64,000 bases of DNA, from the NCBI RefSeq assembly GCF_900115495.1, contig NZ_FOWR01000006.1:62001-126000 (forward strand), read 5' to 3'. The translations under genes were made by a program, and so were the position numbers. Below are positions 1-64,000 of this stretch, piece by piece. Position 1 is the first letter of the stretch. Each line of letters opens with the position of its first letter. The notes beneath the pieces are model-generated. The model searched no databases. It was not told the DNA's origin and saw only the letters and a list, made by a program, of their open reading frames with translations. This DNA comes from Enterovibrio norvegicus DSM 15893. GTDB lineage: Bacteria > Pseudomonadota > Gammaproteobacteria > Enterobacterales > Vibrionaceae.

Positions 1-73
1 TGACCGCATCTTCAATGCGTTGACGTTGGAATGGCACGCGACATCCATCACGTTTGATGACAACAGGTTTCAC
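1..73 (-). CDS. nrdD: Anaerobic ribonucleoside-triphosphate reductase, N-terminal fragment
   Basis: Only the first 24 codons lie in the window; the rest continues past the left edge. The reverse strand starts with GTG at 73-71, seven bases after a GAGGAG ribosome-binding site, and reads MKPVVIKRDGCRVPFQRQRI, followed by EDAV. This is the start of the ATP-cone domain of NrdD, the oxygen-sensitive glycyl-radical enzyme that makes dNTPs under anaerobiosis; the KRDG-VPF pattern matches the E. coli enzyme as I remember it. The upstream FNR and NrdR candidates fit this identity. Short length is the only weakness. Confidence 0.8.
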   Translation of the reverse strand, partial: MKPVVIKRDGCRVPFQRQRIEDAV

Positions 74-295
74 AAAAAACTCCTCAACGAATAGTCCTAA
101 TACACCCAGTAACTGATAAAGAAAAAACAGCCATGCTCGCCTAAATTAAGAAAGGCAAGCATTGAAATACGTAAATCACTCGATCACTGTGGCGTCATGG
201 CGATACACACAAAAGCACCCTAATTAACAGCATTTATTCTGCTAATTTCATGAGAAATTGGTGCGTATCACGTTAGTGTCCAACCCGTCAACAAA

Positions 296-341
296 TACCA
301 AATATGGGTAAGTTGATAGTGACATCTACAATATGTGGTGC
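296..341 (-). promoter_or_regulatory. Candidate tandem NrdR boxes upstream of nrdD
   Basis: Two AT-rich imperfect palindromes occur at 296-310 (TACC-AAATATG-GGTA) and 326-341 (CTACAATATGTGGTGC). The second matches 11 of 16 positions of the NrdR consensus ACACWATATATWGTGT; the first is weaker but has perfect outer arms. Their centres are about 31 bp apart, the three-turn spacing typical of paired NrdR sites. They lie between the FNR candidate and nrdD, where they could overlap the promoter -10 region and start. The leader to the nrdD start would be about 220-260 nt. Confidence 0.5.
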
Positions 342-369
342 ATTAGACGATCACGAAGGGACAAATTCA

Positions 370-383
370 TTGATTTAGATCAT
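370..383 (-). promoter_or_regulatory. Candidate FNR box upstream of nrdD
   Basis: TTGATTTAGATCAT matches the FNR consensus TTGAT-N4-ATCAA at 9 of 10 defined bases. It sits about 43 bp upstream of the nearer NrdR candidate, a position from which FNR could activate a promoter overlapped by the NrdR boxes. Anaerobic activation of nrdD by FNR is established in enterobacteria; its role here is inferred. Confidence 0.5.
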
Positions 384-666
384 GGCCAAATAGGATGCGT
401 TTTTTATCTATTCGATTAGTGCGGATAAGCTTCAATATTTGAGAAAACGCTGTAAAAAAGTGATACGCATAACGCAAAAATGTCAGTTTGAAAAAACATC
501 GTATACTGTATGCACTACTATCGCCCAATATAACAGACAACCTCGATACGCAGGATTCAGCGTCATTCATCGATTTACTTGGGGTTGCTTTAAGTCAACG
601 CAATTGAGAAGCTGTGGTTCGCTCTCAATGGAACGAAAAGATAATAAAGAGAGAAACACGACTTTT

Positions 667-1665
667 ATGCGTTTTAGCGTCACAGACAGCAGCTGCGTAA
701 AGAACAGCGTCTTCCCGTTTTCTATTGCCAGCTCCCGGCAAGCTGTAAACACATCTGCATGGCGTGACATACTCGCTTTCGCTTTGTTATCACTCTTTTT
801 CACGCACTCCGCCCACGCCTCTCTCTCCATTGCTACGTGGAATATGGAGTGGTTATCCGACAAAAATGACATGATTCAAAGTAAGCGCACCAAAGACGAT
901 TACTTAATGTTGAAAACCGTGTCTGCCGTGATTAATCCCGACCTTATTGCCTTCCAAGAAGTCGATTCTGAAGACGTACTCGCGAAAGTGCTCGATATAA
1001 ACGAATACAACATCTATTTGTCTGATAGAAAGGCGCGATTTAAGCACAGCCGAGGCAGTGGTCAGTTTACAGGTTGGGCAGTAAGAAAAGGGATCTCAGT
1101 GATTGATCATCCCGATTACAAACCACTTGGTCTTCCTACTTTCCTCTCTGATGGTAATTTACGCTATGGCGCTTACATAGAAGTAGAACGAGAAGGCAAA
1201 CCTTCCCTTCATTTACTTTCTATTCACTTAAAATCCGGCTGCTTTGAAACCCCTGTCCGTCGTAACAACAGTTGCAAGAAACTCGACCGACAAATTGAAG
1301 CGTTGTCCGTTTGGATAAACACACGCACAAAACTGAATGAAGAGTTTGTGGTTGCGGGTGATTTCAACCATTACTTAAACGATAAAAACGAGTGGGTTTG
1401 GAAGGCGCTCATCAAAGAGGTGGGCGAAGAGAATGTCGTAAATCTGACACAGAACACGAAAAGTAAGTGTAAAGCCCGTAAGTATAACTATCGCACCAAG
1501 CGCTGGGAGCATGTTGTCTATAGAAAACTGATCGACCATATCATTGCTAGCCCAGGTGCTATCGATGTCGTAATCCCACCTAAAACGAAGCAGTATCAGT
1601 ATTCATACCATGCTGTCGCGACCTATAGACTCACGGATCATTGTCCGATCCTTGTAGAAATGTGA
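667..1665 (+). CDS. Secreted endonuclease/exonuclease/phosphatase-family protein
   Basis: A 332-aa protein of the EEP fold (DNase I, exonuclease III, inositol-phosphatase relatives). Visible motifs in order: ATWNM at 56-60 (metal-site Asn59), FQEVD at 97-101 (metal-binding Glu), IHLKSG near 187-191, GDFNH at 231-235 (catalytic Asp/Asn), DH at 290-291 and the closing TDHCP with His325. A hydrophobic segment at 35-47 followed by AHA-S near 49-52 looks like a signal peptide with a long N-region, so export is expected. The open frame extends upstream to 439, but ATG 667 is preferred because the signal peptide follows it and purine-rich AAAGAGAG precedes it; ATG 628 is an alternative. Substrate (nucleic acid or phosphoester) cannot be told from sequence. 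Confidence 0.8.
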   Translation: MRFSVTDSSCVKNSVFPFSIASSRQAVNTSAWRDILAFALLSLFFTHSAHASLSIATWNMEWLSDKNDMIQSKRTKDDYLMLKTVSAVINPDLIAFQEVDSEDVLAKVLDINEYNIYLSDRKARFKHSRGSGQFTGWAVRKGISVIDHPDYKPLGLPTFLSDGNLRYGAYIEVEREGKPSLHLLSIHLKSGCFETPVRRNNSCKKLDRQIEALSVWINTRTKLNEEFVVAGDFNHYLNDKNEWVWKALIKEVGEENVVNLTQNTKSKCKARKYNYRTKRWEHVVYRKLIDHIIASPGAIDVVIPPKTKQYQYSYHAVATYRLTDHCPILVEM

Positions 1666-1805
1666 GTTACCCCAAACAATTCGCAGCTATTCCATAAAAG
1701 TCACTTTTTTTACCGCACAATAAAGCGATTCTGACTAACCACTGACAAATATAAAAAATGAGTGTGGCAAAATTTTGCTAATACTAAGAATGATGGACCA
1801 TCCCG

Positions 1806-2105
1806 ATGCGCTTTTTTACTTTGCCCCTACTTGCCGCCGCCCTTATCGCTTCAACCTCTGTGATGGCGAAACCCGAACTTGCTCCTGCTGCTTTACTTGA
1901 TTATGGACACTATGAAAAAGTCAAAGAACTGACGGTTTATGGTGAAATTCAACAAGACATTATCCAACTCGCCGAAAACAACACTGCAGACTCTGATGCT
2001 GATTTGTTTGTGATCGACGATATCAATGAAGACATTGAGAAGAATGTGTTGATTGTGTCGCTGTCTCTTTATATCGATTTGAACAGCGGTATTGTGAAAC
2101 GCTAA
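1806..2105 (+). CDS. Small exported protein of unknown function
   Basis: A 99-aa protein that I do not recognise. Residues 1-21 form a clear signal peptide (MRF, hydrophobic core, cleavage after VMA) and the mature part is acidic, ending in alternating hydrophobic residues (VLIVSLSLYIDL) that suggest a beta strand. It is monocistronic: 140 nt separate it from the preceding nuclease gene and a hairpin with a T-run follows. The ribosome-binding site is weak (TGGA about 12 nt before ATG). No catalytic motif is visible; periplasmic location is inferred. Confidence 0.7.
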   Translation: MRFFTLPLLAAALIASTSVMAKPELAPAALLDYGHYEKVKELTVYGEIQQDIIQLAENNTADSDADLFVIDDINEDIEKNVLIVSLSLYIDLNSGIVKR

Positions 2106-2149
2106 GACTTTGCGTTAACGGCATGTGTTCAAACACATGAATGTCTAGG

Positions 2150-2183
2150 CCGGTGAAATAAGCCCTCGTTTCATCGGTTTTTA
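2150..2183 (+). terminator. Probable rho-independent terminator
   Basis: Stem CCGGTGAAA (2150-2158) pairs with TTTCATCGG (2169-2177) with one G-T wobble, ten-base loop, then TTTTTAATT. A second perfect 8-bp hairpin (CATGTGTT/AACACATG, 2122-2139) without T-run lies just before it. Confidence 0.6.
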
Positions 2184-2351
2184 ATTCCTTTTATCCTCGC
2201 GCTGACATTCTCTTCTCGTCTAACGCCCGAACGTCGCACACCCTTACTTTTTGCTGACGTCTCAATGATGTCGTTTGCTGTTTTGATCACCTAAAATTTT
2301 TGACCGTTTCTGGTAAACTGCTCCCACGTAAAGGACAACAATAATAAAACC

Positions 2352-3167
2352 ATGATTACTGGTACTTTGAGCAAAATGAAAAGCGCACTTGAAGACACTG
2401 TGCGTTACACCCTTCTCGTCGGCGAAAATCAGGTTGAGCTAACACCCCTTATCGGTAAGTCACTCACCCTCACGCACACTGGCAATATCTATTGCGATGC
2501 TTGTGGCAATAAAACCAATAAAAGTTTTAGCCAAGGACATTGCTTCACCTGCATGAGGAAACTTGCGCGGTGCGACATGTGCATTATGAAGCCTGAAACG
2601 TGTCACTTCGCAGAAGGCACCTGCAGAGAGCCTGAATGGGGTGAGCAATTCTGTATGACAGACCACATCGTTTATCTGTCTAACACATCAGGGTTGAAAG
2701 TGGGTATCACCCGCGCGAGCCAAATTCCGACGCGTTGGATAGATCAGGGGGCGACGCAAGCACTTCCGATCATTAAAGTGAAGAATCGTCACCTATCAGG
2801 GTTAGTAGAAATAGCCCTTGCCGAGTTTGTGGCAGACAAAACCAATTGGCGCGCCCTACTCAAAGGCGATAACGAGCCTTTAGATTTGAAAGCGGAAGCG
2901 AGACGCTTGCTGCCTTTGATTGATGCCAAACTGTATAGCCTTCGCATTCAGTATGGCTTCGATGCGATTGATCCAATATTCCATGACATCGTCACTATTA
3001 GTTACCCTGTCACTCAACACCCTACCAAAATCGTCTCCCACAATTTTGATAAAGAGCCCGTGGTATCTGGCGTACTGGAAGGCATCAAAGGGCAATACTT
3101 GATTTTCGACACTGGCGTCATCAATATTCGTAAATTCACCAGCTATGAAGTGAATGTCGAATACTGA
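2352..3167 (+). CDS. DUF2797 domain-containing protein
   Basis: A 271-aa cytoplasmic protein of the DUF2797 family, common in Vibrionaceae and related proteobacteria. Two clusters of cysteines stand out: CDACG near 48-52 with CFTC near 65-68, and CDMC near 74-77 with later Cys83 and Cys90, suggesting zinc or metal binding. The middle part (residues 100-145, VYLSNTSGLKVGITR...RWIDQGA) resembles a GIY-YIG nuclease-like core in its order of short conserved motifs, but activity is unproven. Start is the first ATG after AAAGGA, at a rather long spacing (about 16 nt); ATG 2376 is an alternative. Function unknown. Confidence 0.8.
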   Translation: MITGTLSKMKSALEDTVRYTLLVGENQVELTPLIGKSLTLTHTGNIYCDACGNKTNKSFSQGHCFTCMRKLARCDMCIMKPETCHFAEGTCREPEWGEQFCMTDHIVYLSNTSGLKVGITRASQIPTRWIDQGATQALPIIKVKNRHLSGLVEIALAEFVADKTNWRALLKGDNEPLDLKAEARRLLPLIDAKLYSLRIQYGFDAIDPIFHDIVTISYPVTQHPTKIVSHNFDKEPVVSGVLEGIKGQYLIFDTGVINIRKFTSYEVNVEY

Positions 3168-3206
3168 GTAAATGGCAACAGCCGCTGACCCAGAATGAAA
3201 ATAAAC

Positions 3207-3235
3207 AAAGCCACCAAGAACGGTGGCTTTTTTAA
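3207..3235 (+). terminator. Bidirectional terminator between convergent genes
   Basis: AAAGCCACC (3207-3215), six-base loop, GGTGGCTTT (3222-3230), then TTT. The complementary strand also reads into a T-rich stretch, so it can serve both DUF2797 (+) and the secreted protein at 3365 (-). Confidence 0.8.
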
Positions 3236-3342
3236 TTACGCTGAGGTCTTTATGTCTATACCGACAGTCTTTCAACACTCGCTAAAATATCGAGTTTGAT
3301 GGCGTCAACATCGCTCTTTATCAATATCTTCGCACTGACTAC

Positions 3343-3364
3343 GACAATGACAATGACAATGACA
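3343..3364. repeat. GACAAT hexanucleotide tandem repeat
   Basis: Three perfect GACAAT units (3343-3360) plus a partial GACA. The array begins immediately after the stop codon of the minus-strand gene that ends at 3365. A short array of this kind may vary in copy number by slippage but would not change the protein. Confidence 0.8.
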
Positions 3365-3727
3365 CTATTTGACGGGCAGTGTTACTCGCTTACCACCCCA
3401 ACCATGCACGCTGTCTCTGGCTTCGATATGCACCTCTTGAATCCCACTAGGAATAACAACGCCTGACAAACTGCGCGTAAAGGGTTGCTCGTTAACATGG
3501 GGATGCGCCAATTCACGCGTGCCAAGCACGGTACCATCGGCGGTGACAATGCGCCATGCATCGGCATAATGATCCCATCCTTCATCAGCATGCTTCACCG
3601 TTGCAGAAACACGGTAGCTATCACCCGACGGCGAAAGCGTTGCATCAACAACATCAGCCTTACCTGCCAACAAAAATGGCGACCAGATAAGCAAAAAAGC
3701 CGCTGCGCATGTTTTGAATATGATCAT
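3365..3727 (-). CDS. Small exported protein of unknown function
   Basis: A 120-aa protein with a signal peptide (hydrophobic 5-20, cleavage after LLA-G near 21). The mature part reads like a single beta-sandwich: KADVVDATLSPSGDSYRVSA, a central HADEGWDHYADAWRI segment rich in His, Trp and Asp, and a closing IEARDSVHGWGG. The His/Asp cluster may bind metal, but no known motif is matched. AAGGAGAG stands at good distance before the ATG. It is likely monocistronic. I know similar short exported proteins in proteobacteria only as uncharacterised. Confidence 0.75.
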   Translation of the reverse strand: MIIFKTCAAAFLLIWSPFLLAGKADVVDATLSPSGDSYRVSATVKHADEGWDHYADAWRIVTADGTVLGTRELAHPHVNEQPFTRSLSGVVIPSGIQEVHIEARDSVHGWGGKRVTLPVK

Positions 3728-3816
3728 TTTCTCTCCTTGAACCCACGAAAATACGTAAACGCTAGATGGATAGTTGTATTTCTACATACTCACGGGTTCA
3801 AGAAACAAGGATTGCA

Positions 3817-4047
3817 TCAGCCTTTAATCGCAATGCCTGTGGCATCACTCACTGCTTGCATGTTCTCTTTTGAACCCAAAGAAAGACTCCAATTCACCGT
3901 GCCACCATTGGCAATCAGCATACAAGGCGCACCCAATAGACTGATGTCATCCGTATGCGCTTGCAGCGTCATTCGGTTCTCTTGGAGTTTCACCATAACC
4001 TCGTGCATGGTCGCCACCACTTTTCCGCCAGGGATTGAGATAACCAC
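3817..4047 (-). CDS. DUF3389 family protein
   Basis: A 76-aa cytoplasmic protein resembling the DUF3389 family, short proteins known mainly from vibrios (IPGGKVVATMHEVMVKL at the start, then ANGGTVNWSLSLGS). It starts with GTG two bases after the TAA of the thioesterase gene, with AAGGGA inside that gene's end as ribosome-binding site, so the two are almost certainly one operon. Nothing in the sequence shows an activity. The family assignment is from memory. Confidence 0.65.
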   Translation of the reverse strand: MVISIPGGKVVATMHEVMVKLQENRMTLQAHTDDISLLGAPCMLIANGGTVNWSLSLGSKENMQAVSDATGIAIKG

Positions 4048-4049
4048 GC

Positions 4050-4472
4050 TTATTTCCCTTTATGTTGCAAAACAGCCATGGTCAAGCGACTGGTACACAC
4101 GAGACGACCACGCTCATCACTAATTTCGATTTGCCACACCTGAGTCGTTGCACCCAAATGCGTCGGGGTCGCTACGCCGGTGACAAACCCCGAACGCATT
4201 GCACGAATATGGTTCGCATTGATATCTAGACCGACACAGTACTTGTTTTCTTCCACGCATATATTCGCTGCCAGCGAGCCCAGTGTTTCTGCGAGCACGA
4301 CAGAAGCGCCACCATGCAACATGCCCAGCGGTTGATGTGTACGTGAGTCGACAGGCATGGTGCCCGTTAAGCTATTGTCGTCAAAATGGGTGTATTGAAT
4401 ACCAAGGTGCTCAACCAAGGTATTTTTAGACGTTGCATTGAGACCGTCGAGAGAAATGGCTTTTTTCCACAT
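4050..4472 (-). CDS. menI: Hotdog-fold acyl-CoA thioesterase (DHNA-CoA hydrolase, YdiI-like)
   Basis: A 140-aa single hotdog domain very close to E. coli YdiI/MenI: the signature MPVDSRTHQPLGMLHGGASV carries the general-base/anion-hole loop, and VLAETLGSLAAN supplies the catalytic Glu; HLGATTQVWQIEI follows in the same order. MenI hydrolyses 1,4-dihydroxy-2-naphthoyl-CoA in menaquinone synthesis, though family members accept several acyl-CoAs. Two starts compete: ATG 4472 (MWKKAIS, matching YdiI's N-terminus) lies 12 nt from AGGAG, while TTG 4478 lies at the better spacing of 6 nt. The downstream DUF3389 gene is co-transcribed. Confidence 0.85.
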   Translation of the reverse strand: MWKKAISLDGLNATSKNTLVEHLGIQYTHFDDNSLTGTMPVDSRTHQPLGMLHGGASVVLAETLGSLAANICVEENKYCVGLDINANHIRAMRSGFVTGVATPTHLGATTQVWQIEISDERGRLVCTSRLTMAVLQHKGK

Positions 4473-4705
4473 AGACAAACCGAGCTCCTGATAGATTTGT
4501 TTGCATCATTATCGTTGGCATTATCCGCCGTTCTCAATGATTCGGCTATGGTTTGTGGGTGCTTGAGACTCAAAAAACAGAAAATACTCAGTCGTGATAA
4601 AACGTAAAATGAAACATACCCAACCTGCTTTCTGCGGCTAATGCCGCTTGCCCCTGCAAGCAGAGTGATTAAAATGTACCCAAGGCGAAACAAGGGAATG
4701 GAAAG

Positions 4706-5506
4706 ATGAAATTCAAGGCGTTAAAAACAACGGTCGCCACCGCATTGCTCGCATTTTTAGTGGGCTGTTCCACGTCTCCGACGGGGAGAAACCAATTTAT
4801 TCTTGTTCCGGGTGCTGAAATGGCACTGATGGGCGCTTCTGCATTTTCTGAGCTGAAATCTAACGAGAAAATCAGCACAGACGCGAAGACAAACCGATAT
4901 GTTCAGTGTGTCACCGATGCCATTTTGAAGGTCACGCCACCTCAACCGGATTTCGAAAAATGGGAAGTGGTCGTTTTCGATAGCCCGCAAGTGAACGCCT
5001 TCGCCCTGCCAGGTGGAAAAATTGGTGTATATACAGGATTACTAAAAGTTGCGAGAACACAAGATCAACTGGCCTCTGTGATTGGGCATGAAATAGGCCA
5101 TGTCATGGCAAACCACGGTAATGAAAGGGTGTCGAGTTCAAAAGCGGCCAACGGCGCACTGCAAATTACCAGCATTGCGCTGGGGGCTAGCGGCACTGCA
5201 AACTCAGATTTGATCATGCAAGGGCTTGGCCTTGGTGTGAATGTCGGTGTACTGCTACCGTTTAGCCGAGCACATGAATCTGAATCCGATTTGATCGGTG
5301 TGCAGTTGATGAACGAAGCGGGGTTCGATCCGAACCAAAGCGTTCAATTATGGAAAAACATGGCGAAAGCCTCTGAAGGCGCACCGCCAGAGATTCTTTC
5401 CACCCACCCTTCACATGACACCCGCATTGATGACCTTCAAGATGCCATTAATGCGTTACCCGCTACGAACAGAAAAGCCCCAAACTGTGGCCGTCCGAAT
5501 GTCTAG
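4706..5506 (+). CDS. M48-family metalloprotease, lipoprotein
   Basis: A 266-aa envelope protease. The N-terminus has a lipobox (FLVG-C21), so it should be lipid-anchored, facing the periplasm. Zinc site HEIGH at 128-132, with the third ligand in the HESESD segment (Glu191-Asp195), both standard for M48 peptidases such as YcaL/LoiP of E. coli. It lacks the four-helix membrane part of HtpX and the TPR part of BepA, so the YcaL/LoiP type fits best. Good ribosome-binding site (AAGGGAATGGAAAG). Likely role is envelope protein quality control. Confidence 0.88.
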   Translation: MKFKALKTTVATALLAFLVGCSTSPTGRNQFILVPGAEMALMGASAFSELKSNEKISTDAKTNRYVQCVTDAILKVTPPQPDFEKWEVVVFDSPQVNAFALPGGKIGVYTGLLKVARTQDQLASVIGHEIGHVMANHGNERVSSSKAANGALQITSIALGASGTANSDLIMQGLGLGVNVGVLLPFSRAHESESDLIGVQLMNEAGFDPNQSVQLWKNMAKASEGAPPEILSTHPSHDTRIDDLQDAINALPATNRKAPNCGRPNV

Positions 5507-5532
5507 TTTCTAACATCTAGCCCTAGGCAAAC

Positions 5533-5568
5533 AAAAAGCCGATCCTATTGAGATCGGCTTTTTCGTTT
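5533..5568 (+). terminator. Bidirectional terminator between convergent genes
   Basis: AAAAAGCCGATC (5533-5544), loop of 7, GATCGGCTTTTT (5552-5563) then CGTTTT. Strong on both strands; it separates the M48 gene (+) from the PAS gene (-). Confidence 0.9.
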
Positions 5569-5617
5569 TGCAGGCAATATAGCGCGAAGAACACCAAAGG
5601 TTTGGTATCAGCGGTGC

Positions 5618-6046
5618 TTAATCATGCGCCAACGCTTCCCCAGTCACATCCGCCACTGAGATAAACATGTGCTGCACTTCGCCCCGTAAGTTGACCATTG
5701 GGTTCAACGTCACGTTTTGGTACATGAATTTCGCTCGTCCCGTAATAGGACGAACATTGCGGCAGCGAAACAGATACGGACGCTGCTTCCACAACACGAA
5801 ACTGCGGCATTTAAGCTCGAACACGGGTCTGCATTTTGCGCGGAACCATGCTTCAGAGATTTCAGGAAAGACCTCAAACAACGATTTCCCCTTCACTTTA
5901 TTTGGGTGTTTACCCGTGTGGTGAACCATAAATCCATTCCACATGTGCACAGTGAAATCTCGGTCTACGACGATCAACCCCATGTCGATATTTTGCACCA
6001 TATCGACCATCCAGTTGAACTGTTCAAATTCTGGTGAGTCAATCAT
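5618..6046 (-). CDS. PAS-domain protein paired with receiver-CheC protein
   Basis: A 142-aa protein that is essentially one PAS domain: NIDMGLIVVDRDFTVHMWN at residues 19-37 is the PAS core, followed by a helical region with KVKGKSLFEVFPE and the closing strands MVNLRGEVQHMFISVADVT. No output domain is attached. It begins 2 nt after the stop of the receiver-CheC gene, so they form an operon and probably a functional pair: a small sensor or partner for the receiver protein. Two Cys (in AKCRP and ELKCR) are near the ligand pocket, but no heme or flavin motif can be assigned. Confidence 0.8.
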   Translation of the reverse strand: MIDSPEFEQFNWMVDMVQNIDMGLIVVDRDFTVHMWNGFMVHHTGKHPNKVKGKSLFEVFPEISEAWFRAKCRPVFELKCRSFVLWKQRPYLFRCRNVRPITGRAKFMYQNVTLNPMVNLRGEVQHMFISVADVTGEALAHD

Positions 6047-6048
6047 GG

Positions 6049-7077
6049 TTAATCCTCATCGTCCATCAAGTAAGCCAGTTTCGCATCAAGCAATGGCAAG
6101 GATTCGTCCACCAGCAACAACAACAGATCACACTTAATGTTGGTGTCGTCGATGGCGTAGCTCACTTCTATTGTCACTGTACGCTTCCACGTGCCGCGCA
6201 TATTATCGACCAAGCTATCAACATCCATGTGCTGACCAAGAATCACAGGATAACTTTGTGCAAACACCAGCCCCGCTTGTTGGCCAATGCCAGCTAAGAA
6301 CGCACTGATAAGCACATTGCTGACATCCACGAGCACTTCAAGATCGCTGTCGATGGAGCCGTCGTCGGGGTAGTCCAAAATTCCGAGCAGATCCTTCATC
6401 GAGGAATCGGAAATCAGCATTAAGGCTTCGCCGGCTAACCCTTCACCACTAAAACCTTGGCAAATGCCCGACATATTGTCGTTTGCAGCAAGGTGGCGAA
6501 TGGTCATGTCGAGCTCACTTACCTCAAACACATTCACTTGAGGGAGCGGCATATGAACGAACACATCAAAATAGCGCGCTAACGAATCGGCTGCGCGCCC
6601 CATCGCCACATTCACCACTTCCATGTACATTTCACGTCGACCGATTTTAACACTAGCAGGTGCGGATATAGCTTGAATTGGCGTAGAGGGTTGAGGCGCG
6701 GATTGCACTCTTTCTAGATCTTTATAGGGCTCTAGCATCTCGACCAATTCAGCTTGAGATACCGGCTTTTTAACGAATGCTTGCGCACCTAGCGCTAACA
6801 CACGCTGTTGGGCTTTTGGCTGGATATCACCTGACACCACAAAAACAGGAACCTTGATATTCTGATCACGCATGGCTTCCAAGGTTTGGAATCCGTCCAT
6901 TTCTGGCATCGTGAGGTCAAGGAACATTAAATCAAAGGGTTGAGATTGCAGTGCTTCGATGGCTATTTTGCCATTCTCAGCAAAGGTAACATCGGCATTC
7001 AGGTGTTCAGGAAGAGAACGCGCAAGTTGCTTTCGCGCTAATGCAGAGTCATCAGTGATCAATATTCGGGTCGTCAA
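6049..7077 (-). CDS. Response-regulator receiver fused to CheC/CheX-like phosphatase domain
   Basis: About 342 aa in two parts. Numbered from TTG 7077, residues 4-115 are a receiver domain with acidic pair Asp9/Asp10, phospho-acceptor Asp54 (MFLDLTMPE), Ser81 and Lys103. After a Pro/Ala-rich linker, residues about 145-340 form a CheC-like domain with two E-xx-N type helices (YMEVVNVAMGRAAD and DLEVLVDVSNVLISAF), the residues that carry CheY-P phosphatase activity in the family. The open frame begins at GTG 7092, but GGGAG stands 8 nt before TTG 7077, which gives a canonical receiver N-terminus; I prefer TTG. Likely dephosphorylates a response regulator under control of its own receiver. Co-transcribed with the PAS gene. 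Confidence 0.85.
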   Translation of the reverse strand: MTTRILITDDSALARKQLARSLPEHLNADVTFAENGKIAIEALQSQPFDLMFLDLTMPEMDGFQTLEAMRDQNIKVPVFVVSGDIQPKAQQRVLALGAQAFVKKPVSQAELVEMLEPYKDLERVQSAPQPSTPIQAISAPASVKIGRREMYMEVVNVAMGRAADSLARYFDVFVHMPLPQVNVFEVSELDMTIRHLAANDNMSGICQGFSGEGLAGEALMLISDSSMKDLLGILDYPDDGSIDSDLEVLVDVSNVLISAFLAGIGQQAGLVFAQSYPVILGQHMDVDSLVDNMRGTWKRTVTIEVSYAIDDTNIKCDLLLLLVDESLPLLDAKLAYLMDDED

Positions 7078-7278
7078 CGTGTTTACTCCCACTATCCGAT
7101 TATTGTCGATGCTGTATGCATCTTATGAGAATTCAGAAACAAGCCTGCGAAATATAACGCATTTATCATGCATCTGTCTTATTGATACGGCACTTATTCA
7201 TAAGCATAGTGCGAGTTACGCAGTTTATCGCCAAGCCAAGTGCATTTACTTGAATATCAAAAAATGAAAGCGGTAATC

Positions 7279-7995
7279 TCAGTTTGAAATCACGAGCTTA
7301 GCATCGGCTTTTTCATTTGTGGCGTCTTTGCTCACCAATGGCAAATTCCCAAACGCAGATAACTGACGATTAACGCTGTCAAGCTGACTGCTAATCACGT
7401 CGAACTCTTCAATCATGTCATCGGCTGCTTTTTTCATCTTGGCGTAAGTATCACAGTCATCTTGAGAGACGCGATTCCACGAATTGCCTTTTTTAAACTC
7501 ATCACATGCCTTTTGGCTTGCTTCTGCCTTGTGGCTCGCTTTTAAAATGTTCTCATTCAATTCGTTCACGGCTTTCGTTAAACGAAAGCGCTCAGCATAC
7601 AGACGGTCAGTGTTTTGAAGGCGCGTGCGCAGGGCCTCAAGTGCTTTTTCACTTTCCAATAGCTTTTCGGTTTGCTCGCTATTTTGAGATTGAGACTGAC
7701 GGCTTTTCATCGTAATTTTGTGTTCGAGCTCTGCCAATTCTTTGTCTTTTTCCTGCAATTGAACCACCAGCTTTTCAACATTGCTTTGGGTTTTCTCGTG
7801 CTGAGACGCGCTCACCGACAATGCGAGCTCTTTCGCCTCGATGCCTTTTGCCAGTGTGGTGTGATCACTGTTCAGTGCAGCATATTGTTTTTCTAATTCA
7901 ACCACCTGATCAAACCACACAGCACTAGCAAGTATTCCACCGGCGGCAGCACCGAGTAAAAGTAGAGCTGCGTTCTTTGTTTTGACGCTCGTCAT
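7279..7995 (-). CDS. Membrane-anchored coiled-coil protein of unknown function
   Basis: A 238-aa protein with one N-terminal membrane segment (ALLLLGAAAGGILASAVWF, residues 9-27) and a long heptad-rich region (about 28-155) dense in Glu, Lys, Gln and Leu, predicted to be an extended coiled coil. A shorter helical tail with Cys164 and Cys180 follows. The topology suggests an inner-membrane anchor with the coiled coil in the periplasm, but the opposite cannot be excluded. I know no specific family. It is the last gene before a 185-bp non-coding stretch. Confidence 0.75.
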   Translation of the reverse strand: MTSVKTKNAALLLLGAAAGGILASAVWFDQVVELEKQYAALNSDHTTLAKGIEAKELALSVSASQHEKTQSNVEKLVVQLQEKDKELAELEHKITMKSRQSQSQNSEQTEKLLESEKALEALRTRLQNTDRLYAERFRLTKAVNELNENILKASHKAEASQKACDEFKKGNSWNRVSQDDCDTYAKMKKAADDMIEEFDVISSQLDSVNRQLSAFGNLPLVSKDATNEKADAKLVISN

Positions 7996-8009
7996 TAATA
8001 TTCATCCCA

Positions 8010-8045
8010 TAAAAAAGCTGCCGCAATGATACCTCATGCGGCAGC
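8010..8045 (-). terminator. Terminator of the MOSC/ferredoxin-reductase gene
   Basis: On the minus strand GCTGCCGCA and TGCGGCAGC (8017-8045) form a 9-bp GC-rich stem followed by six T (8011-8016). It lies between the MOSC fusion gene and the coiled-coil gene, so the two are separate transcripts. Confidence 0.9.
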
Positions 8046-8109
8046 CTTAAATGTTAGCTTATCGAAAAAATACATTATTTTTCGGTGCTTTGCTTAGGTT
8101 TTTTTAGCC

Positions 8110-9939
8110 TTAGAGGCTCGCTAACGTCACATCGCCTTTGGGCACACAACAACACGTCAACACCAAGCCTTCTTCTTTTTCACCTGGATAGAGTGCTGGC
8201 ATATCAGGTTGATCGACATCCCCATCCAACAAGCGCATCTTGCAACAGCCACACACACCTGCACGACAGCTGTATTCCAGCGGGATACCCGCCTCTTCCG
8301 CTTGAACCAGAATAGGACGCTGATTATCACCACGGATGAACTCGCCTTCGATGGTAATGTTCACCTCAGCGGCAACATCATCATTCGAAGTACCGGGTGT
8401 GCTGAAGAACTCTTGGTGACGTTGTGGCTCAGGCACACCCAAGGTATCAAGCACGTTCATGGCTGACTCCATAAAGCCTTGCGGACCACAAACAAACACG
8501 TCTCGTTGAGCGAGTTTTGGCACAAGCGCCAAATGCGTTTGGTCCAATCTGCCCGCCATGCCAGACCATCGTTCTGAAGGTTGGCTCAGTAAGGTCATCA
8601 CCGTAAGGCCTTTATGCTGCTCGGCAAGGGCGTTAAGTTCGTCTGCAAAAGGAATGTCCGCTTCGCTGCTGCATTGATGCAAGAACACAACGTCTTTAAT
8701 TTCATTCGCATCCGCTAACGCTCTTAGCATGGACATCATTGGCGTCACGCCGCTGCCGCCAGAAAGCAGCAACAAGGTGTTACGCTTGTCGGCTTGGTCA
8801 CTCAGGTGGAATTGCCCATCCGGCTGTTGAGCGACAATACGGCTACCCTGCGTGACATTGTCATGCAGCCAGTTCGATACCAAACCACCATCGATGCGCT
8901 TCACTGAAATGGATAAACGCTCTGGACGGGTTGGTGTCGATGACAAGGTGTAACGGCGCTGGATGCGTTTACCGTCTATATCGAGCTCGATCGGAAGGTG
9001 TTGCCCTGCTTTGTACGTTGGCAGCGAACCCTCTGTGCGCTCGAACCAGAAAGTTTGGAAATCACGGGAAACCACTTCGGTTTCCGTACACACAAGCTCT
9101 AACTTGGGAATAGTAAGATCTTCGTATTCTTCAACATCACGGTATGCCAGCACCTCGATGTCGTCACCCGCTTGGATCATGCCTTCATTCAAAGCGATCA
9201 AGTTCATGCCGAAATTCACATTGCCATCGTTGTCAGTGCGAAACTTCGACAAGGTGGTGATCGGCTCACCATTCGGTCGAAATCGACCACTCTCAAGATC
9301 TAAAGTCGTGAACACGCAGCGGCTACACGGGCAATCCACACTGAACTCCACCGTGCCAATACGGATTTTCGCCCAACGGTCTTCCTCAAAAGCGTCACAG
9401 CCCGTTGCCACCAAGTTGGTACGGAACTGATCCATCGAGTGAAGATCAGGCGAGCGCGCATTTAACGCTGCCAACGATGCTTCTGAAATGAGCAACAATG
9501 GGAATGCATCAGCAAAGCTCACGTTAACATTGGCTTTTTTACCAAAACGTGGCGACGATGTTTCGCCCGTAAACAACAGCTGCATTTGCCCGCTGAGCAA
9601 ATGGCTGAACCAGGCGTTAGCAGTGGCTGTTGTCGCGTAACCGGCAAACTCATCTTTGAAAACATTGGTGTTAACTTCAGTCAGAGAAAATTGCGCGTAT
9701 TTCAGGACTAACGGCGACATGGTGGGATGTGTGAGGGTAATTCCGTTGGCTTGAAGGGATGCCGTGACTTTTGCGAGAATGGGATGTGTACGACCCGTAA
9801 TAAACTTGCCCGTACTGTCTGCCACCATAAAACGTCGATCGAAACTCAACCCTATCTTTTCAACCCAAGCATTGCTGAGTGACGTGCCGCCAATAGATTT
9901 TACGGGATAGACATTAATTTGATTAATTTTAACGCTCAC
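8110..9939 (-). CDS. MOSC domain - FAD/NAD oxidoreductase - 2Fe-2S ferredoxin fusion protein
   Basis: A 609-aa cytoplasmic redox enzyme with four recognisable parts. Residues 1-265 are an MOSC N-terminal barrel plus MOSC domain with CPCSRC at 203-208; Cys208 is the likely molybdenum ligand, as in mARC/YcbX proteins. Residues 285-380 bind FAD (RRYTLSS at 328-334). Residues 385-510 bind NAD(P)H (GGSGVTP 394-400, CGPQGF 484-489). Residues 525-609 are a plant-type ferredoxin with Cys558, Cys563, Cys566 and Cys596-598. E. coli YcbX has only the MOSC and ferredoxin parts; here a complete reductase is inserted, so electrons could pass from NAD(P)H to Mo within one chain. A role in reducing N-hydroxylated compounds is inferred from YcbX. 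Confidence 0.9.
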   Translation of the reverse strand: MSVKINQINVYPVKSIGGTSLSNAWVEKIGLSFDRRFMVADSTGKFITGRTHPILAKVTASLQANGITLTHPTMSPLVLKYAQFSLTEVNTNVFKDEFAGYATTATANAWFSHLLSGQMQLLFTGETSSPRFGKKANVNVSFADAFPLLLISEASLAALNARSPDLHSMDQFRTNLVATGCDAFEEDRWAKIRIGTVEFSVDCPCSRCVFTTLDLESGRFRPNGEPITTLSKFRTDNDGNVNFGMNLIALNEGMIQAGDDIEVLAYRDVEEYEDLTIPKLELVCTETEVVSRDFQTFWFERTEGSLPTYKAGQHLPIELDIDGKRIQRRYTLSSTPTRPERLSISVKRIDGGLVSNWLHDNVTQGSRIVAQQPDGQFHLSDQADKRNTLLLLSGGSGVTPMMSMLRALADANEIKDVVFLHQCSSEADIPFADELNALAEQHKGLTVMTLLSQPSERWSGMAGRLDQTHLALVPKLAQRDVFVCGPQGFMESAMNVLDTLGVPEPQRHQEFFSTPGTSNDDVAAEVNITIEGEFIRGDNQRPILVQAEEAGIPLEYSCRAGVCGCCKMRLLDGDVDQPDMPALYPGEKEEGLVLTCCCVPKGDVTLASL

Positions 9940-10125
9940 ACTTGCCCCTCTTATTGTTCTGTTTTTAGTCCCTAAATAACAATACCAAGCAATCTGAACC
10001 CACAGAAACCAGCAGCATCATTAGATTGGTAAAGCTAATTAGAACATAAGAGGAGAAGTGAACGGTCAAAAAAGTGGTCAAAATACGTGATGCATAACCC
10101 AAAGGCTATTGAAGTATCATGGAAT

Positions 10126-11709
10126 CTAACAGGCGATATTGTCCTTGGTTTTGCTGACAATTTTCGCCAATCGATCGGGGTCGCTCACCAGTGTTGGCAT
10201 TTTCAAATACAGATGGTGCAAACACGTAAGGCACAGTGAAATACACAACATGGTTTTCTCGCGAACTTCTTCCGCGTCCCACCATGCATCGCCTTGCAAT
10301 ATCTGGTTCCAATCCTCGGCCAATTCAAGGGCAAGCTGTGCAGCTTCATCAGCATCGCCTGATACTAATGCTTCAACCGCTTTTGGCACGTCATCTGCGT
10401 TACTGCCCGCACCAAATATGTTGCGCAGTGCAACCATCGCATCCAGCAACCCATCTATACGTGATGGTTGGCGTGCTGCGCTAAAGAGACGACTAAACGC
10501 TAATCGGATACCTGTTGAATCCGTGTCTTCAAGTAACAAACTCCAGTTTTCAACATCATCCAAAATTCTGGTCGTAATTTGAACTGGCTCATCTGCTTCT
10601 TTAACAGTATCAACGTTTTCCTTCGCCCCTTCCAAGGAGAAAGGATCGACATGCCACACCCACTCAGGCGCAACAAACGGTGGCGAGTCATTCAAAAAGC
10701 ACATGGCCAAACACAACGTGATGTTGAGTTCTGTTGACATTTTTTCGTTATCAGCTTCAAGCACATCATCAGGCCAATCATCATCTTCAAGCAGATCGCC
10801 GCTGTTAATGGCGTAGGCATAGCCCGATTCGAGCATGAAGCCACTGTCTTTACGCTTCGCCATCAGGCTTGGCAAATGCAGCGTGTATTCGGCAATTGAG
10901 GGTGTATAGCGACGAATCGTTCCCCATTTGGTATCAAGCTCATCCAAATCCACCAACGCTGCGTTTCTGAACCCAACGAATAACGGGATCTGCGCCACTT
11001 CACCGTCGGCTACACTGCGTGCGATCTCAAGCAACTCGAGCACAGTTTCGACGAATGTGCTGTCTGACATGGGTCCACGGATACGCATCAAATCATAGCT
11101 GTTGAGCAAAATGGCAGACGGCAATGAAGATAACGTGATCACACCTCGCTTGCCCTTTGAATCAACATAGTGCCCCAGCGTTTCGCTCGGTTCATTACTG
11201 ATGGTTTCAAAAACACGCTCGAAAGAGGGATCTTCAAGAATGTGGCGATAAAGCGCTTTGTGACCTGGTAACTGAGCAATCGCTGCGCTCAAATAGCCAG
11301 ATGCGCGATAGAAAAGGTGCGGCTTTGTCCCCGCTTTAACAAGAAACAACGGGTATAGCTCAGTGGCCACGGCCGCCAAGCTCTTAGCGAGAGGATCACT
11401 GATACTTACGCTCGGTTGAAACCCATCATTCTGGTTTCGCCAAACGGAAAAAATGTGTTGGCCGTTCTGCAACACATGCGGAATTCGGTGAAAGAATGAT
11501 TGCTCAATATCACCCTGAGATAAGGCAACTGCACGCATTTGGCGACACAATTGGACGTAAGAAATAAACGTATCTTGTTGCTTTGCAGACAATCGATATT
11601 GATTCTGCAGAACCTGACGCGCTTCAGATTCGGTCACGTTCAAAATGTACGCGACGACGCGATGCCCCATGGCTTTGACGAAATTCGGGATGGGTTCTTT
11701 TACTAGCAT
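10126..11709 (-). CDS. Conserved hypothetical protein (527 aa)
   Basis: A large cytoplasmic protein I cannot assign. It has no signal peptide or membrane segment. The first 60 residues contain a possible DNA-binding-like helix pair (NVTESEARQVLQNQYRLSA), the centre (about 200-320) is mixed alpha/beta, and the C-terminal 150 residues are helical and acidic with repeated Ala/Leu/Asp-Glu patterns (AVEALVSGDADEAAQLALEL). The open frame begins at TTG 11730; ATG 11709 (MLVKEPIPNFV) is preferred because GGGGGTG lies just upstream of it. It stands alone between the MOSC gene and dgcR on the same strand, 186 nt from either neighbour's nearest end or more. Confidence 0.7.
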   Translation of the reverse strand: MLVKEPIPNFVKAMGHRVVAYILNVTESEARQVLQNQYRLSAKQQDTFISYVQLCRQMRAVALSQGDIEQSFFHRIPHVLQNGQHIFSVWRNQNDGFQPSVSISDPLAKSLAAVATELYPLFLVKAGTKPHLFYRASGYLSAAIAQLPGHKALYRHILEDPSFERVFETISNEPSETLGHYVDSKGKRGVITLSSLPSAILLNSYDLMRIRGPMSDSTFVETVLELLEIARSVADGEVAQIPLFVGFRNAALVDLDELDTKWGTIRRYTPSIAEYTLHLPSLMAKRKDSGFMLESGYAYAINSGDLLEDDDWPDDVLEADNEKMSTELNITLCLAMCFLNDSPPFVAPEWVWHVDPFSLEGAKENVDTVKEADEPVQITTRILDDVENWSLLLEDTDSTGIRLAFSRLFSAARQPSRIDGLLDAMVALRNIFGAGSNADDVPKAVEALVSGDADEAAQLALELAEDWNQILQGDAWWDAEEVREKTMLCISLCLTCLHHLYLKMPTLVSDPDRLAKIVSKTKDNIAC

Positions 11710-11901
11710 GACACCCCCAGCGTCAAACAAATCGGAGAAGGAAAACGTGGTGTCGAAAAGCAGTTAAGGATGGCTAATTATCGACACGGTATGTATCGGC
11801 AGCACGTTCAAAAAATATAGCAGTTTCCTTCACGAGATATTGCAATCAGCCCCAACATTCTTCTCAACGTAGCGTTAACCACATGAGTTACATTAGAAAT
11901 G

Positions 11902-12819
11902 TCACGTTTCTGCATTCGATAAACTTTTAAGTGCCTTCCACACTTTTTCTCCTGAGGGATGCAACCTTGCCTGATATCTGTATGCGAAGTAAGCAACATC
12001 ACGAATCAAATAAGGTTCACCAATCACCACCAATGCGCCTTCTTCCAATTCTTTTTGCACCGAAAAGTCAGGCAACCACGCCACACCATTTCCCATCAAT
12101 GCTTGCGCTTTAAGCATATCGACCATGGACGAAAGAAACACAGGTTCAATGTTCACCTCATGGCGTACTGATTCTGTTTGTCGCCCCATGTAAGAAGTTG
12201 GGCTATAGGCAAGCCAAGGCGTGGGAAGTGCTTCGTCGTCATTCATCAACACCGTTTTTCGAGTGAGGGAAAAACGCGGCGTACCGTCTTCACGTTTACA
12301 GCAAACAGGAAGAAGCTCCGCCACACCAACGGGAATATGTTCGAAAGGCGGAAGCTTCATGTGTTCATTATCGAAAGCAAACAAGATGTCGCACTCGCCC
12401 TCTTTGAGCGCATCAACCGCTTCATCAACGTTCATGGCTTCCACGCTTAGCATGGGCATTTCTACCTGTGTTAATAACTCAGTTTGAATTGCGAGTGTCA
12501 GGTTCAGCGCGAGGGAATGGGCAGACGCTAATCGCACAATTCGTCCGTCGGAATTATTCAGAGCAGAAATTTGGCCCACACTTTCCGCAATCTGATTCAT
12601 CAAGGTTCGCGCTGTTACACGGAACACCCGTCCACTTTCGGTCAAAGCAATGGGCGTTTGACCGCGATCAACAAGTTCAGCGCCCACACTCCGCTCCAAC
12701 ATTCGAATACGACGGCTGAACGCGGGCTGAGTGACATTTCGACGCACTGCGGCCGCAGAAAAGTTTCGCGTTTCCGCCAGCGCGAGAAAATCTTCTAGCC
12801 ATTTACTCTCTAGGTTCAT
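11902..12819 (-). CDS. dgcR: LysR-type regulator of the divergent D-glutamate catabolism genes
   Basis: A 305-aa LysR protein: winged helix at residues 3-62 (WLEDFLALAETRNFSAAAVR, then TQPAFSRRIRMLE) and a substrate-binding domain to the C-terminus. ATG 12819 is chosen because it begins the HTH as in relatives and has AAGGA 9 nt upstream; the frame runs on to 12903. The sequence is close to E. coli HypT (YjiE) in my memory (MNVDEAVDALKEGECD, SYMGR, GVAWLPDF), but its position divergent from dgcN-dgcA argues for DgcR, the LysR regulator described for the marine D-glutamate pathway. It probably binds the direct repeats at 12964-13008. Confidence 0.75.
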   Translation of the reverse strand: MNLESKWLEDFLALAETRNFSAAAVRRNVTQPAFSRRIRMLERSVGAELVDRGQTPIALTESGRVFRVTARTLMNQIAESVGQISALNNSDGRIVRLASAHSLALNLTLAIQTELLTQVEMPMLSVEAMNVDEAVDALKEGECDILFAFDNEHMKLPPFEHIPVGVAELLPVCCKREDGTPRFSLTRKTVLMNDDEALPTPWLAYSPTSYMGRQTESVRHEVNIEPVFLSSMVDMLKAQALMGNGVAWLPDFSVQKELEEGALVVIGEPYLIRDVAYFAYRYQARLHPSGEKVWKALKSLSNAET

Positions 12820-12963
12820 TCTCACTTGTCCTTGTGTAGACATCACTCTTTGTGAAGACATCATTCCATGCATAGGCGAAACCAATGACGCAGACAGCCT
12901 CATCGCGCTTCAATCATCATCAGTATATCGATGGAGTTGCATTTTATCAGGGCAATGATTTGC

Positions 12964-13008
12964 TACCGATCACGTAATCGTCCATTTTCCATACCGATTA
13001 CGCATTAG
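12964..13008. promoter_or_regulatory. Candidate DgcR operator: paired direct repeats
   Basis: TACCGATCACGTAATCG (12964-12980) and TACCGATTACGCATTAG (12992-13008) share 13 of 17 bases and are exactly 28 bp apart. Both are partly palindromic (CGAT...ATCG in the first). They lie in the dgcR-dgcN intergenic region, 156 bp before the dgcN start, where a LysR-type activator would bind. Confidence 0.5.
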
Positions 13009-13163
13009 CCTCTCGAAAACGGCATTTATCGCGAGCCACATAGAACCCTATAGTAAGAGCATCACACCAGAAACAGACATTCACTTCGTTGATCGTGCCC
13101 CAACAAGCGCTATCGCTCTTCACCACATCGACGACAGTATTGATAGAGGTATAAAGGAGACCT

Positions 13164-14183
13164 ATGAACATTCCAGCCCCTTACATGCTTATGCTTGGCG
13201 ATAACAAGGATCCATTGGCAATCAAAACGGCGCGCGGCATTCACTACTGGCGTCCAGAGAAATGTGTCGGCCAAATGCGCCTGAATGAGGATGTGCCGTC
13301 ATTAGGTCTGCCTGATATGGACATCGACACGGCGATAGCGCATGGTGCGAAAACCTTTGTACTCGGCACGGCCAATGCGGGCGGTGTGCTGGCAGAAAGC
13401 TGGATCCCTTTGATTGTATCGGCCATTGAAAAAGGCATGCATGTGGCGTCAGGCTTACATCAACGATTGACCGATGTCCCTGCGATTGTCGATGCGGCGG
13501 AAGAAGCCGGTGTTGAACTGTTCGATTTACGTCACTCAACGCAAAAACTCGATGTTGGCTCTGGTATTAAGCGTTCTGGAAAACGCTTATTGACCATCGG
13601 TACCGACTGTTCCGTCGGCAAGATGTTTACAACACTTGCACTCGAAGGCGCCATGAAGAAGCGCGCACTCTCTGCGTCATTCTGTGCAACAGGGCAAACG
13701 GGTATTTTGATTGAAGGCAGCGGCATTGCGATTGACGCTGTAGTCTCTGACTTCATCGCAGGTGCGGTAGAGTCTATTTCTCCAGATTGTGCCCCTGATC
13801 ATTGGCAATTGATCGAAGGACAAGGCTCGCTACTTAATCCCGCTTTCTCAGGTGTCACCATGGGCTTGCTGCATGGTGCGCAACCAGATGCACTTGTGCT
13901 TTGTCATGAAGTAAACCGTGACCACATTCGCCACATGCCACATGTACCTATGCCGAAAATGGAAGACATCATGTCACTGGCACTGCGTTTGGGCACATTG
14001 ACCAACCCAAACCCACGCTTTGTGGGCGTCGCCATTAACACATCGTCACTGAACGAAGAAGATGCCATCAACTACCTTAAAGAAGTGGGTGATGCGTTTA
14101 ATCTGCCGGCGACCGATCCGGTAAGATTCGGTGTGGAAAACATTGTCGATCACCTCGTCACTGTTTTTGAGGATAATGCATGA
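13164..14183 (+). CDS. dgcN: D-glutamate N-acetyltransferase DgcN (DUF1611 family)
   Basis: A 339-aa protein of the DUF1611 family. The C-terminal part holds a P-loop-like GTDCSVGKM at 146-154 and a long nucleotide-binding-type core; the N-terminal part is Rossmann-like (AKTFVLGTANAGG). In the pathway described for marine Pseudoalteromonas, DgcN acetylates D-glutamate from acetyl-CoA to N-acetyl-D-glutamate. The next gene overlaps it by four bases (ATGA) and encodes the cognate racemase, which makes the assignment firm. Strong ribosome-binding site AAAGGAG before ATG. Confidence 0.85.
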   Translation: MNIPAPYMLMLGDNKDPLAIKTARGIHYWRPEKCVGQMRLNEDVPSLGLPDMDIDTAIAHGAKTFVLGTANAGGVLAESWIPLIVSAIEKGMHVASGLHQRLTDVPAIVDAAEEAGVELFDLRHSTQKLDVGSGIKRSGKRLLTIGTDCSVGKMFTTLALEGAMKKRALSASFCATGQTGILIEGSGIAIDAVVSDFIAGAVESISPDCAPDHWQLIEGQGSLLNPAFSGVTMGLLHGAQPDALVLCHEVNRDHIRHMPHVPMPKMEDIMSLALRLGTLTNPNPRFVGVAINTSSLNEEDAINYLKEVGDAFNLPATDPVRFGVENIVDHLVTVFEDNA

Positions 14184-15118
14184 ACATCACTGCCAATGTT
14201 GTCACCTACCAGTTAAAGCGCGCCTTTACGATTTCTCGAGGCTCACGCACCGAAGCGGAGGTACTGCAAGTCACTGTCGAGAAAAACGGCAGCGTCGGTA
14301 TCGGAGAATGCTCTCCGACAGGTCGATACGGTGAAAGCTTCGACAGCGTGATGGAACAAATTGAATCGCTTCAAGGCACTGATTTTGATCGCGCAACATT
14401 ACTGCACCTTCTGCCCCCCGGCGCGGCGCGTAACGCGTTAGATTGCGCGTTATGGCAACTCGAAGAACCTAATTTTCCAGCAAACTTCGATTTGCCAGAG
14501 GCCATCACCACAGCGATGACGGTCTCGATCGCATCGCCACAAGAAATGGCCGAAGAAACGCGCCAATACATTACGCAAGGCGCCACGCTGATCAAAGTGA
14601 AGCTGAATGCTGATCTTGTCTTTGAACGCCTACAAGCGGTGCGCACCGAAGCACCAGATGCCATTGTCATTGTCGATGCCAATGAAGCTTGGGGATCATT
14701 GGACATTCCTGAAACCATCAAACACATTGCGCCACTGAACATTGCAATGATTGAGCAACCTCTTCCTGCGGGAGAGGATGATGCACTAACAGAAATCAGC
14801 AGCCCCATCCCTCTTTGTGCGGATGAAAGCTGTCATACCGCGGATGATGTGACCAATCTGATCGGCAAATATCAGATGGTAAACATCAAGCTCGATAAAA
14901 CAGGCGGATTAACAGGTGCGTTTGAATTAGAGCGTAAAGCCCGAGAGAACGGCATGCAGATCATGGTCGGTTGCATGTTAGGCAGTTCTATCGCGATGCG
15001 CGCAGGGCTTCCTATTGCGGCCCATGCCGTATTGGTTGATTTGGATGGCGCCGCGTTAATAAAAGACGACATAGAAAATGGACTAACGTATGAAAATGGA
15101 CAAATAGCCTTACGTTAG
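14180..15118 (+). CDS. dgcA: N-acetyl-D-glutamate racemase DgcA (enolase superfamily)
   Basis: A 312-aa enolase-superfamily enzyme of the dipeptide-epimerase type. Catalytic layout is complete: KVK at 139-141 (acid/base Lys141), metal ligands Asp166, Glu192 and Asp215, and Lys237 in NIKLD. In isolation it would be annotated L-Ala-D/L-Glu epimerase; next to dgcN it is best called DgcA, which converts N-acetyl-D-glutamate to the L form, so that the carbon and nitrogen of D-Glu (from peptidoglycan or marine dissolved matter) become usable. The start ATG overlaps the dgcN stop, so translation is coupled. The deacetylase needed to finish the route is not in the window. Confidence 0.87.
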   Translation: MNITANVVTYQLKRAFTISRGSRTEAEVLQVTVEKNGSVGIGECSPTGRYGESFDSVMEQIESLQGTDFDRATLLHLLPPGAARNALDCALWQLEEPNFPANFDLPEAITTAMTVSIASPQEMAEETRQYITQGATLIKVKLNADLVFERLQAVRTEAPDAIVIVDANEAWGSLDIPETIKHIAPLNIAMIEQPLPAGEDDALTEISSPIPLCADESCHTADDVTNLIGKYQMVNIKLDKTGGLTGAFELERKARENGMQIMVGCMLGSSIAMRAGLPIAAHAVLVDLDGAALIKDDIENGLTYENGQIALR

Positions 15119-15136
15119 TTGACTTGGATGAATCGA

Positions 15137-15176
15137 AAAAGAGTGAAATGGGCGTGATTCATTTCACTCTTTTATT
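15137..15176 (+). terminator. Terminator of dgcN-dgcA
   Basis: Perfect 14-bp stem AAAAGAGTGAAATG / CATTTCACTCTTTT (15137-15173) with a nine-base loop, followed by ATTTG. It lies 18 nt after the dgcA stop. Confidence 0.9.
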
Positions 15177-15236
15177 TGTGGCTTATCGCGTGGTCACAAT
15201 TCTCTGCGAAATTGAGACAAATTGTTAACAGCCATC

Positions 15237-15283
15237 TTGACCCCCCTCTCAGCGGGCACTATTCTAGCGTACATGTGTACGCT
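15237..15283 (+). promoter_or_regulatory. Desaturase promoter with FabR/DesT-type operator
   Basis: TTGACC (15237-15242) and TATTCT (15260-15265) with 17-bp spacing make a good sigma-70 promoter. Directly after the -10, at 15266-15283, is AGCGTACA-TG-TGTACGCT: 8-bp perfect inverted arms that match the FabR operator type of unsaturated-fatty-acid genes as I remember it. A repressor bound there would cover the transcription start, giving control by acyl-chain unsaturation. Confidence 0.75.
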
Positions 15284-15301
15284 GGAATTTTGATATTTAA
15301 A

Positions 15302-16435
15302 ATGGAATCAAATCAAAAAGAAAAACCGCCAATCATTTGGCTGAACCTTTCGGTGTTTGTTGTCACGTTCTCAGTTGCCGCTATTGGCACACCAATATGG
15401 GCTTGGTATCACGGATTCGATTGGGCACAAATTGCCATGTTACTCATCGGGTTCACCTTTAGCGGAATGTCCATCACCGCGGGTTACCACCGTCTATGGT
15501 CACATAAAACCTACGAAGCCCACCCTGCCCTCAAGTTTATCTTCGCACTTGGCGGGGCATACGCACTTCAAAACAGCATTCTTCATTGGTCTTCAGACCA
15601 CCGCGTTCATCACCGTCACGTTGATGATAACGATGTAGACCCTTATTCAGCGGGTCGTGGTTTCTGGTACTCTCACATCGGCTGGATGTTGCGTGAATAT
15701 CAGCAACACCGCTATTCTGATTACTCAAACTGTCGCGATTTACAGAAAGATAAAATCGTTATGTGGCAGCATAAATATTACTTACCACTGGTGTTCATCA
15801 TGAACTTCGGTGTGCCCATTGTCTTTGGTCTTCTCCATGGTGATCTGTGGGGTGCCATCATATTGATTGGCTTTACACGCCTCGTGCTGAACCACCACTG
15901 CACCTTTTTTATCAATTCGCTGGCGCACATCTGGGGAACACGCCCATACACAGAGAAGAACTCTGCGCGTGACAACGGATTCCTGGCATTTTTGACCTTT
16001 GGTGAGGGTTACCACAACTTCCACCACATCTTTGAAAATGATTACCGCAATGGCATCTACTGGTGGCAGTTCGACCCGACAAAATGGCTGATCAAATCAG
16101 GCAGCTGGTTGGGGCTTACAAAGAAACTTCGCGTCACACCGCCAGACCGCATTGAAAAGGCACGCGCCACCATGCTGCTGAAAAACATTCAAGCACGTTT
16201 GAGTGTTAGCCCGAACGGTTCATACCGCGTACAAATCATCGAACAAGAATATGAAGCGCTCGTTGCTCGCATGAGTGATTATTACGAAGCGAAAAAGCGT
16301 TTGATTGATATGAAAAAGAAGAACCTTTTGAAGAAATATGAAGCCGCAATTTTGGTTCAACAACTTCAAATTCTGAAATCTGAATTTCATCAGCAAAAAC
16401 GCAACTGGCAGACCCTCACGGCAAGCTACGCGTAA
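15302..16435 (+). CDS. Membrane acyl-lipid/acyl-CoA delta-9-type fatty acid desaturase
   Basis: A 377-aa membrane di-iron desaturase. All three histidine boxes are present: HRLWSH at 63-68, HRVHH at 100-104 and HNFHH at 238-242. Hydrophobic segments at about 12-32, 42-60, 77-95, 160-178 and 182-200 form the membrane core. The last 110 residues are a charged helical tail rich in Lys and Glu that extends beyond the catalytic domain. It would introduce a cis double bond in acyl chains aerobically. The frame continues upstream to 15176, but ATG 15302 follows the promoter and starts the family's usual N-terminus; its ribosome-binding site is weak. Regulated by the operator at 15266-15283 (inferred). 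Confidence 0.9.
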   Translation: MESNQKEKPPIIWLNLSVFVVTFSVAAIGTPIWAWYHGFDWAQIAMLLIGFTFSGMSITAGYHRLWSHKTYEAHPALKFIFALGGAYALQNSILHWSSDHRVHHRHVDDNDVDPYSAGRGFWYSHIGWMLREYQQHRYSDYSNCRDLQKDKIVMWQHKYYLPLVFIMNFGVPIVFGLLHGDLWGAIILIGFTRLVLNHHCTFFINSLAHIWGTRPYTEKNSARDNGFLAFLTFGEGYHNFHHIFENDYRNGIYWWQFDPTKWLIKSGSWLGLTKKLRVTPPDRIEKARATMLLKNIQARLSVSPNGSYRVQIIEQEYEALVARMSDYYEAKKRLIDMKKKNLLKKYEAAILVQQLQILKSEFHQQKRNWQTLTASYA

Positions 16436-16453
16436 ACAGTGTCAACAAAACCA

Positions 16454-16480
16454 AAAAGGCAGCTCACGCTGCCTTTTTTC
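16454..16480 (+). terminator. Terminator between desaturase and GFA genes
   Basis: AAAAGGCAGC (16454-16463), loop TCAC, GCTGCCTTTT (16468-16477) plus TT. A-rich on the left side, so it can act on both strands for this convergent pair. Confidence 0.9.
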
Positions 16481-16525
16481 GTTTTAAGCCTTGTCCTCAA
16501 GCCTTGTGGTCATAGGCGTAAAGAA

Positions 16526-16948
16526 TTAGCTATTTCGCCCTTCTGGGAAAATGGGCAAAGCATCCGTAATGTGATGCCACTGGGCTTTATACTGGGTGAA
16601 GATGTGCGCGTCAGGTTTCAACGCAATGTCGCTATCCAGCGTGCCTAGCGAAAACTCAACCAAGCTACCATCGCTGTTGGATGCTTCAAACAATAAACTC
16701 GAACCGCAATCCTCGCAGAAGGTACGTTTTGTGCCATTTTCAGCTTGATAAGTTTTTAACTTATCTTTACCCGTCGTAAACCTAAAATTCCCGGCTTTTG
16801 CCACTCCTAAGGTCGCAAACGCTGCGCCATGAAATTTACGGCACATACTGCAGTGGCAGTGTCCCATTGCAGGCTCAATCACCGCCACTTCATACGTGAT
16901 CTGCCCACACAAGCATTGTCCTTTGTAGGGGAATGCTTTCTCTGCCAT
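16526..16948 (-). CDS. GFA (glutathione-dependent formaldehyde-activating) family protein
   Basis: A 140-aa zinc protein of the GFA/CENP-V fold. Zinc-binding cysteines follow the family order: CLCG near 12-15, CHCSMC near 31-36, and CEDCG near 78-82. ATG 16948 (MAEKAFPYKG) has AAGAAGAG upstream; the frame extends to 16996 without further family similarity. Most members have no proven function in formaldehyde metabolism, and no formaldehyde genes are nearby, so only the fold is claimed. Confidence 0.85.
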   Translation of the reverse strand: MAEKAFPYKGQCLCGQITYEVAVIEPAMGHCHCSMCRKFHGAAFATLGVAKAGNFRFTTGKDKLKTYQAENGTKRTFCEDCGSSLLFEASNSDGSLVEFSLGTLDSDIALKPDAHIFTQYKAQWHHITDALPIFPEGRNS

Positions 16949-17250
16949 GTTAACTCTTCTTTTTCTGCATTGAGGCTGTTCACTCAACAAACACATTCAG
17001 CTTTAGTAAAGACAGAACCTCATCCTGCACACCACCATACAAAACAACCAGCGCAGTTGAAACCGTCACCCGACAGTAGATTTTGAGTGATGACCGATTG
17101 TGGCTAGCATTACGATTCACAGTAAGAAGGCGTTTGAGACAAAGCGTTCACATAACGCGACAGCGGGAACAGCGCCTTATTTTGCTCCCCTATCGACATT
17201 TTTGAGGGTCAGGCATAGAATCGGCGCCTTCTTGTGAGCGAGGCAGAACC

Positions 17251-17532
17251 ATGGCCAAAAAGCCGACTCGCATGGATGCAATGAGACTCATCATTGAGCA
17301 GGTAAAGCAGGAATTACCCTTGTACGAATCTGATACCTTTGGCTGCGGCCCAGACAATTCTTGTATCGGATGCCCCAAAAAGCTTCTGGAGCTCGTAGAC
17401 AGCGAATTGTCTTACTGGGAATCTGCCATGGATCGTGGCGTCGATCCTAACTTCGATGAAATTCGACGTTTCGGCAAGCTCTGCACAAACGTGCGCCGTG
17501 GATTGGTGAGAAACAACATTCTTCCCGCGTAA
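17251..17532 (+). CDS. Small cysteine-containing protein of unknown function
   Basis: A 93-aa soluble protein. Its most telling part is FGCGPDNSCIGCPKKLLEL at residues 31-49, with Cys32, Cys38 and Cys41, plus Cys75 in KLCTNV: a possible metal or Fe-S site of four cysteines. The remainder is helical and charged. The start ATG follows GCGAGGCAGAACC; AGG at about 9 nt serves as ribosome-binding site. It ends base-to-base with the convergent MreB-like gene, without terminator between them. I recall similar uncharacterised vibrio proteins but no function. Confidence 0.7.
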   Translation: MAKKPTRMDAMRLIIEQVKQELPLYESDTFGCGPDNSCIGCPKKLLELVDSELSYWESAMDRGVDPNFDEIRRFGKLCTNVRRGLVRNNILPA

Positions 17533-18030
17533 TCATCCCTGCTGCAAGTGCGGTGTCGACAGTCCATCAACATTGAGTTGGTGGGCTTCTAGCGGCTCAC
17601 CCCAGTAGAGAAATACATCACTGACACCCGCATCATGCGCCATGGTTTTGAAGGCTTTCTGCTCAACCGACGTTAAGCCCCCTTCTACGCATTCCATAGG
17701 GTGCAAAATCACCTGAATCCGACTGGTAAAGAAGTTTCGCTGAATCAAACTGGTCATTGCGCAGCGCAGTAAAATTGCGCCCGTCTCGATATCAGCAATC
17801 AAGCTACGAGGATGATCAAACGGGTTTTTGATAAGGTGGCTTTCATCCAACGTTTTTACATCATCACCAAACCCAGCAAAGCGTTTTCGCCAAGGCTTGT
17901 CAGCGTGCCACGCAACCAGTGGTGATTCATCAAACGTATTCCCCGTTTTTCCATCAAGAATACGCAGTCTGTCATTCCAAATTTGTACGTAGAGCGTACT
18001 TCCATAGGCATAGCTAAAGCGAGTAAGCAT
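17533..18030 (-). CDS. MreB-like protein reduced to the N-terminal actin-fold subdomain
   Basis: A 165-aa protein resembling the first third of MreB. Corresponding segments: DDVKTLDES (MreB GHDAKQML), IADIETGAILLRCAM (IADFFVTEKMLQHFI), IQVILHPM then VEQKAFKTMAHDAGVSDVFL (PRVLVCVPV then [20 protein letters not shown]). The phosphate-1 loop DLGTANT is replaced by VQIWNDR, and the phosphate-2 DIGGGT region and the rest of the filament fold are absent, so it cannot bind ATP as MreB does. I recall this as a conserved short family annotated as rod shape-determining protein. ATG 18030 has AAAGG just upstream; the frame extends to 18147. A partner or modulator of MreB filaments is only an inference. 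Confidence 0.7.
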   Translation of the reverse strand: MLTRFSYAYGSTLYVQIWNDRLRILDGKTGNTFDESPLVAWHADKPWRKRFAGFGDDVKTLDESHLIKNPFDHPRSLIADIETGAILLRCAMTSLIQRNFFTSRIQVILHPMECVEGGLTSVEQKAFKTMAHDAGVSDVFLYWGEPLEAHQLNVDGLSTPHLQQG

Positions 18031-18172
18031 TGTTAACCTTTCCGAGCCAATCGTCATAATTATTATGGTTTGAATTATTCCGACACCGACGAATTGGCGC
18101 AAAAGAAAAGCCCATAAACATGCCGTAATGCACATTTTACTAGGCATTTAATGTAAAAATTTCGGCCCTGTT

Positions 18173-18574
18173 TTATAAACCGAGTAAAGGGTCATGTTTA
18201 CGTGCTTGATAGCACATCGCTGCAGCAATACAAATGCGAAGCGGTTCAATTGGAATGGTAGAATGAAGAGGGATACGTAACTCTCGATTACCTTGATATT
18301 CAAAGGCATCGGGCAGGACTTCTCGGAACGTTTCGATCAATAAGGTTTTGCAGTTAAAGAACATACACAGCGATTCGGGTGAGCGTGCTTTCCAATCGAC
18401 ACGAATAGCCGTTCCCCCTTTCACTAAGTAACTTGCTTCCCCCCACTTCACGCTTTCTTCAACGGACTTGCCTAATGATTCAGCCACGTCAAAAATCAAC
18501 GCTTCTAACGCAGAAAAGTGGGCTTTGGCATCCTCTGGATATGTCGCTATCTTGCTTTGAATTTCTGGCAACAT
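18173..18574 (-). CDS. DUF1801 domain-containing protein
   Basis: A 133-aa protein of the DUF1801/YdhG-like family: helical start, then SVKWGEASYLVKGGTAIRVDWKA and the conserved FNCKTLLIETFREVLPD block. These small proteins are widespread and uncharacterised. ATG 18574 lies 9 nt after GGAG; GTG 18589 opens the frame but overlaps that site. It is downstream of the COG0523 GTPase gene on the same strand, with a hairpin in the 57-bp gap. Confidence 0.8.
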   Translation of the reverse strand: MLPEIQSKIATYPEDAKAHFSALEALIFDVAESLGKSVEESVKWGEASYLVKGGTAIRVDWKARSPESLCMFFNCKTLLIETFREVLPDAFEYQGNRELRIPLHSTIPIEPLRICIAAAMCYQARKHDPLLGL

Positions 18575-18601
18575 CCGAGTGTTCTCCACGTCAGCGTGAA
18601 T

Positions 18602-18623
18602 GCCCCAAATGGGTATTTGGGGC
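18602..18623 (-). other. Hairpin between GTPase and DUF1801 genes
   Basis: GCCCCAAAT and ATTTGGGGC (9 bp, loop GGGT). No T-run follows on either strand, so it is not a standard terminator; it may partly terminate or protect the GTPase mRNA. Confidence 0.5.
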
Positions 18624-18631
18624 TAGAAAGT

Positions 18632-19615
18632 CTATGCGATGAAGGAAAGCAGAATATCTTCGAGTTCATCCCACGGTAATGGGTTTTTATCAATCACTTC
18701 AACACGAGATTCGACACCGTCAAGACTCACTGGATTGACCGTGACCATTTGGTTCACGACATTGAAGGCAAACATTCCATCGTCCGTTTTCATGACCGCT
18801 TTAACGCGTTCAGCGTTTAAATTCGCAAACAGCCCGTACAAGGCATCAAACGGAAAAACGGTCGTTGGTTCGAAGATCCAACCACAACTGACATACCCCT
18901 GCCCTTTGTTTTCTTTGCGTCGGAATGTCTCTCCCGGCTCAAGTTCAAAGGCAGGCATGTCATCATCGTCGTGCGAGTGATGGTGGCCAAATTGCGCGTC
19001 ACGGTTAACACGCGGCAGCATCAACCAAGCAGGATCAAGTTGACCTTGTTCCACGTACCCTAATGCCAATTTTGGAATTTCAGCCGCGCGCACGTAGTCA
19101 TCAAATGCCGCGCGATCTTGCTCAGTGCACATGTCGATTTTGTTCGCGACAACCACATCGGCCAAAGCGATCTGATCTTGGAAGTTCTGATTTGTCGTGT
19201 ATTTCTCGTCAGCAAAATTACGTGGATCCACCAAGGTAATCGTCGCATTCAGCGCAATGTAGTTTTCATAATGCTCGGAGAGCAATTTACCAATGATGTC
19301 CTTTGGATGACCGAGCCCTGTAGGTTCAATCAGTAAACGATCAGGGTTTTGTGCCAATAGCGCATTGATGCCGATGGCCATTGGTAGACCCGCGACACAA
19401 CACATGCAACCGCCCGGTACTTCTTTAACCAGCGCACCTTGCTCACTGAGAAACGCGCCATCAACGCCAACTTCTCCAAACTCATTTACCAATACAGCCC
19501 AGTTTTCATCTGCAGGTTTTTGTTTGAGGAGGTTTAAAATCGCCGTGGTTTTCCCAACACCCAGAAAGCCAGTGATGATGTTGGTAGGGACTTGTTTCGT
19601 CAGTTTTTCAGCCAT
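18632..19615 (-). CDS. COG0523 (CobW/YjiA-type) metal-chaperone GTPase
   Basis: A 327-aa G3E-family GTPase. Walker A GFLGVGKT at 16-23, the metal-binding CMCC at 70-73 (GGCMCCVAGLP), and NKID for guanine recognition near 158-161. A His/Asp-rich stretch (GHHHSHDDDD, about 209-218) suggests zinc handling, and the C-terminal CobW_C domain follows (GYVSCGWIFEP to end). Family members insert or allocate metals, often zinc. No Zur box or partner metalloenzyme was recognised beside it, so the client is unknown. Confidence 0.9.
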   Translation of the reverse strand: MAEKLTKQVPTNIITGFLGVGKTTAILNLLKQKPADENWAVLVNEFGEVGVDGAFLSEQGALVKEVPGGCMCCVAGLPMAIGINALLAQNPDRLLIEPTGLGHPKDIIGKLLSEHYENYIALNATITLVDPRNFADEKYTTNQNFQDQIALADVVVANKIDMCTEQDRAAFDDYVRAAEIPKLALGYVEQGQLDPAWLMLPRVNRDAQFGHHHSHDDDDMPAFELEPGETFRRKENKGQGYVSCGWIFEPTTVFPFDALYGLFANLNAERVKAVMKTDDGMFAFNVVNQMVTVNPVSLDGVESRVEVIDKNPLPWDELEDILLSFIA

Positions 19616-19789
19616 TGTTTATTTCCATGTACCGAGTACGCGTCTGAGCGCGCTATTAAAATTGCGGGATGGCAGAAGTGTATCAGGCTGTTGAAGGGAT
19701 GACAGTGGTTTTTATGCGAAAGACCTATAACCAAACAACCCCATGCGCTGTGATATATCGCGTCATGAGGTTGCTTAGCGAACAGGGTA

Positions 19790-21238
19790 TTAAGAGCGGC
19801 ATTTCATGCTTTTCGAACTCACACCACATTTAATGGCCTGGAATGATTCTTGATAATCTTCATTATGGGGGAAAGCGTCCGCAAGCTTGCGATACTCTTT
19901 CAGCGCCTCGCGTTTTCGATTGCTGTTGAACAGTGACCACGCCTTTATTTCAATCAATTGAACGTCTTTACCATACACGGCTTCATACTCTTCAATCTGC
20001 GCCAAGGTCGTCTCGTATGCTTTGGTATCAAACGCTTTGAATACACGCTTCATGGCGATTTGTTTATCCAATTCTGCGCGCGTATCGATGTCGTTGATTT
20101 GCGCGGACAGAACGGTGGCCTTGTCTGAGAACCCCATTTTATCTAGCGCCAATACATAGCCATATTGTGTCAGATCCCAGTCAGGATCATTAGGCGCCAT
20201 AAGATCTAATGCGTTTTCAAATTCTGTCGCTGCAGACACAGGTCTGTTTAAGTCATAGAGCGTCCATCCTTTTAATGCATATTCCGATGCAGACAAAGAT
20301 TCAATGGCATTCAAGCTCTCTAAACACGCCTTTATCTCTCCTTCACAATTCACCACGTTTCCGTCATCTGAGCCAAAATCGAGTTCCGCTATGGAAGGGT
20401 AACTGTCCGACCATTGAGCCTGCTGCATCAGTAACTCTTCTCTCTCCCCCATTTCTTGTAAGGTCAATAAACGCCCTTCAATGCGCTTAGCACTCGGGCC
20501 CGCCCAACTTATCGCACGCTCAAACCAGTCATTGGCGGCAAATGCATCCCCCATATTTAGGTATTTCCAACCAATTGCCTCGGCCGCCTTGGCATTTTTC
20601 TTGGCAATAACAAGTTCACCAACATGGGCAAGTTCACCTTCAGAGAGTGAGGCTTTTGAGAGCTTACCCAGAGCCATATCTTGCTTAATTTGAGCCACGA
20701 CTTGCGGGTCATACGCCGTTGACTGTTCATAGCGTGAAAGGATGTCTTGCGCCGCGCTCGGTGCTGTCCAACCCAATAGTTTCTGTGTGGTACTCAGTTC
20801 GTGTGCTCCACAGTTATCGAGTATTTTCTGATACTTGGCTTTTACATTCGTCCCATACCCTGTTTTGCTTTCATTCTTTAGATCCAACCACATCCATTGA
20901 ATGCGATCGCAGTGCATCCAATCTGGGTTTTCCTCAACCAGCGAGCTGGCTTGGGTATGCTTTCCCGCGTTTATCATCGACGACAGCGAATCCAGTGACG
21001 CGCGATATGAGATTTCATCCCGAAGCGCCTCAGACACCTCTAAATCTGACGTTGCTTCTTGGGCCGTTTTCCAACCCTTATCTTCGAGCATGGTCCAGTA
21101 CTGCTCTTCATCAATCGCGGTGCTATTTTGTGTCGACACTTCAACCGAGACGCGTTCATCAAAAACCATCACTTCATGATGATCTTTTGCCATCGCTGAA
21201 ACAGAAAAAATGGTTGAAACCATGAGCAATATTTTCAT
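19790..21238 (-). CDS. Periplasmic TPR-like protein, last gene of the bcs operon
   Basis: A 482-aa exported protein: signal peptide at 1-18 (cleavage after AMA), then helical repeats of about 34 residues with TPR-like spacing (AIGWKYLNMGDAFAANDWFE, ALKGWTLYDLNRPVSAATEF, IEIKAWSLFNSNRKREALKE). It resembles the TPR half of BcsC but lacks the 16-strand C-terminal barrel and is less than half of BcsC's usual 1,100-1,300 aa. Start ATG 21238 overlaps the bcsZ stop (ATGA) with AGAGGG at 7 nt. It may bind polymer or scaffold the secretion machine; the outer-membrane channel must come from elsewhere. Confidence 0.75.
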   Translation of the reverse strand: MKILLMVSTIFSVSAMAKDHHEVMVFDERVSVEVSTQNSTAIDEEQYWTMLEDKGWKTAQEATSDLEVSEALRDEISYRASLDSLSSMINAGKHTQASSLVEENPDWMHCDRIQWMWLDLKNESKTGYGTNVKAKYQKILDNCGAHELSTTQKLLGWTAPSAAQDILSRYEQSTAYDPQVVAQIKQDMALGKLSKASLSEGELAHVGELVIAKKNAKAAEAIGWKYLNMGDAFAANDWFERAISWAGPSAKRIEGRLLTLQEMGEREELLMQQAQWSDSYPSIAELDFGSDDGNVVNCEGEIKACLESLNAIESLSASEYALKGWTLYDLNRPVSAATEFENALDLMAPNDPDWDLTQYGYVLALDKMGFSDKATVLSAQINDIDTRAELDKQIAMKRVFKAFDTKAYETTLAQIEEYEAVYGKDVQLIEIKAWSLFNSNRKREALKEYRKLADAFPHNEDYQESFQAIKCGVSSKSMKCRS

Positions 21239-22257
21239 CTGCAAACCCTCTCATTAAACGCAATATGTGAAAGCAACACTAAGCTGTCTGAATAGTAATC
21301 TTTTCCTTTTGGCATCACTGAAATGCCCTTTTTCAGCGCCCTTTGGCCATTTGCTAGCGCAACCAATTGACTGATTGCGATGGCACCATCAGGGGGCGGG
21401 TAGGAAGCAGATTCCCCGCTTTTCACATCAACCCACGCCGTGTCATTTTGTTTTAGCCACTTCGTGTACTGACGGTTGAATGCATGCTTTCTCCCACCCC
21501 AAACCATGTATAACGGAATGCGATAGCTCGAATAGCTAAACTGGGAAGGAAACCCTTGTGCTGGCTGCCAACCCGCGTTTTGGTACTCGACCCAATCAGA
21601 CGTCAGCTTACTTTTGCCATACTGGTTTTGACTTAAAATGCGTAACCCACTGTTTGCCAATGTTGACCATTTACGACTGTATCGAACAAAGTCATCCATG
21701 GCGGGATACACCCAGTAGCCCGGATTGACGACAGTGCGGTTTTTGAATGTGAACCCCATTGCTCCAGGTAACATGATCACCTCCCCGCCAACAGGACGAA
21801 GATGAGAGCTTTGCAGTGCCCGAATAATGTCGCTCGCTTCTTTCGCGTATTGTTTGGATGACCATTTCACAGCAGCGCGATGCAGCGCCCAAGCAATAAG
21901 CATGTCACCATCACTTGCATTGTTTCGGTCAGGAATGTGTGGTTTTCGCGGTTGCCATTTCCATGAAAACAGCGGGTCCATGTCTCGTTGAAGATGGGTT
22001 TTCGTCCAAGACCAGATGCCGTGGAACGTTTTACGGTCATTGAAGTATGCCGCCATCAACATGCCATAGCCTTGTCCCTCACTGTGTGAAATGTTGTGGT
22101 TACCGGTATCGACTACCCGACCATCCTTTGCAATAAAGCTGCTCTTATAAAGCGTCCACATACGTTTATCACTGTCGCATATAGATGGCGATGCGGTACT
22201 GTCAACACTGCCGCTCAGCGAAAACAACATGGCGATTGAAAGTAATGGTTTGCTCAT
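21235..22257 (-). CDS. bcsZ: Glycoside hydrolase family 8 endoglucanase (BcsZ-type)
   Basis: A 340-aa periplasmic endo-beta-1,4-glucanase. Signal peptide 1-17/20. The GH8 proton donor is Glu60 in HSEGQGYGML, and ASDGDMLIAWAL at 114-125 carries the conserved substrate-binding Asp116/Asp118. GYWVYPAMDDF follows as in BcsZ of E. coli. BcsZ trims nascent cellulose and is needed for proper export. ATG 22257 overlaps the bcsB TGA by ATGA and is preferred over the frame start at 22302, which adds a nonsense-like N-terminus without signal peptide. Confidence 0.88.
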   Translation of the reverse strand: MSKPLLSIAMLFSLSGSVDSTASPSICDSDKRMWTLYKSSFIAKDGRVVDTGNHNISHSEGQGYGMLMAAYFNDRKTFHGIWSWTKTHLQRDMDPLFSWKWQPRKPHIPDRNNASDGDMLIAWALHRAAVKWSSKQYAKEASDIIRALQSSHLRPVGGEVIMLPGAMGFTFKNRTVVNPGYWVYPAMDDFVRYSRKWSTLANSGLRILSQNQYGKSKLTSDWVEYQNAGWQPAQGFPSQFSYSSYRIPLYMVWGGRKHAFNRQYTKWLKQNDTAWVDVKSGESASYPPPDGAIAISQLVALANGQRALKKGISVMPKGKDYYSDSLVLLSHIAFNERVCR

Positions 22258-24242
22258 TTTCTCGCCTCCAGCGCACGCGATACAAACGCTGACATCCACC
22301 AAATGATAAATAACGCTAGGATAGATAGGCCTGCTGGGTAGCCAATAAAAGCTGCTTTAAAAAACTGAGATGTGCTGCTTGAAAACTCGCGTTCGCTCAG
22401 CACACCAGCAGGAGCAGAGCTTGACTCACTACGCATGAAATCATCGAACTTTTCATAGGTCGTTTCGGCAAATTGAATGCGGTACCAGCCTTCTTGATTG
22501 GTGTGTTTAATGGTTGCAAGCTCACTTGTCGGTTCAGAAAACATCATGTCAGAGGTATAAAAGTTCTCTTGTTCTGCCTCGCCTTTGCCAGCGACAAAGT
22601 CAAACAAGTGCGTTTTAAGTCCATCCCAACGTGATACATTCTGGGCTGGTAAAATGTATGGCTCCGCAACCTCGATCTCTGTCAACGAAATGTGGAAAGG
22701 ACGGCGCTGTTCCGTCTCGCCCGTGATCATCAAGCCCGGCATGGCTTTGTGCGTACGGTGTGAAACATAACTCAATAGGCGCCATAGGTTTGCCAGCTGA
22801 ACGGGGTCCTTTTTATCTACTGATATTTGTGCTTGTTTACCGCAGTCATCCGCAATGGCAAAAAAGTCATGCGCTGATACTTTATGCCCTTCCGTGGGAA
22901 TGAACTTAACCCAAGAACTCAGCCTTAGGTTCGACTTTTCTGACATATAGACGGCGAATCGACGGTCTTGATTTTGCACATCTACCGGCCCATAGATTTC
23001 AACAGAGACACGATTAATACCTGGTGTGAATTTACGCATCGGGATGTTTAATCGATAGTGTTGAGTGTCTCGCCAATAGCTCGAACGCAATGGAAGACTG
23101 TTTGCGTATTCACCATTCACACGAAGAATCATTGAGCCCGCACCGGGCGCCACCCTAGAGTGCGACAGCAATAGATTGATTTTTGCGTTGTCTTCGTCAC
23201 TAAACAAAATGTTACTCGGCATCACCAAATCCAGCTCCAAAGGGGAATCGGTCAAGTCCGTTTGCTCGGTAAACTCTGACATCAAGTACGTGGCTTCACT
23301 TTTTAATGAACGGTCAATGACGTTATCTTCATTGACGACCACCATTGAGCCTCGCTCAGGAAAACGACGCATGTTGTTGGCAAAGACTTTGGCAGCACGT
23401 TTCACCTCTCGCTCATTTTTCCCCGAAATGATGAGTAACCATTCATCCCCTTTCGTGCTGTCTCCAATACCAAGGTAAGGGCCAGAAACAGCCTTATGTG
23501 TTTCTTGATCTACCCAGCCGGCGTTAAGCAGTGCGTCGCTGGTGCCATAAACAATCACAGGACCAAGACGTCGCTCTCCGTATTTTGACTCCATTCGGTA
23601 ATCGAACTGATAGTCCTCAGACCCACTTTTCAATGTCCAGCCCTGCACCAAGTAGGCAGCCAAAGATAACGATAGATCAGTGTCAGTTATCGCCGAAATC
23701 ATGTGAATGGGTGCATCATGGTGCTGGCCACTTCGCATCATCTCCTCAAAGGATGCGAGCGTTTTCTGATTAAAAGTGCCACTTTCCTGATAGTTCAGTT
23801 CATAGAAAGACGCTTTCACATTGATGGTCGTATTCAGCCCAGTAGTATCAATCACCAAGTTTGGATCGTTGGATAGATGCTGAATTCGCAAATTCAGTGA
23901 CGGGTTTTCTTTCGATAGCAACCCGGCTGGAAACGTGGCTTCTATGTACTGAAACTGATGACGCTGTTTCACCTCGATATTTGCCAGTGAACGGTTGCCC
24001 GCAGCCAGCCACAACACCGTACTATCAACAATATTGTTGTTGTAAATCGCGAGAGAAAGACGCACGTTTTCAACCTCTTGCCCATCCAAAATAGAAATGG
24101 GGATGGGCATGATCTGGCTTTGCCCACGAAGAACAATGTCTTCCTTCGTATCCATGGCATAAGTCAGTGGAATCTTGACCGTTTTCTCTGCTTGCACCGC
24201 ACACGCAAATAGAAGAAGAAAAGCGATGATGAACTTATTCAT
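22254..24242 (-). CDS. bcsB: Cellulose synthase periplasmic subunit (BcsB-type)
   Basis: A 662-aa protein: signal peptide 1-18, two carbohydrate-binding/flavodoxin-like halves (AIYNNNIVDSTVLWLAAGNRS in the first, ILRVNGEYANSLPLR in the second, with GINRVSVEIYGP), and one C-terminal membrane helix (PAGLSILALFIIWWMSAF) that packs on BcsA. It is about 100 residues shorter than E. coli BcsB. The first codons overlap the end of bcsA by 8 nt, so the two are translationally coupled, as expected for a 1:1 or higher complex. Confidence 0.88.
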   Translation of the reverse strand: MNKFIIAFLLLFACAVQAEKTVKIPLTYAMDTKEDIVLRGQSQIMPIPISILDGQEVENVRLSLAIYNNNIVDSTVLWLAAGNRSLANIEVKQRHQFQYIEATFPAGLLSKENPSLNLRIQHLSNDPNLVIDTTGLNTTINVKASFYELNYQESGTFNQKTLASFEEMMRSGQHHDAPIHMISAITDTDLSLSLAAYLVQGWTLKSGSEDYQFDYRMESKYGERRLGPVIVYGTSDALLNAGWVDQETHKAVSGPYLGIGDSTKGDEWLLIISGKNEREVKRAAKVFANNMRRFPERGSMVVVNEDNVIDRSLKSEATYLMSEFTEQTDLTDSPLELDLVMPSNILFSDEDNAKINLLLSHSRVAPGAGSMILRVNGEYANSLPLRSSYWRDTQHYRLNIPMRKFTPGINRVSVEIYGPVDVQNQDRRFAVYMSEKSNLRLSSWVKFIPTEGHKVSAHDFFAIADDCGKQAQISVDKKDPVQLANLWRLLSYVSHRTHKAMPGLMITGETEQRRPFHISLTEIEVAEPYILPAQNVSRWDGLKTHLFDFVAGKGEAEQENFYTSDMMFSEPTSELATIKHTNQEGWYRIQFAETTYEKFDDFMRSESSSAPAGVLSEREFSSSTSQFFKAAFIGYPAGLSILALFIIWWMSAFVSRALEARK

Positions 24243-26457
24243 TTTGAAACTCCTTCTTGCCAGAAGCAGATGCCGATTCGATTTTGTTTTTCACGGATGT
24301 CGTGAAGACGCGTGTTAAATTGGAGCAAGCGAGAGAGAAAAGACTCAATGCAGACGACAACACGTCTTGGTTTAAGCTTTCTTCATAGCGACGGCGCTCT
24401 TTCCAACGGCTACTTTGTCCATAGGCTTTTGCGTATTGCACCTGCATGTCCGACGCAACATTGCTCTCTAACAAACAGCACACTTGAACGCCTTGGTGAC
24501 CATGTTTGAGAGCCACCACTCGCATACTGAGCTGCACCATTTGATACATCGGTTTCTTGGTTTTCTTGCTTTTCCCTTTCTCGGTGAAATACGTCACATC
24601 CACCATGTCGCCACGGTGAAAGATGTTTTCTCCTTCATGTAGGGTTAAGCGCGCCCCTTTAATAGAGATATCATTAAGCGTTGCGTTATAGCTTTCACTA
24701 TCCATTTGAATCATGGCTTTTTCATTCACCAACAGACGCGGTTCGCTGCGGCGCTGTTGCTTCTCTAACATGGCACCAAGACAAAGCACGATGAGCATCA
24801 AGTTGAAACTATTAAAGATGATCACAAGAATGAGCTGGCTTTGTTCTGTTGGGAATTGGATGTAACGATAGATCCCCCACGCTTCAGCAAGTACCACCAG
24901 CCCGAAAATGAAAGCCATAAAAGGCGTGAGTTTTGAAAAGCAAACCTTACGCGTGGTCTCTCCTTTTGGTGTCACCACGAAGTTGGGTTTTTTAGGGTTA
25001 AACAGCACGGATAAAGCAGGTAAACAGAGGTAAATAGACAGTGCTGTCTCGTAGAGCTCAGAGAAGAATGCACGCCGTGTTTTCCCAAACAGTCGCTGCG
25101 TTATCATCACACTTATCACTAAGTGCGGAACAACAAAGATGAGAAAGTCAGTGGCGTTGCCAACGAAGATCTGTAAATCCAGCAACAGATAAAGCAATGG
25201 AGACAACAAGAATGTGGTACGAAATATTGGGAAGAACCAATACAACGTCGAATTGAGGTAGCAGATCCTCTGCCCCATCGTTAAGCCGCGTTTTAGCAAT
25301 GGGTTGTTAAGCAAGAATATTTGGATCATCCCTTGCGCCCAGCGAGAACGCTGCGTGACATATGCGCCAAACGTATCTGGCGACAAACCCGCGACCATCG
25401 CACGGTTTAAATAGGCACTTTGCCAACCTTTTGCATGAATGTTCAATGCAGTATCTGCATCTTCAGTGATAGTTTTGGTCGAAATACCGCCAACTTCCTC
25501 TAGCGCAACACGACGAATAACAGCCGCAGACCCGCAGAAAAAACAGCCATTCCAAAAGTCCATCCCAAGTAAAATTTTGTTATAGAACATCTCGTTTTCG
25601 GAAGGAACTTTATCTTCGATGCCCAAGTTGCGTTCAACAGGCCCTGGCGTCACGAAGAAATGCGGCGTTTGAACAAAACCCAGTTTTGGTTCTTTTTGGA
25701 ACAAACCAATCGTATTGAGCAAGAAATCGCGTGTCGGTACATGGTCAGCATCCAGAACAAGTACCAAGTCGCCGTCTGTTTTTTTCAGGGCATGATTGAT
25801 GTTTCCCGCTTTCGCATGTTCATTACGTTCTCGAGTAATGTAGGTTGCCCCTACTTCCTCACAAAAGGCGATTAATGTGTCCGCACGACGTTTGGCTGCT
25901 GCAGCTGCATCAACATCTTCATCGCTCAGCTTTTGATCTGTGCCGCCATCATCGAGTACAAACACGCGAAACTGTCCCGGATATTCAAGACGCGAAGCGG
26001 CAAGTATCGTAGGCTCAACAACATCAATGGGCTCATTGTAGGTAGGAATGTAAACGTCAACCGTAGGCAACGGTGCTTCAGTGTCGATAGGCACGCGTTT
26101 ACGTTCATAGGGTTTGACGGTCACAAACATGCCCATCACATAAATCAGGATACCGTAACACTCAGCAGCAAAGAGCAATAATGCGAACGGTAAATCGAGG
26201 CTACTTTCCCAGGGTAACGTTTCGTGAAATCGCCAATAGATATAGCGAAATGAAATAAACGCACCGATGATGAGAATAAAGGTTGTTGCACGCGTTGAAA
26301 AATTACGCGACAACAACAAAATCAGTAGAAAAGCGCTACCCGCAAGCCAGATGTGGGTGTCAGTTGAAATATTTAGCGTCGCCAACATAAACAGGCAATA
26401 CAGCGCGCAAAATACCATGAGCAATTTAAATATTTGCTTCGGTAAGTTCGACGTCAT
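24235..26457 (-). CDS. bcsA: Cellulose synthase catalytic subunit (BcsA-type) with PilZ domain
   Basis: A 740-aa processive family-2 glycosyltransferase. Membrane helices at 9-28, 36-50, 58-72 and 92-112 precede the GT domain, which has DDG at 169-171, DAD at 236-238, TED at 331-333 and QRSRW at 369-373 (the QxxRW polymer-binding motif). More helices follow (about 400-570), then a PilZ domain with R570xxxR574 and D596xSxxG601, the full c-di-GMP-binding signature. So beta-1,4-glucan (or a related polymer) synthesis should be activated by c-di-GMP. No bcsQ, bcsE/F/G or bcsD is nearby. Start ATG follows the lipoprotein stop by one base. Confidence 0.92.
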   Translation of the reverse strand: MTSNLPKQIFKLLMVFCALYCLFMLATLNISTDTHIWLAGSAFLLILLLSRNFSTRATTFILIIGAFISFRYIYWRFHETLPWESSLDLPFALLLFAAECYGILIYVMGMFVTVKPYERKRVPIDTEAPLPTVDVYIPTYNEPIDVVEPTILAASRLEYPGQFRVFVLDDGGTDQKLSDEDVDAAAAAKRRADTLIAFCEEVGATYITRERNEHAKAGNINHALKKTDGDLVLVLDADHVPTRDFLLNTIGLFQKEPKLGFVQTPHFFVTPGPVERNLGIEDKVPSENEMFYNKILLGMDFWNGCFFCGSAAVIRRVALEEVGGISTKTITEDADTALNIHAKGWQSAYLNRAMVAGLSPDTFGAYVTQRSRWAQGMIQIFLLNNPLLKRGLTMGQRICYLNSTLYWFFPIFRTTFLLSPLLYLLLDLQIFVGNATDFLIFVVPHLVISVMITQRLFGKTRRAFFSELYETALSIYLCLPALSVLFNPKKPNFVVTPKGETTRKVCFSKLTPFMAFIFGLVVLAEAWGIYRYIQFPTEQSQLILVIIFNSFNLMLIVLCLGAMLEKQQRRSEPRLLVNEKAMIQMDSESYNATLNDISIKGARLTLHEGENIFHRGDMVDVTYFTEKGKSKKTKKPMYQMVQLSMRVVALKHGHQGVQVCCLLESNVASDMQVQYAKAYGQSSRWKERRRYEESLNQDVLSSALSLFSLACSNLTRVFTTSVKNKIESASASGKKEFQNE

Positions 26458-26458
26458 C

Positions 26459-26980
26459 TTAGAATCCTTCTAATAGAAGTGAGGGTTTTAGCTGATGGAT
26501 CCAAACAAGATCCTGATGTTCGTTGGCGGTACAGTAATGGGTAAACACAGAGAGCCAGAAGTTATCGCCTCGTGTGCTTTGGCGGGCAATTAAGCAACGC
26601 TCACCCCCTTCCCTCGTTTCGGTCCACTGCTGATAGGGTCCAATGTCGTTGTAGACAAGTTGCCCGTCACCTTCTGGTACGGTGAAAGAAAACATGTTTG
26701 GCGGTTGCTTAAATGGAGACCTGCTGATTATTTGAACAACATAATTTTCACCAGGTAGATAAGTATTATTTTCTAATTGCGTCCAAAACCAGGTTTCATC
26801 ATTTCGTGATTGTCGGAAACTCTTTACAGTCTCTACACCTTCTAATAGTGCGGGTAATTGGTATGCAGCAATTTCAGTTGGATCATAAATTTGCTCATGG
26901 CGCGTTTGTTGAATTAACTGACAGCCTGATAAAGCAACAATCCCGCACATTAACAGTGGTACTGTAGATATCGATGACAT
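26459..26980 (-). CDS. Lipoprotein of unknown function, first gene of the bcs operon
   Basis: A 173-aa lipoprotein: MSSISTVPLL, hydrophobic core and lipobox LSG-C at 18-21. The mature part is beta-rich with many aromatic residues (DETWFWTQLEN, GPYQQWTETREGGERC, FWLSVFTHYC), including Cys near 129 and 149 that could form a disulphide. ATG 26980 is chosen because GAGGAGG lies 9 nt upstream; the longer frame (ATG 26998) would contain that site. The stop is one base from bcsA, and a sigma-54 promoter lies 43 bp upstream. I know no homologue in the standard bcs types. It could sit at the outer membrane where BcsC is missing, but that is speculation. Confidence 0.75.
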   Translation of the reverse strand: MSSISTVPLLMCGIVALSGCQLIQQTRHEQIYDPTEIAAYQLPALLEGVETVKSFRQSRNDETWFWTQLENNTYLPGENYVVQIISRSPFKQPPNMFSFTVPEGDGQLVYNDIGPYQQWTETREGGERCLIARQSTRGDNFWLSVFTHYCTANEHQDLVWIHQLKPSLLLEGF

Positions 26981-27022
26981 TCGATAATTCCTCCTCATTT
27001 AGCCTTTCATTACTGTCTCCAA

Positions 27023-27038
27023 AGCAAAAAGCCTGCCA
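27023..27038 (-). promoter_or_regulatory. Sigma-54 promoter of the bcs operon
   Basis: On the minus strand TGGCAGGCTTTTTGCT matches the -24/-12 consensus TGGCACG-N4-TTGCW at 11 of 12 defined bases, with invariant GG and GC separated by exactly 10 nt. Transcription would begin near 27012, giving a leader of about 32 nt before the lipoprotein ATG at 26980. Confidence 0.8.
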
Positions 27039-27142
27039 CCTATACAATTAAATTTTTAATTGTTTAATTTCAGTAACTTATTAAATATTGGTGTCTAATT
27101 AAAAATGATAGAACAAGTGGTAAATGTGATATAAATCAGACA

Positions 27143-27171
27143 TTTCTCAAAGTGACACTGATTTTGAGAAA
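27143..27171 (-). promoter_or_regulatory. Inverted repeat, candidate enhancer for a sigma-54 activator
   Basis: TTTCTCAAA (27143-27151) and TTTGAGAAA (27163-27171) are perfect 9-bp inverted arms with an 11-bp spacer, centred about 145 bp upstream of the sigma-54 start. This is the normal place for an enhancer-binding protein. TTCTCA-N3-TG recalls the SypG/VpsR type of site in vibrios (from memory). The remainder of 26981-27404 is AT-rich and shows no gene. Confidence 0.55.
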
Positions 27172-27404
27172 ATGTAAAAACACAAAGATTCAATTCGCAA
27201 AAAATATATGCATCAAATAAAAGTGATAAAGGTGAAATTTCTCTTACCAATACGTGATCACTGAACAATAAATAACCAAACGAGCGTCCAATTAGTTATT
27301 CCTATGGCATTAACAGGTAAAGAAGATTGGTGCCTTCTTATCTAGCTGATATTCTAAAAGTGTTAAGACTAGAAAAGAGTCAACTCTGTATAAAGGAGGA
27401 AGGA

Positions 27405-28790
27405 ATGTTAAATCCGAACACTGCCAAAGCGGTGATTGATCACGCACTGTTTCTTGGTGCCGACTTTGCGGAGCTCTTTGTAGAGCGTCACCATTCAGGC
27501 AGCGTAGAAGTGCTGTCGGGCGACGTCGACAAAGTGAACTCTGGTATTGATTTTGGGATTGGTATCCGCCTGTTTTTTGGTCATAAAGTGCTTTATGGCT
27601 ACACCAACAGTCAGGATGAAGAAAAACTAAAACGCGTCACTACCCTGCTCTGCGCAAAAGATAAACGCGACCAAATCGCCAATGCGGGTGCATTGAACCT
27701 GATCATGAATGCAGATCGTCACCCAGCGACCATGCCGTTTTCCGTCGATAACCGCGTTGAAGAGAAGATTGCCTTTTTGAAACGTGTCGATGCAAAAGCG
27801 CGAGCAGAAAGCGACAAAATTTCTCAGGTAATTGGCCGTATTGCACAACGCGAACAACACATTGAAATTTTCAACTCCACCGGTTTACACATTCAGGATA
27901 CCCGTCACTACACCCGTATTGCCTCGTCTGTGGTTGCAACCCTGGGTTCAGAGCAATCAACAGGGTATGAAGCACCAGGCATGTTGTCGGGCTGGGAGTT
28001 CAATTCAAGCGTCGACCCCGAAGCGCTCGGTGAGATGGCCGCAAAACAAGCACTGATTAAGTTAGGTGCAAGTGCCTGCCCATCGGGTGAAATGCCTGTT
28101 GTTATTGGTAATGGCTTCGGTGGCGTTATCTTCCACGAAGCGTGTGGTCACTTGCTAGAAACCACATCTGTAGCGAAAAAAGCCTCAGTCTTCCACGACA
28201 AGATGGGTGAGATGATCGCCAACCCTGTTGTGAACGCAGTGGATAACGGCCTCCTAACCAACGAATGGGGCTCCATCAACATTGATGATGAAGGCATGGA
28301 AACCCAGCATACGCAGCTTATTAAAGACGGTAAGCTGACAGGCTTTATGGTTGACCACATGGGCGGCTTGAAAACGGGCTATGAACGCACGGGATCAGGT
28401 CGTCGTGAATCCTACAAATATGCACCGACCTCACGCATGCGCAATACCTACATCGAAGCTGGCGACGCCGAATTTGATGACATGATCTCTGGCATTGAAC
28501 GTGGTATTTACGCGAAGAAAATGGGCGGCGGTTCTGTGCAACCGGGAACAGGCGAATTCAACTTCGCAGTTCAAGAAGCCTATTTGATTGAAAATGGCAA
28601 AGTGACCACACCGCTGAAATCGGCAACGCTGATCAGCACAGGCCCTAAAGTACTGAAAGAAATCAGCATGGTCGGCAAAGACTTTGCATTGGCTGCGGGT
28701 ATGTGTGGCTCAGTCAGTGGTTCTGTACCAACAACCGTGGGACAAGCAGCGCTTAAGGTCGATAACATTCTTGTGGGAGGTGGCAGCTAA
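27405..28790 (+). CDS. tldD: Metalloprotease TldD
   Basis: A 461-aa subunit of the TldD/TldE protease. The zinc motif HExxxH appears as HEACGH at 244-249, in the typical GFGGVIFHEACGHLLE block, and the C-terminal GMCGSVSGSVPTTVGQ segment is conserved. TldD/E degrades unfolded or short peptides and matures microcin-type RiPPs in E. coli. ATG 27405 has AGGAGG at ideal distance; the open frame extends to 27327 but without similarity. Its stop overlaps the tldE start by one base (TAATG). Confidence 0.92.
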   Translation: MLNPNTAKAVIDHALFLGADFAELFVERHHSGSVEVLSGDVDKVNSGIDFGIGIRLFFGHKVLYGYTNSQDEEKLKRVTTLLCAKDKRDQIANAGALNLIMNADRHPATMPFSVDNRVEEKIAFLKRVDAKARAESDKISQVIGRIAQREQHIEIFNSTGLHIQDTRHYTRIASSVVATLGSEQSTGYEAPGMLSGWEFNSSVDPEALGEMAAKQALIKLGASACPSGEMPVVIGNGFGGVIFHEACGHLLETTSVAKKASVFHDKMGEMIANPVVNAVDNGLLTNEWGSINIDDEGMETQHTQLIKDGKLTGFMVDHMGGLKTGYERTGSGRRESYKYAPTSRMRNTYIEAGDAEFDDMISGIERGIYAKKMGGGSVQPGTGEFNFAVQEAYLIENGKVTTPLKSATLISTGPKVLKEISMVGKDFALAAGMCGSVSGSVPTTVGQAALKVDNILVGGGS

Positions 28791-30133
28791 TGAGTGAATT
28801 GAACAACCTAGAAAATGCCCTTGAGCAAGTCCTTGAGCTTGCTACCAAACAAGGTGCAACGGCAGATGTTATTGCCTCAAGCAGCGAAAGTTTTAGCTTG
28901 AAATCTGACCAAGGTGAATTGTCGGAATATAAGGTAACAGCAAGCCAAGTGATTGGTGTACGTGTGATTAAAGATGAACACGTCGCCATTAGCTATTCTG
29001 AATCTTTAGAGCCAGAAAGCCTCGCTCAAATGGTAAATCAAGCGCTAACGAACGCGAGCTACACCAAGAAAGACGCGTTTCAGAAAATTCGCGCCGAAGG
29101 TTTAACACTGCGAACCAAACAGCCTGAAATATACCAACAAGACAACGCCACACCAGAGCAAAAGATTGAACTGGCCCTGTCGCTTGAACGTCAGATCCGC
29201 GAAAAGCCACTGGCGAAATCTGCGCCTTACAATGGCTATAGCGAAAGCAGCTCTATTCTGTTGTTAGGCAACACGCTAGGCACACGTTGCTCGCACCAAG
29301 AGCGCACCCTGAGTTGTTACACGGCAGCATTGATTGACCACAACGACAAACAAGCCATGCACGTGGCTGCGTCCGTTGCACGTACCTTTGATGGTCTGGA
29401 AGCAGATCGCGTGATTAGAGACGCCTACAACATGGCAGAAGCCTTGCTTGAAGGTGAACCTATCGCCACAGGTCAGTACTCGGTGATCTTCGAACAAGAT
29501 GCCTTGAATGAAGTGCTTGGCGCGTTTGGTAGTTGCTTCTCTGGGGAGTCCGCTAAGCGAGGCATCAACCCTTGGCGTGAAAAAGTGGGTCAGCAAGTCG
29601 CCAGCCCACTGCTTACGTTCAAAGACGTGGCGTATATGCCTGGTGGTCATGCCATCAAAGCCTGGGATGGCGAAGGCTTTGCCACGGGTGACACCTCGTT
29701 GATTGAAGACGGTAAGCTCGTCGGCTTGCTTCATAACTCCGCCACAGCAGCACACTTTGGCGTAACACCTACAGCGAATGCTGGGCGTTCTGCAAAAGGC
29801 ACACTAGGCGTCACTTCGCGTCATGATGTGATTGGTGCAGGAAAAAGCAGTGAAGCAGAAGTCACGGCCGGTGAATACCTCGAGCTTGTAGAACTTCAAG
29901 GTGTACATTCGGGTGCTGATGCGATCAGCGGTGAATTCTCTTTCGGCGCGAGCGGTTTCCTCTGTCGTGATGGCAAACGCATCAAACCCGTTCGTGGTAT
30001 TACCGTTGCAGGTAATTTCTACACCATGATTAAAGAAATCGATGCCGTTGGAAACACAGTCGTCCCGAACTATGACGGTCATTTCTTCTCGCCATTGATT
30101 CGTTTTGGGCGACTGAACATTGCCGGTAAATAA
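28790..30133 (+). CDS. tldE: TldE/PmbA, non-catalytic partner of TldD
   Basis: A 447-aa protein of the TldE/PmbA type: shares the TldD fold but lacks HExxxH; where TldD has the motif it reads QDALNEVLGAFGSCFSG. It forms the narrow active-site tunnel with TldD. In many vibrios tldD and pmbA lie apart; here they are adjacent and overlapping, so this may be a second, paired set. No RiPP precursor or modification gene was seen beside it. Confidence 0.9.
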   Translation: MSELNNLENALEQVLELATKQGATADVIASSSESFSLKSDQGELSEYKVTASQVIGVRVIKDEHVAISYSESLEPESLAQMVNQALTNASYTKKDAFQKIRAEGLTLRTKQPEIYQQDNATPEQKIELALSLERQIREKPLAKSAPYNGYSESSSILLLGNTLGTRCSHQERTLSCYTAALIDHNDKQAMHVAASVARTFDGLEADRVIRDAYNMAEALLEGEPIATGQYSVIFEQDALNEVLGAFGSCFSGESAKRGINPWREKVGQQVASPLLTFKDVAYMPGGHAIKAWDGEGFATGDTSLIEDGKLVGLLHNSATAAHFGVTPTANAGRSAKGTLGVTSRHDVIGAGKSSEAEVTAGEYLELVELQGVHSGADAISGEFSFGASGFLCRDGKRIKPVRGITVAGNFYTMIKEIDAVGNTVVPNYDGHFFSPLIRFGRLNIAGK

Positions 30134-30152
30134 ACCGCCTTCAACACTTAAC

Positions 30153-30180
30153 AAAAAAGAGCCTTCGGGCTCTTTTTTTT
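30153..30180 (+). terminator. Bidirectional terminator after tldE
   Basis: AAAAAAGAGCC (30153-30163), TTCG tetraloop, GGCTCTTTTTT (30168-30178) and further T. Strong on both strands; separates tldE (+) and the NYN gene (-). Confidence 0.95.
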
Positions 30181-30209
30181 ATGTCAAACAAGCACTCAAC
30201 GTCGTGACG

Positions 30210-30683
30210 CTAGAGCAACATGTCTTCTTCGATGGGAATAAAGCGGTCAACGCTGTTTACTAAGGAATTGGCTGTCAGCATTGGAACACCAAACACCACA
30301 GATTCCTTGCCATAACCTGTCTTCACTTTTTCCATCAACAAGTCGAAATCACCGTCACCAGATAGAAGCACAACCATGTCGACATAAGGTGCAGCATCGA
30401 GAACATCGATCGCAATACCCACATCCCAATCACCTTTTGTGCTGCCGTCGCTGCGTTGGATGTAAGGCTTCAGCTTCACATCAAATCCAATATGACGTAA
30501 TGCATCTTGGAACTTGATTTGCTGATCATCATCACGACGGATCGCATACGCGGTCGCAGAAACGACCTCACCCATACCTTCCAGCTTTTTCCACAAACCT
30601 CGGTAGTTGAATTGACGACCATACGCCTGCCGAGTGGTGTAATACACGTTTTGGACATCGGCAAAAACAGCGATTTTCTTCAA
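30210..30683 (-). CDS. NYN-domain (LabA/DUF88) putative ribonuclease
   Basis: A 157-aa PIN-like NYN domain. Acidic metal-site residues are visible: Asp9 with Asn12 (FADVQNVY), Asp86/Asp88 (KGDWDVGIAID) and Asp110/Asp112 (LSGDGDF). The family includes LabA-type proteins thought to cleave RNA. The start is TTG 30683: GGGGAA lies 5-9 nt upstream, an in-frame TAG lies four codons before, and the next Met is past residue 35. Monocistronic, followed by the shared terminator. Confidence 0.88.
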   Translation of the reverse strand: MKKIAVFADVQNVYYTTRQAYGRQFNYRGLWKKLEGMGEVVSATAYAIRRDDDQQIKFQDALRHIGFDVKLKPYIQRSDGSTKGDWDVGIAIDVLDAAPYVDMVVLLSGDGDFDLLMEKVKTGYGKESVVFGVPMLTANSLVNSVDRFIPIEEDMLL

Positions 30684-30775
30684 AGGATTCCCCTACCTAG
30701 CATCAATAAATACGCGCCGAGCATAACACATTCATACATTGTGCAACTAACGCTACACACTCACTATTTAAGACC

Positions 30776-30939
30776 TTAGAACACAGCAAGAACAAGGTTC
30801 CAAAGCGACGCGACCAGCAATACAACGAAGGTAGCACCACGCCCACCTTTCGAAAGTGCAGCACTTCTTTAGGTTGGCTGACACCGTATGCATGCGAGCA
30901 TCGCCCAACAACCAACGCCAGACCAAGCACATGCAGCAT
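30776..30939 (-). pseudogene. C-terminal remnant of a MAPEG-family membrane protein
   Basis: Starting with ATG at 30939 (overlapping the hydrolase stop), the frame reads LHVLGLALVVGRCSHAYGVS then QPKEVLHFRKVGVVL, the third and fourth segment pattern of MAPEG proteins. After that a one-base loss shifts the frame: reading on in the next frame gives TFVVLLVASLWNLVLAVF and a stop at 30778-30776, the expected last helix. The first half (about 70 aa) of a MAPEG protein (usually about 130 aa) is missing and the hydrolase gene stands in its place. So both truncation and frameshift mark it as dead. Confidence 0.7.
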
Positions 30940-31787
30940 TAACGGTTGATCAACGCATTAAATGCTTCTTTTAGCGGATCGCTTTTTAATACGCGGCCAT
31001 GTCCTAACCCTTCGGTTGCGACGAGCGAGACATGGTCAAAACGATTGGCTTCTTCAGACACCGCAAACGGCGCGAAGCGATCCCCTTTATCGTGAACAAT
31101 CACCACAGGCGCACCACGGTGTTGTAGCTTAGTAAACGGATCAATCTCATCCACGGTGAAATTGTACTGACGGCCAACATCGTCAATGACTTCACGAAAC
31201 AACTTCATGGAATAGCCAGATGCTTCAACGGTGCCGAACAGGTTTTCCCAATATTTCAGTACCGGAGCAACCAATATAATCGGTTTATGTTGCAAGCATG
31301 GGTGCTCGCTCTCAAGTAAGGTAGCACCGCCCATCGAGTGCGCAATGACGCCTTCAATCTGTGCTTGTCGGTTTAAGATGCCATCCAATGCAAAAAGGAA
31401 CGCCGGTATACTGCCTTCTTTCCCTTCGCTCTTGCCGTGAGCAGGGTGATCATATGCCAGCGCGGTGTAACCCGCCGCAGCGATATGTTCCATCAAAGGA
31501 AAAAACTGATTTGCAGAGCCTGACCAACCATGTGTGAGAACCCAAGTCGGCCCTGAACCCAGTTGATAAGACATTATTTTGCCTTCTTGAGTGTCGATGG
31601 CTTCAACCACCATGCCTTCTGGCGTTGGGTTGATGTCTTTCATTTTTGCTGGCGTAAGAAACAAGCGACGCGCCGTTTTGAGTGCATGTTTAGGCGCAAC
31701 GCTATGATGAAAACGTGTTGCAACGCTCAGCGCACTGCGGCGGAAGCTAAAACCCTTTTTTTGTCCGAAGTAGATTTTGCTACTCAT
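30939..31787 (-). CDS. Alpha/beta hydrolase
   Basis: A 282-aa alpha/beta-hydrolase. Oxyanion segment HGWSG at 86-90, nucleophile Ser151 in AHSMGGA, Asp in VHDKGDRFAP (about 231-240) and His in GLGHGR near 265 complete the triad. No signal peptide; the N-terminal 45 residues are basic with a few aromatic residues. AAAAGGGAAAATCT precedes ATG. A TetR-type operator lies at 31804-31821 just before it and a twin precedes the TetR gene, so expression is probably controlled by that regulator. Substrate unknown (ester or lipid likely). Confidence 0.87.
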   Translation of the reverse strand: MSSKIYFGQKKGFSFRRSALSVATRFHHSVAPKHALKTARRLFLTPAKMKDINPTPEGMVVEAIDTQEGKIMSYQLGSGPTWVLTHGWSGSANQFFPLMEHIAAAGYTALAYDHPAHGKSEGKEGSIPAFLFALDGILNRQAQIEGVIAHSMGGATLLESEHPCLQHKPIILVAPVLKYWENLFGTVEASGYSMKLFREVIDDVGRQYNFTVDEIDPFTKLQHRGAPVVIVHDKGDRFAPFAVSEEANRFDHVSLVATEGLGHGRVLKSDPLKEAFNALINR

Positions 31788-31803
31788 AGATTTTCCCTTT
31801 TTT

Positions 31804-31821
31804 ATCGAACGACCGTGCTAT
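31804..31821. promoter_or_regulatory. Operator of the adjacent TetR regulator, copy 1
   Basis: ATCGAACG-AC-CGTGCTAT, an imperfect 18-bp inverted repeat 17 bp upstream of the hydrolase ATG. It matches the copy at 32530 in 16 of 18 positions when compared in reverse orientation or nearly so, with identical centre ACGACCGT. Confidence 0.7.
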
Positions 31822-31897
31822 TTTTGATTAAACGCAAACGCCTATTCTTATTGGACGTAAGCGCATCAATACGCACTTTTTCAGTCCATAAAGACGA

Positions 31898-32497
31898 TCA
31901 ATCTGCGGTATATCGAATCCGAGCAAAGAGGTCGTCTATGCCCTTCCAAAATTTTTGTGCACCCTGTGTTTCAAGAGACAAGGTTCGAAATAAATGGCTA
32001 CTCAAATACAAACCGTACAGTTCGTAAACAGTCTGCCAACAATCGAGATCAGCGCGAAACTCTTTGGACTCAATACCCTTTTCAAATTGAATATTGAGAT
32101 AGCCTAACCAGCGCTTGGTGATCACTTCTAACATCATTTGCATAGGATCATCGTCGGCATGCCCGTCGCGCCACGCATCCAAAAACATGCAGCTCCCCTG
32201 AAAGGAGCTGTTCCAGGTGAGCCAATTGTCCAGCATCTGACGTAGCTTAGCTTCATAGCTAACATGCGAAGCATCTCGACAAGGCGCAATCACACGCTCC
32301 GTAAAACGCTCACCTGCATAAGAAACCACAGCCGCTTGTAAATTTGTGCGGGAGTTAAAATGCGCAAACAATCCACTTTTTGACATGCCAACACGCTTTG
32401 CAAGTTCGCCGATCGTTAAGCTTTCAAGCCCTTCAAGGCTTGCCATCTCAAAACCGACCATCAGAATCTGTTCACGCGTTTGCTTTTTCTTGTTCAT
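31898..32497 (-). CDS. TetR-family transcriptional regulator
   Basis: A 199-aa TetR protein. The HTH is at residues 8-52 (REQILMVGFEMASLEGLESL, then GELAKRVGMSKSGLFAHFNS), and the helical ligand domain has WNSSFQGSCMFLDAWRDGHADD, typical of the group often placed next to hydrolase genes. It lies 110 bp upstream of the alpha/beta hydrolase on the same strand; both have the same operator in front, so it should repress itself and the hydrolase until a lipophilic ligand appears. Confidence 0.9.
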   Translation of the reverse strand: MNKKKQTREQILMVGFEMASLEGLESLTIGELAKRVGMSKSGLFAHFNSRTNLQAAVVSYAGERFTERVIAPCRDASHVSYEAKLRQMLDNWLTWNSSFQGSCMFLDAWRDGHADDDPMQMMLEVITKRWLGYLNIQFEKGIESKEFRADLDCWQTVYELYGLYLSSHLFRTLSLETQGAQKFWKGIDDLFARIRYTAD

Positions 32498-32529
32498 TAT
32501 TTCAACTACCCATACGACTGTATTAAGTT

Positions 32530-32547
32530 ATAGCACGACCGTTCTAT
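32530..32547. promoter_or_regulatory. Operator of the TetR regulator, copy 2
   Basis: ATAGCACG-AC-CGTTCTAT, arms differing at one position, 33 bp upstream of the TetR start. Its twin is at 31804-31821. The rest of 32498-32826 is AT-rich promoter DNA for TetR (-) and the GNAT gene (+), with no gene seen. Confidence 0.75.
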
Positions 32548-32826
32548 TTTCCTCACTGAATAATTATGTGGTCGGATGTGTTTATTACTCATTTACTCTA
32601 AAAACCCGCCTCATCTCAAAAATAAGAATGTGATTACTTTTCAATACATAGTGCGTATTCCCATGAATTTAGTGAGCTATTTAGTACGCGATTCGTAAAC
32701 TCATTTTGGTGCAAATGCACCAATTCACACTTAGTCACCAATCACTTAGAAAACTTGGCGCATATAAAAAGAAAAACGCCACGCATTGCTGACACATAAG
32801 GATTAAAACCACTCAAGGGGGAAAAA

Positions 32827-33261
32827 TTGGACTTCACATTTACATTGGCACCATCAAAGGATGATGTATCAACCATCTATCAAGGGTTAGTGGGTTTTAA
32901 TCGGGAGCACTTTCCTACGCCGAACGAAAATAGCTTCGGGCTGTTTATTTATGATGAAGAAAATCACATCGTTGGCGGACTGACAGGTCAGCAATTTTTT
33001 ACCTCCATGCACATTCGCTATCTTTGGTTAGATGAGAACATGAGAAGGCAAGGTTTCGGTCGCCAACTCATCGAACGCGTGGAAGCTGAAGCGAAGAAAG
33101 GAGACATTGTGAATTTGTTCATCGATACCTATTCGTTTCAAGCCCCTACCTTCTACGAAAACCTGGGTTTTCGACAAACTGGGAGATACAGCGATTACCC
33201 ATTACGGGGCATCGATAAAATTTTCTACCAAAAGTGTTTGAATACTCAAAAGCCGCGTTGA
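32827..33261 (+). CDS. GNAT-family N-acetyltransferase
   Basis: A 144-aa acetyltransferase: the acetyl-CoA loop is R-RQGFGRQL at about 73-80 (RRQGFGRQLIERVE), preceded by strand IRYLWLDENM and followed by FYENLGFRQTGRY, the usual C-terminal motif. The start is TTG at 32827, eight or so bases after AAGGGGG; there is no earlier ATG in frame. The last 16 bases overlap tail-to-tail with the DUF1353 gene. Acceptor unknown. Confidence 0.87.
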   Translation: MDFTFTLAPSKDDVSTIYQGLVGFNREHFPTPNENSFGLFIYDEENHIVGGLTGQQFFTSMHIRYLWLDENMRRQGFGRQLIERVEAEAKKGDIVNLFIDTYSFQAPTFYENLGFRQTGRYSDYPLRGIDKIFYQKCLNTQKPR

Positions 33262-33701
33262 ACAACACCTCGCCCTCCAAAATGTTTCACAAAGAAGTAG
33301 TAGAGTTTGCGAAGTTTAAAATCTCCCAACATCTCCAAAAACAGCAGATCGATGTCTTTTTTAGACACAGGCACTGAATCCAAATATTGATAGAGCGCGT
33401 CATGAACCAAGGATGCATAAAAGCAAAAAGGTTTCATGGTGCGATAATCAATATGTCCGTCCGGTGTTCCAATGATCACGAGATTGAGCACACTCCATTT
33501 TGGTGTGCACCCATCCCACGCATATCCCGTTTCATTGGCTTTGATGGTGATAGTTCCGTTTGTAGATATATCCAGCCACTGGGATGCAAAGTGTTGGTCA
33601 ATTTGCCAACCTGATTCGTAAACGAAGTCTTCTTCTATCTTAAACACATACGGAAAGTTTCCCGTTCTTACGATGTCTCTTGGTTCTGGCCAGTTTGTCA
33701 T
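33246..33701 (-). CDS. DUF1353 domain-containing protein
   Basis: A 151-aa protein with the DUF1353 core: ETGYAWDGCTPKW near 73-85, HIDYRTMKPFCFYASLVHDALYQY further on, with conserved His and Asp. The family is common in phages and bacteria and uncharacterised; the pattern recalls metal-dependent hydrolases. ATG 33701 with GGGAATGG upstream is preferred; the frame extends to TTG 33743, but that extension lies inside the terminal repeat of the MITE at 33731, so it cannot be ancestral. Confidence 0.8.
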   Translation of the reverse strand: MTNWPEPRDIVRTGNFPYVFKIEEDFVYESGWQIDQHFASQWLDISTNGTITIKANETGYAWDGCTPKWSVLNLVIIGTPDGHIDYRTMKPFCFYASLVHDALYQYLDSVPVSKKDIDLLFLEMLGDFKLRKLYYFFVKHFGGRGVVQRGF

Positions 33702-33730
33702 TCCATTCCCTGCCAATGTGACTTTACCTC

Positions 33731-33996
33731 TATACCCAAACAACCTGAAGATGCAGGATTCAGCGAGGTTTACTGACGTTATGATCTAAGCGTCCCTTTG
33801 CCGATGTAGTGATCTCCATCAAAAAGGGATAACACCGAGCATGGCGTCAGTAAACTCGCCCGAAGGGAGGCCCTCAGTGCGTCCACTTCATCGTTAAATT
33901 TCTGTGAAATAGAATGACTATTCCTAAAAGAGTTTGCCTTGAACTGAACGCACTGATGGCCTCTGAAATCGAGCATCTTCAGGTTGTTTGGGTATA
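33731..33996 (-). mobile_element. MITE-like foldback element, copy 1 (inverted orientation)
   Basis: 266 bp bounded by TATACCCAAACAACCTGAA and its inverse at 33978-33996. Its reverse complement is nearly identical over the full length to the copy at 62014-62278, including both internal hairpin arms. It contains no transposase. The element begins 30 bp upstream of the DUF1353 ATG and ends 295 bp upstream of the secreted-protein gene, so it replaces much of their shared promoter region. Confidence 0.88.
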
Positions 33997-34290
33997 ACTG
34001 TATGTTTTGCTGTACCCACATTATGTCTTCACAGTGAGAATTCTCTTTTGTCGTCAAATACCGAGCACAAAATTGACAGTTCACCCAACGATTCTTGCCC
34101 AATAAGAAAGACTGCATTCGCTCAAGGGGCGAGATTTCATGTTCATGATTCAGCCGATATTCAGCTAAAGCTCAATGTGTTATCACTCGCTGAATCACGC
34201 CTGAACACAATTCAACTATCGCTTTTCGCAACCAACCTCCGTTGTTATGGTGATTTCGTTCTCAATAATAATGAAACGTTGGAGATAACA

Positions 34291-34599
34291 ATGAAAAAGA
34301 CATTAACCGCAGTTTTAGTCATGCTTGCTTCCTCTTCTGCTTTTGCACAGGCGCCGACAACTGAGCTGAGTGTGACCACAGTACGCGGCGGCGCTTTCGT
34401 TCAAGTAACACAAGATGGTGAGCCAATTTCTGGCTATGACGTATCCACATCCATCAACGCATTAGGCTCTAAATCCACCGACGAGAATGGCTTTGTGTAT
34501 TTCTCTTTGTCACCACAACAGACGCAGCGCATCGATTTCTTTGTGATTGATGAAGACGGCCATAAGATCAAAAAAACGCGCACTATTGAACGTTCGTAA
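34291..34599 (+). CDS. Small exported protein of unknown function
   Basis: A 102-aa protein with a signal peptide (MKKTLTAVLVMLASSSAFA, cleavage before QAPTT). The mature 83 residues look like one small beta-sandwich, similar to carboxypeptidase-regulatory or transthyretin-like folds: ELSVTTVRGGAFVQVTQDGE, SGYDVSTSINALGSKSTDENG, FVYFSLSPQQ. No catalytic motif. Excellent ribosome-binding site GGAG 6 nt before ATG 34291; the open frame upstream to 33988 has no similarity and partly crosses the MITE. Confidence 0.75.
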   Translation: MKKTLTAVLVMLASSSAFAQAPTTELSVTTVRGGAFVQVTQDGEPISGYDVSTSINALGSKSTDENGFVYFSLSPQQTQRIDFFVIDEDGHKIKKTRTIERS

Positions 34600-34638
34600 C
34601 CACTGCGAGGAATCGCCAACTAATACCTCGTGAAGACA

Positions 34639-34667
34639 AAAAAACGCAGCCTCTTTGGCTGCGTTCT
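34639..34667 (-). terminator. Terminator between convergent genes
   Basis: AACGCAGCC (34643-34651), loop TCTTT, GGCTGCGTT (34657-34665). On the minus strand it is followed by seven T, so it mainly serves the flavin reductase gene; on the plus strand the T-run is weak (TTCTCGTC). Confidence 0.85.
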
Positions 34668-34708
34668 CGTCATTCATAAATTGGGTTCTTAACGGTCACG
34701 AAAATGGG

Positions 34709-35350
34709 TTATTCATCGTCACCCAAACATCGCGTTGGCAGATCAGGTTTTGCATAAGCCAATCGCCCTAATCGCTGAGTCACGTGATAGGCATCTAACC
34801 CTGACACGGCGACGGTATCTAATGTCTCTATATCGATGTATCCATCTTCCATCACGGCGATGTCTTCCACAAAGATATCCGTGATTTCACCGATCACCAT
34901 GACGGTATCATTCACCGCCAAGGTCGTCATCTCCGCCACTTTAAGTGCATACGACAACGCACTTTCTTCGACAAATGGCGCGGTGATGCCCTCTCGAAAC
35001 TGCTCGCCTAGCCCGGTTGCATAAAACTCGGATGTTTCCGCATCGTAGCGTGCTGACGTTTGATGGGCCTGTTTCCAAAATGACGCTGAAACCTGGTTAA
35101 GTGTGTATACGCCAGTGGTTTCTATGTTCTCTAACGTATCGCGCGTGACGGAATGAGGCCGGATGATCATGCCCACTAATGGTGGATTCGCCCCGAGATG
35201 AAACACAGAGCTAACCATAGCCAAGTTCGTTATCCCTTCAGCACTCACTGTGCCAACAAGGTTTGCGCTTTTGAATCCGGATAGACTATTGATAAGCCGC
35301 GCTTTATAGCGGCGTTCTAACGCGCTTAAACGGCTTTCATTGAAATGCAT
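34709..35350 (-). CDS. Flavin reductase-like FMN-binding protein
   Basis: A 213-aa protein of the flavin-reductase/split-barrel type: NLVGTVSAEGITNLAMVSSVFHLGANPPLVG at 30-60 contains the FMN-binding strand pattern, followed by RPHSVTRDTLENIETTGVYTLN. Such proteins bind FMN and reduce it or act as oxidoreductases. The tail (residues 165-213) is acidic. Likely monocistronic. Confidence 0.85.
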   Translation of the reverse strand: MHFNESRLSALERRYKARLINSLSGFKSANLVGTVSAEGITNLAMVSSVFHLGANPPLVGMIIRPHSVTRDTLENIETTGVYTLNQVSASFWKQAHQTSARYDAETSEFYATGLGEQFREGITAPFVEESALSYALKVAEMTTLAVNDTVMVIGEITDIFVEDIAVMEDGYIDIETLDTVAVSGLDAYHVTQRLGRLAYAKPDLPTRCLGDDE

Positions 35351-35520
35351 GATGATGAATTCTCTTTGGGTATTAGAACAGAAGATATGGCAGTAATACC
35401 CTGAAAAGCGGGGATTCGATCATTTTATCGAGCATAAGTGCGTAATCGCCTGCATGATACCGTTTGAGAATTAACCTCATTCTTTCAATCAGTTAATCTA
35501 CAGCCGATGAATGAGTAAAA

Positions 35521-35548
35521 AGAGGGATGCTCGCAGCATCCCTAAAAT
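35521..35548 (-). terminator. Hairpin/terminator downstream of the lipase remnant
   Basis: AGGGATGC (35523-35530), loop TCGCA, GCATCCCT (35536-35543). On the minus strand it is followed by CTTTTT. It lies 84 bp after the lipase remnant's stop; 35351-35520 shows no gene. Confidence 0.65.
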
Positions 35549-35626
35549 CCATTGAAACATGAGAACACTTACATCCAAACAGCGCGGAGAAATGCCAAAT
35601 CAACGCTTCTCCACTGTGCTGTATAA

Positions 35627-36190
35627 CTACAGATCTTCTAGAAAGCTTGGAAACGAGTTTATGGCATACTCAACCTGCCATGTGAGAAGATCTAAGGTGT
35701 CATCTGTCCAATCGATGTAAAACAGAGAACGAAACGGAACAATGTCGTTATCGACGCTCACGAGATCGGCTGTATTAACGCGGAAAATAGGCTGTGACAA
35801 GAATTGGAGTTCTTCTTTTAGCGGCGTAGTGAAATGGCGAGAAAGTCCTGTATTGAGGAAAAACAGCGGTGTAAAACGATTTGCCGAGAGGTAGTACACA
35901 TCACCATAGAGTTTCGAATCCACGCCCAAAGTGTCTGCATCTTGCTGATAATCAAGATCTGATACCATCTCGCCTTCAAGGTTGAAGTTATCAATATTGA
36001 GCGCATTGCTGTACCACACGCTGTCATCTTGTCCCGACGCACGAAGTGCTGTTTTCACTTCTTCTAGCACCGAATTACCGAGGCCAGAAGCATCAAACAC
36101 TGTCGCAGGCTCGCCCGTAAGAATCGCTGCCGCAGCGGCAAGACCGCCACCGAGACTGTGGCCAGTGAAGTGAAAATAATTCTCTAACAA
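35627..36190 (-). pseudogene. 5'-truncated class-3-type lipase
   Basis: The 187-residue frame begins almost at the nucleophile elbow: FHFTGHSLGGGLAAAAAIL has GHSLGGG at residues 10-16. In class-3 lipases 100 or more residues, including the oxyanion-hole strand, precede it. Upstream the frame is closed by TGA and TAA within 20 bp, and the next 70 bp hold the start region of the divergent nucleoside-gate gene. Downstream parts (DLVSVDNDIVPF, with a likely catalytic Asp) are intact. The only start is TTG without a good ribosome-binding site, so I call it a broken gene. Confidence 0.65.
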
Positions 36191-36261
36191 AGAGACTTAT
36201 CAATTCGAAAATCTGATAACGTCACTAAAAAGGAAAAACAATCACACGCAGGGAGTACCGA

Positions 36262-37224
36262 ATGAACAAGGTGGTCGCGTTTTTTAAACGTACCGTTGTC
36301 GACAGCTTTAACGTATCAATGACACTATACAAAGTCATGATCCCAACCATCATCGTCGTGAAAATATTCCAAGAATTTGGTGGTGTGGTTTGGTTCTCTT
36401 CGCTTATTTCCCCGCTTATGGATGCGGTAGGTTTGCCGAGTGAAATGGGCATCGTCTGGGCAACAGCGATGCTGATCAATATCTATTCAAGCTTGGTGGT
36501 ATTGATCAACCTTGATGTTCCTATGACCGTCGCACAAGCCTCCATCTTAAGCTCCCTTATTTTGCTAGCGCATTCGATGCCAATTGAAACTGGGTTAGCA
36601 AAAAAATCGGGGATCTCAATCTGGTGGACATTATTGGTTCGTGTTGGCGGAGCCTATCTTCTAGGCTGGATTCTAAACCAACTCTACATGGCGACCGACG
36701 CACTTCAACAACCTGCAAACATGGTCTGGCAACCGAGCGGGACTGCAGATCCTTCTTTGCTAAATTGGGCACTCACCCAAGTTCAAAACTTGGTACTGGT
36801 ATTCGTTATCATCAATGTGTTGATCTTCACGCTCAATGTTCTCAAAGTGATTGGCGTCGAGAAGCTTATTGGCAAGGCACTCAGCCCCTTTCTTCGCTTA
36901 CTTGGTATCAGTAAGGAAGCGACAAACCTAACCTTGATTGGCATTACATTAGGCTTATCCTATGGCGGAGGGTTATTGATCAATGAGGCACAAAAAGGCC
37001 ACATTGCCCCTCGCGATATTTTCACTGCCATCACCTTACTTGGCCTTCTCCACAGCTTGATCGAAGACACCCTACTGATGCTGGTCATTGGCGCAGATTT
37101 CAACACCATTTTCTGGGGAAGACTGCTGTTTGCGCTGGTACTCGTTGGTATCATTTCTCGTGCAGCAAAACTGCTGGATGGCGGAAGCTATGAGAAATAC
37201 TTCTATCGTTCTGTTGCAAATTAG
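36262..37224 (+). CDS. Nucleoside-recognition (Gate) domain membrane protein
   Basis: A 320-aa inner-membrane protein with about 8 hydrophobic helices and two Gate-like halves: MIPTIIVVKIFQEFGGVVWF...MDAVGLPSEMG at the N-terminal half and LRLLGISKEATNLTLIGITLGLSYGGG in the other. The family (PF07670) includes spore maturation SpmA/B and Na+/nucleoside transporters, but members like this have no defined substrate. GGGAG stands 6 nt before ATG. A 13-bp tandem repeat and a terminator follow. Confidence 0.85.
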   Translation: MNKVVAFFKRTVVDSFNVSMTLYKVMIPTIIVVKIFQEFGGVVWFSSLISPLMDAVGLPSEMGIVWATAMLINIYSSLVVLINLDVPMTVAQASILSSLILLAHSMPIETGLAKKSGISIWWTLLVRVGGAYLLGWILNQLYMATDALQQPANMVWQPSGTADPSLLNWALTQVQNLVLVFVIINVLIFTLNVLKVIGVEKLIGKALSPFLRLLGISKEATNLTLIGITLGLSYGGGLLINEAQKGHIAPRDIFTAITLLGLLHSLIEDTLLMLVIGADFNTIFWGRLLFALVLVGIISRAAKLLDGGSYEKYFYRSVAN

Positions 37225-37241
37225 CGAAGTATCAATATAAA

Positions 37242-37274
37242 CAACGATGCTAAACAACGAAGCTAAGCAGCGAA
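37242..37274. repeat. 13-bp imperfect tandem repeat after a stop codon
   Basis: CAACGATGCTAAA (37242-37254), CAACGAAGCTAAG (37255-37267) and a partial CAGCGAA (37268-37274), between the stop of the membrane protein gene and its terminator. Confidence 0.8.
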
Positions 37275-37299
37275 AAAAACCGCCTCATGGGCGGTTTTT
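37273..37299 (+). terminator. Bidirectional terminator
   Basis: AAAAAACCGCC (to 37284), loop TCATG, GGCGGTTTTT (37290-37299). It separates the membrane protein gene (+) and phnP (-). Confidence 0.9.
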
Positions 37300-37331
37300 A
37301 ATGTGTCTCATGCACACTCAAATGGAGGACA

Positions 37332-38093
37332 CTAACGAATCTCCATGCCTTCCCTACCTACTTCAAGCCAGTCTGGTGTGCCGTGCTTCATAAACCAGGC
37401 ATCAAGTTCATGCCCTATGTGCGTGGCAATCATTTCTTTCGGCTGAAGTTTTTTGTAGATCTCATTTGCAGTTGCCAATCCGCCATGATTTGCATCGTCC
37501 TCAGCGGTTACAGAGCTACAATCCAACACCACAGCGTGCAGTTGTTCCTGACTCAGCAGAATGTCCATGCTGCTTGTTGGCAAACCGTTGGTATCCGTTA
37601 GGTATGCGTATCGCTTGTTCGCAAACTCAAAAATAAAACCGAACGTGATACGTGAATGATGCATATGTAAAGGCACGATGCGCAGGCCATTCACCGTGAA
37701 TAATTCCCCGTGACGAAGGATAGGCTTGAACTGCAAACAGCCTGGGTGTTTGAGTAGGTCTGCGCAACCTGAAGGATCGTCCGGGCACCACACAGGAATA
37801 AGCGGTGGATTACCCCACCTTAGGTGGAAGAAGCCCTGAACGTGATCCACGTGAAAATGGGTTAACAAAAAACCATTATAGGTACCCGCAGGAAATCGAG
37901 CGTGCAAATCCATAAGCCCAGCATCTATAAGCAGCCTTTCTTTACTGCTTCCCCTTCCCCATTCAATCATCGCACTGCTGGGTTTTCTTTCAAACGCGGG
38001 TTGTCGCCTTGCACGATCACATGCAGAGCACTCGCAGCCATAGAGCGGAACGCCGCCAGCGGCTCCGGTTCCAAGCAGAGTCAACTTGAGCAT
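37332..38093 (-). CDS. phnP: PhnP-type phosphoribosyl cyclic phosphodiesterase
   Basis: A 253-aa metallo-beta-lactamase-fold phosphodiesterase close to E. coli PhnP: structural zinc cysteines CECSAC (Cys20, Cys22, Cys25), metal site HFHVDH at 79-84, LRWG, HPGCLQF, SRITFGFIFE and DCSS all in order. In phosphonate breakdown PhnP opens the cyclic phosphoribosyl intermediate. No other phn gene (C-P lyase phnG-M) is in the window, so this is either a scattered pathway gene or acts on another cyclic phosphate. Confidence 0.9.
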   Translation of the reverse strand: MLKLTLLGTGAAGGVPLYGCECSACDRARRQPAFERKPSSAMIEWGRGSSKERLLIDAGLMDLHARFPAGTYNGFLLTHFHVDHVQGFFHLRWGNPPLIPVWCPDDPSGCADLLKHPGCLQFKPILRHGELFTVNGLRIVPLHMHHSRITFGFIFEFANKRYAYLTDTNGLPTSSMDILLSQEQLHAVVLDCSSVTAEDDANHGGLATANEIYKKLQPKEMIATHIGHELDAWFMKHGTPDWLEVGREGMEIR

Positions 38094-38449
38094 TACGTTG
38101 TGTTCCCTAACCTAAATTACTGATGGAATGACAACGAAATTCCATGAATCGCCGTCCTATTCTTATGTTTTCTGTCTAACGTCCTGTAACAAACGCAGCC
38201 TGTGGCGACAACGAACGTTCGAACTTGCTAATAAACTAAAAATGACATAACAACACAAATGACATGCGAAACCTGTTGCAAAAACGAGCGTCGCGTTAAA
38301 TAGATCTTCTCGGCCACTTTTTTCCAATTTTCTAGGCAGGTGTTTGTGACTATTAAGGATTTGCAGGATGATATTTTACAAAAACGTAACGTTTGTACGT
38401 AAAAGAATGAGGAGAATACGTTAGAAGAAATCGACAGAGCTAACGCGCA
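38094..38449. other. Intergenic region without a recognised gene
   Basis: AT-rich. It contains a near-palindrome ACAAAAACGTAACGTTTGT (38379-38397), a possible operator. A tiny frame (38368-38424, 18 codons after AGG) overlaps it and is not credible as a gene. Confidence 0.5.
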
Positions 38450-38761
38450 TTAATACTCAACGTTGATAACCACATCATAGGGTGTTTCGAGTGTTACTTG
38501 GTCGCCAAATTTAACAAGGGTTTCAAGCGCCAAGACCACGCCAGAAAATTGTGTTTTCTTATGTTCAATCATATCTTTCCAAATGTCATCGAGACGCAAC
38601 TTCCGGATATCATTAAACCCTTCAAGTTCAACTGTTAAGCAATAGTGCCACGCATCACCATGCCCTGACGCTTGGTAATCTGTACCAGGATTCCCAATGG
38701 AGCGCTTAGAAATCACTTCAACATCAAAATTCGTAAGATACTGTTCTTTCCATGAATGCAT
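38450..38761 (-). CDS. Conserved hypothetical protein (103 aa)
   Basis: A soluble 103-aa protein I do not recognise. It begins MHSWKEQYLTNFDVEVISKR and has a central GHGDAWHYCLTVEL segment; the second half is mixed helix and strand. ATG 38761 has AGGAG at 6 nt, which decides the start against the longer frame (38824). It stands alone upstream of the chitinase terminator. Confidence 0.6.
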   Translation of the reverse strand: MHSWKEQYLTNFDVEVISKRSIGNPGTDYQASGHGDAWHYCLTVELEGFNDIRKLRLDDIWKDMIEHKKTQFSGVVLALETLVKFGDQVTLETPYDVVINVEY

Positions 38762-38851
38762 ACGCAGCTCCTGATCAGTTGTTGTTGAAATCATAGTCAA
38801 CATGTTGATTAAGCGATGGAACATCCCCTCTACAATGAGACATAAAAACGA

Positions 38852-38876
38852 AAACGGGAGCAGAGCTCCCGTTTCG
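38852..38876 (-). terminator. Terminator of the chitinase gene
   Basis: Stem AAACGGGAGC / GCTCCCGTTT (38852-38874, loop AGA). On the minus strand it is followed by TCGTTTTTATG. It lies 38 nt after the chitinase stop. Confidence 0.8.
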
Positions 38877-38911
38877 GTTCATTCACGCATCATCGCGAGA
38901 ATTGGTTCGAT

Positions 38912-41458
38912 TTACTGTGCTGCATTCATCGCATCCAGTTTGTCGCCTACCGGACCAGAAAAGTTATAACCGTCATGCTGATCCCAGTTGATAGACCACG
39001 TCATCACACCGCCATAGTTCGGGTAATTAAACGCAGGGACAACCGTGCCACACGATGTGCCTTTGGTTAAGCAATCTAAAGCATCCAGAATGTTCTGCGT
39101 GGGTGCTTGACCAGAATTTGCAGAGCTTGGGCCTGAGGGCAAGCCGATCGCAACTTGATCATCACGTAATGGTTCAAACATTTGACCGTTCGCAAGTTCA
39201 AAGCCTTCAATCAACATTTTGGATTGCGCGACCATCATGTCCACTGACCCTTCCGGCGCTGCACCAGGCAGATACGGGTTAGGCATACCGCCATTGTTGT
39301 AAAGCTGAACATGAAGCAGATCTAATGTGTCACGAAGTTCATTGATCAGGGGAATGTATGCCCCCCAGATACCGCTGAACGCAACCATACCACCTTGAAC
39401 ATACGGGTGTTCTGGTGCCATCGTCAGGTACATATCACCGCCCATGTTCGCTTCAATCTGTTTTAACGCACCCGGTAAACGCGCTTGGATTTGCGAACCG
39501 TGAAGCAGGTTAGATCCGCTCTCTAAATCAATGTCTAAGCCGTCAAAGCCCCACTCTTTCACGATGTCGGTAAGACTCGATACAAAGTTCGCTTCATCCA
39601 CGTCATTGTTCAACGTAATCGTGCCTTCAGCGCCACCCAACGACAGCACGAACACTTTACCTTGCGCTTGAAGCGCTGCCATGTCTTGCTTAAAGCGTTG
39701 TGGATCTAACGCAGGACAATCACTGTAGATGTCGCCGCTGTAGAGATTGAAGTGCACCGTACCATCGCTATTGCGGTCATTTTCAGCAAACGCAATATCA
39801 ACAATATCCCACGCATCTGACATTTCGCTCAGGTTCATCGGACAACCCGCACCATTCACAAAGTTATGCCAGTAACCGATCAGCTTGTGTTTCACGGCAG
39901 ATTGCTCAAACACTTTGACGGTCACACCGTCCGTGGTGACGGTAAGACCATTACTGTCTGTCGCCAGTGCTGACACAGAATAGCTACCAATTGCGCCAGG
40001 CGTCCAAACGGCATCGTATGGCGATGTTGTGTCGGTCGCGACAACCGAACCGTTCACCATAAAGTCGACTTTAGATACTGCACCATTCAACGAACTGGCT
40101 TCTGCTGCAAGCGTGACAGCCTTGCCTAAGCCCACCGTTGTGCCCGCAGAAGGCGACGTTAAGCTCGCGACCAAAGATTGGTCACTCACGCTCACCAACA
40201 CGCCCGCATCACCGGTGTTGCCTTCATTATCAGTGGCAATCGCCGTTAAGCTGACATTGCCCTTGCCTGCTGCTAACCAATCCACACTATATGGGGCGAC
40301 AGTATCTATTCCTAGGCTCTGGCCTGCCGCAAAAAACTCGACCCCATCAACACTGCCGTCAGCATCTGTTGCATCAACCGCGACATTCACCGTTTCGCCA
40401 GCAAGCACTGTTGCGTTGTCCGTAGGTGATGTAAACGTCACCGTTGGTACGATGGCGCAAATGCCCAATTCGGTCCAAGCATCTTGCCAGTGCGCGCCCA
40501 CATTCGGCTCATACGCCCATGCTGCATCCGATGAACACCAACCTGCCACATCACACTGATATTTGTAATTCGCGTTCTGAACAATATCGCCCGCCGAATA
40601 CGCCGTACCTGCTTTGTAAGTCGGTACGCCAGCGCAACCGCCACCCACCGAAGTACCCGCGACAGCAACGGTGACCTCACCAGACCATGAAGATAAGTTG
40701 TCTTGATCTGTTGCCTTCGCTTTGAACGTGTGTGCCCCCTCGGCAGCATCCCAGATGGCTTCATACGGCGCCGTGGTGTCAGAGCTGATAACGGCGTTGT
40801 CGACGTAAAAATCAACACGCGCTATTGGCCCATCTGCATCCACTGCATTGGCGGTAACAAGTACTTGATCGCCAGCTTTGATCTGAGCGCCAGACGTTGG
40901 GTTGGTTAAATCGACAGAAGGTGGCACACCGACCGTTTGTGATACCACAGAAACACTGACTTCATCCGAACGACTTGCGCCTTCGTTGTCCGTCACCACA
41001 GCTGTGACAATGAAATCGCCTTGCTCTGCTGTCCAAGTCAGTTGGTAAGGGGCTTTTGATACCACGCCTAAGCTGACATCGTTAAGTAGGAACGCAACAT
41101 CAGACACAGACCCGTCGCTGTCGGAAGCAGATGCAGAGACAGTGATGACATCACCTTCGGTAAATTGGGCATTGTTCAGCGGAGAGTTAACAGACACAGA
41201 AGGCGGTTGATTTTCGCCCGTTGAATCACATTGGCCGAGCGCTTCCCACTCTTGCCATGGGCCCGAATGATCGGCAGGGTTATTGCCTGTCGTCCACCAG
41301 TTTGCCTTGTACGCATCTCCTTGATGCGCGACTTCTGTACCGCTGGTATAGATTGCGCCGCTTTCCCATGAAGGAAGGGAGTTACAATCCACAGCCCACG
41401 CAGGGAATGCAGCAGCAATACTTAGCGTGACCGCGGAGTAGAGTAACGGTTTGTGCAT
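38912..41458 (-). CDS. Secreted multidomain GH18 chitinase
   Basis: An 848-aa exported enzyme. Order of parts (ATG 41458 = 1): signal peptide 1-22; CBM5/12-type chitin-binding module 24-77 (aromatic WW and WQEW, bracketed by Cys); Ig-like domains 85-173 and 179-266; second chitin-binding module 275-334 with extra cysteines; Ig-like domains 338-424 and 430-516; GH18 barrel 524-845 with catalytic Glu646 in FDGLDIDLE. The four Ig-like domains are closely similar repeats (PP-V-L-SP...DADG). The catalytic domain is of the vibrio ChiA-1 type in my judgement. ATG 41458 has AAGGAAA at 8 nt; the frame start at 41476 is TTG. Degrades chitin outside the cell. Confidence 0.92.
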   Translation of the reverse strand: MHKPLLYSAVTLSIAAAFPAWAVDCNSLPSWESGAIYTSGTEVAHQGDAYKANWWTTGNNPADHSGPWQEWEALGQCDSTGENQPPSVSVNSPLNNAQFTEGDVITVSASASDSDGSVSDVAFLLNDVSLGVVSKAPYQLTWTAEQGDFIVTAVVTDNEGASRSDEVSVSVVSQTVGVPPSVDLTNPTSGAQIKAGDQVLVTANAVDADGPIARVDFYVDNAVISSDTTAPYEAIWDAAEGAHTFKAKATDQDNLSSWSGEVTVAVAGTSVGGGCAGVPTYKAGTAYSAGDIVQNANYKYQCDVAGWCSSDAAWAYEPNVGAHWQDAWTELGICAIVPTVTFTSPTDNATVLAGETVNVAVDATDADGSVDGVEFFAAGQSLGIDTVAPYSVDWLAAGKGNVSLTAIATDNEGNTGDAGVLVSVSDQSLVASLTSPSAGTTVGLGKAVTLAAEASSLNGAVSKVDFMVNGSVVATDTTSPYDAVWTPGAIGSYSVSALATDSNGLTVTTDGVTVKVFEQSAVKHKLIGYWHNFVNGAGCPMNLSEMSDAWDIVDIAFAENDRNSDGTVHFNLYSGDIYSDCPALDPQRFKQDMAALQAQGKVFVLSLGGAEGTITLNNDVDEANFVSSLTDIVKEWGFDGLDIDLESGSNLLHGSQIQARLPGALKQIEANMGGDMYLTMAPEHPYVQGGMVAFSGIWGAYIPLINELRDTLDLLHVQLYNNGGMPNPYLPGAAPEGSVDMMVAQSKMLIEGFELANGQMFEPLRDDQVAIGLPSGPSSANSGQAPTQNILDALDCLTKGTSCGTVVPAFNYPNYGGVMTWSINWDQHDGYNFSGPVGDKLDAMNAAQ

Positions 41459-41742
41459 GATGAATTTCCTTATCAATGTAGGGTTGAGGGATTTCCACTT
41501 TATTTACATCTTGAAATATCCCTTACTCATCATCAGTAAGTTCCACCGTTTGTACCAATTTAACTCAATGATATTTATCGACAATTACTGGAGCCTCGCA
41601 AAATGGGGCTCAGCGACTTGAAAGCCTCATTGTGAAATCTGAGACAACATCACCTTTTTCTTTTCCCATTCTCAAACGCAGCACTGATCAAACCCCACTT
41701 CATAGATTATCTATTTAAAAGCGAGGAATTTTTCCGTGACTG

Positions 41743-42843
41743 ATGAGTGAGTACTTGATGGAAAAAAAACAGAGATCACGCAGAGGAAGGTTCAGTTTGT
41801 CCACGCTGACTTCGCTGTTACTGGTGATCGCCTCATATTTCACATCGACGACCGTGCTTTTTGCATCAACGCTTCCAAAGCATGATGTCGAAAAAGAGCC
41901 CACTACGTGGCGTTTTGGATTGGAAGAGATCGAAGGATCGCTTCAGCACATCTACGCCAAAGCGTTTAAAAAACGTATCGAAGAGAAAACTCAAGGCGCG
42001 ATTGACGTTGATATCTATTCTTATGGCACATTGGGAGAATCAGAAGATCTGACCAACTTAACCGCGCAAGGCACGGTACAACTCGCCCATGCCTCTACCG
42101 GTATTTTGGGGAAACGCATTCCCGAAATGCAGGTGTTCACTTTGCCGTATTTGTTGTCTCATGACGGTCAACGAAACAAACGCATTCTCAGCTCAAACTC
42201 GACGCTTTATGGCGTATTAGGGAATGCGCTGATAGACCAAAATTTGCGGCTATTAACGTTATACAGTGAAGGTGACATGGTCTGGACGACCAATGAACTG
42301 ATCCGGCATCCTCGCGATTTTGATGCGTTCAAAATGCGTGTCATGAGTGCCCCCCTAAACATTGATACTTTTCGATTGTATGGCGCCGACCCTGTGTCAC
42401 TCCCCTATTCAGAGATCTACAGCGCGCTTCAGTCTTATCGTGTAGATGGACAGAGCAACCCCATCTTTGCCATTGAAGAAATGCGATTTTACGAAGTAAC
42501 GGATTACATGATTTGGTCAGGTCAGCAGAAATTCATCACGTCGATCATCGCCAATCAAGCGTGGTATTTACGCCTACCCGCGGACCAAAAAAAAGCGCTA
42601 CGAAGTACCATCACCGAAATGACAGACATCATCCATGAACGCCAAGAAGCACTCAATCATTCGCAACTCAACACCATTAAACGTGAAAAGCCAGACATGG
42701 TGATGTTAACGCTGAACAGCCAACAAAAACGAGCGTTCAAGCAACGCGCAAAGCCTGTGCGAGAGAAATATATAGAGATGACGGGAAAGCAAGGAAAACG
42801 ATTGCTAGAAGCCCTTGAAAAGGCCTTTGATACCGGACCATGA
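41743..42843 (+). CDS. TRAP-transporter-type substrate-binding protein (DctP family), orphan
   Basis: A 366-aa periplasmic solute-binding protein of the DctP family. A signal-anchor/signal peptide lies at 17-42, then the typical WRFGLEEIEGSLQHIYAKAFK, IDVDIYSYGTLGESEDL, QLAHASTGILG and FKMRVMSAPLNIDTFRLYGA (family Arg for carboxylate binding). The DctQ and DctM membrane subunits are not nearby. The upstream 280 bp (41459-41742) carries no gene. Start is uncertain: ATG 41743 or ATG 41758 (MEKKQRS). Ligand is probably an organic acid. Confidence 0.85.
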   Translation: MSEYLMEKKQRSRRGRFSLSTLTSLLLVIASYFTSTTVLFASTLPKHDVEKEPTTWRFGLEEIEGSLQHIYAKAFKKRIEEKTQGAIDVDIYSYGTLGESEDLTNLTAQGTVQLAHASTGILGKRIPEMQVFTLPYLLSHDGQRNKRILSSNSTLYGVLGNALIDQNLRLLTLYSEGDMVWTTNELIRHPRDFDAFKMRVMSAPLNIDTFRLYGADPVSLPYSEIYSALQSYRVDGQSNPIFAIEEMRFYEVTDYMIWSGQQKFITSIIANQAWYLRLPADQKKALRSTITEMTDIIHERQEALNHSQLNTIKREKPDMVMLTLNSQQKRAFKQRAKPVREKYIEMTGKQGKRLLEALEKAFDTGP

Positions 42844-42938
42844 AGGAACAAGCTTGCAGAAAAAGTCCCCCTCTTTTTCGAGGAGGACATGTGTATTTTA
42901 TCGGATCACAGAGTCACGCAACTTAACGTTGAAGAAAT

Positions 42939-45059
42939 TTACGCCGCCGTGACTGGCATATTCCCAGCACAATTCCCAAGGGCAACACGCTGAAGGCTAT
43001 AGTTTTTGAATTCGCTGGCAGAGACAGAACGACTGAAGTACCAACCTTGAATAATGGTGCCTTCTTCTTTCGCCACAATGTCATATTGTTCCTGTGTTTC
43101 AACACCTTCAACCACCACCATCAAACCTAATTGATTGGCGATGCCTGTTAGACTGTAGAACACTTGCTTACCGCGTTCAGTGTCTAACGCCAACACAAAA
43201 CTGCGATCGATTTTAATCACATCGACATCGAAACGGTTTAAATAACTGAGCGAGCTGTACCCTGTTCCAAAGTCATCAATGTTGACCATAGAACCCGCCG
43301 AATGAAGGCGCTCAATGGACTTCTCAACCATCCACTCTTTTTCAATGAAAGTGTCTTCTGTGATTTCAAAATGAATACATCTTGGCGTTGCAGATATGAG
43401 GGTAACAATCTCTTCCATCGCGGCACGGTTAGTCAAAGTGTGGCTTGAAATGTTCACACAGATGGGCATCTCAAAACCTTGTTCGCGCCATTTCTTACTT
43501 TGGCAAAGCGCCTGTTTCAGTACCCAGAGATCGATGTCTGTCATCAAGTTTGCTTTCTCAAACACCGACAAAAAGGTCACTGGCGACGTGACATTCCCCA
43601 TGCTATCGCGCAAACGGATAAGCGCTTCCGCGCCCACAACTTGACCTGTTGTGCTGCTCACTTGAGGTTGATATTCCAAGTAGAATTCACGTGTGGCAAA
43701 ATCTTCGAGCTGCCTCTGCACACCTTCAAATTCGCGCACTTTACTGAGGGATTCTGTGACAGGATCGACAGCTAACACATACGCTTCTTCTTCGCGACGG
43801 GTAAACGTCGTATCCAGTGAGGGAATGTAAAGGTCTCGGGTTTTGGCGTGAGAATCCAACATTCGCACAAATGGCCAATACACCAATGTGCTCAAGCCCA
43901 CCAGCGCGACTTGCAAGATCACAGCACCGTAGTCACCCCCCGTCGAAATGAAGGCATTCAAAATGAGCGGACTAGTAATAGGCGCCATAACCACAGGAAC
44001 TGCAACCAAACCAACCTTCAGCACTGCCAGTGCTACAAGCATATTTGCCATTGGCGCTATAACAAACGGGAGCAACAAACGAAGGTTAAATATGATCGGC
44101 AACCCAAACATCAGGATTTCGTTAATGTTAAACAAGCCAAGCGGGATACTGGCTAGTGCAATTACACGAAACACTTTATCGCGTGAGAAAGCCAAAATCG
44201 CAATCGCCAAGCCCAAGGTTGCGCCTGACCCACCAATAAACACAAAAGACGACAAGGTCGATAAGTTCATGATGTTTTCAGGGATGCCATTAGACAGATA
44301 CAAGGCACGGTTAACGTCTAAGCTATCAATAAGCGGTTGCACCAAAGGCGTCAGTGCATAGTAGCCATGAATACCCAAGAACCAGAGCAGCGAATTCAAA
44401 CTCGCAAAGATTGCGCCAACGCTGTAAGGCTCAGCACTCGGATCAAAGTTCTGCATAAGCAGTTCAACGTCCAAATGCAAATTCGCCAAGGCAAGCGCTT
44501 TGGTGACCAGAACGACCACTCCAGTGACAATCACACCCGGAATGATGAGGTTCATGGCATCTTTCACCAACTTCCCTGCCACTTCATCTTCTACCAATCG
44601 CGCCCAAGACATTTTCTTAAGTTTTGAAATGAGCGGAACAGCATAAAGCGGCAAGGTTAAGCCAACGAAAGTCAGCAATATGGATGACGTTTGGGGTTCA
44701 CACGCCAGTACTTTTTCAGCCACCGCAACGTAAGAGATGCAAAGCACCGCAATCGGCGGCCTTGGTAGGCGCCACTGGATCGCAAGCATCATGCTTATGG
44801 ATGCTGAAAACAAATACGGATACAGCGCAGTTAAAGAGAGCCGTAACAAATTCAGTTCATTGATAAACCCAGGCATATCAACGCCTAGAAATTCAAGCAT
44901 GCTTGCAATGAAGCCAAGAATACTAGACACAATTAAACACGGCACGAGCCAAAGCATACCATCACGCATCGCGCGTAATGATCGCGTCACTGCATCCAGT
45001 TTGTATGGATTGAACAGCGACAACAATGGCTTGCTTATTTTCGATTTCATCACGTTCAC
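42939..45059 (-). CDS. PTS EIIC - EAL fusion, sugar-linked c-di-GMP phosphodiesterase
   Basis: A 706-aa membrane protein. Residues 1-405 are a lactose/cellobiose/chitobiose-type EIIC permease: GIHGYYALTPLVQP at 229-242, GGSGATLGL 276-284, NINEILMFGLP 311-321. Residues 445-695 are an EAL domain with EAL at 478-480, NIS near 536, EITE near 565, DDFGTG 595-600, Lys616, EGVET 651-655 and Gln671, so all catalytic positions for c-di-GMP hydrolysis are present. No EIIA or EIIB is attached. The layout suggests that sugar binding or transport sets phosphodiesterase activity. GTG 45059 (GGTG upstream) or ATG 45050 starts it. Confidence 0.9.
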   Translation of the reverse strand: MNVMKSKISKPLLSLFNPYKLDAVTRSLRAMRDGMLWLVPCLIVSSILGFIASMLEFLGVDMPGFINELNLLRLSLTALYPYLFSASISMMLAIQWRLPRPPIAVLCISYVAVAEKVLACEPQTSSILLTFVGLTLPLYAVPLISKLKKMSWARLVEDEVAGKLVKDAMNLIIPGVIVTGVVVLVTKALALANLHLDVELLMQNFDPSAEPYSVGAIFASLNSLLWFLGIHGYYALTPLVQPLIDSLDVNRALYLSNGIPENIMNLSTLSSFVFIGGSGATLGLAIAILAFSRDKVFRVIALASIPLGLFNINEILMFGLPIIFNLRLLLPFVIAPMANMLVALAVLKVGLVAVPVVMAPITSPLILNAFISTGGDYGAVILQVALVGLSTLVYWPFVRMLDSHAKTRDLYIPSLDTTFTRREEEAYVLAVDPVTESLSKVREFEGVQRQLEDFATREFYLEYQPQVSSTTGQVVGAEALIRLRDSMGNVTSPVTFLSVFEKANLMTDIDLWVLKQALCQSKKWREQGFEMPICVNISSHTLTNRAAMEEIVTLISATPRCIHFEITEDTFIEKEWMVEKSIERLHSAGSMVNIDDFGTGYSSLSYLNRFDVDVIKIDRSFVLALDTERGKQVFYSLTGIANQLGLMVVVEGVETQEQYDIVAKEEGTIIQGWYFSRSVSASEFKNYSLQRVALGNCAGNMPVTAA

Positions 45060-45236
45060 TTATAAATCACCAGGAAGTCTCCTGGCCAAAAAAGTCCGCA
45101 AAAATATAAAGGCGAACAAAATAAATTTAATATGTGCTTAAGTCTCAAGCGGGAGTATTGTAGTGCCTCGCATAATGAAAGCAACAGGTAGTATTGTTTC
45201 ACCTTAAATTTTCTTTCGTTCCCATTTACTCAGTGA

Positions 45237-45255
45237 ATGTAATGTGAAATTACAT
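45237..45255. promoter_or_regulatory. Inverted repeat upstream of EIIC-EAL gene
   Basis: ATGTAAT-GTGAA-ATTACAT, perfect 7-bp arms, 178 bp upstream of the EIIC-EAL start. Possible operator for that gene. Confidence 0.4.
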
Positions 45256-45507
45256 ATCTCAAGGCTCTCAATTTGAGATTAAAATCACGAACCTCACTGT
45301 TAAAACGTGCTAGAAACCCATCCCAGCATTACTTCCTAGATCACCTTGGAGCCTATAGCTATAAGGGCTAAAGAAAATCCATAGCAACAATGAACGGTAA
45401 TCTTTCTTTGATCAAACATTCACCGCACACCAAGCGACAACATTTTAAAAACATTATTTCCATAGATATGAATAAAATATTTTTAGTTGTTAATAGATGT
45501 TAATTTC

Positions 45508-45523
45508 GCGCAAACGTTTGCCT
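45508..45523. promoter_or_regulatory. LacI/PurR-type operator
   Basis: GCGCAAACGTTTGCCT matches the PurR consensus ANGCAANCGNTTNCNT at all defined bases but the first. It lies 131 bp before the repeat-protein start (+) and 449 bp before the EIIC-EAL start (-). PurR, CytR or another LacI-family protein could bind. The remainder of 45060-45638 is AT-rich and shows no gene. Confidence 0.55.
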
Positions 45524-45638
45524 GCAAATTCTCCCAAAAAAAATGTGGCGATAAAGCACGCAGAGTTTGTAATGGTAATTAACATAAAAAAGCGTGCCGT
45601 TTTCTGCTAAATTATAAATCTAATAATTAATTGTATAA

Positions 45639-46205
45639 GTGGTTTCTGATTTGCGTACTTGGGGCTTTTTTCTACTTCTATTGAGTATTTTCATGTCGAC
45701 TAACGCCATGAGCAAAACCAAACCCGCCTTTGTCGACACCCTAAAGCTTCACGGCTATGTGGATTCCTATGGCAACCTCAAACTGGGAAACACGGCCCTC
45801 ACGGAGTTACCAGAAAACTATATAGTGAAGGGTTTTCTAGACATTGAAGGCAGTGAGATCATTCGTTTACCCAACACGCTCACCATCACGGGGCATTTGA
45901 ACGCCGCACACTCCAAACTCACCACCCTGCCAAAGATCGACGTTGGTGGATACATCAATCTCACGGGGTCAAAACTCAAGGTACTGCCCGCAGGTTTAAC
46001 TGTGAAAGGCGATCTTAGCTTGGTGAATACACCCATCCGCGCATTGCCAAGACGCCTCAACGTTAAAGGCAATTTGTTTCTCACCAATACAAAGGTGAAG
46101 CAACTCCCTCCCGATTTACAAGTGGGCGGCGATATCTACATGAGAAACACAGAAATTACGAATGTGCCAGAGAATGTTCGAATCGGTGGTAGGCTCTATC
46201 GGTGA
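45639..46205 (+). CDS. Exported leucine-rich-like repeat protein
   Basis: A 188-aa exported protein: hydrophobic segment at 8-20 and cleavage after AMS near 25, then about six repeats of 21-22 residues with pattern LP-x4-V-x-G-x-L-x-L-x-x-T-x-L (examples: LPENYIVKGFLDIEGSEIIR, LPAGLTVKGDLSLVNTPIRA, LPRRLNVKGNLFLTNTKVKQ). This makes a short solenoid. Such repeats occur in phage and effector-like LRR proteins, but no enzymatic or ligase domain follows. GTG 45639 lacks a good ribosome-binding site; TTG 45651 would also keep the signal peptide. The stop lies within a 20-bp tandem duplication. Confidence 0.7.
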   Translation: MVSDLRTWGFFLLLLSIFMSTNAMSKTKPAFVDTLKLHGYVDSYGNLKLGNTALTELPENYIVKGFLDIEGSEIIRLPNTLTITGHLNAAHSKLTTLPKIDVGGYINLTGSKLKVLPAGLTVKGDLSLVNTPIRALPRRLNVKGNLFLTNTKVKQLPPDLQVGGDIYMRNTEITNVPENVRIGGRLYR

Positions 46206-46228
46206 ACAGTAGGTTCTGTCGGTGAACA
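46189..46228. repeat. 20-bp imperfect tandem duplication across a stop codon
   Basis: Two adjacent copies, 46189-46208 and 46209-46228, differing at two bases (GTAGGCTCTATCGGTGAACA in the first). The TGA stop of the repeat protein (46203-46205) lies in copy one. Confidence 0.85.
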
Positions 46229-46391
46229 AAGGTGAGCCATCAAGGATGAACTGCCGGTAGGAGAATTGATATCGGCAATAGAGCGGACATCAGAAGCAAA
46301 AACGGAAACCGACATTCTATTGCTCACGACGGTTCTAACAATTCGCAGTGTCGAAAAAAGCCGTGCGTTGGCGAAGAAGCATTGTCGTTGT

Positions 46392-46718
46392 TTAGGCGGC
46401 TTTCTTCGCATCTTTCAGTTGCCACATTTGGATAGAATGCAGTTTTCTGCGCAGTGATAAGCCATAGCGATACCAAGTACGTCCACCGCGTTTGATGGTC
46501 ACTTTGTGTTTGATCGTCACTTGCAGCGTCGGGAGTGACGTAATTTTAAGCTCACACGTTCCCTCTTCCAGTTTCCATTCAGAGATAAATCCAAGCCCTT
46601 TCTCAGAAATATCAGTGATCACAATACTTACGCGCGGCAAGTACTTGTGAGCCCAGTAAAGCTGGCCTTTCACTCTTGGATTTAAAAGGAAACGTTTCCA
46701 ACGACGAATGTCGGTCAT
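46392..46718 (-). CDS. Stand-alone PilZ-domain c-di-GMP receptor
   Basis: A 108-aa protein that is just a PilZ domain: R5xxxR9 (RRWKR) and D37xSxxG42 (DISEKG) form the complete c-di-GMP-binding signature. The tail is basic (KRGGRTWYRYGLSLRRK). No output domain, so it should act by binding a partner. Its neighbours include the EIIC-EAL enzyme and, farther, BcsA, all parts of c-di-GMP signalling. Confidence 0.87.
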   Translation of the reverse strand: MTDIRRWKRFLLNPRVKGQLYWAHKYLPRVSIVITDISEKGLGFISEWKLEEGTCELKITSLPTLQVTIKHKVTIKRGGRTWYRYGLSLRRKLHSIQMWQLKDAKKAA

Positions 46719-46863
46719 TCTTACACCTATCTTAACTTTGAATCACCATATTAATTCAGACGCATAACGCCATAGTGAAACAAAAGTGAGACAGATAGAA
46801 ATTAAACGGTCGTTTGAAAAAAACACCGTAAAGACGCGCGTAAGCCCATCGTTTTTACGGTGT

Positions 46864-47262
46864 TTACAGCGAAGCAAGCTCGTAGAGTTCAAGCGGCAAC
46901 CCATCAGGATCATTAAAAAAGGTAAAACGCGCACCGGTATAAGGGTCAACACGAATGGCTTCAACACTCACACCATGCCCTTCAAGCGCGTGCACCGAAG
47001 CATCAATATTCTCGGTCACAAAGGCAAGGTGCCTTAACCCTCTCGCTTCTGGGTAAGACGGTCGCTCAGGGCTATTCGGGAACGAAAATATCTCTAACTG
47101 CTTCCCATCCGACAATGCGACGTCCAGTTTCCATGAGTCACGTTCTTCACGGTAATGTTCCGCCAACACCGAAAAGCCCATCACTTCGGTATAGAAGCGT
47201 TTTGATGCCTCATAATCACTTACAATCAGCGCCACATGGTGTACACCCGATACTACAGACAT
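46864..47262 (-). CDS. VOC-superfamily glyoxalase-like protein (YaeR/GloA2-type)
   Basis: A 132-aa vicinal-oxygen-chelate protein: VHHVALIVSDYEASKRFY at 7-24 with metal His8, REERDSWKLDVAL, PERPSYPEARGLRHLAFV with second metal His, and RFTFFNDPDGLPLELYE with metal Glu near the end. This series matches E. coli YaeR (GloA2) closely. The reaction in vivo is not settled; a glyoxalase-like isomerase or dioxygenase is assumed. Monocistronic. Confidence 0.88.
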   Translation of the reverse strand: MSVVSGVHHVALIVSDYEASKRFYTEVMGFSVLAEHYREERDSWKLDVALSDGKQLEIFSFPNSPERPSYPEARGLRHLAFVTENIDASVHALEGHGVSVEAIRVDPYTGARFTFFNDPDGLPLELYELASL

Positions 47263-47460
47263 GTTTTATCCTCATTGCGTATAATTTTTACCAACTCTTG
47301 GTAATTTTCGCCAACTTCATACAGTCTGTCTAGGGAGAGATCGCGGTCAGCACATTGAATACACATATTTTCAATGCTTTACCAAGTTGGCACTGTACTT
47401 GCTGTTTGTATTTGATAGAGACAAGGAATTGGCATCGCAACCAAGAATGAGGACGACACT

Positions 47461-47574
47461 ATGACTCACTCAAAACGAAAGCAACAAAGTCTATTAGGAC
47501 TCACCATATTCACGATTGGCGCAGGTATTGGCGCTGCAGGCAGCATCGCGATCGCCATGGGCGTCATCGGCTAA
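47461..47574 (+). CDS. Putative 37-aa membrane peptide
   Basis: A short frame preceded by a good ribosome-binding site (GAGGACGACACT-ATG). It encodes a basic head MTHSKRKQQS and a Gly/Ala/Ile-rich hydrophobic tail (TIFTIGAGIGAAGSIAIAMG then VIG), with small residues spaced as in G-xxx-G helix-packing motifs. It could be a small inner-membrane protein or a peptide of toxin/bacteriocin type. It stands alone between the VOC gene and the MITE before dgt. No immunity gene or homologue is known to me. Confidence 0.5.
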   Translation: MTHSKRKQQSLLGLTIFTIGAGIGAAGSIAIAMGVIG

Positions 47575-47833
47575 CGGTCTTCAGGGCTCGCCCCACTCTA
47601 TTCAACGTTAATCACCGCCTTCTTGTGGACACTTCTCCACAGCAAAGTGCATCATCCAATGATTGCGCAACGCATTGCGCTTTGCTCTCTTTTTTCTGCC
47701 TATCAATGCCTTAGATTAATCTCTTCGGCTATACCCTTTTCCTTTCTTATTCATGCCGCTACAACACGCGAAAACCGCATATCTACGTCGAACCAGTGTA
47801 CAATTTTTCAACGCAGCGCTAAGGTAATGAATA

Positions 47834-48006
47834 TATACCCAAACAACTAGAAGATGCTCGATTTCAGAGACCATCAGGCGAGTTTAATGACGCCATGCTC
47901 GGTGTTGTCCCTTTTTGATGGAGCTCACTACATCGGCAAAAGGACGCCTTGATCATAACGTCAGTAAAGCTCGCTGAATCCGGCATCTTCTAGTTATTTG
48001 GGTATA
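47834..48006 (+). mobile_element. MITE-like foldback element, copy 2 (internally deleted)
   Basis: 173 bp in plus orientation, with TATACCCAAACAACTAGAA and the inverse at the right end. Compared with the 265-bp copies it lacks about 92 bp, exactly the first internal hairpin arm (GAGGCC...GGCCTC); the second arm (GCGAGTTTA...) is kept. It ends 35 bp before the dgt ATG. The rest of 47575-47833 holds no recognised gene. Confidence 0.85.
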
Positions 48007-48041
48007 CGTTAAAAACACGGTTTTCATTCAAGGAAGCATGC

Positions 48042-49574
48042 ATGACACAGGCAGATCGTCGCCCCCAAGATCCCCATCTCATCGATTTCAAAAAGAAAAT
48101 CAGCCTAGAGCGCCCTCTTCCCTATGGACGAGATTTGCAGCGCGCGTTGGAAAGCGATCGCGGTCGAATCATCAACTCTGCGCCAATTCGCCGCTTGCAG
48201 CAGAAAACCCAGGTGTTCCCCCTTGAGCGAAACTCCGCGGTTCGAAGCCGCCTCACGCATTCGTTAGAAGTACAACAAGTGGGCCGTTTCATTGTTCAAA
48301 CCATCTTTGATCGACTGACTGAACAGCAAAAATCCGCATACGGTTTAGACGGCCTTGAACGCGCGGTGGAATCCTTAGTGGAAATCTCCTGCTTGATGCA
48401 CGACATGGGCAACCCGCCCTTTGGTCACAGCGGGGAAGATGCCATTAACCGCTGGTTCACGCAAAATATGACGACACTGGCCCCCATGAAAGCGCTGGCT
48501 CAAGTATGCTCAGAGGATGAACTCGCCCCCATTCACCATGAGCTTTGTCATTTTGATGGCAATGCGCAAGCCATTCGCCTTGTGCAATCACTTCACCGTT
48601 TTAATCTTACATACAGCCAAGCTGCGTCAGTATTGAAATACACCCGCCCTGCGACTGAATCGGCCGAGCAAGTACCGAAAGATAAAAACTACCTCACCAA
48701 AAAAGTCGGTTATTACGTCACAGAAAAACCGTATGTTGAGGCCATGATGACAGCGCTAGACATGGCACCGTATTGCCGTCATCCACTCAGTTACATCATG
48801 GAAGCGGCTGATGACATTTCTTACTGCCTGGCCGATCTTGAAGATGCGGTTGAAAAGCGTATTCTCTCGCTCGAAACCCTCACCAAGTATTTATCAAAAA
48901 CCTTTGAGGAACTGGAACCTGCGAACCGTCCCATCAAAAAAGACAAAACGTTCGATGTGCTGCTTCAAGATGTGTTTCAAGACGCATCTCACGATGAGAT
49001 AAGCAAAACCCACAAGTTCTTTATTCGCCTGCGTGTCGAAATGGTTCACCCTTTGGTTGCCCATGCCTCTAAGCAATTTATCGACAACCTCGAGCAGGTT
49101 TACCACGGTGACTTCAACCGCGCACTGATAGAAGACAACAGCCAGTTCCACGCACTGGCCAAGACCTTCAAACAAGTCGCGCTCAAGCATGTGTTTAACG
49201 ACCCGGAAGTCGAAACCTTGGAGCTTCAAGGGTATAAAATCATTGGTGGGTTACTCACGGAATACCGTCCCTTACTCGAGCTTTCTCAAGACGCATTCAG
49301 CGATATCGTTAAAGGCGGTGGAAGCAGAAGCTACCCCGTTGAGAAGCGCTTATTTAACAAGCTGTCGCGCAAACACGTTGGCGCGTATGAAGTAGCATTA
49401 AACGAGCGTAATAGCGACAAGGAAAACAAAAGCGGCATTGCGATAAACACCAGCATCGAAAACAGAGCCCTTTGGGAGTTTTATTTACGCTGTCGTTTAC
49501 TGCAGGATTATGTGAGTGGCATGACAGACCAATTTGCGTTCGATGAATACAAATCTCTCGTGGTCAGCAATTAG
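48042..49574 (+). CDS. dgt: Deoxyguanosinetriphosphate triphosphohydrolase
   Basis: A 510-aa HD-domain hydrolase, the length of E. coli Dgt. N-terminal GRDLQRALESDRGRIINSAP and RRLQQKTQVFPLE form the nucleotide-binding start; the HD metal site is His73 (RLTHS), His120-Asp121 (CLMHDMGNPPFGHSGED) and Asp near 265 (EAADDISYCLADLEDA). It cuts dGTP to deoxyguanosine and triphosphate, influencing dNTP pools. AAGGA before ATG. The promoter region contains the MITE copy at 47834. Confidence 0.93.
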   Translation: MTQADRRPQDPHLIDFKKKISLERPLPYGRDLQRALESDRGRIINSAPIRRLQQKTQVFPLERNSAVRSRLTHSLEVQQVGRFIVQTIFDRLTEQQKSAYGLDGLERAVESLVEISCLMHDMGNPPFGHSGEDAINRWFTQNMTTLAPMKALAQVCSEDELAPIHHELCHFDGNAQAIRLVQSLHRFNLTYSQAASVLKYTRPATESAEQVPKDKNYLTKKVGYYVTEKPYVEAMMTALDMAPYCRHPLSYIMEAADDISYCLADLEDAVEKRILSLETLTKYLSKTFEELEPANRPIKKDKTFDVLLQDVFQDASHDEISKTHKFFIRLRVEMVHPLVAHASKQFIDNLEQVYHGDFNRALIEDNSQFHALAKTFKQVALKHVFNDPEVETLELQGYKIIGGLLTEYRPLLELSQDAFSDIVKGGGSRSYPVEKRLFNKLSRKHVGAYEVALNERNSDKENKSGIAINTSIENRALWEFYLRCRLLQDYVSGMTDQFAFDEYKSLVVSN

Positions 49575-49597
49575 TGGTGTTCAGTAATTAGTGGTGC
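49564..49597. repeat. 17-bp imperfect tandem duplication across the dgt stop codon
   Basis: TCAGCAATTAGTGGTGT (49564-49580) and TCAGTAATTAGTGGTGC (49581-49597), differing at two bases. The TAG stop is in the first copy; the second copy provides another TAG. Confidence 0.85.
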
Positions 49598-49636
49598 TCA
49601 AGGTACTATCAATAAAAGGATTGGAACGGCGCGACA

Positions 49637-50272
49637 TCAAGCGCCATTAAGTTTTGCTTCAGTGTAACCATAACCTCTCAGGAACACGTCGATGCTGCTA
49701 TCAATATAAGTGCGACGTGTTGCTTCATCTTCATTGGCATCAAACCCAAAGAAACCCCAGTACACTGGACGGCCATGCAGCATCAGCAACATTTGCATTG
49801 CCGCGGATTCGACATCTTCACAAAACGGCATGTCTCCTTGGTTCACCAATTTCTGCAGATAGCGACCAAGCTGTGACACGTTTCGTTTCGGACCTTGTTC
49901 AAGAAAGATCCTGGCAAGTTCTGGGTGAGAATCCGATTGTCGCACCGTGTTTTGAAACGTGCTTCGCGCTTCGTGCCCCAACAGCATAGATTGGAACAAC
50001 CAGCCATATTCACGCAACACCACATGTGGTGGTCGCTCATCTCGCTCCAAATCCCAATCCAACCCTGCGTTTTTACACTTTTCGATGATGCAGGTTTCAA
50101 AGAGTTGATCTTTATTGCTGAAATGCGCATACACAGTCTGCTTGGACACATTTGCATATTGAGCAATTGCATCCATTGATATGCCATACCCTTGTTGGCA
50201 GAAAAGTTCAGAAGCCGCATTTAATATTTGCTGACGCTTTTGCTCTTTTCGATCAGTACCCTGCACGCTCAT
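49637..50272 (-). CDS. TetR-family repressor of the divergent RND pump
   Basis: A 211-aa TetR protein: HTH at 11-57 (KRQQILNAASELFCQQGYGI, then AIAQYANVSKQTVYAHFSNK) and an AefR-like C-terminal domain (MLLGHEARSTFQNTVRQSDS...). It is divergent from the adaptor-pump operon, and two copies of a 15-bp near-palindrome lie in the gap. This is the standard layout of a self-regulating efflux repressor. Inducer unknown. Confidence 0.9.
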   Translation of the reverse strand: MSVQGTDRKEQKRQQILNAASELFCQQGYGISMDAIAQYANVSKQTVYAHFSNKDQLFETCIIEKCKNAGLDWDLERDERPPHVVLREYGWLFQSMLLGHEARSTFQNTVRQSDSHPELARIFLEQGPKRNVSQLGRYLQKLVNQGDMPFCEDVESAAMQMLLMLHGRPVYWGFFGFDANEDEATRRTYIDSSIDVFLRGYGYTEAKLNGA

Positions 50273-50317
50273 GCGCTATCTCCACGAAAACCTTGCAACA
50301 AATATAGTACGAATCAC

Positions 50318-50379
50318 ACTGGACAGTCTAGTTTGATTACACTACTTTTATAAATATTGGACTGGACAGTCTAGTCCAA
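50318..50379. promoter_or_regulatory. Two operator copies between TetR and RND genes
   Basis: ACTGGACAGTCTAGT occurs at 50318-50332 and again at 50361-50375, exactly 43 bp (four turns) apart. The second is extended to a 23-bp quasi-palindrome (50357-50379) with arms TTGGACT and AGTCCAA around GAC-A-GTC. Together they could control both the TetR gene and the pump. Confidence 0.8.
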
Positions 50380-50407
50380 ATATTAATCGGACAATGAGAA
50401 TTTCGCC

Positions 50408-51499
50408 ATGGAAAGACGTCACCCTCAGTTCATCATGCTACTGTCGACCGTGTTCTTGTCTGCCTGTAACTCACAAGCAGAGAACAAGAGTGAAGCTTTG
50501 CCTGATGCCGCACCAACGGTCAATGTCATGACGGTGAATATGGCACCGACCTACGCGGTTGATCGTGAATATGTGGGTACGGTTCAAGCCGGACAAACTG
50601 CTAATCTGGGTTTTGAACTGGGCGGCAAGGTAAATGAACTTCTCGTTAATGTCGGTGATCGCGTTAAAAAAGGCGCTGCATTACTCAGTCTAGATACACA
50701 ACTGCTCGACACGGAAGCACAGCAGCTCACAGCACAATTAGAACAACTCGATGCGCAATTGGATCTCACACAAACAAATCTTCAGCGCCAACGGCAGCTC
50801 AAGAAAAAAGGATTCAGTGCCGATTCCGACATAGACTCATTGATCAGCCAACGCGATGCATTGCGCGCAAACGTGCGTCAACTTAAAGCGTCACTCTCTT
50901 CAACCAAACTTCGCAAAGAAAAATCGACCATGTACGCGCCTTATAGCGGCCTGATCAGCGAACGCTTTGTGTCTCATGGCGACGTAGTAAATGTCGGCGC
51001 ACCGACTCTCACGTTACTTGCAGACACACAAAAAGAAGCGCACATCGGTGTGCCTGTTAAGCAATTGTTCGAACTTAGTCAACGCGAACAACCGCAAGTT
51101 CGCATTGGCGAATCGCTTTACGATGTCACTCTGCTCAACCCGGGTGCTGCGATCGACATGCGCTCACGCACTGTTATGCTGCGTTATCTGCTGCCTGAAG
51201 ACACTGATGTGTTAAGTGGCCAGCTCGCTTATCTTCAATTTGAAACCCAGAATCCCGGTGAAGGATTTTGGGTACCGTTAACGGGGCTGACAGATGGACT
51301 CCGTGGCACATGGAATGTTTACGCAGCAGTAGAAAACGAAGACGGCGTTTATCAAATCGCACGCCGCTCAGTGCAAGTTCTTCACGCTGACAGTGATAAA
51401 GCGTATGTGTCCGGTGCTGTGAAAGACGGTGAAAAAGTCGTCTCTGACGGTATTCATCGCATTGTGTCAGGGCAACGCGTGAAACTGGCAGCGGAGTAA
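50408..51499 (+). CDS. RND efflux periplasmic adaptor (MFP), lipoprotein
   Basis: A 363-aa membrane-fusion protein: lipobox LSA-C20, lipoyl-like half (VGTVQAGQTANLGFELGGKV), coiled-coil hairpin at about 100-165 (heptads such as LDTEAQQLTAQLEQLDAQLD), second lipoyl half (MYAPYSGLISERFVSHGDVV) and beta-barrel and membrane-proximal domains. It links the inner-membrane pump of the next gene (6 nt downstream) to an outer-membrane channel, which is not in the operon; TolC is the likely partner. Confidence 0.9.
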   Translation: MERRHPQFIMLLSTVFLSACNSQAENKSEALPDAAPTVNVMTVNMAPTYAVDREYVGTVQAGQTANLGFELGGKVNELLVNVGDRVKKGAALLSLDTQLLDTEAQQLTAQLEQLDAQLDLTQTNLQRQRQLKKKGFSADSDIDSLISQRDALRANVRQLKASLSSTKLRKEKSTMYAPYSGLISERFVSHGDVVNVGAPTLTLLADTQKEAHIGVPVKQLFELSQREQPQVRIGESLYDVTLLNPGAAIDMRSRTVMLRYLLPEDTDVLSGQLAYLQFETQNPGEGFWVPLTGLTDGLRGTWNVYAAVENEDGVYQIARRSVQVLHADSDKAYVSGAVKDGEKVVSDGIHRIVSGQRVKLAAE

Positions 51500-51505
51500 C
51501 AGCAC

Positions 51506-54500
51506 ATGGAAAAATTGCTCTCAAATACGCGCCTGTTGGTTTTGTTCATCGTGTTACTGCTGGTGTCTGGTTTCTCTGCGCTTTCTACCCTTCCTCGCGC
51601 AGAGGATCCGGCGTTGATCAACCGCTGGGCAACCATTACAACCGCCTACCCCGGTGCGAGTGCTGAGCGTGTGGAAGCGCTTGTCAGTGAACAGATAGAG
51701 ATTTCATTGCGTACATTGGATGAAATCAAACTAATTGAGTCCACGTCTAAACCCAACATTTCTGTCGTCACAATAGAGCTCAATGACGAACTCACCGACA
51801 CAGAAACCGTGTGGTCAAAAGTCAGAGATAAACTTGGCGATGCCGCACCTCTGCTACCAGCCGGTGCCTTTGACCCCCAATTTGATAACGACCATTCCAA
51901 CGCATTTACGTATATCACCGCCCTTCAATGGCAAGGTGACTCTCAAGTCGATCCACTCATTCTCGGTCGCTATGCAAAAGAATTAGCGAAACGCTGGCGA
52001 AATCTTGGCAGCACAGAATTTGTTGATACACACGGTGTGCCAGACGAAGAGATTCTGGTGACCTTAGACGTGGCAGCATCCAGCGCTTTAGGAAAATCCG
52101 CGCTTTCCCTCTCCAACGCAATATCAGGCGCAGATGCGAAAAATTCAGCAGGCGAATTGTACAGCAAAGATAACCGTTTTCAGTTAGAAGTGGCTGGCGC
52201 ACTCGATTCCGTTGATCGTATTAAACAAGTGCCTGTCGCCATTGATAACAGCGGATTTTTGATACGATTGGAAGACATTGCGACCGTGACTCGTTCGGCG
52301 GCCTCGCCACCTGATCAGATAGCCTTAATCGATGGTAAACCGTCCGTGCTCGTGTCGGCGCGTATGCAGAGCGATATTCGTGTTGATCGCTGGACGGCCT
52401 CCGCAGACAGGATGCTTGACGTATTTCGTGCTGAACTGCCCGACAACATCGTCTTAACACCGATTTTCACACAAAACCGCTACACGGAAACACGATTGTC
52501 CGATCTGATGGATAGCCTCGCCATGGGCTTCGGCTTGGTATTGGCCGTGTTGTTCGTCACGCTAGGTATGCGCTCTGCCGTGCTTGTTGCCTTATCATTG
52601 CCAATTGCCGCCGCCTTCACCCTCGGTATGATGAGCTTTACCGGCCTACCGATTCACCAAATGTCCGTAACGGGTTTGATCGTATCACTCGGTATCATGG
52701 TGGATAACGCCATTGTCATGGTCGACACCATCCAGCATTACCGACAACAAGGGGTGAAACGCATCGACGCCGCCATGCGTTCAATCCGTCATTTGTGGCT
52801 ACCACTGCTCGGTTCAACACTCACAACCATCCTTGCATTCGCCCCTATCTTTTTGATGCCAGGGCCTTCGGGGGAATTTGTCGGTGCCATTGCTATTACC
52901 GTGAGCTTTTCTTTGATCGGCTCTTATACGGTGTCCATGTTATTGGTTTCGGGATTCGCCGCGCGCTGGTTACCCTCCGGAGAGTCGAGCACGCGTTGGT
53001 ACCACGCCGGTATCAGTTTGCCCGCATTAAGCAAGACCTTCCGAACCACGGTTTATGGTGCGATTCGCTATCCGTTACTCACTATTCCACTGGTATTTGC
53101 CGTGCCCTTTTCGGGCTTTTGGGCGGCAGGTCAGTTAACAGAACAATTTTTCCCACCATCAGACAGAGACATGTTTGAAATTCAGGTGTTTCTTGCTCCC
53201 CAAGCCAGCATTAACGCGTCACTCGACACCACAAGAGAGATCGAAGCCATCATCTTGCAGAACGACGACATTGAACGTGTAGGTTGGGTAGTCGGCGGTA
53301 ACTTCCCTTCCTTTTATTACAATCAGCAAGCTCGTCAACAAGGTGCTCCAAACTTTGCACAAGCGATGGTAAAAACCAGAGACGTTGCAACCGCCAATGT
53401 AAGGATTCCCCAACTGCAAAAGGAACTGTCTGAAGCCTTTCCTCATGCACAAATATTGGTGAGAAAACTTGAACAAGGCCCTCCGTTCAACGCCCCGTTG
53501 GAAGTACGTGTGTTCGGGCCAAATCTCGACATGCTCCGCGCGATTGGTGAAGATATTCGCCTATTGATGGCAGAAACACCGGATGTCATTAACACCCGAG
53601 AAACCTTGCAACCGGGCCTGCCGAAAATCTCGGTCAATGTGAACGAAGAAGCCAGCCAGTTAACCGGGCTGACACTCCGTGAAATCGCTACTTTATTAAA
53701 TGCATCGATGTCAGGCAGCGTACAAGGAAGCTTAATCGAAGAAACTGAATCCATTCCTGTGCGTGTGCGCGTTAACGATGAAGCGAGAACCAGCCTGGAT
53801 CAGCTCAACCGCTTACGCTTGCCGATTGCCTCGAATGAAGGCCAAGTTGACTTACCCATTTCAGCGATCGCCGATTTAAGTGTTGAGCCAAGTCGCGGCG
53901 CAATCCCGCGTCGTAACGGTGAACGTCTGAATGTAATTGAAGGTTACATTACCGCGGGCGTGCTGCCACAAACTGCGTTGAACCATTTCACCGAAAAACT
54001 CGAAGCCGCCAACCTTCAATTGCCCCCAGGCTATCGCATGGAGTTCGGGGGCGAATCCGCCGAGCGAAACGATTCTGTCAATCAGCTCATGGCAAACCTC
54101 ACCATTGTGATCACCTTGTTGATAGCCGTGGTCGTGGTGTCTTTCAATTCCTTTAGATTGAGCGGCATTATCTTCATGGTCGGAGTGCAAGCAGCAGGCT
54201 TAGGATTGCTGTCGGTATGGGTCTTCGGCTATCCATTCGGGTTTACCGTGATCATCGGCTTACTGGGATTGGTGGGTTTGGCGATCAATGCATCCATCGT
54301 CATTCTGGCTGAGCTCAAATCAAGCCCAGAAGCACTGCAAGGTGACCGCACAGCCATTGTTGAAGCGGTCAGTAGTTGTGGACGGCACATCACGTCAACC
54401 ACGATCACCACCATTGGCGGTTTCTTACCATTGATTCTGGCTGGCGGTGGATTTTGGCCGCCCTTTGCAATTGCCATTGCAGGCGGTACCTTGTTAACCA

Positions 54501-54598
54501 CCCTGCTCTCATTCTACTTCGTGCCAGCGGCGTTCAAACTGGCTGTTGCGTTTTGGCCACTGGGTAAGCCCAACGCGATGGAAGCCCGCAAGGCCTGA
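51506..54598 (+). CDS. RND efflux pump permease (AcrB/HAE1-like)
   Basis: A 1,030-aa inner-membrane RND transporter. N-terminal helix 9-28 and the first large periplasmic loop (AEDPALINRWATITTAYPGA), then helices from about 335 with GLVLAVLFVTLGMRSAVLVALSLPIA, the relay segment GLIVSLGIMVDNAIVMVDTI with the Asp of the proton pathway near 402, a second periplasmic loop, and closing helices (GFTVIIGLLGLVGLAINASIVILAE). Substrates cannot be read from sequence; multidrug, dye or fatty-acid export is usual for this group. Co-transcribed with the adaptor and controlled by the divergent TetR. Confidence 0.92.
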   Translation: MEKLLSNTRLLVLFIVLLLVSGFSALSTLPRAEDPALINRWATITTAYPGASAERVEALVSEQIEISLRTLDEIKLIESTSKPNISVVTIELNDELTDTETVWSKVRDKLGDAAPLLPAGAFDPQFDNDHSNAFTYITALQWQGDSQVDPLILGRYAKELAKRWRNLGSTEFVDTHGVPDEEILVTLDVAASSALGKSALSLSNAISGADAKNSAGELYSKDNRFQLEVAGALDSVDRIKQVPVAIDNSGFLIRLEDIATVTRSAASPPDQIALIDGKPSVLVSARMQSDIRVDRWTASADRMLDVFRAELPDNIVLTPIFTQNRYTETRLSDLMDSLAMGFGLVLAVLFVTLGMRSAVLVALSLPIAAAFTLGMMSFTGLPIHQMSVTGLIVSLGIMVDNAIVMVDTIQHYRQQGVKRIDAAMRSIRHLWLPLLGSTLTTILAFAPIFLMPGPSGEFVGAIAITVSFSLIGSYTVSMLLVSGFAARWLPSGESSTRWYHAGISLPALSKTFRTTVYGAIRYPLLTIPLVFAVPFSGFWAAGQLTEQFFPPSDRDMFEIQVFLAPQASINASLDTTREIEAIILQNDDIERVGWVVGGNFPSFYYNQQARQQGAPNFAQAMVKTRDVATANVRIPQLQKELSEAFPHAQILVRKLEQGPPFNAPLEVRVFGPNLDMLRAIGEDIRLLMAETPDVINTRETLQPGLPKISVNVNEEASQLTGLTLREIATLLNASMSGSVQGSLIEETESIPVRVRVNDEARTSLDQLNRLRLPIASNEGQVDLPISAIADLSVEPSRGAIPRRNGERLNVIEGYITAGVLPQTALNHFTEKLEAANLQLPPGYRMEFGGESAERNDSVNQLMANLTIVITLLIAVVVVSFNSFRLSGIIFMVGVQAAGLGLLSVWVFGYPFGFTVIIGLLGLVGLAINASIVILAELKSSPEALQGDRTAIVEAVSSCGRHITSTTITTIGGFLPLILAGGGFWPPFAIAIAGGTLLTTLLSFYFVPAAFKLAVAFWPLGKPNAMEARKA

Positions 54599-54663
54599 AT
54601 CAGAGCAAGCTAAGCGCACGGCGTTTACTCGCAATATAGATTTGAGCGCAGATGGTAGGCATA

Positions 54664-54700
54664 AAAAAACAGCCACTCAAGAGTGGCTGTTTTTCTTTTT
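54664..54700 (+). terminator. Terminator of the RND operon
   Basis: AACAGCCACTC (54668-54678), loop AA, GAGTGGCTGTT (54681-54691), then TTTCTTTTT. A-rich left side makes it active on both strands. Confidence 0.92.
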
Positions 54701-54730
54701 CAATAGGTTTGAGTTACTGCATGTTTGTCG

Positions 54731-54817
54731 TCAAAATGCAGAGAGTACTGGGCTTGCCATAAAGCCCATCAGCAGCAAAATTGGTACTAAAATTTTAATA
54801 AAAAAAGGTACCCGCAT
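54731..54817 (-). CDS. Putative 28-aa hydrophobic peptide
   Basis: AAGGGAAAGACG-ATG on the minus strand is followed by 28 codons: MRVPFFIKILVPILLLMGFM then ASPVLSAF and TGA. It looks like a single membrane helix or a signal peptide without cargo. It is just upstream of the bidirectional RND terminator, which could end its transcript. No conserved family known to me. Confidence 0.4.
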   Translation of the reverse strand: MRVPFFIKILVPILLLMGFMASPVLSAF

Positions 54818-54837
54818 CGTCTTTCCCTTCTTATTCA

Positions 54838-55198
54838 GTGGGTGGAGGCGTTGACCTTGTCTCTACTACCCGACTAAGACGCGTTCCTTACCTCACAGGT
54901 GTTACTCGTCGCTCCAGCGGTATTAATTATAGGCACAAATTATTAACAATGCATACAGAACTGCATACTAAAATAGACATTTTTTATGCTTCCGATTCTA
55001 CTTCTTTGAAATGCCATCAGGTTTGCTTTGTAATCGAAGTGAGTTCAGTCGATTTTTTAGGCACCAAAGTGACAAAATTCGCGATGAATGACGAGGTGAC
55101 TAACTCGTTTCCTACAAACCTTTGCAACGCTCATCGACATCGCCCGTTCACCCACAATCCTTCAAGGTGAAACTGACGATGCCTAACACAAATAGGTG
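54838..55198. other. Intergenic region without a convincing gene
   Basis: An open frame of 110 codons (54838-55170, +) has no ribosome-binding site, an unusual composition for this genome (many His, Arg, Cys, Thr) and no family pattern. I see no repeat or RNA structure. Confidence 0.5.
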
Positions 55199-55660
55199 TT
55201 ACAACCAGCGGCGAACTCGCGTTTTGTATTCGGGGTAACTGTCGGGGAACAGCTCAGTGAGGTAATCTTCTTCTGGGGAAATTTGAAAGGCGTTCATGTA
55301 AAGCACAAAGGAGACGCAACCAAGAAGCGCATACGCGCTGTTCCAAAGCAGTGCCGCGGCCACTAAGATGCAAAGCATCCCGAGGTACATAGGGTTGCGC
55401 GTAAAGCGGTACACACCATCAGAGACCAACGCGGAAGACGCTGTTTTCAACATTGGGTTTACCGTTGTTTGCTTGCGGCGAAACTCATACACCCCAGCCA
55501 CCATCACAGCACCTCCAAACCCCACCAATAATATCGGAAAAAGCAAAGGCAGATTCGCGAGTGTTGCGTTTGTGGGTAACCCCACCGAAATGGCTTTCAT
55601 GACCACTAAGGTGATCACCACCAACACCAAAGGGGGGATTTTAAGCTTCAAACTGTCCAT
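55199..55660 (-). CDS. Isoprenylcysteine/phospholipid methyltransferase-family membrane protein
   Basis: A 153-aa inner-membrane protein with four hydrophobic helices (9-27, 38-58, 92-122) and the SAM-binding motif of ICMT/PEMT-like enzymes: SDGVYRFTRNPMYLGMLCIL at 79-98 and the C-terminal PEEDYLTELFPDSYPEYKTRVRRW with the conserved Glu-Glu pair. Substrate unknown. Starts ATG 55660. It is convergent to nothing nearby and 221 bp from the CDF gene end. Confidence 0.87.
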   Translation of the reverse strand: MDSLKLKIPPLVLVVITLVVMKAISVGLPTNATLANLPLLFPILLVGFGGAVMVAGVYEFRRKQTTVNPMLKTASSALVSDGVYRFTRNPMYLGMLCILVAAALLWNSAYALLGCVSFVLYMNAFQISPEEDYLTELFPDSYPEYKTRVRRWL

Positions 55661-55787
55661 GTTTTTCCTCGCATCCTGTCACGTTATCGTCTTGAAACAT
55701 ATCATCATCGCTGGCGATGAAACACCATCAATAAAAGAGATTGAAGACCACCTCGCGTTTGGGTTTGCTCGTCACCTTACTCAAACG

Positions 55788-55820
55788 CAAAAACGGCCGC
55801 TTTCGCGGCCGTTTTTCGTT
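55788..55820 (-). terminator. Terminator of the CDF gene
   Basis: AAAACGGCCGC and GCGGCCGTTTT (about 55790-55814) around loop TTTC, with T-runs on both strands. It lies about 65 nt after the CDF stop. Confidence 0.9.
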
Positions 55821-55880
55821 GTTTTGCATCTCTTATTTCGCACATTTTTGCGCTTAATGCGAAACAAGGATATCAGTGAG

Positions 55881-56591
55881 TCAAGCCAATACACCGTGGT
55901 GTTGTGCGTCTTCACGCTGCTCCGCTAGCGCCATCAAACGCTTCACCGAATCTTTAATCATTTTCACAGGGACGGTAGCAAAGTAAGCCGAGGCCAGAAT
56001 CACCATCATTGGATCTGCATACACGGCGTATTCACCATAGCCTGTCATCATCAAACCCCAAGCCACCAAGAAGCCAACCAGAACCGCGGCACTGATAACA
56101 GTGTCCATCAACCATTGGCTGGATTCCGCTTTAAGAATGGTTGAAGCCCCCTCGCTTGAGTGTTTCTTAATGGCAAGGTACGTGGCCAAACAACCCGCAA
56201 CGTTCACCACACCAAACACGAGTGCAAACCCTGCATTCACATCTCGCCCACCCGTAAACAGGGCGTCCAAGGCAGAAGCGAAAGACACCACACACACAAT
56301 CGCGACAGCGAGGCCTTTAATTAATACAACCAGTGATTCGATTACCGCCGCTTTCTGCGCAGAGACCGCCTTACCTGACGTTTTGTTTTTCGATGCTGGT
56401 TTGCTGATGTAAATGGTGGCTACCAACGCCATTAAAGAGAGTAATAAACTGACTAGCGAATAAGCACCGTCGAAGACGATCACCATAGATCCAGCCCAAA
56501 TACCGAGGCCGATTCCGAGTGCTGCAAAGCAAAAACAAGCAAAGGTAGAAAATTTCAGTAAGTTACGTTCTTTCGCATATTCATTCGACAT
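55881..56591 (-). CDS. Cation diffusion facilitator family transporter
   Basis: A 236-aa inner-membrane protein with six hydrophobic segments. Segment 2 carries the metal-site pattern of CDF proteins in reduced form (IVFDGAYSLVSLLLSLMAL, Asp for the first site) and segment 5 has SSQWLMDTVISAAVLVGFLV with Asp; after segment 6 a short cytoplasmic end remains, so the usual C-terminal metal-sensing domain is cut to about 30 residues. ATG 56591 follows GGGGATTT; the frame extends to 56603. Zn2+, Fe2+ or Mn2+ efflux is typical; the ion is not clear. Confidence 0.85.
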   Translation of the reverse strand: MSNEYAKERNLLKFSTFACFCFAALGIGLGIWAGSMVIVFDGAYSLVSLLLSLMALVATIYISKPASKNKTSGKAVSAQKAAVIESLVVLIKGLAVAIVCVVSFASALDALFTGGRDVNAGFALVFGVVNVAGCLATYLAIKKHSSEGASTILKAESSQWLMDTVISAAVLVGFLVAWGLMMTGYGEYAVYADPMMVILASAYFATVPVKMIKDSVKRLMALAEQREDAQHHGVLA

Positions 56592-56687
56592 AAATCCCCA
56601 CAAGGTGACAAATTTTTTGACTGTAGCGCTATCTTCGAGCGCTTGAATGACACCATAACGCCAACTTTTTAATTCACAGAGTTACTG

Positions 56688-56708
56688 AGCGACAACTTTT
56701 TTGTCGCT
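56688..56708. promoter_or_regulatory. Inverted repeat in the CDF-LysR intergenic region
   Basis: AGCGACAA-CTTTT-TTGTCGCT, perfect 8-bp arms, between divergent CDF (start 56591) and LysR (start 56780) genes. A likely operator for one or both. Confidence 0.45.
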
Positions 56709-56779
56709 AACGCTTCCATCTAAAACATTTAGAGCTAGAATCATTTAGCACTCGCAGGGAGTGAAAGTGGGGAATTCTT

Positions 56780-57664
56780 ATGAGAAGCAGTCAGATAGAA
56801 ATGTTTTTGAGTGCCGTCGAAACAGGGTCCATTGCAGGTGCTGCGAGAGCGCTCGAAAAAAGTCGAACCACTGTTAGTGCTGCCATTGGCGCTCTGGAAG
56901 ATAATCTGGGGGTTGAGTTACTTTCACGCTCAGGAAACAGCGTCATGCTGACCGATGCGGGAAGGATGATCCACGATGACTGCGAGCGATTGCTGCAAGC
57001 GGCCTTCGACATTGAAGCCAAATGCCGACAATTCGAAAACGGCATCGAATCTGCCTTACGTATCGGCCGCGACGACGCCCTGCCCGAAGCATTCTGGCGC
57101 GCGACGATGCGCGAAATTCGTCAACGCTTCCCCGATTCGAGCGTCTCGTTGTATGTCGCTCCGCCGCCTGAGCTTTATGAAATGGTGGATGAGAACATGG
57201 TCGATGTTGCGTTCGGCTTGTTGCCCGAAACCCGCGCCTTTGGCCGCATATCTTCCAAGAAGCTAGGCCAAGTGCGAATGATGTCGGTAGTGCATAAAGA
57301 TCACCCTCTCGCCGCCCTCAAACGCGTGTCTCGTGCCGATTTGGAATTGCACACCGAGGTAACGCTGGCCTACGTCGATGATGAAGGCTTGAAAGCCCTC
57401 GACCCCATTTCACCCCATTACATCGCGCTGCCCTTTTATGAGCATTTACGTGATGCGGTATTAGACGGTTCGGGCTGGTCAAACGTGCCCTCAATGCTAC
57501 TGCGCAAATACCTGCGAAGCGGCACCGTTCAAGTGCTTCGCCATGCCAGTGCAATGCAGTGGCAGCCTTATGGCGAAATCACCGCCAGCGATGCCCGTCG
57601 CGGCGCGTTAACAGCCTGGCTATCTGACCGACTTGAAGCCTTTTTGATAGAAGAAGCTGAGTAA
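56780..57664 (+). CDS. LysR-family transcriptional regulator
   Basis: A 294-aa LysR protein. HTH at 5-60 (IEMFLSAVETGSIAGAARAL, then SRTTVSAAIGALEDNLGVEL), followed by the ligand-binding domain (ALRIGRDDALPEAFWRATMR). ATG 56780 is 9 nt after a purine-rich GGGAG-type site. Candidate targets are the divergent CDF gene and the downstream M14 peptidase gene (99 bp apart, same strand). Confidence 0.9.
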   Translation: MRSSQIEMFLSAVETGSIAGAARALEKSRTTVSAAIGALEDNLGVELLSRSGNSVMLTDAGRMIHDDCERLLQAAFDIEAKCRQFENGIESALRIGRDDALPEAFWRATMREIRQRFPDSSVSLYVAPPPELYEMVDENMVDVAFGLLPETRAFGRISSKKLGQVRMMSVVHKDHPLAALKRVSRADLELHTEVTLAYVDDEGLKALDPISPHYIALPFYEHLRDAVLDGSGWSNVPSMLLRKYLRSGTVQVLRHASAMQWQPYGEITASDARRGALTAWLSDRLEAFLIEEAE

Positions 57665-57699
57665 AGTCTCACCACTTGAGCAAGCCCACATTGAATTCT

Positions 57700-57728
57700 G
57701 GTTGCTACCCTCAACACGGGTGGTAACC
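57700..57728. promoter_or_regulatory. Inverted repeat before the M14 peptidase gene
   Basis: GGTTGCTACCC and GGGTGGTAACC pair at 9 of 11 positions around TCAACAC. There is no T-run, so an operator or a weak attenuator is more likely than a terminator. Confidence 0.4.
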
Positions 57729-57763
57729 TCGCTGGCATAACAGCAACATATGAAGGACATTTC

Positions 57764-58684
57764 ATGAGCACATCAAACAGCTTCCCAATTGGCACACCTG
57801 GTCAACCTTGGGGCAACGAAGAAAAAGCACAGTGGCTAGCAACAACCAGCATCAAACGCAGCTATAAAGACGATGTTCTCAGCAAAATCGACGCACTTCG
57901 CGACCGCTTTGATGTAACGCAATACGGTGCGTTGTCCATCGACCCAGCGCGTTACCCGCAATTTGGCATTCAAAGCCGCAACTTTGATGCAAGCAAACCC
58001 ACCATGTTGATCACGGGTGGTGTGCATGGTTACGAGACCAGTGGTGTTCATGGCGCATTGAAGTTTTTAGACAGTGAAGCCGACGCATTTGTTGAGCACT
58101 TCAACTTTATCGTCGCGCCGTGTGTCAGCCCTTGGGGTTACGAAACCATCAACCGCTGGAACTCGATTGCTGTCGATCCTAACCGTTCATTTGTAGACAA
58201 CAGCCCATCAGAAGAAGCCGCCAATGTGATGGCATTTGTGAAGGGCTTGGGTGTTGAAGTTTTCGCCCATATCGATCTTCACGAAACCACTGACACGGAC
58301 GAATCTGAATTCCGCCCTGCTCTCGCAGCCCGTGATGGTAAAGACTACGAAGAAGATATCGTGCCTGATGGCTTTTACACCGTGGGCGACACTGAAAACC
58401 CAAATTCCGATTTCCAGAAAGCCATTATCGATGAAGTGCGCACGGTAACGCACATTGCCCCTGCTGATGCAGACGGCAACATCATTGGGTCTCCGGTTCA
58501 GCAAGACGGCGTGATTAACTATCCATTGGCGTCGCTTGGCCTGTGTAACGGTTTCACCGCGTGCAAATTCGGCACCACCACCGAAGTGTATCCAGACAGC
58601 CCGAAAGTCACTGATGAAGAATGTAACGACGCACAAGTCGCAGCCATTCGTGGTGCGTTGAAGTATTTGATTAATTTAAAATAA
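57764..58684 (+). CDS. M14-family zinc peptidase/deacylase
   Basis: A 306-aa enzyme of the carboxypeptidase-A superfamily. Zinc ligands His88 and Glu91 (GVHGYETSG) and His173 (HIDLHE), substrate Asn140-Arg141 (VDPNRSF), and Glu in FGTTTEVYPDS as the catalytic base. No signal peptide, so it acts in the cytoplasm; relatives include succinylglutamate desuccinylase and aspartoacylase as well as peptidases. AAGGACATTTC precedes ATG. It may be controlled by the upstream LysR. Confidence 0.87.
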   Translation: MSTSNSFPIGTPGQPWGNEEKAQWLATTSIKRSYKDDVLSKIDALRDRFDVTQYGALSIDPARYPQFGIQSRNFDASKPTMLITGGVHGYETSGVHGALKFLDSEADAFVEHFNFIVAPCVSPWGYETINRWNSIAVDPNRSFVDNSPSEEAANVMAFVKGLGVEVFAHIDLHETTDTDESEFRPALAARDGKDYEEDIVPDGFYTVGDTENPNSDFQKAIIDEVRTVTHIAPADADGNIIGSPVQQDGVINYPLASLGLCNGFTACKFGTTTEVYPDSPKVTDEECNDAQVAAIRGALKYLINLK

Positions 58685-58779
58685 AATACCGCACGATTGC
58701 CACCTCATTGTCGGTGGCAATCATGTTCAGTTTAACCTTGGTTCTTTCTTCAAAACCCAAGGGCTTGGTATCTCATGAA

Positions 58780-60555
58780 CTATGGTTTCCCGGCCAAATA
58801 TTGATTCGCCAATTCCAGCGTCGATTCACTGACCCCTTCCATTTCTATGACACGACGTGCCACCGACATATTCATGGCTGACTCGTCGGTATGGCCGACA
58901 AGAAATTCGAACAAGAGATCGCGCGTCGGTGCTAAGACGTCCTCATCTTCAATACGATGACGCAGTTTCGCCTGATAGCTTTCCGTTAAGGCAACAGACA
59001 CCTCTTGATTATCAAGCCCAGTAGCAATCGTACGCACCACGCTTGGGTGAGAGTCATTAAGCATTTGAGTCATTAGCTGCGAACGCATATCAGGATTCTT
59101 GCTCAAGAGCTTAGCGGCCAGTTGACGTTCGTCTGAGAAAGAACTGGTGAGATACGGTGCGACTTCCGCATCTAAGGCATTGCTTCCTAAATTGTTGGCG
59201 GCCAACAACGAGAGATACCCGTCTTTTTTCGACACTAACGCCTCAGACAAAAAAGCCGTCACCTGGGGGGTTAAACGTTCATTCTGCTTACCGAGAATAC
59301 CGATATTCAACATCGCCGTTTGTGCCAATACCTGGTTATCATCCGTTAGCATCGACTCGAGTGTTGTCAGAGCGACGGTGCTATTCACATCACCCATCTT
59401 TACCATCGACATCATTGCGCGAATACGGTCTGTTTCTTCGATGCTTTCGTCTTCAATCAATGCAGATAGAATAAACTCACCTTCCGCTAACCCAGATCGT
59501 TCCAACGAAAAAATGATGTTTGAGCGCATACTGTCAGTCACGTTTTCCGAAAACATCAATTCACGCACAAAGCCTAGCCCTTGCTCTGCGGCATACACGC
59601 CCAATACTTCAGCGGTGTCCAAGTTTGGATTACGATCAAACACCACCAGCGTTGACATAAATGCTTCCGGCGTTTGAACAACAACGTCGCTCTCTTGACG
59701 GTTGAAAGAGACGGCATAACCTGTGTTTGCATTCGCGATGAAGTTCGCCAACAACAAAACATCATTTTCAGGCGCAATGGGCGTTACCGTAATACTCTGA
59801 TGAAGCTTGAGTGGCTGATTTTCCATCATTAACGTTTTCGACACGCGGTTCTCCAATTGCATGGGGAAACCCGATACATCAAGATTGAGTAACCAACTGT
59901 CACTTTGAGACAAGGTATCGTAACTTGCAGATGCTGACTGATCACTGATTAACGTACGCGAGACCTTGCTGCCTTTTGTGGCATAGTTATACGTACGTTC
60001 GCCGTCTGGGAAAGTTATCGTGTGCGTTTCTGGGTAGTAAGAAAGTTGCTGCAATAACACAGGGACAATGTTGAGTGGATGCTCTGGCTGCAATCCGAGC
60101 AATGACACGTCGTGAAACGCCCCGTCTCCGTATCTATAAGTAAACCCCATCACAGCAGGCATCGCGGTTTCTGGGTTTTCAGATTCAAAACTCGCATCAT
60201 AAACAGCCCCTTTCCGCGGCGCTTCTTCCCTTTGAACACGGTTTTTATCGTGATGAAGAACAAATTTCAACGAGTTCGTGAAGTGTGCAAGCGCTTTGCT
60301 ATCGCTAGTCAGCGTGGACACGATCACCGCCTGATAAGCCAGAGTCTGTTGACCTTCCTCTGTGACAGAAAAATCTCTCTGACTGGATGGAGACAATACC
60401 TCTCCTTTCTCTTCATCTTGATTATCAGCAGACACAACAATCACTTTTTTCGGTAAAGGTGTCCCGCGTACGGCATCGTGTCTATCAAAAACATAAAACT
60501 CTAAAAGCAACACCGCGGACAACGGCAGCATTAAAAGTCCAATCGTCTTTTTCAT
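58780..60555 (-). CDS. Exported helical-repeat protein with vitellogenin-N-like layout
   Basis: A 591-aa protein with an N-terminal signal/anchor (residues 4-23). Residues 40-310 are strand-rich (TYRYGDGAFHDVSLLGLQPE, ERTYNYATKGSKVSRTLI, LENRVSKTLMMENQPLKLHQ); residues 315-585 are repeated helix pairs of HEAT type (RIRAMMSMVKMGDVNSTVAL, QTAMLNIGILGKQNERLTPQ, QLAAKLLSKNPDMRSQLMTQ). Beta part followed by an alpha superhelix is the order of the vitellogenin/large-lipid-transfer N-terminal module. I infer a lipid- or protein-binding role, not proven. It is the second gene after 61641-60655 and may be co-transcribed with it. Confidence 0.65.
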   Translation of the reverse strand: MKKTIGLLMLPLSAVLLLEFYVFDRHDAVRGTPLPKKVIVVSADNQDEEKGEVLSPSSQRDFSVTEEGQQTLAYQAVIVSTLTSDSKALAHFTNSLKFVLHHDKNRVQREEAPRKGAVYDASFESENPETAMPAVMGFTYRYGDGAFHDVSLLGLQPEHPLNIVPVLLQQLSYYPETHTITFPDGERTYNYATKGSKVSRTLISDQSASASYDTLSQSDSWLLNLDVSGFPMQLENRVSKTLMMENQPLKLHQSITVTPIAPENDVLLLANFIANANTGYAVSFNRQESDVVVQTPEAFMSTLVVFDRNPNLDTAEVLGVYAAEQGLGFVRELMFSENVTDSMRSNIIFSLERSGLAEGEFILSALIEDESIEETDRIRAMMSMVKMGDVNSTVALTTLESMLTDDNQVLAQTAMLNIGILGKQNERLTPQVTAFLSEALVSKKDGYLSLLAANNLGSNALDAEVAPYLTSSFSDERQLAAKLLSKNPDMRSQLMTQMLNDSHPSVVRTIATGLDNQEVSVALTESYQAKLRHRIEDEDVLAPTRDLLFEFLVGHTDESAMNMSVARRVIEMEGVSESTLELANQYLAGKP

Positions 60556-60594
60556 TATTTACACACCTCTCCAAGTTGACATATAGATGCCGAA

Positions 60595-60645
60595 GCCCAA
60601 ACAACATAAGCATGTGAATGTTCATTAACCTGGCGTTGTTTGGGC
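60595..60645. repeat. Inverted repeat containing the MITE end sequence
   Basis: GCCCAAACAAC (60595-60605) and GTTGTTTGGGC (60635-60645): perfect 11-bp arms, 29-bp spacer. It contains the 10-mer CCCAAACAAC that also forms the ends of the MITE. No T-run follows. It lies between the two genes of the pair. Confidence 0.6.
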
Positions 60646-60654
60646 TGGTGTTAT

Positions 60655-61641
60655 TTAGAAGTACACTGCTTTTTCATAAATGGTTTGGTCGAACTCATAA
60701 ATTGGAGACCAACTAATAAGATCGGTTTTCGCATAAAATATTCTGGCTAAGCCAAATGCTTTCACATCACAATACAATCCGATACTGCCATTTCCCCCCT
60801 GCGCATTCGCATTCCATTTAAGCTTGGTATAATACTGATAGTTCTTTTCCTCATTGCAATTTCCACAATCGCTATCAGGCTCATAGGTAATTCCAGCCTC
60901 AGCGATGGCCTTTGTTCCTGCACTAATGAGAGTGAGCGAACCTTTTACGCCTTTTTCAATGGTTTTAAATATAAGGTTAATACTGGCGTAACCTTTCGCG
61001 GTAGCATCACCGGAAATAAAGGGACGAACACTTGCATAAATAAAGTCAGGCTGTCGATTACCAGCAACATAAATAGGTGTGTTAGGCTTATCATAACCAC
61101 CCACTTCCAAACCCGCTGCAAAATCTGCCCCAACCTTTAGCGCTGCGCCAATTTTGACACCAAGACGGAAAATGCCAGCAGGGTCGATGGGCACTTCGGG
61201 GATTGGCACTTCAGCCTCAGCAACCGTATGGCTAAGTGTTCGTTTCACATCAGCACGCAACAGCGCATCACAAGTAGGACTCAAGGAAAACGGGACATCA
61301 GAGCCAACACTCAAAGAAAGATGGAGTCCTCTAACACATTGTATTTCTTCAGGGTTAAAGTTTAAATCGACTGCGCCTAATACTGAACCAATCTGCGTGT
61401 TATGAGGACCGACTGTCACTGAGAATTTATTTTCGGTATTACCGATCACTTTTCCGCCACTAAAGGTGACGTAACCATAACCCTTTCGGGTCTCGATGAA
61501 GTTTTTAACAATATTATGCGTCTTAGCTTTGTGTGTTTTGTTAAGTACGGTTCCCGGTGATAGGCCCACTGCGTGTGCTGTAAATGAGCATAATGATATT
61601 GCAAGTGTTGCAAATATTATTGATAACCTTTTACTCTTCAT
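60655..61641 (-). CDS. Exported beta-rich protein of unknown function
   Basis: A 328-aa protein with a signal peptide (1-24, cleavage at AHA-V). The mature part is almost wholly beta with Gly-rich, alternating strands (GLEVGGYDKPNTPIYVAGNR, FIYASVRPFISGDATAKGYA, SINLIFKTIEKGVKGSLTLI) and six cysteines, among them a CGNC pair near 272-275. It does not end in the outer-membrane phenylalanine signature in a barrel context (it does end in F), so a periplasmic or secreted protein is possible as well as a barrel. AGGAG 7 nt before ATG. Paired with the helical-repeat gene downstream. Confidence 0.65.
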   Translation of the reverse strand: MKSKRLSIIFATLAISLCSFTAHAVGLSPGTVLNKTHKAKTHNIVKNFIETRKGYGYVTFSGGKVIGNTENKFSVTVGPHNTQIGSVLGAVDLNFNPEEIQCVRGLHLSLSVGSDVPFSLSPTCDALLRADVKRTLSHTVAEAEVPIPEVPIDPAGIFRLGVKIGAALKVGADFAAGLEVGGYDKPNTPIYVAGNRQPDFIYASVRPFISGDATAKGYASINLIFKTIEKGVKGSLTLISAGTKAIAEAGITYEPDSDCGNCNEEKNYQYYTKLKWNANAQGGNGSIGLYCDVKAFGLARIFYAKTDLISWSPIYEFDQTIYEKAVYF

Positions 61642-62013
61642 TAGAATCTCCTAATTACATATTAAAGTTAACACTTAACTACGTAAACATTGCCAATGAC
61701 AGGCAAGGAAATACTAGATAAAAAAATAAAACCAACACAAATAACAACAAGGATTAATTAGAATTAATGACAACTATGAGATATTAACCCAACGAAAAGC
61801 AATTGATAAATTAGAATATATTAATGAAAATAAAATGCTACGGAATTGAATGAAGATCGATTTGCCACTATAAAAATTTTACACAGCCATGACATAAATT
61901 ATCCTGCACAATTAAACAAGGCTAAATAGATATTCCCCCTTCAATATATTGAGATTCCCATTCAAAAATAGATGTAACTGTTGCAACGAGGAATTATGGT
62001 GCGTCTTACGGTT
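61642..62013. other. AT-rich intergenic region
   Basis: Very AT-rich upstream region of the beta-rich protein gene (minus) before the MITE at 62014. I see no gene, hairpin or repeat; it likely carries the promoter for the two-gene pair. Confidence 0.5.
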
Positions 62014-62278
62014 TATACCCAAACAACCTGAATATGCTCGACTTCAGAGGCCATCAGTGCGTTCAGTTCAAGGCAAATTCTTGTAGGAATAGTCATTCTA
62101 TTTCACAGGAATTTAACGATGAAGTGGACGCACTGAAGGCCTCCCTTAGGGCGAGTTTACTGACGCCATGCTCGGTGTTATCCCTTTTGATGGAGCTCAC
62201 TACATCGGCAAAGGGACGCCTAGATCATATCGTCAGTAAACCTCGCTGAATCCTGCATCTTCAGGTTGTTTGGGTATA
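62014..62278 (+). mobile_element. MITE-like foldback element, copy 3 (full length)
   Basis: 265 bp with 19-bp terminal inverted repeats TATACCCAAACAACCTGAA and inverse. Two internal arms can fold: GAGGCC...GCGTTCA (62047-62065) with TGGACGC...GGCCTC (62125-62143), and GCGAGTTTACTGACG (62151-62165) with CGTCAGTAAACCTCGC (62231-62246). The elements would fold to a four-armed structure. TA at both ends is compatible with a TA target duplication. No coding capacity beyond chance frames. Confidence 0.88.
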
Positions 62279-62360
62279 GTTTATGTATGCAATGTGCTCA
62301 CTCTTACTGAGAGTGAGCATCACCTTCAACGTCAGCCAAACGTGTAAACGTGGGAATCGC

Positions 62361-63089
62361 CTAAAACGTATACGCAGCACCAATGCTGAATTGCCATCCC
62401 AGATCGCGCTGAACCAAAGCGCTCTCACTGTCATGGCGCTCAAATTCGAGCTTACTCAAGACAATGACATCATCAGAAAAATCATAGATGCCAATCAGAC
62501 CGGATTTGTACACCCAAGTGCTGTCAGCATTAAAGGCGGCAAGGCCAGACGCGCTGCTTTCTCCCACTGAAATACCATAGAGGTGATTCGACAACTTCTC
62601 ATCGCGGTAATCGACTTCCACGTACGGCGACAGTGTGAACTGTTCAAACGGCGTATCAAATGCTCGCCCCAAGTGAAGCTGTACTTCATAACCATCATGC
62701 TCGCCCGTCACGTCATGCAAATAGGTCAAACGCGCGCCAACGGTGCCCAGCGTAATACCTAGCTCCCCATTGCCCTCACGATCATTAATCCCATTCGGGA
62801 TATCATCGAAATCATTCGATACTTCTGCAAATCGCCACCGACCGGAAATACCCAGCCACGGCAGCACCGAATAATTCACCAAACTACCGTCAATAAAACC
62901 GTATTCGCCGTTGTAGAACAGGTTTGGCTCCACACCGACCTTGGTGCCGTCGCTGGAAAACACTGACTCGCCCACGGTGACGCCACCGCCAATAAACCCA
63001 AAATCCTGATACGTTTCTTGCGCTGATACGTTCATTGAAAGCGCCAACAGCGTTAGCCCAGACAAGGGGCTCCAACCTACTCTCATCAT
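62361..63089 (-). CDS. MipA/OmpV-family outer-membrane protein
   Basis: A 242-aa outer-membrane beta-barrel protein: signal peptide 1-23 (cleavage after VSA-Q), GFIGGGVTVGESVFSSDGTK and the family's VEPNLFYNGEYGFIDG, alternating strands, and a C-terminal YTF with the closing Phe. MipA in E. coli scaffolds murein enzymes; OmpV is a porin-like protein in vibrios. Start ATG 63089 with AAAGGAAGC upstream. Confidence 0.87.
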   Translation of the reverse strand: MMRVGWSPLSGLTLLALSMNVSAQETYQDFGFIGGGVTVGESVFSSDGTKVGVEPNLFYNGEYGFIDGSLVNYSVLPWLGISGRWRFAEVSNDFDDIPNGINDREGNGELGITLGTVGARLTYLHDVTGEHDGYEVQLHLGRAFDTPFEQFTLSPYVEVDYRDEKLSNHLYGISVGESSASGLAAFNADSTWVYKSGLIGIYDFSDDVIVLSKLEFERHDSESALVQRDLGWQFSIGAAYTF

Positions 63090-63231
63090 CCTTTGCTTCC
63101 TTTCGTTTTCTACGCGTTAGATAGAAACAGAACCGACGGCACGCCAAAATATTCCGACGATAGAAAGATGTGCGAAATCAGAGAGAGCTTTGTGAGAAAT
63201 AGTACGAAGCGGTATGTTGGGTAGGAAGAGT

Positions 63232-63267
63232 ATGCTGTGCTGAAGGATTATGCTGTGTTGAAGGATT
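63232..63267. repeat. 18-bp imperfect tandem duplication
   Basis: ATGCTGTGCTGAAGGATT (63232-63249) and ATGCTGTGTTGAAGGATT (63250-63267), one difference. In the 389-bp intergenic stretch 63090-63478, which otherwise shows only the porin terminator. Confidence 0.85.
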
Positions 63268-63320
63268 ATGGTGGGTAAATGTATCAACGAGGTCTATTCG
63301 GCATCGCTTTTCCCCCAAGA

Positions 63321-63355
63321 ATAAAAAACAAGCGCTAAACCTCGCCTAGCGCTTG
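63321..63355 (-). terminator. Terminator of the porin gene
   Basis: CAAGCGCTA and TAGCGCTTG (63329-63355), loop of nine. On the minus strand six T follow (63323-63328). It lies 124 nt after the porin stop. Confidence 0.85.
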
Positions 63356-63478
63356 CGACACATAACACGGAATAACCTCACATCATCTGCACGATTTGTG
63401 TCTCAAATTGATAGGCAGGGAAAAAAGGATTCAATCGTCATTGGGCGGTAGCAAAAATACACCGCTGAGGGCGATGAA

Positions 63479-64000
63479 TTAAAAAGTGACCACAGCACCA
63501 ACAGCAAACGTATTATTTTCTTCCGTTCGACCTTCATTCACTTCGGTACGGTTGTATTCACCTACCAAGCTCAGATTCGCATTCACAGTATGAAACCAAG
63601 CGACAGCATAGTTTTCGTACTCCAATGACGTCGTTCCTTGGGTCTCAACTTCTGTCTTGCCGTATGACAGTACAAAACGTTCTGCATCAATAGAATATGA
63701 CCCTTGCAGTAAATATCCTTCCGACTCGGTTTGCTCATTCGAAATCAATGTATCTAAACCCGCAACATCCCCTAAACCTTCCGTGTTAAAACCTGAAGCG
63801 TTAAACGCTGCGCCGGCATAACCCACGCGAATACCACCGCCGACACCGTTTGAATCGGTTTTGCCAGCACTGTCTTCAGAGCTTTGTGTTACACCATTGA
63901 TGTAGGCTTTAAAATCCACAGAATCGAACGTATTGTTGTACGTGATTTCACTTTCAAAGCGCGGATTATCTTCAGAGCTTGTTGCACTTTTCTTGTTCGG
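63479..64000 (-). CDS. Gram-negative porin (OmpU-like), C-terminal part
   Basis: The last 173 residues of a porin; the frame stays open to the right edge, so the gene begins outside the window. Strands alternate every 8-12 residues (GYAGAAFNASGF, GYLLQGSYSIDAERFVLSYG, NYAVAWFHTVNANLSLVGEY) and it ends AVGAVVTF with the closing Phe needed for outer-membrane assembly. This matches vibrio OmpU/OmpT-type general porins. Codons before Met-like GTG 63919 are coding too, so that GTG is not the start. Confidence 0.88.
   Translation of the reverse strand, partial: PNKKSATSSEDNPRFESEITYNNTFDSVDFKAYINGVTQSSEDSAGKTDSNGVGGGIRVGYAGAAFNASGFNTEGLGDVAGLDTLISNEQTESEGYLLQGSYSIDAERFVLSYGKTEVETQGTTSLEYENYAVAWFHTVNANLSLVGEYNRTEVNEGRTEENNTFAVGAVVTF

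Follow-up and report, generated by a model that had tools for sequence, protein, structure and literature searches.

The cellulose synthesis (bcs) operon of Enterovibrio norvegicus DSM 15893 is, in our judgement, likely to be transcribed by sigma-54 RNA polymerase and activated by a SypG-type protein that would also control a syp-type polysaccharide locus elsewhere in the genome. Enterovibrio are marine relatives of the vibrios, and the operon lies within the 64,000-nucleotide stretch of DNA that was analysed (the window). Observed directly were a -24/-12 site and an enhancer-type site before the operon, their conservation in relatives, the match of the upstream site to a SypG motif, the gene for the candidate activator and RpoN, which is encoded in 16/16 genomes. 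In the mechanism that we propose, sigma-54 RNA polymerase at the promoter at 27023-27038 would transcribe the bcs operon, and the SypG-type protein, whose gene is part of a syp-type exopolysaccharide locus on a different contig, would bind TTCTCA-N3-TGA and, with DNA looping and hydrolysis of ATP, open the promoter. Sigma-54 promoters in the syp-type locus would be controlled through this protein and motif as well, and a phosphorelay from a SypF-like kinase to SypG may switch on cellulose and syp polysaccharide together. Binding, activation, the phosphorelay and co-expression are predictions drawn from sequence comparison.

The bcs operon and its upstream region

The operon consists, in order, of genes for a lipoprotein, BcsA, BcsB, BcsZ and a TPR protein, and none of these five proteins gave a Pfam match to a BcsC beta-barrel. 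The features of the region are as follows.

27405-28790, plus strand: divergent tldD-like gene (Pfam PmbA_TldD), outside the unit
27156-27171, plus strand: downstream flank of the upstream activating sequence (UAS) with the right arm of the palindrome; second, degenerate half-site (...TTGAAAATGA in several relatives)
27144-27155, plus strand: putative SypG-type UAS TTCTCAAAGTGA, TTCTCA-N3-TGA, in the left arm of the palindrome; consensus from PMC10162802
27038-27023, minus strand: predicted sigma-54 -24/-12 promoter TGGCAGGCTTTTTGCT, 11/12 consensus bases, kept in relatives
27012, minus strand: predicted transcription start, 12 nt past the -12 C, placed from the promoter position
26990-26996, minus strand: ribosome-binding site GAGGAGG of the first gene, read from the sequence
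26459-26980, minus strand: lipoprotein, first gene of the operon; lipobox by eye, no Pfam or NCBIfam match
24235-26457, minus strand: bcsA, cellulose synthase with PilZ domain (TIGR03030, 895 bits, cut-off 699)
22254-24242, minus strand: bcsB (PF03170)
21235-22302, minus strand: bcsZ, GH8 endoglucanase (PF01270); longest frame, the start may be 22257
19790-21244, minus strand: short TPR protein (TPR_2), last gene of the operon, conserved in relatives

The consensus of sigma-54 -24/-12 promoters is TGGCACG-N4-TTGCW. A preliminary description of this DNA had placed such a promoter on the minus strand, with 11 of 12 bases matched and ending about 32 nt before the first gene, and both statements are borne out: TGGCAGGCTTTTTGCT agrees at 11/12 defined bases with N10 between GG and GC, and the leader from the predicted start to the likely start codon, ATG at 26980, is about 32 nt. 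The same description had noted a perfect 9-bp inverted repeat upstream of the start, at a distance of about 145 bp. The repeat is present as TTTCTCAAA/TTTGAGAAA at 27143-27151/27163-27171, with an 11-nt spacer, and its centre precedes 27012 by about 145 bp, as described. A search for Rfam RNAs, riboswitches included, returned zero matches between 26800 and 27500 at E up to 0.1.

Each taken alone, the promoter pattern and the palindrome pattern occur at genome-wide background frequency and are unremarkable, because their counts are near those of controls. Over both strands of the genome (5.45 Mb) TGGCA-N6-TTGCW has 48 matches, compared with 36 for its reversed control, and the genome search with the palindrome that had been proposed earlier (TTCTCA-N8..18-TGAGAA) yielded 4 places against 6 in its control, that is, background. 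These frequencies might be taken to mean that promoter and palindrome are chance matches without function, a reading that we find hardly credible, as both elements are kept at near-constant spacing in poorly alignable sequence, with neighbours differing in several genomes. It is this conservation in relatives that takes the elements beyond chance.

The earlier proposal that the palindrome acts as an enhancer is supported for one of its arms. The whole palindrome was rejected as the binding unit, its right arm not being conserved and its pattern lying at genome background; relatives do not keep the right arm as TGAGAA, several having TGAAAATGA or similar. The element that is conserved, TTCTCA-N3-TGA, is in the left arm and precedes the predicted start by about 137 bp. 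Sigma-54 enhancer sites lie about 80-200 bp upstream, and the element thus stands at a distance typical of them. In the available part of PMC10162802, TTCTCANNNTGMDWN is the UAS of SypG and TTGCAWWWTGCAA that of LuxO; in its extended form the window element matches the former at 10/11 defined bases, the deviation being a C at the D position.

Conservation of the promoter and the upstream element

A BcsA search gave a match in 62 of 296 Vibrionaceae genomes; among plasmids it turned up distant BcsA proteins only, every one below 60%. Thirty bcs loci were fetched, of which 14 were not of the lipoprotein type and 16, one per genome, were (6 from Enterovibrio, 2 from genus g12 and 8 from genus g7, possibly Photobacterium); a lipoprotein-like gene precedes bcsA in these 16/30 loci. 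The lipoprotein itself was found in 6 of 61 genomes, every one in the window's genus, the Enterovibrio that carry it including Candidatus E. escacola, sp. ZSDZ35, E. coralii and E. nigricans. The genomes compared, among them the eight of g7, are related, so the counts given here are not independent.

In all eight Enterovibrio/g12 genomes TGGCA-N6-TTGCT lies 53-75 nt upstream of the point where the lipoprotein gene (or the matched frame) begins, and all eight g7 genomes contain TGGT-N7-TTGCW (TGGTC or TGGTG, N6, TTGCW) 42-56 nt before the start. At other bcsA loci a sigma-54 site of 10/12 or better was found in 0/20 when 3 kb upstream was searched, and in 0/14 further loci when about 1.5 kb was searched. 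The looser pattern TGG[CT]-N7-TTGCW matched 2/20 of the control regions, at points 509 and 2561 nt upstream from the end of the fetched sequence, both away from a start and the nearer one inside a coding frame; by eye, 19/20 of these regions show a BcsQ/ParA-like frame. Such comparative evidence supports the predicted sigma-54 promoter before bcs that had been put forward earlier.

The UAS is similarly retained. Exact TTCTCANNNTGA is present in 7/8 Enterovibrio/g12 bcs promoters, the eighth having one mismatch, and exact TTCTCANNNTG[AC] lies within 250 bp upstream in 7/8 (chance per promoter 0 to 0.016 from shuffles); the promoter of Ca. E. escacola has TTCTTAATATGA in place of the exact UAS. 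In a permutation test on this set 0/500 permuted patterns reached the observed UAS score. The distance from UAS start to promoter start is 112-118 bp at the six loci measured, and the UAS is mostly on the strand opposite the operon, with the other orientation in G016. When the eight upstream regions were aligned, the best 16-column windows coincided with the UAS (0.859) and the promoter (0.828), against a mean of 0.498, the region outside these two elements being poorly alignable.

The elements were also considered as part of the divergent tldD-like gene, and this assignment was rejected, since they follow bcs where the neighbour differs. The tldD-like gene does not adjoin bcs in Ca. E. escacola, G299 or G318, and the bcs promoter is still there; upstream neighbours of bcs differ between several genomes, and the spacing of promoter and UAS is near-constant. 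Because Ca. E. escacola, G299/G318 and the Enterovibrio with a tldD-like gene thus differ in what lies upstream, promoter and UAS are assigned to bcs. In G299 and G318 (L159, L160) the five-gene operon is duplicated in tandem; only the second copy has the sigma-54 promoter and UAS, and the bcsB of the first copy is a shorter frame; over all lipoprotein-type loci the promoter is present on 16/18 operon copies.

Two of the assemblies deserve separate mention. The 2.6-Mb genome of Ca. E. escacola (L098) has kept the operon, the last gene of which is cut by the end of the fetched stretch, together with the sigma-54 promoter, and by eye a transposase-like remnant adjoins it. In the assembly of E. 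coralii (L100, L132) two genes, bcsA and the tldD-like one, are broken into two frames apiece; because of the split BcsA frame, the promoter of this species was read from L027.

The candidate activator

About 19 enhancer-binding proteins are encoded in the window's genome. The gene for the SypG-like member lies on contig C44 among STAS-like (by eye), OmpA, SLBB export and kinase-like genes, the last assigned by eye and having no Pfam match, and the cluster also encodes a HATPase-REC-SpoIIE protein, a hybrid kinase and a response regulator. With the order of sypA to sypG taken as the reference, the predicted gene order of the cluster is sypA-to-sypG-like. Also encoded in the stretch around it (L030, C44 50.0-69.9 kb) are a DUF4114 protein and an exosortase-like protein, which scores 19.5 bits with TIGR04178 (cut-off 23). 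The SypG-like assignment was made through gene order, a tree and an NCBIfam cut-off rather than by direct comparison with V. fischeri SypG. Against the NCBIfam model of LuxO the protein scores 651 (cut-off 800), compared with 817.5 for the genome's own LuxO, whose gene adjoins a LuxU-like gene (by eye), and in the tree the LuxO clade (25 rows) stands apart from the SypG-like protein with support 97/94, the outgroup branches being long. The SypG-like gene was found in 15/18 genomes of the genus (one as a partial frame), including all six with the bcs operon; as it is also present in 9/12 congeners without the operon, its co-occurrence with bcs is not selective. In its available part, an eLife paper lets G. 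hollisae stand for the Salinivibrio-Grimontia-Enterovibrio group and records no SypG there, and the finding of SypG in Enterovibrio extends that paper's table.

The motif before bcs recurs at the syp-type locus. Genome-wide, TTCTCANNNTGA has 83 matches against 15 for a reversed control that differs in composition, and on comparison of the lists by eye it falls within 300 bp of TGGCA-N6-TTGCW at two loci only, bcs and the syp-type locus (C44 61.9-62.3 kb); at the latter, the UAS is flanked by a divergent pair of sigma-54 sites. When the 3 kb that follow sypG were scanned, a UAS lay within 250 bp upstream of 11/23 sigma-54-like sites (plus strand, 10/12 or better), where 0.27 would be expected, and these sites come from 9/14 genomes. 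The remaining 5/14 syp-type loci (G002, G004, G011, G012 and G015) have no exact UAS within 250 bp of a sigma-54-like site, and they include that of the bcs-bearing Ca. E. escacola (G012). In the window's own genome sypA has a -24/-12 match of 9/12 and no UAS by a relaxed pattern. A SypG-type response regulator encoded in the syp locus and the same putative UAS at syp promoters are what a SypG regulon would comprise. The earlier suggestion that bcs shares control with another matrix locus gains support from this comparison, which points to the syp-type locus as the probable partner.

With so many enhancer-binding proteins in the genome, the sigma-54 promoter could be real and its activator LuxO or another member of the family, leaving SypG without a role. 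The TTCTCA-type sites of g7 promoters, above chance though SypG was not found there, are in line with such a reading, as is the overlap of SypG and LuxO sites at V. fischeri qrr1 described in the part of PMC10162802 available. We nonetheless regard it as unlikely, given that the SypG motif fits the window UAS and recurs in the syp-type locus. Indeed LuxO is unsupported as the activator in Enterovibrio: TTGCAWWWTGCAA is absent from the window bcs promoter, where the best match is 10/13 (shuffle P 0.54), and TTGCA ranks only 175th of 1024 half-sites in Enterovibrio/g12. Perfect LuxO-type sites occur in the genome at just two places, both elsewhere (L181, C26:129139; L182, C72:50129), and the one that adjoins luxO probably belongs to a qrr promoter.

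The g7 genomes present a different picture. With an E limit of 1e-90 each of the eight gave a single match, which belongs to the LuxO clade (L148 scores 871), and SypG was not found in any of them. LuxO-like sites of 11/13 or better occur in 6/8 g7 bcs promoters, with shuffle P values of 0, 0, 0.005, 0.035, 0.095 and 0.095, the other two promoters having 0.925 and 1.0; the best sites lie 109-127 bp upstream of the promoter, with one tie at 142. TTGCA is the first of 1024 half-sites in this genus, and in its alignment the highest score is that of the promoter (0.82), followed by that of the LuxO-like site (0.695), against a mean of 0.452. These data raise the possibility, on which we are evenly divided, that in lipoprotein-type bcs operons of three Vibrionaceae genera the sigma-54 promoter has been conserved and the enhancer retuned between paralogous activators, being SypG-type (TTCTCA-N3-TGA) in Enterovibrio and g12, which have a syp locus and SypG, and LuxO-type (TTGCA-N3-TGCAA) in g7, where only LuxO was found. 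A clean swap is not fully borne out, as TTCTCA-type sites are also above chance in g7: exact TTCTCANNNTGA is present in 2/8 of its bcs promoters, and all 500 permuted patterns score lower than that motif in the g7 set. Since the motif is above chance in a genus in which SypG was not found, another protein may read it.

Known systems and implications

The preliminary description pointed to the family of activators that controls syp and vps; by our analysis a SypG-type protein is likely and a VpsR-like protein unlikely. V. cholerae VpsR works with sigma-70. The genome encodes a protein (L017) that we take to be VpsR-like, although it had no NCBIfam match at E 1e-100; the protein is without the GAFTGA loop, and is therefore unlikely to drive sigma-54. 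VpsR-type sigma-70 control, as proposed for V. fischeri bcs, would make the -24/-12 match coincidental and the palindrome a VpsR site. The available text of PMC10804989 reports that induction of a V. fischeri bcs reporter requires VpsR and is independent of SypG, syp being driven by sigma-54 and SypG, and one paper, in the part available, did not find V. cholerae-type VpsR sites upstream of V. fischeri targets. For the window operon we hold VpsR-type control to be very improbable, as the promoter is kept in 16/16 fetched genomes with a lipoprotein-type operon, across three genera, and the right arm of the palindrome is not. Nor does the operon belong to the VpsR-controlled type of V. fischeri, which has a bcsQ-like gene and no sigma-54 site. 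It shares with the bcsQ-type operons of V. fischeri-like and other vibrios a bcsA followed by further cellulose genes, but lacks the bcsQ-like gene, begins with a lipoprotein and has a sigma-54 site of 10/12 or better, which 0/20 of the upstream regions of such operons possess.

The closest parallels to SypG-type control are other sigma-54 systems of vibrios. As at V. fischeri syp promoters, a -24/-12 promoter has a TTCTCANNNTGM-type UAS upstream, and the SypG-like response regulator is found in a sypA-to-G-like order, but the target in Enterovibrio is a cellulose operon. The qrr promoters likewise combine a sigma-54 promoter with a UAS of the LuxO/SypG family, and g7 carries LuxO-like sites, whereas the bcs promoter drives an operon of matrix-synthesis proteins rather than a small RNA, and that of the window is without a LuxO-type site. 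In Pseudomonas a member of the enhancer-binding protein family, FleQ, also controls cellulose genes (PMC6478803, PMC5026340, as far as their available parts go), but mutation of rpoN did not affect the bcsD promoter in P. putida (PMC5026340).

A literature search over titles and the first part of abstracts returned no sigma-54 cellulose operon in Vibrionaceae, a scope that does not establish absence from print. Cellulose operons are usually described as being under sigma-70/sigma-S, CsgD, VpsR or FleQ control. The wiring predicted here would be a new variant, in which sigma-54 control extends to cellulose. A sigma-54 cellulose operon with a syp-type enhancer motif would offer a simple way to place two matrix polysaccharides on one signal, and would explain how a mixed biofilm matrix is built from it. 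Ca. Enterovibrio escacola is a light-organ symbiont of anglerfish, and the retention of operon and promoter in this bacterium parallels the case of V. fischeri and the squid. Given the apparent LuxO-type sites of g7, enhancer switching from one paralogous activator to another can be tested directly; if such switching is true, cellulose would be under a symbiosis-type phosphorelay in one lineage and under direct quorum-sensing control in the other.
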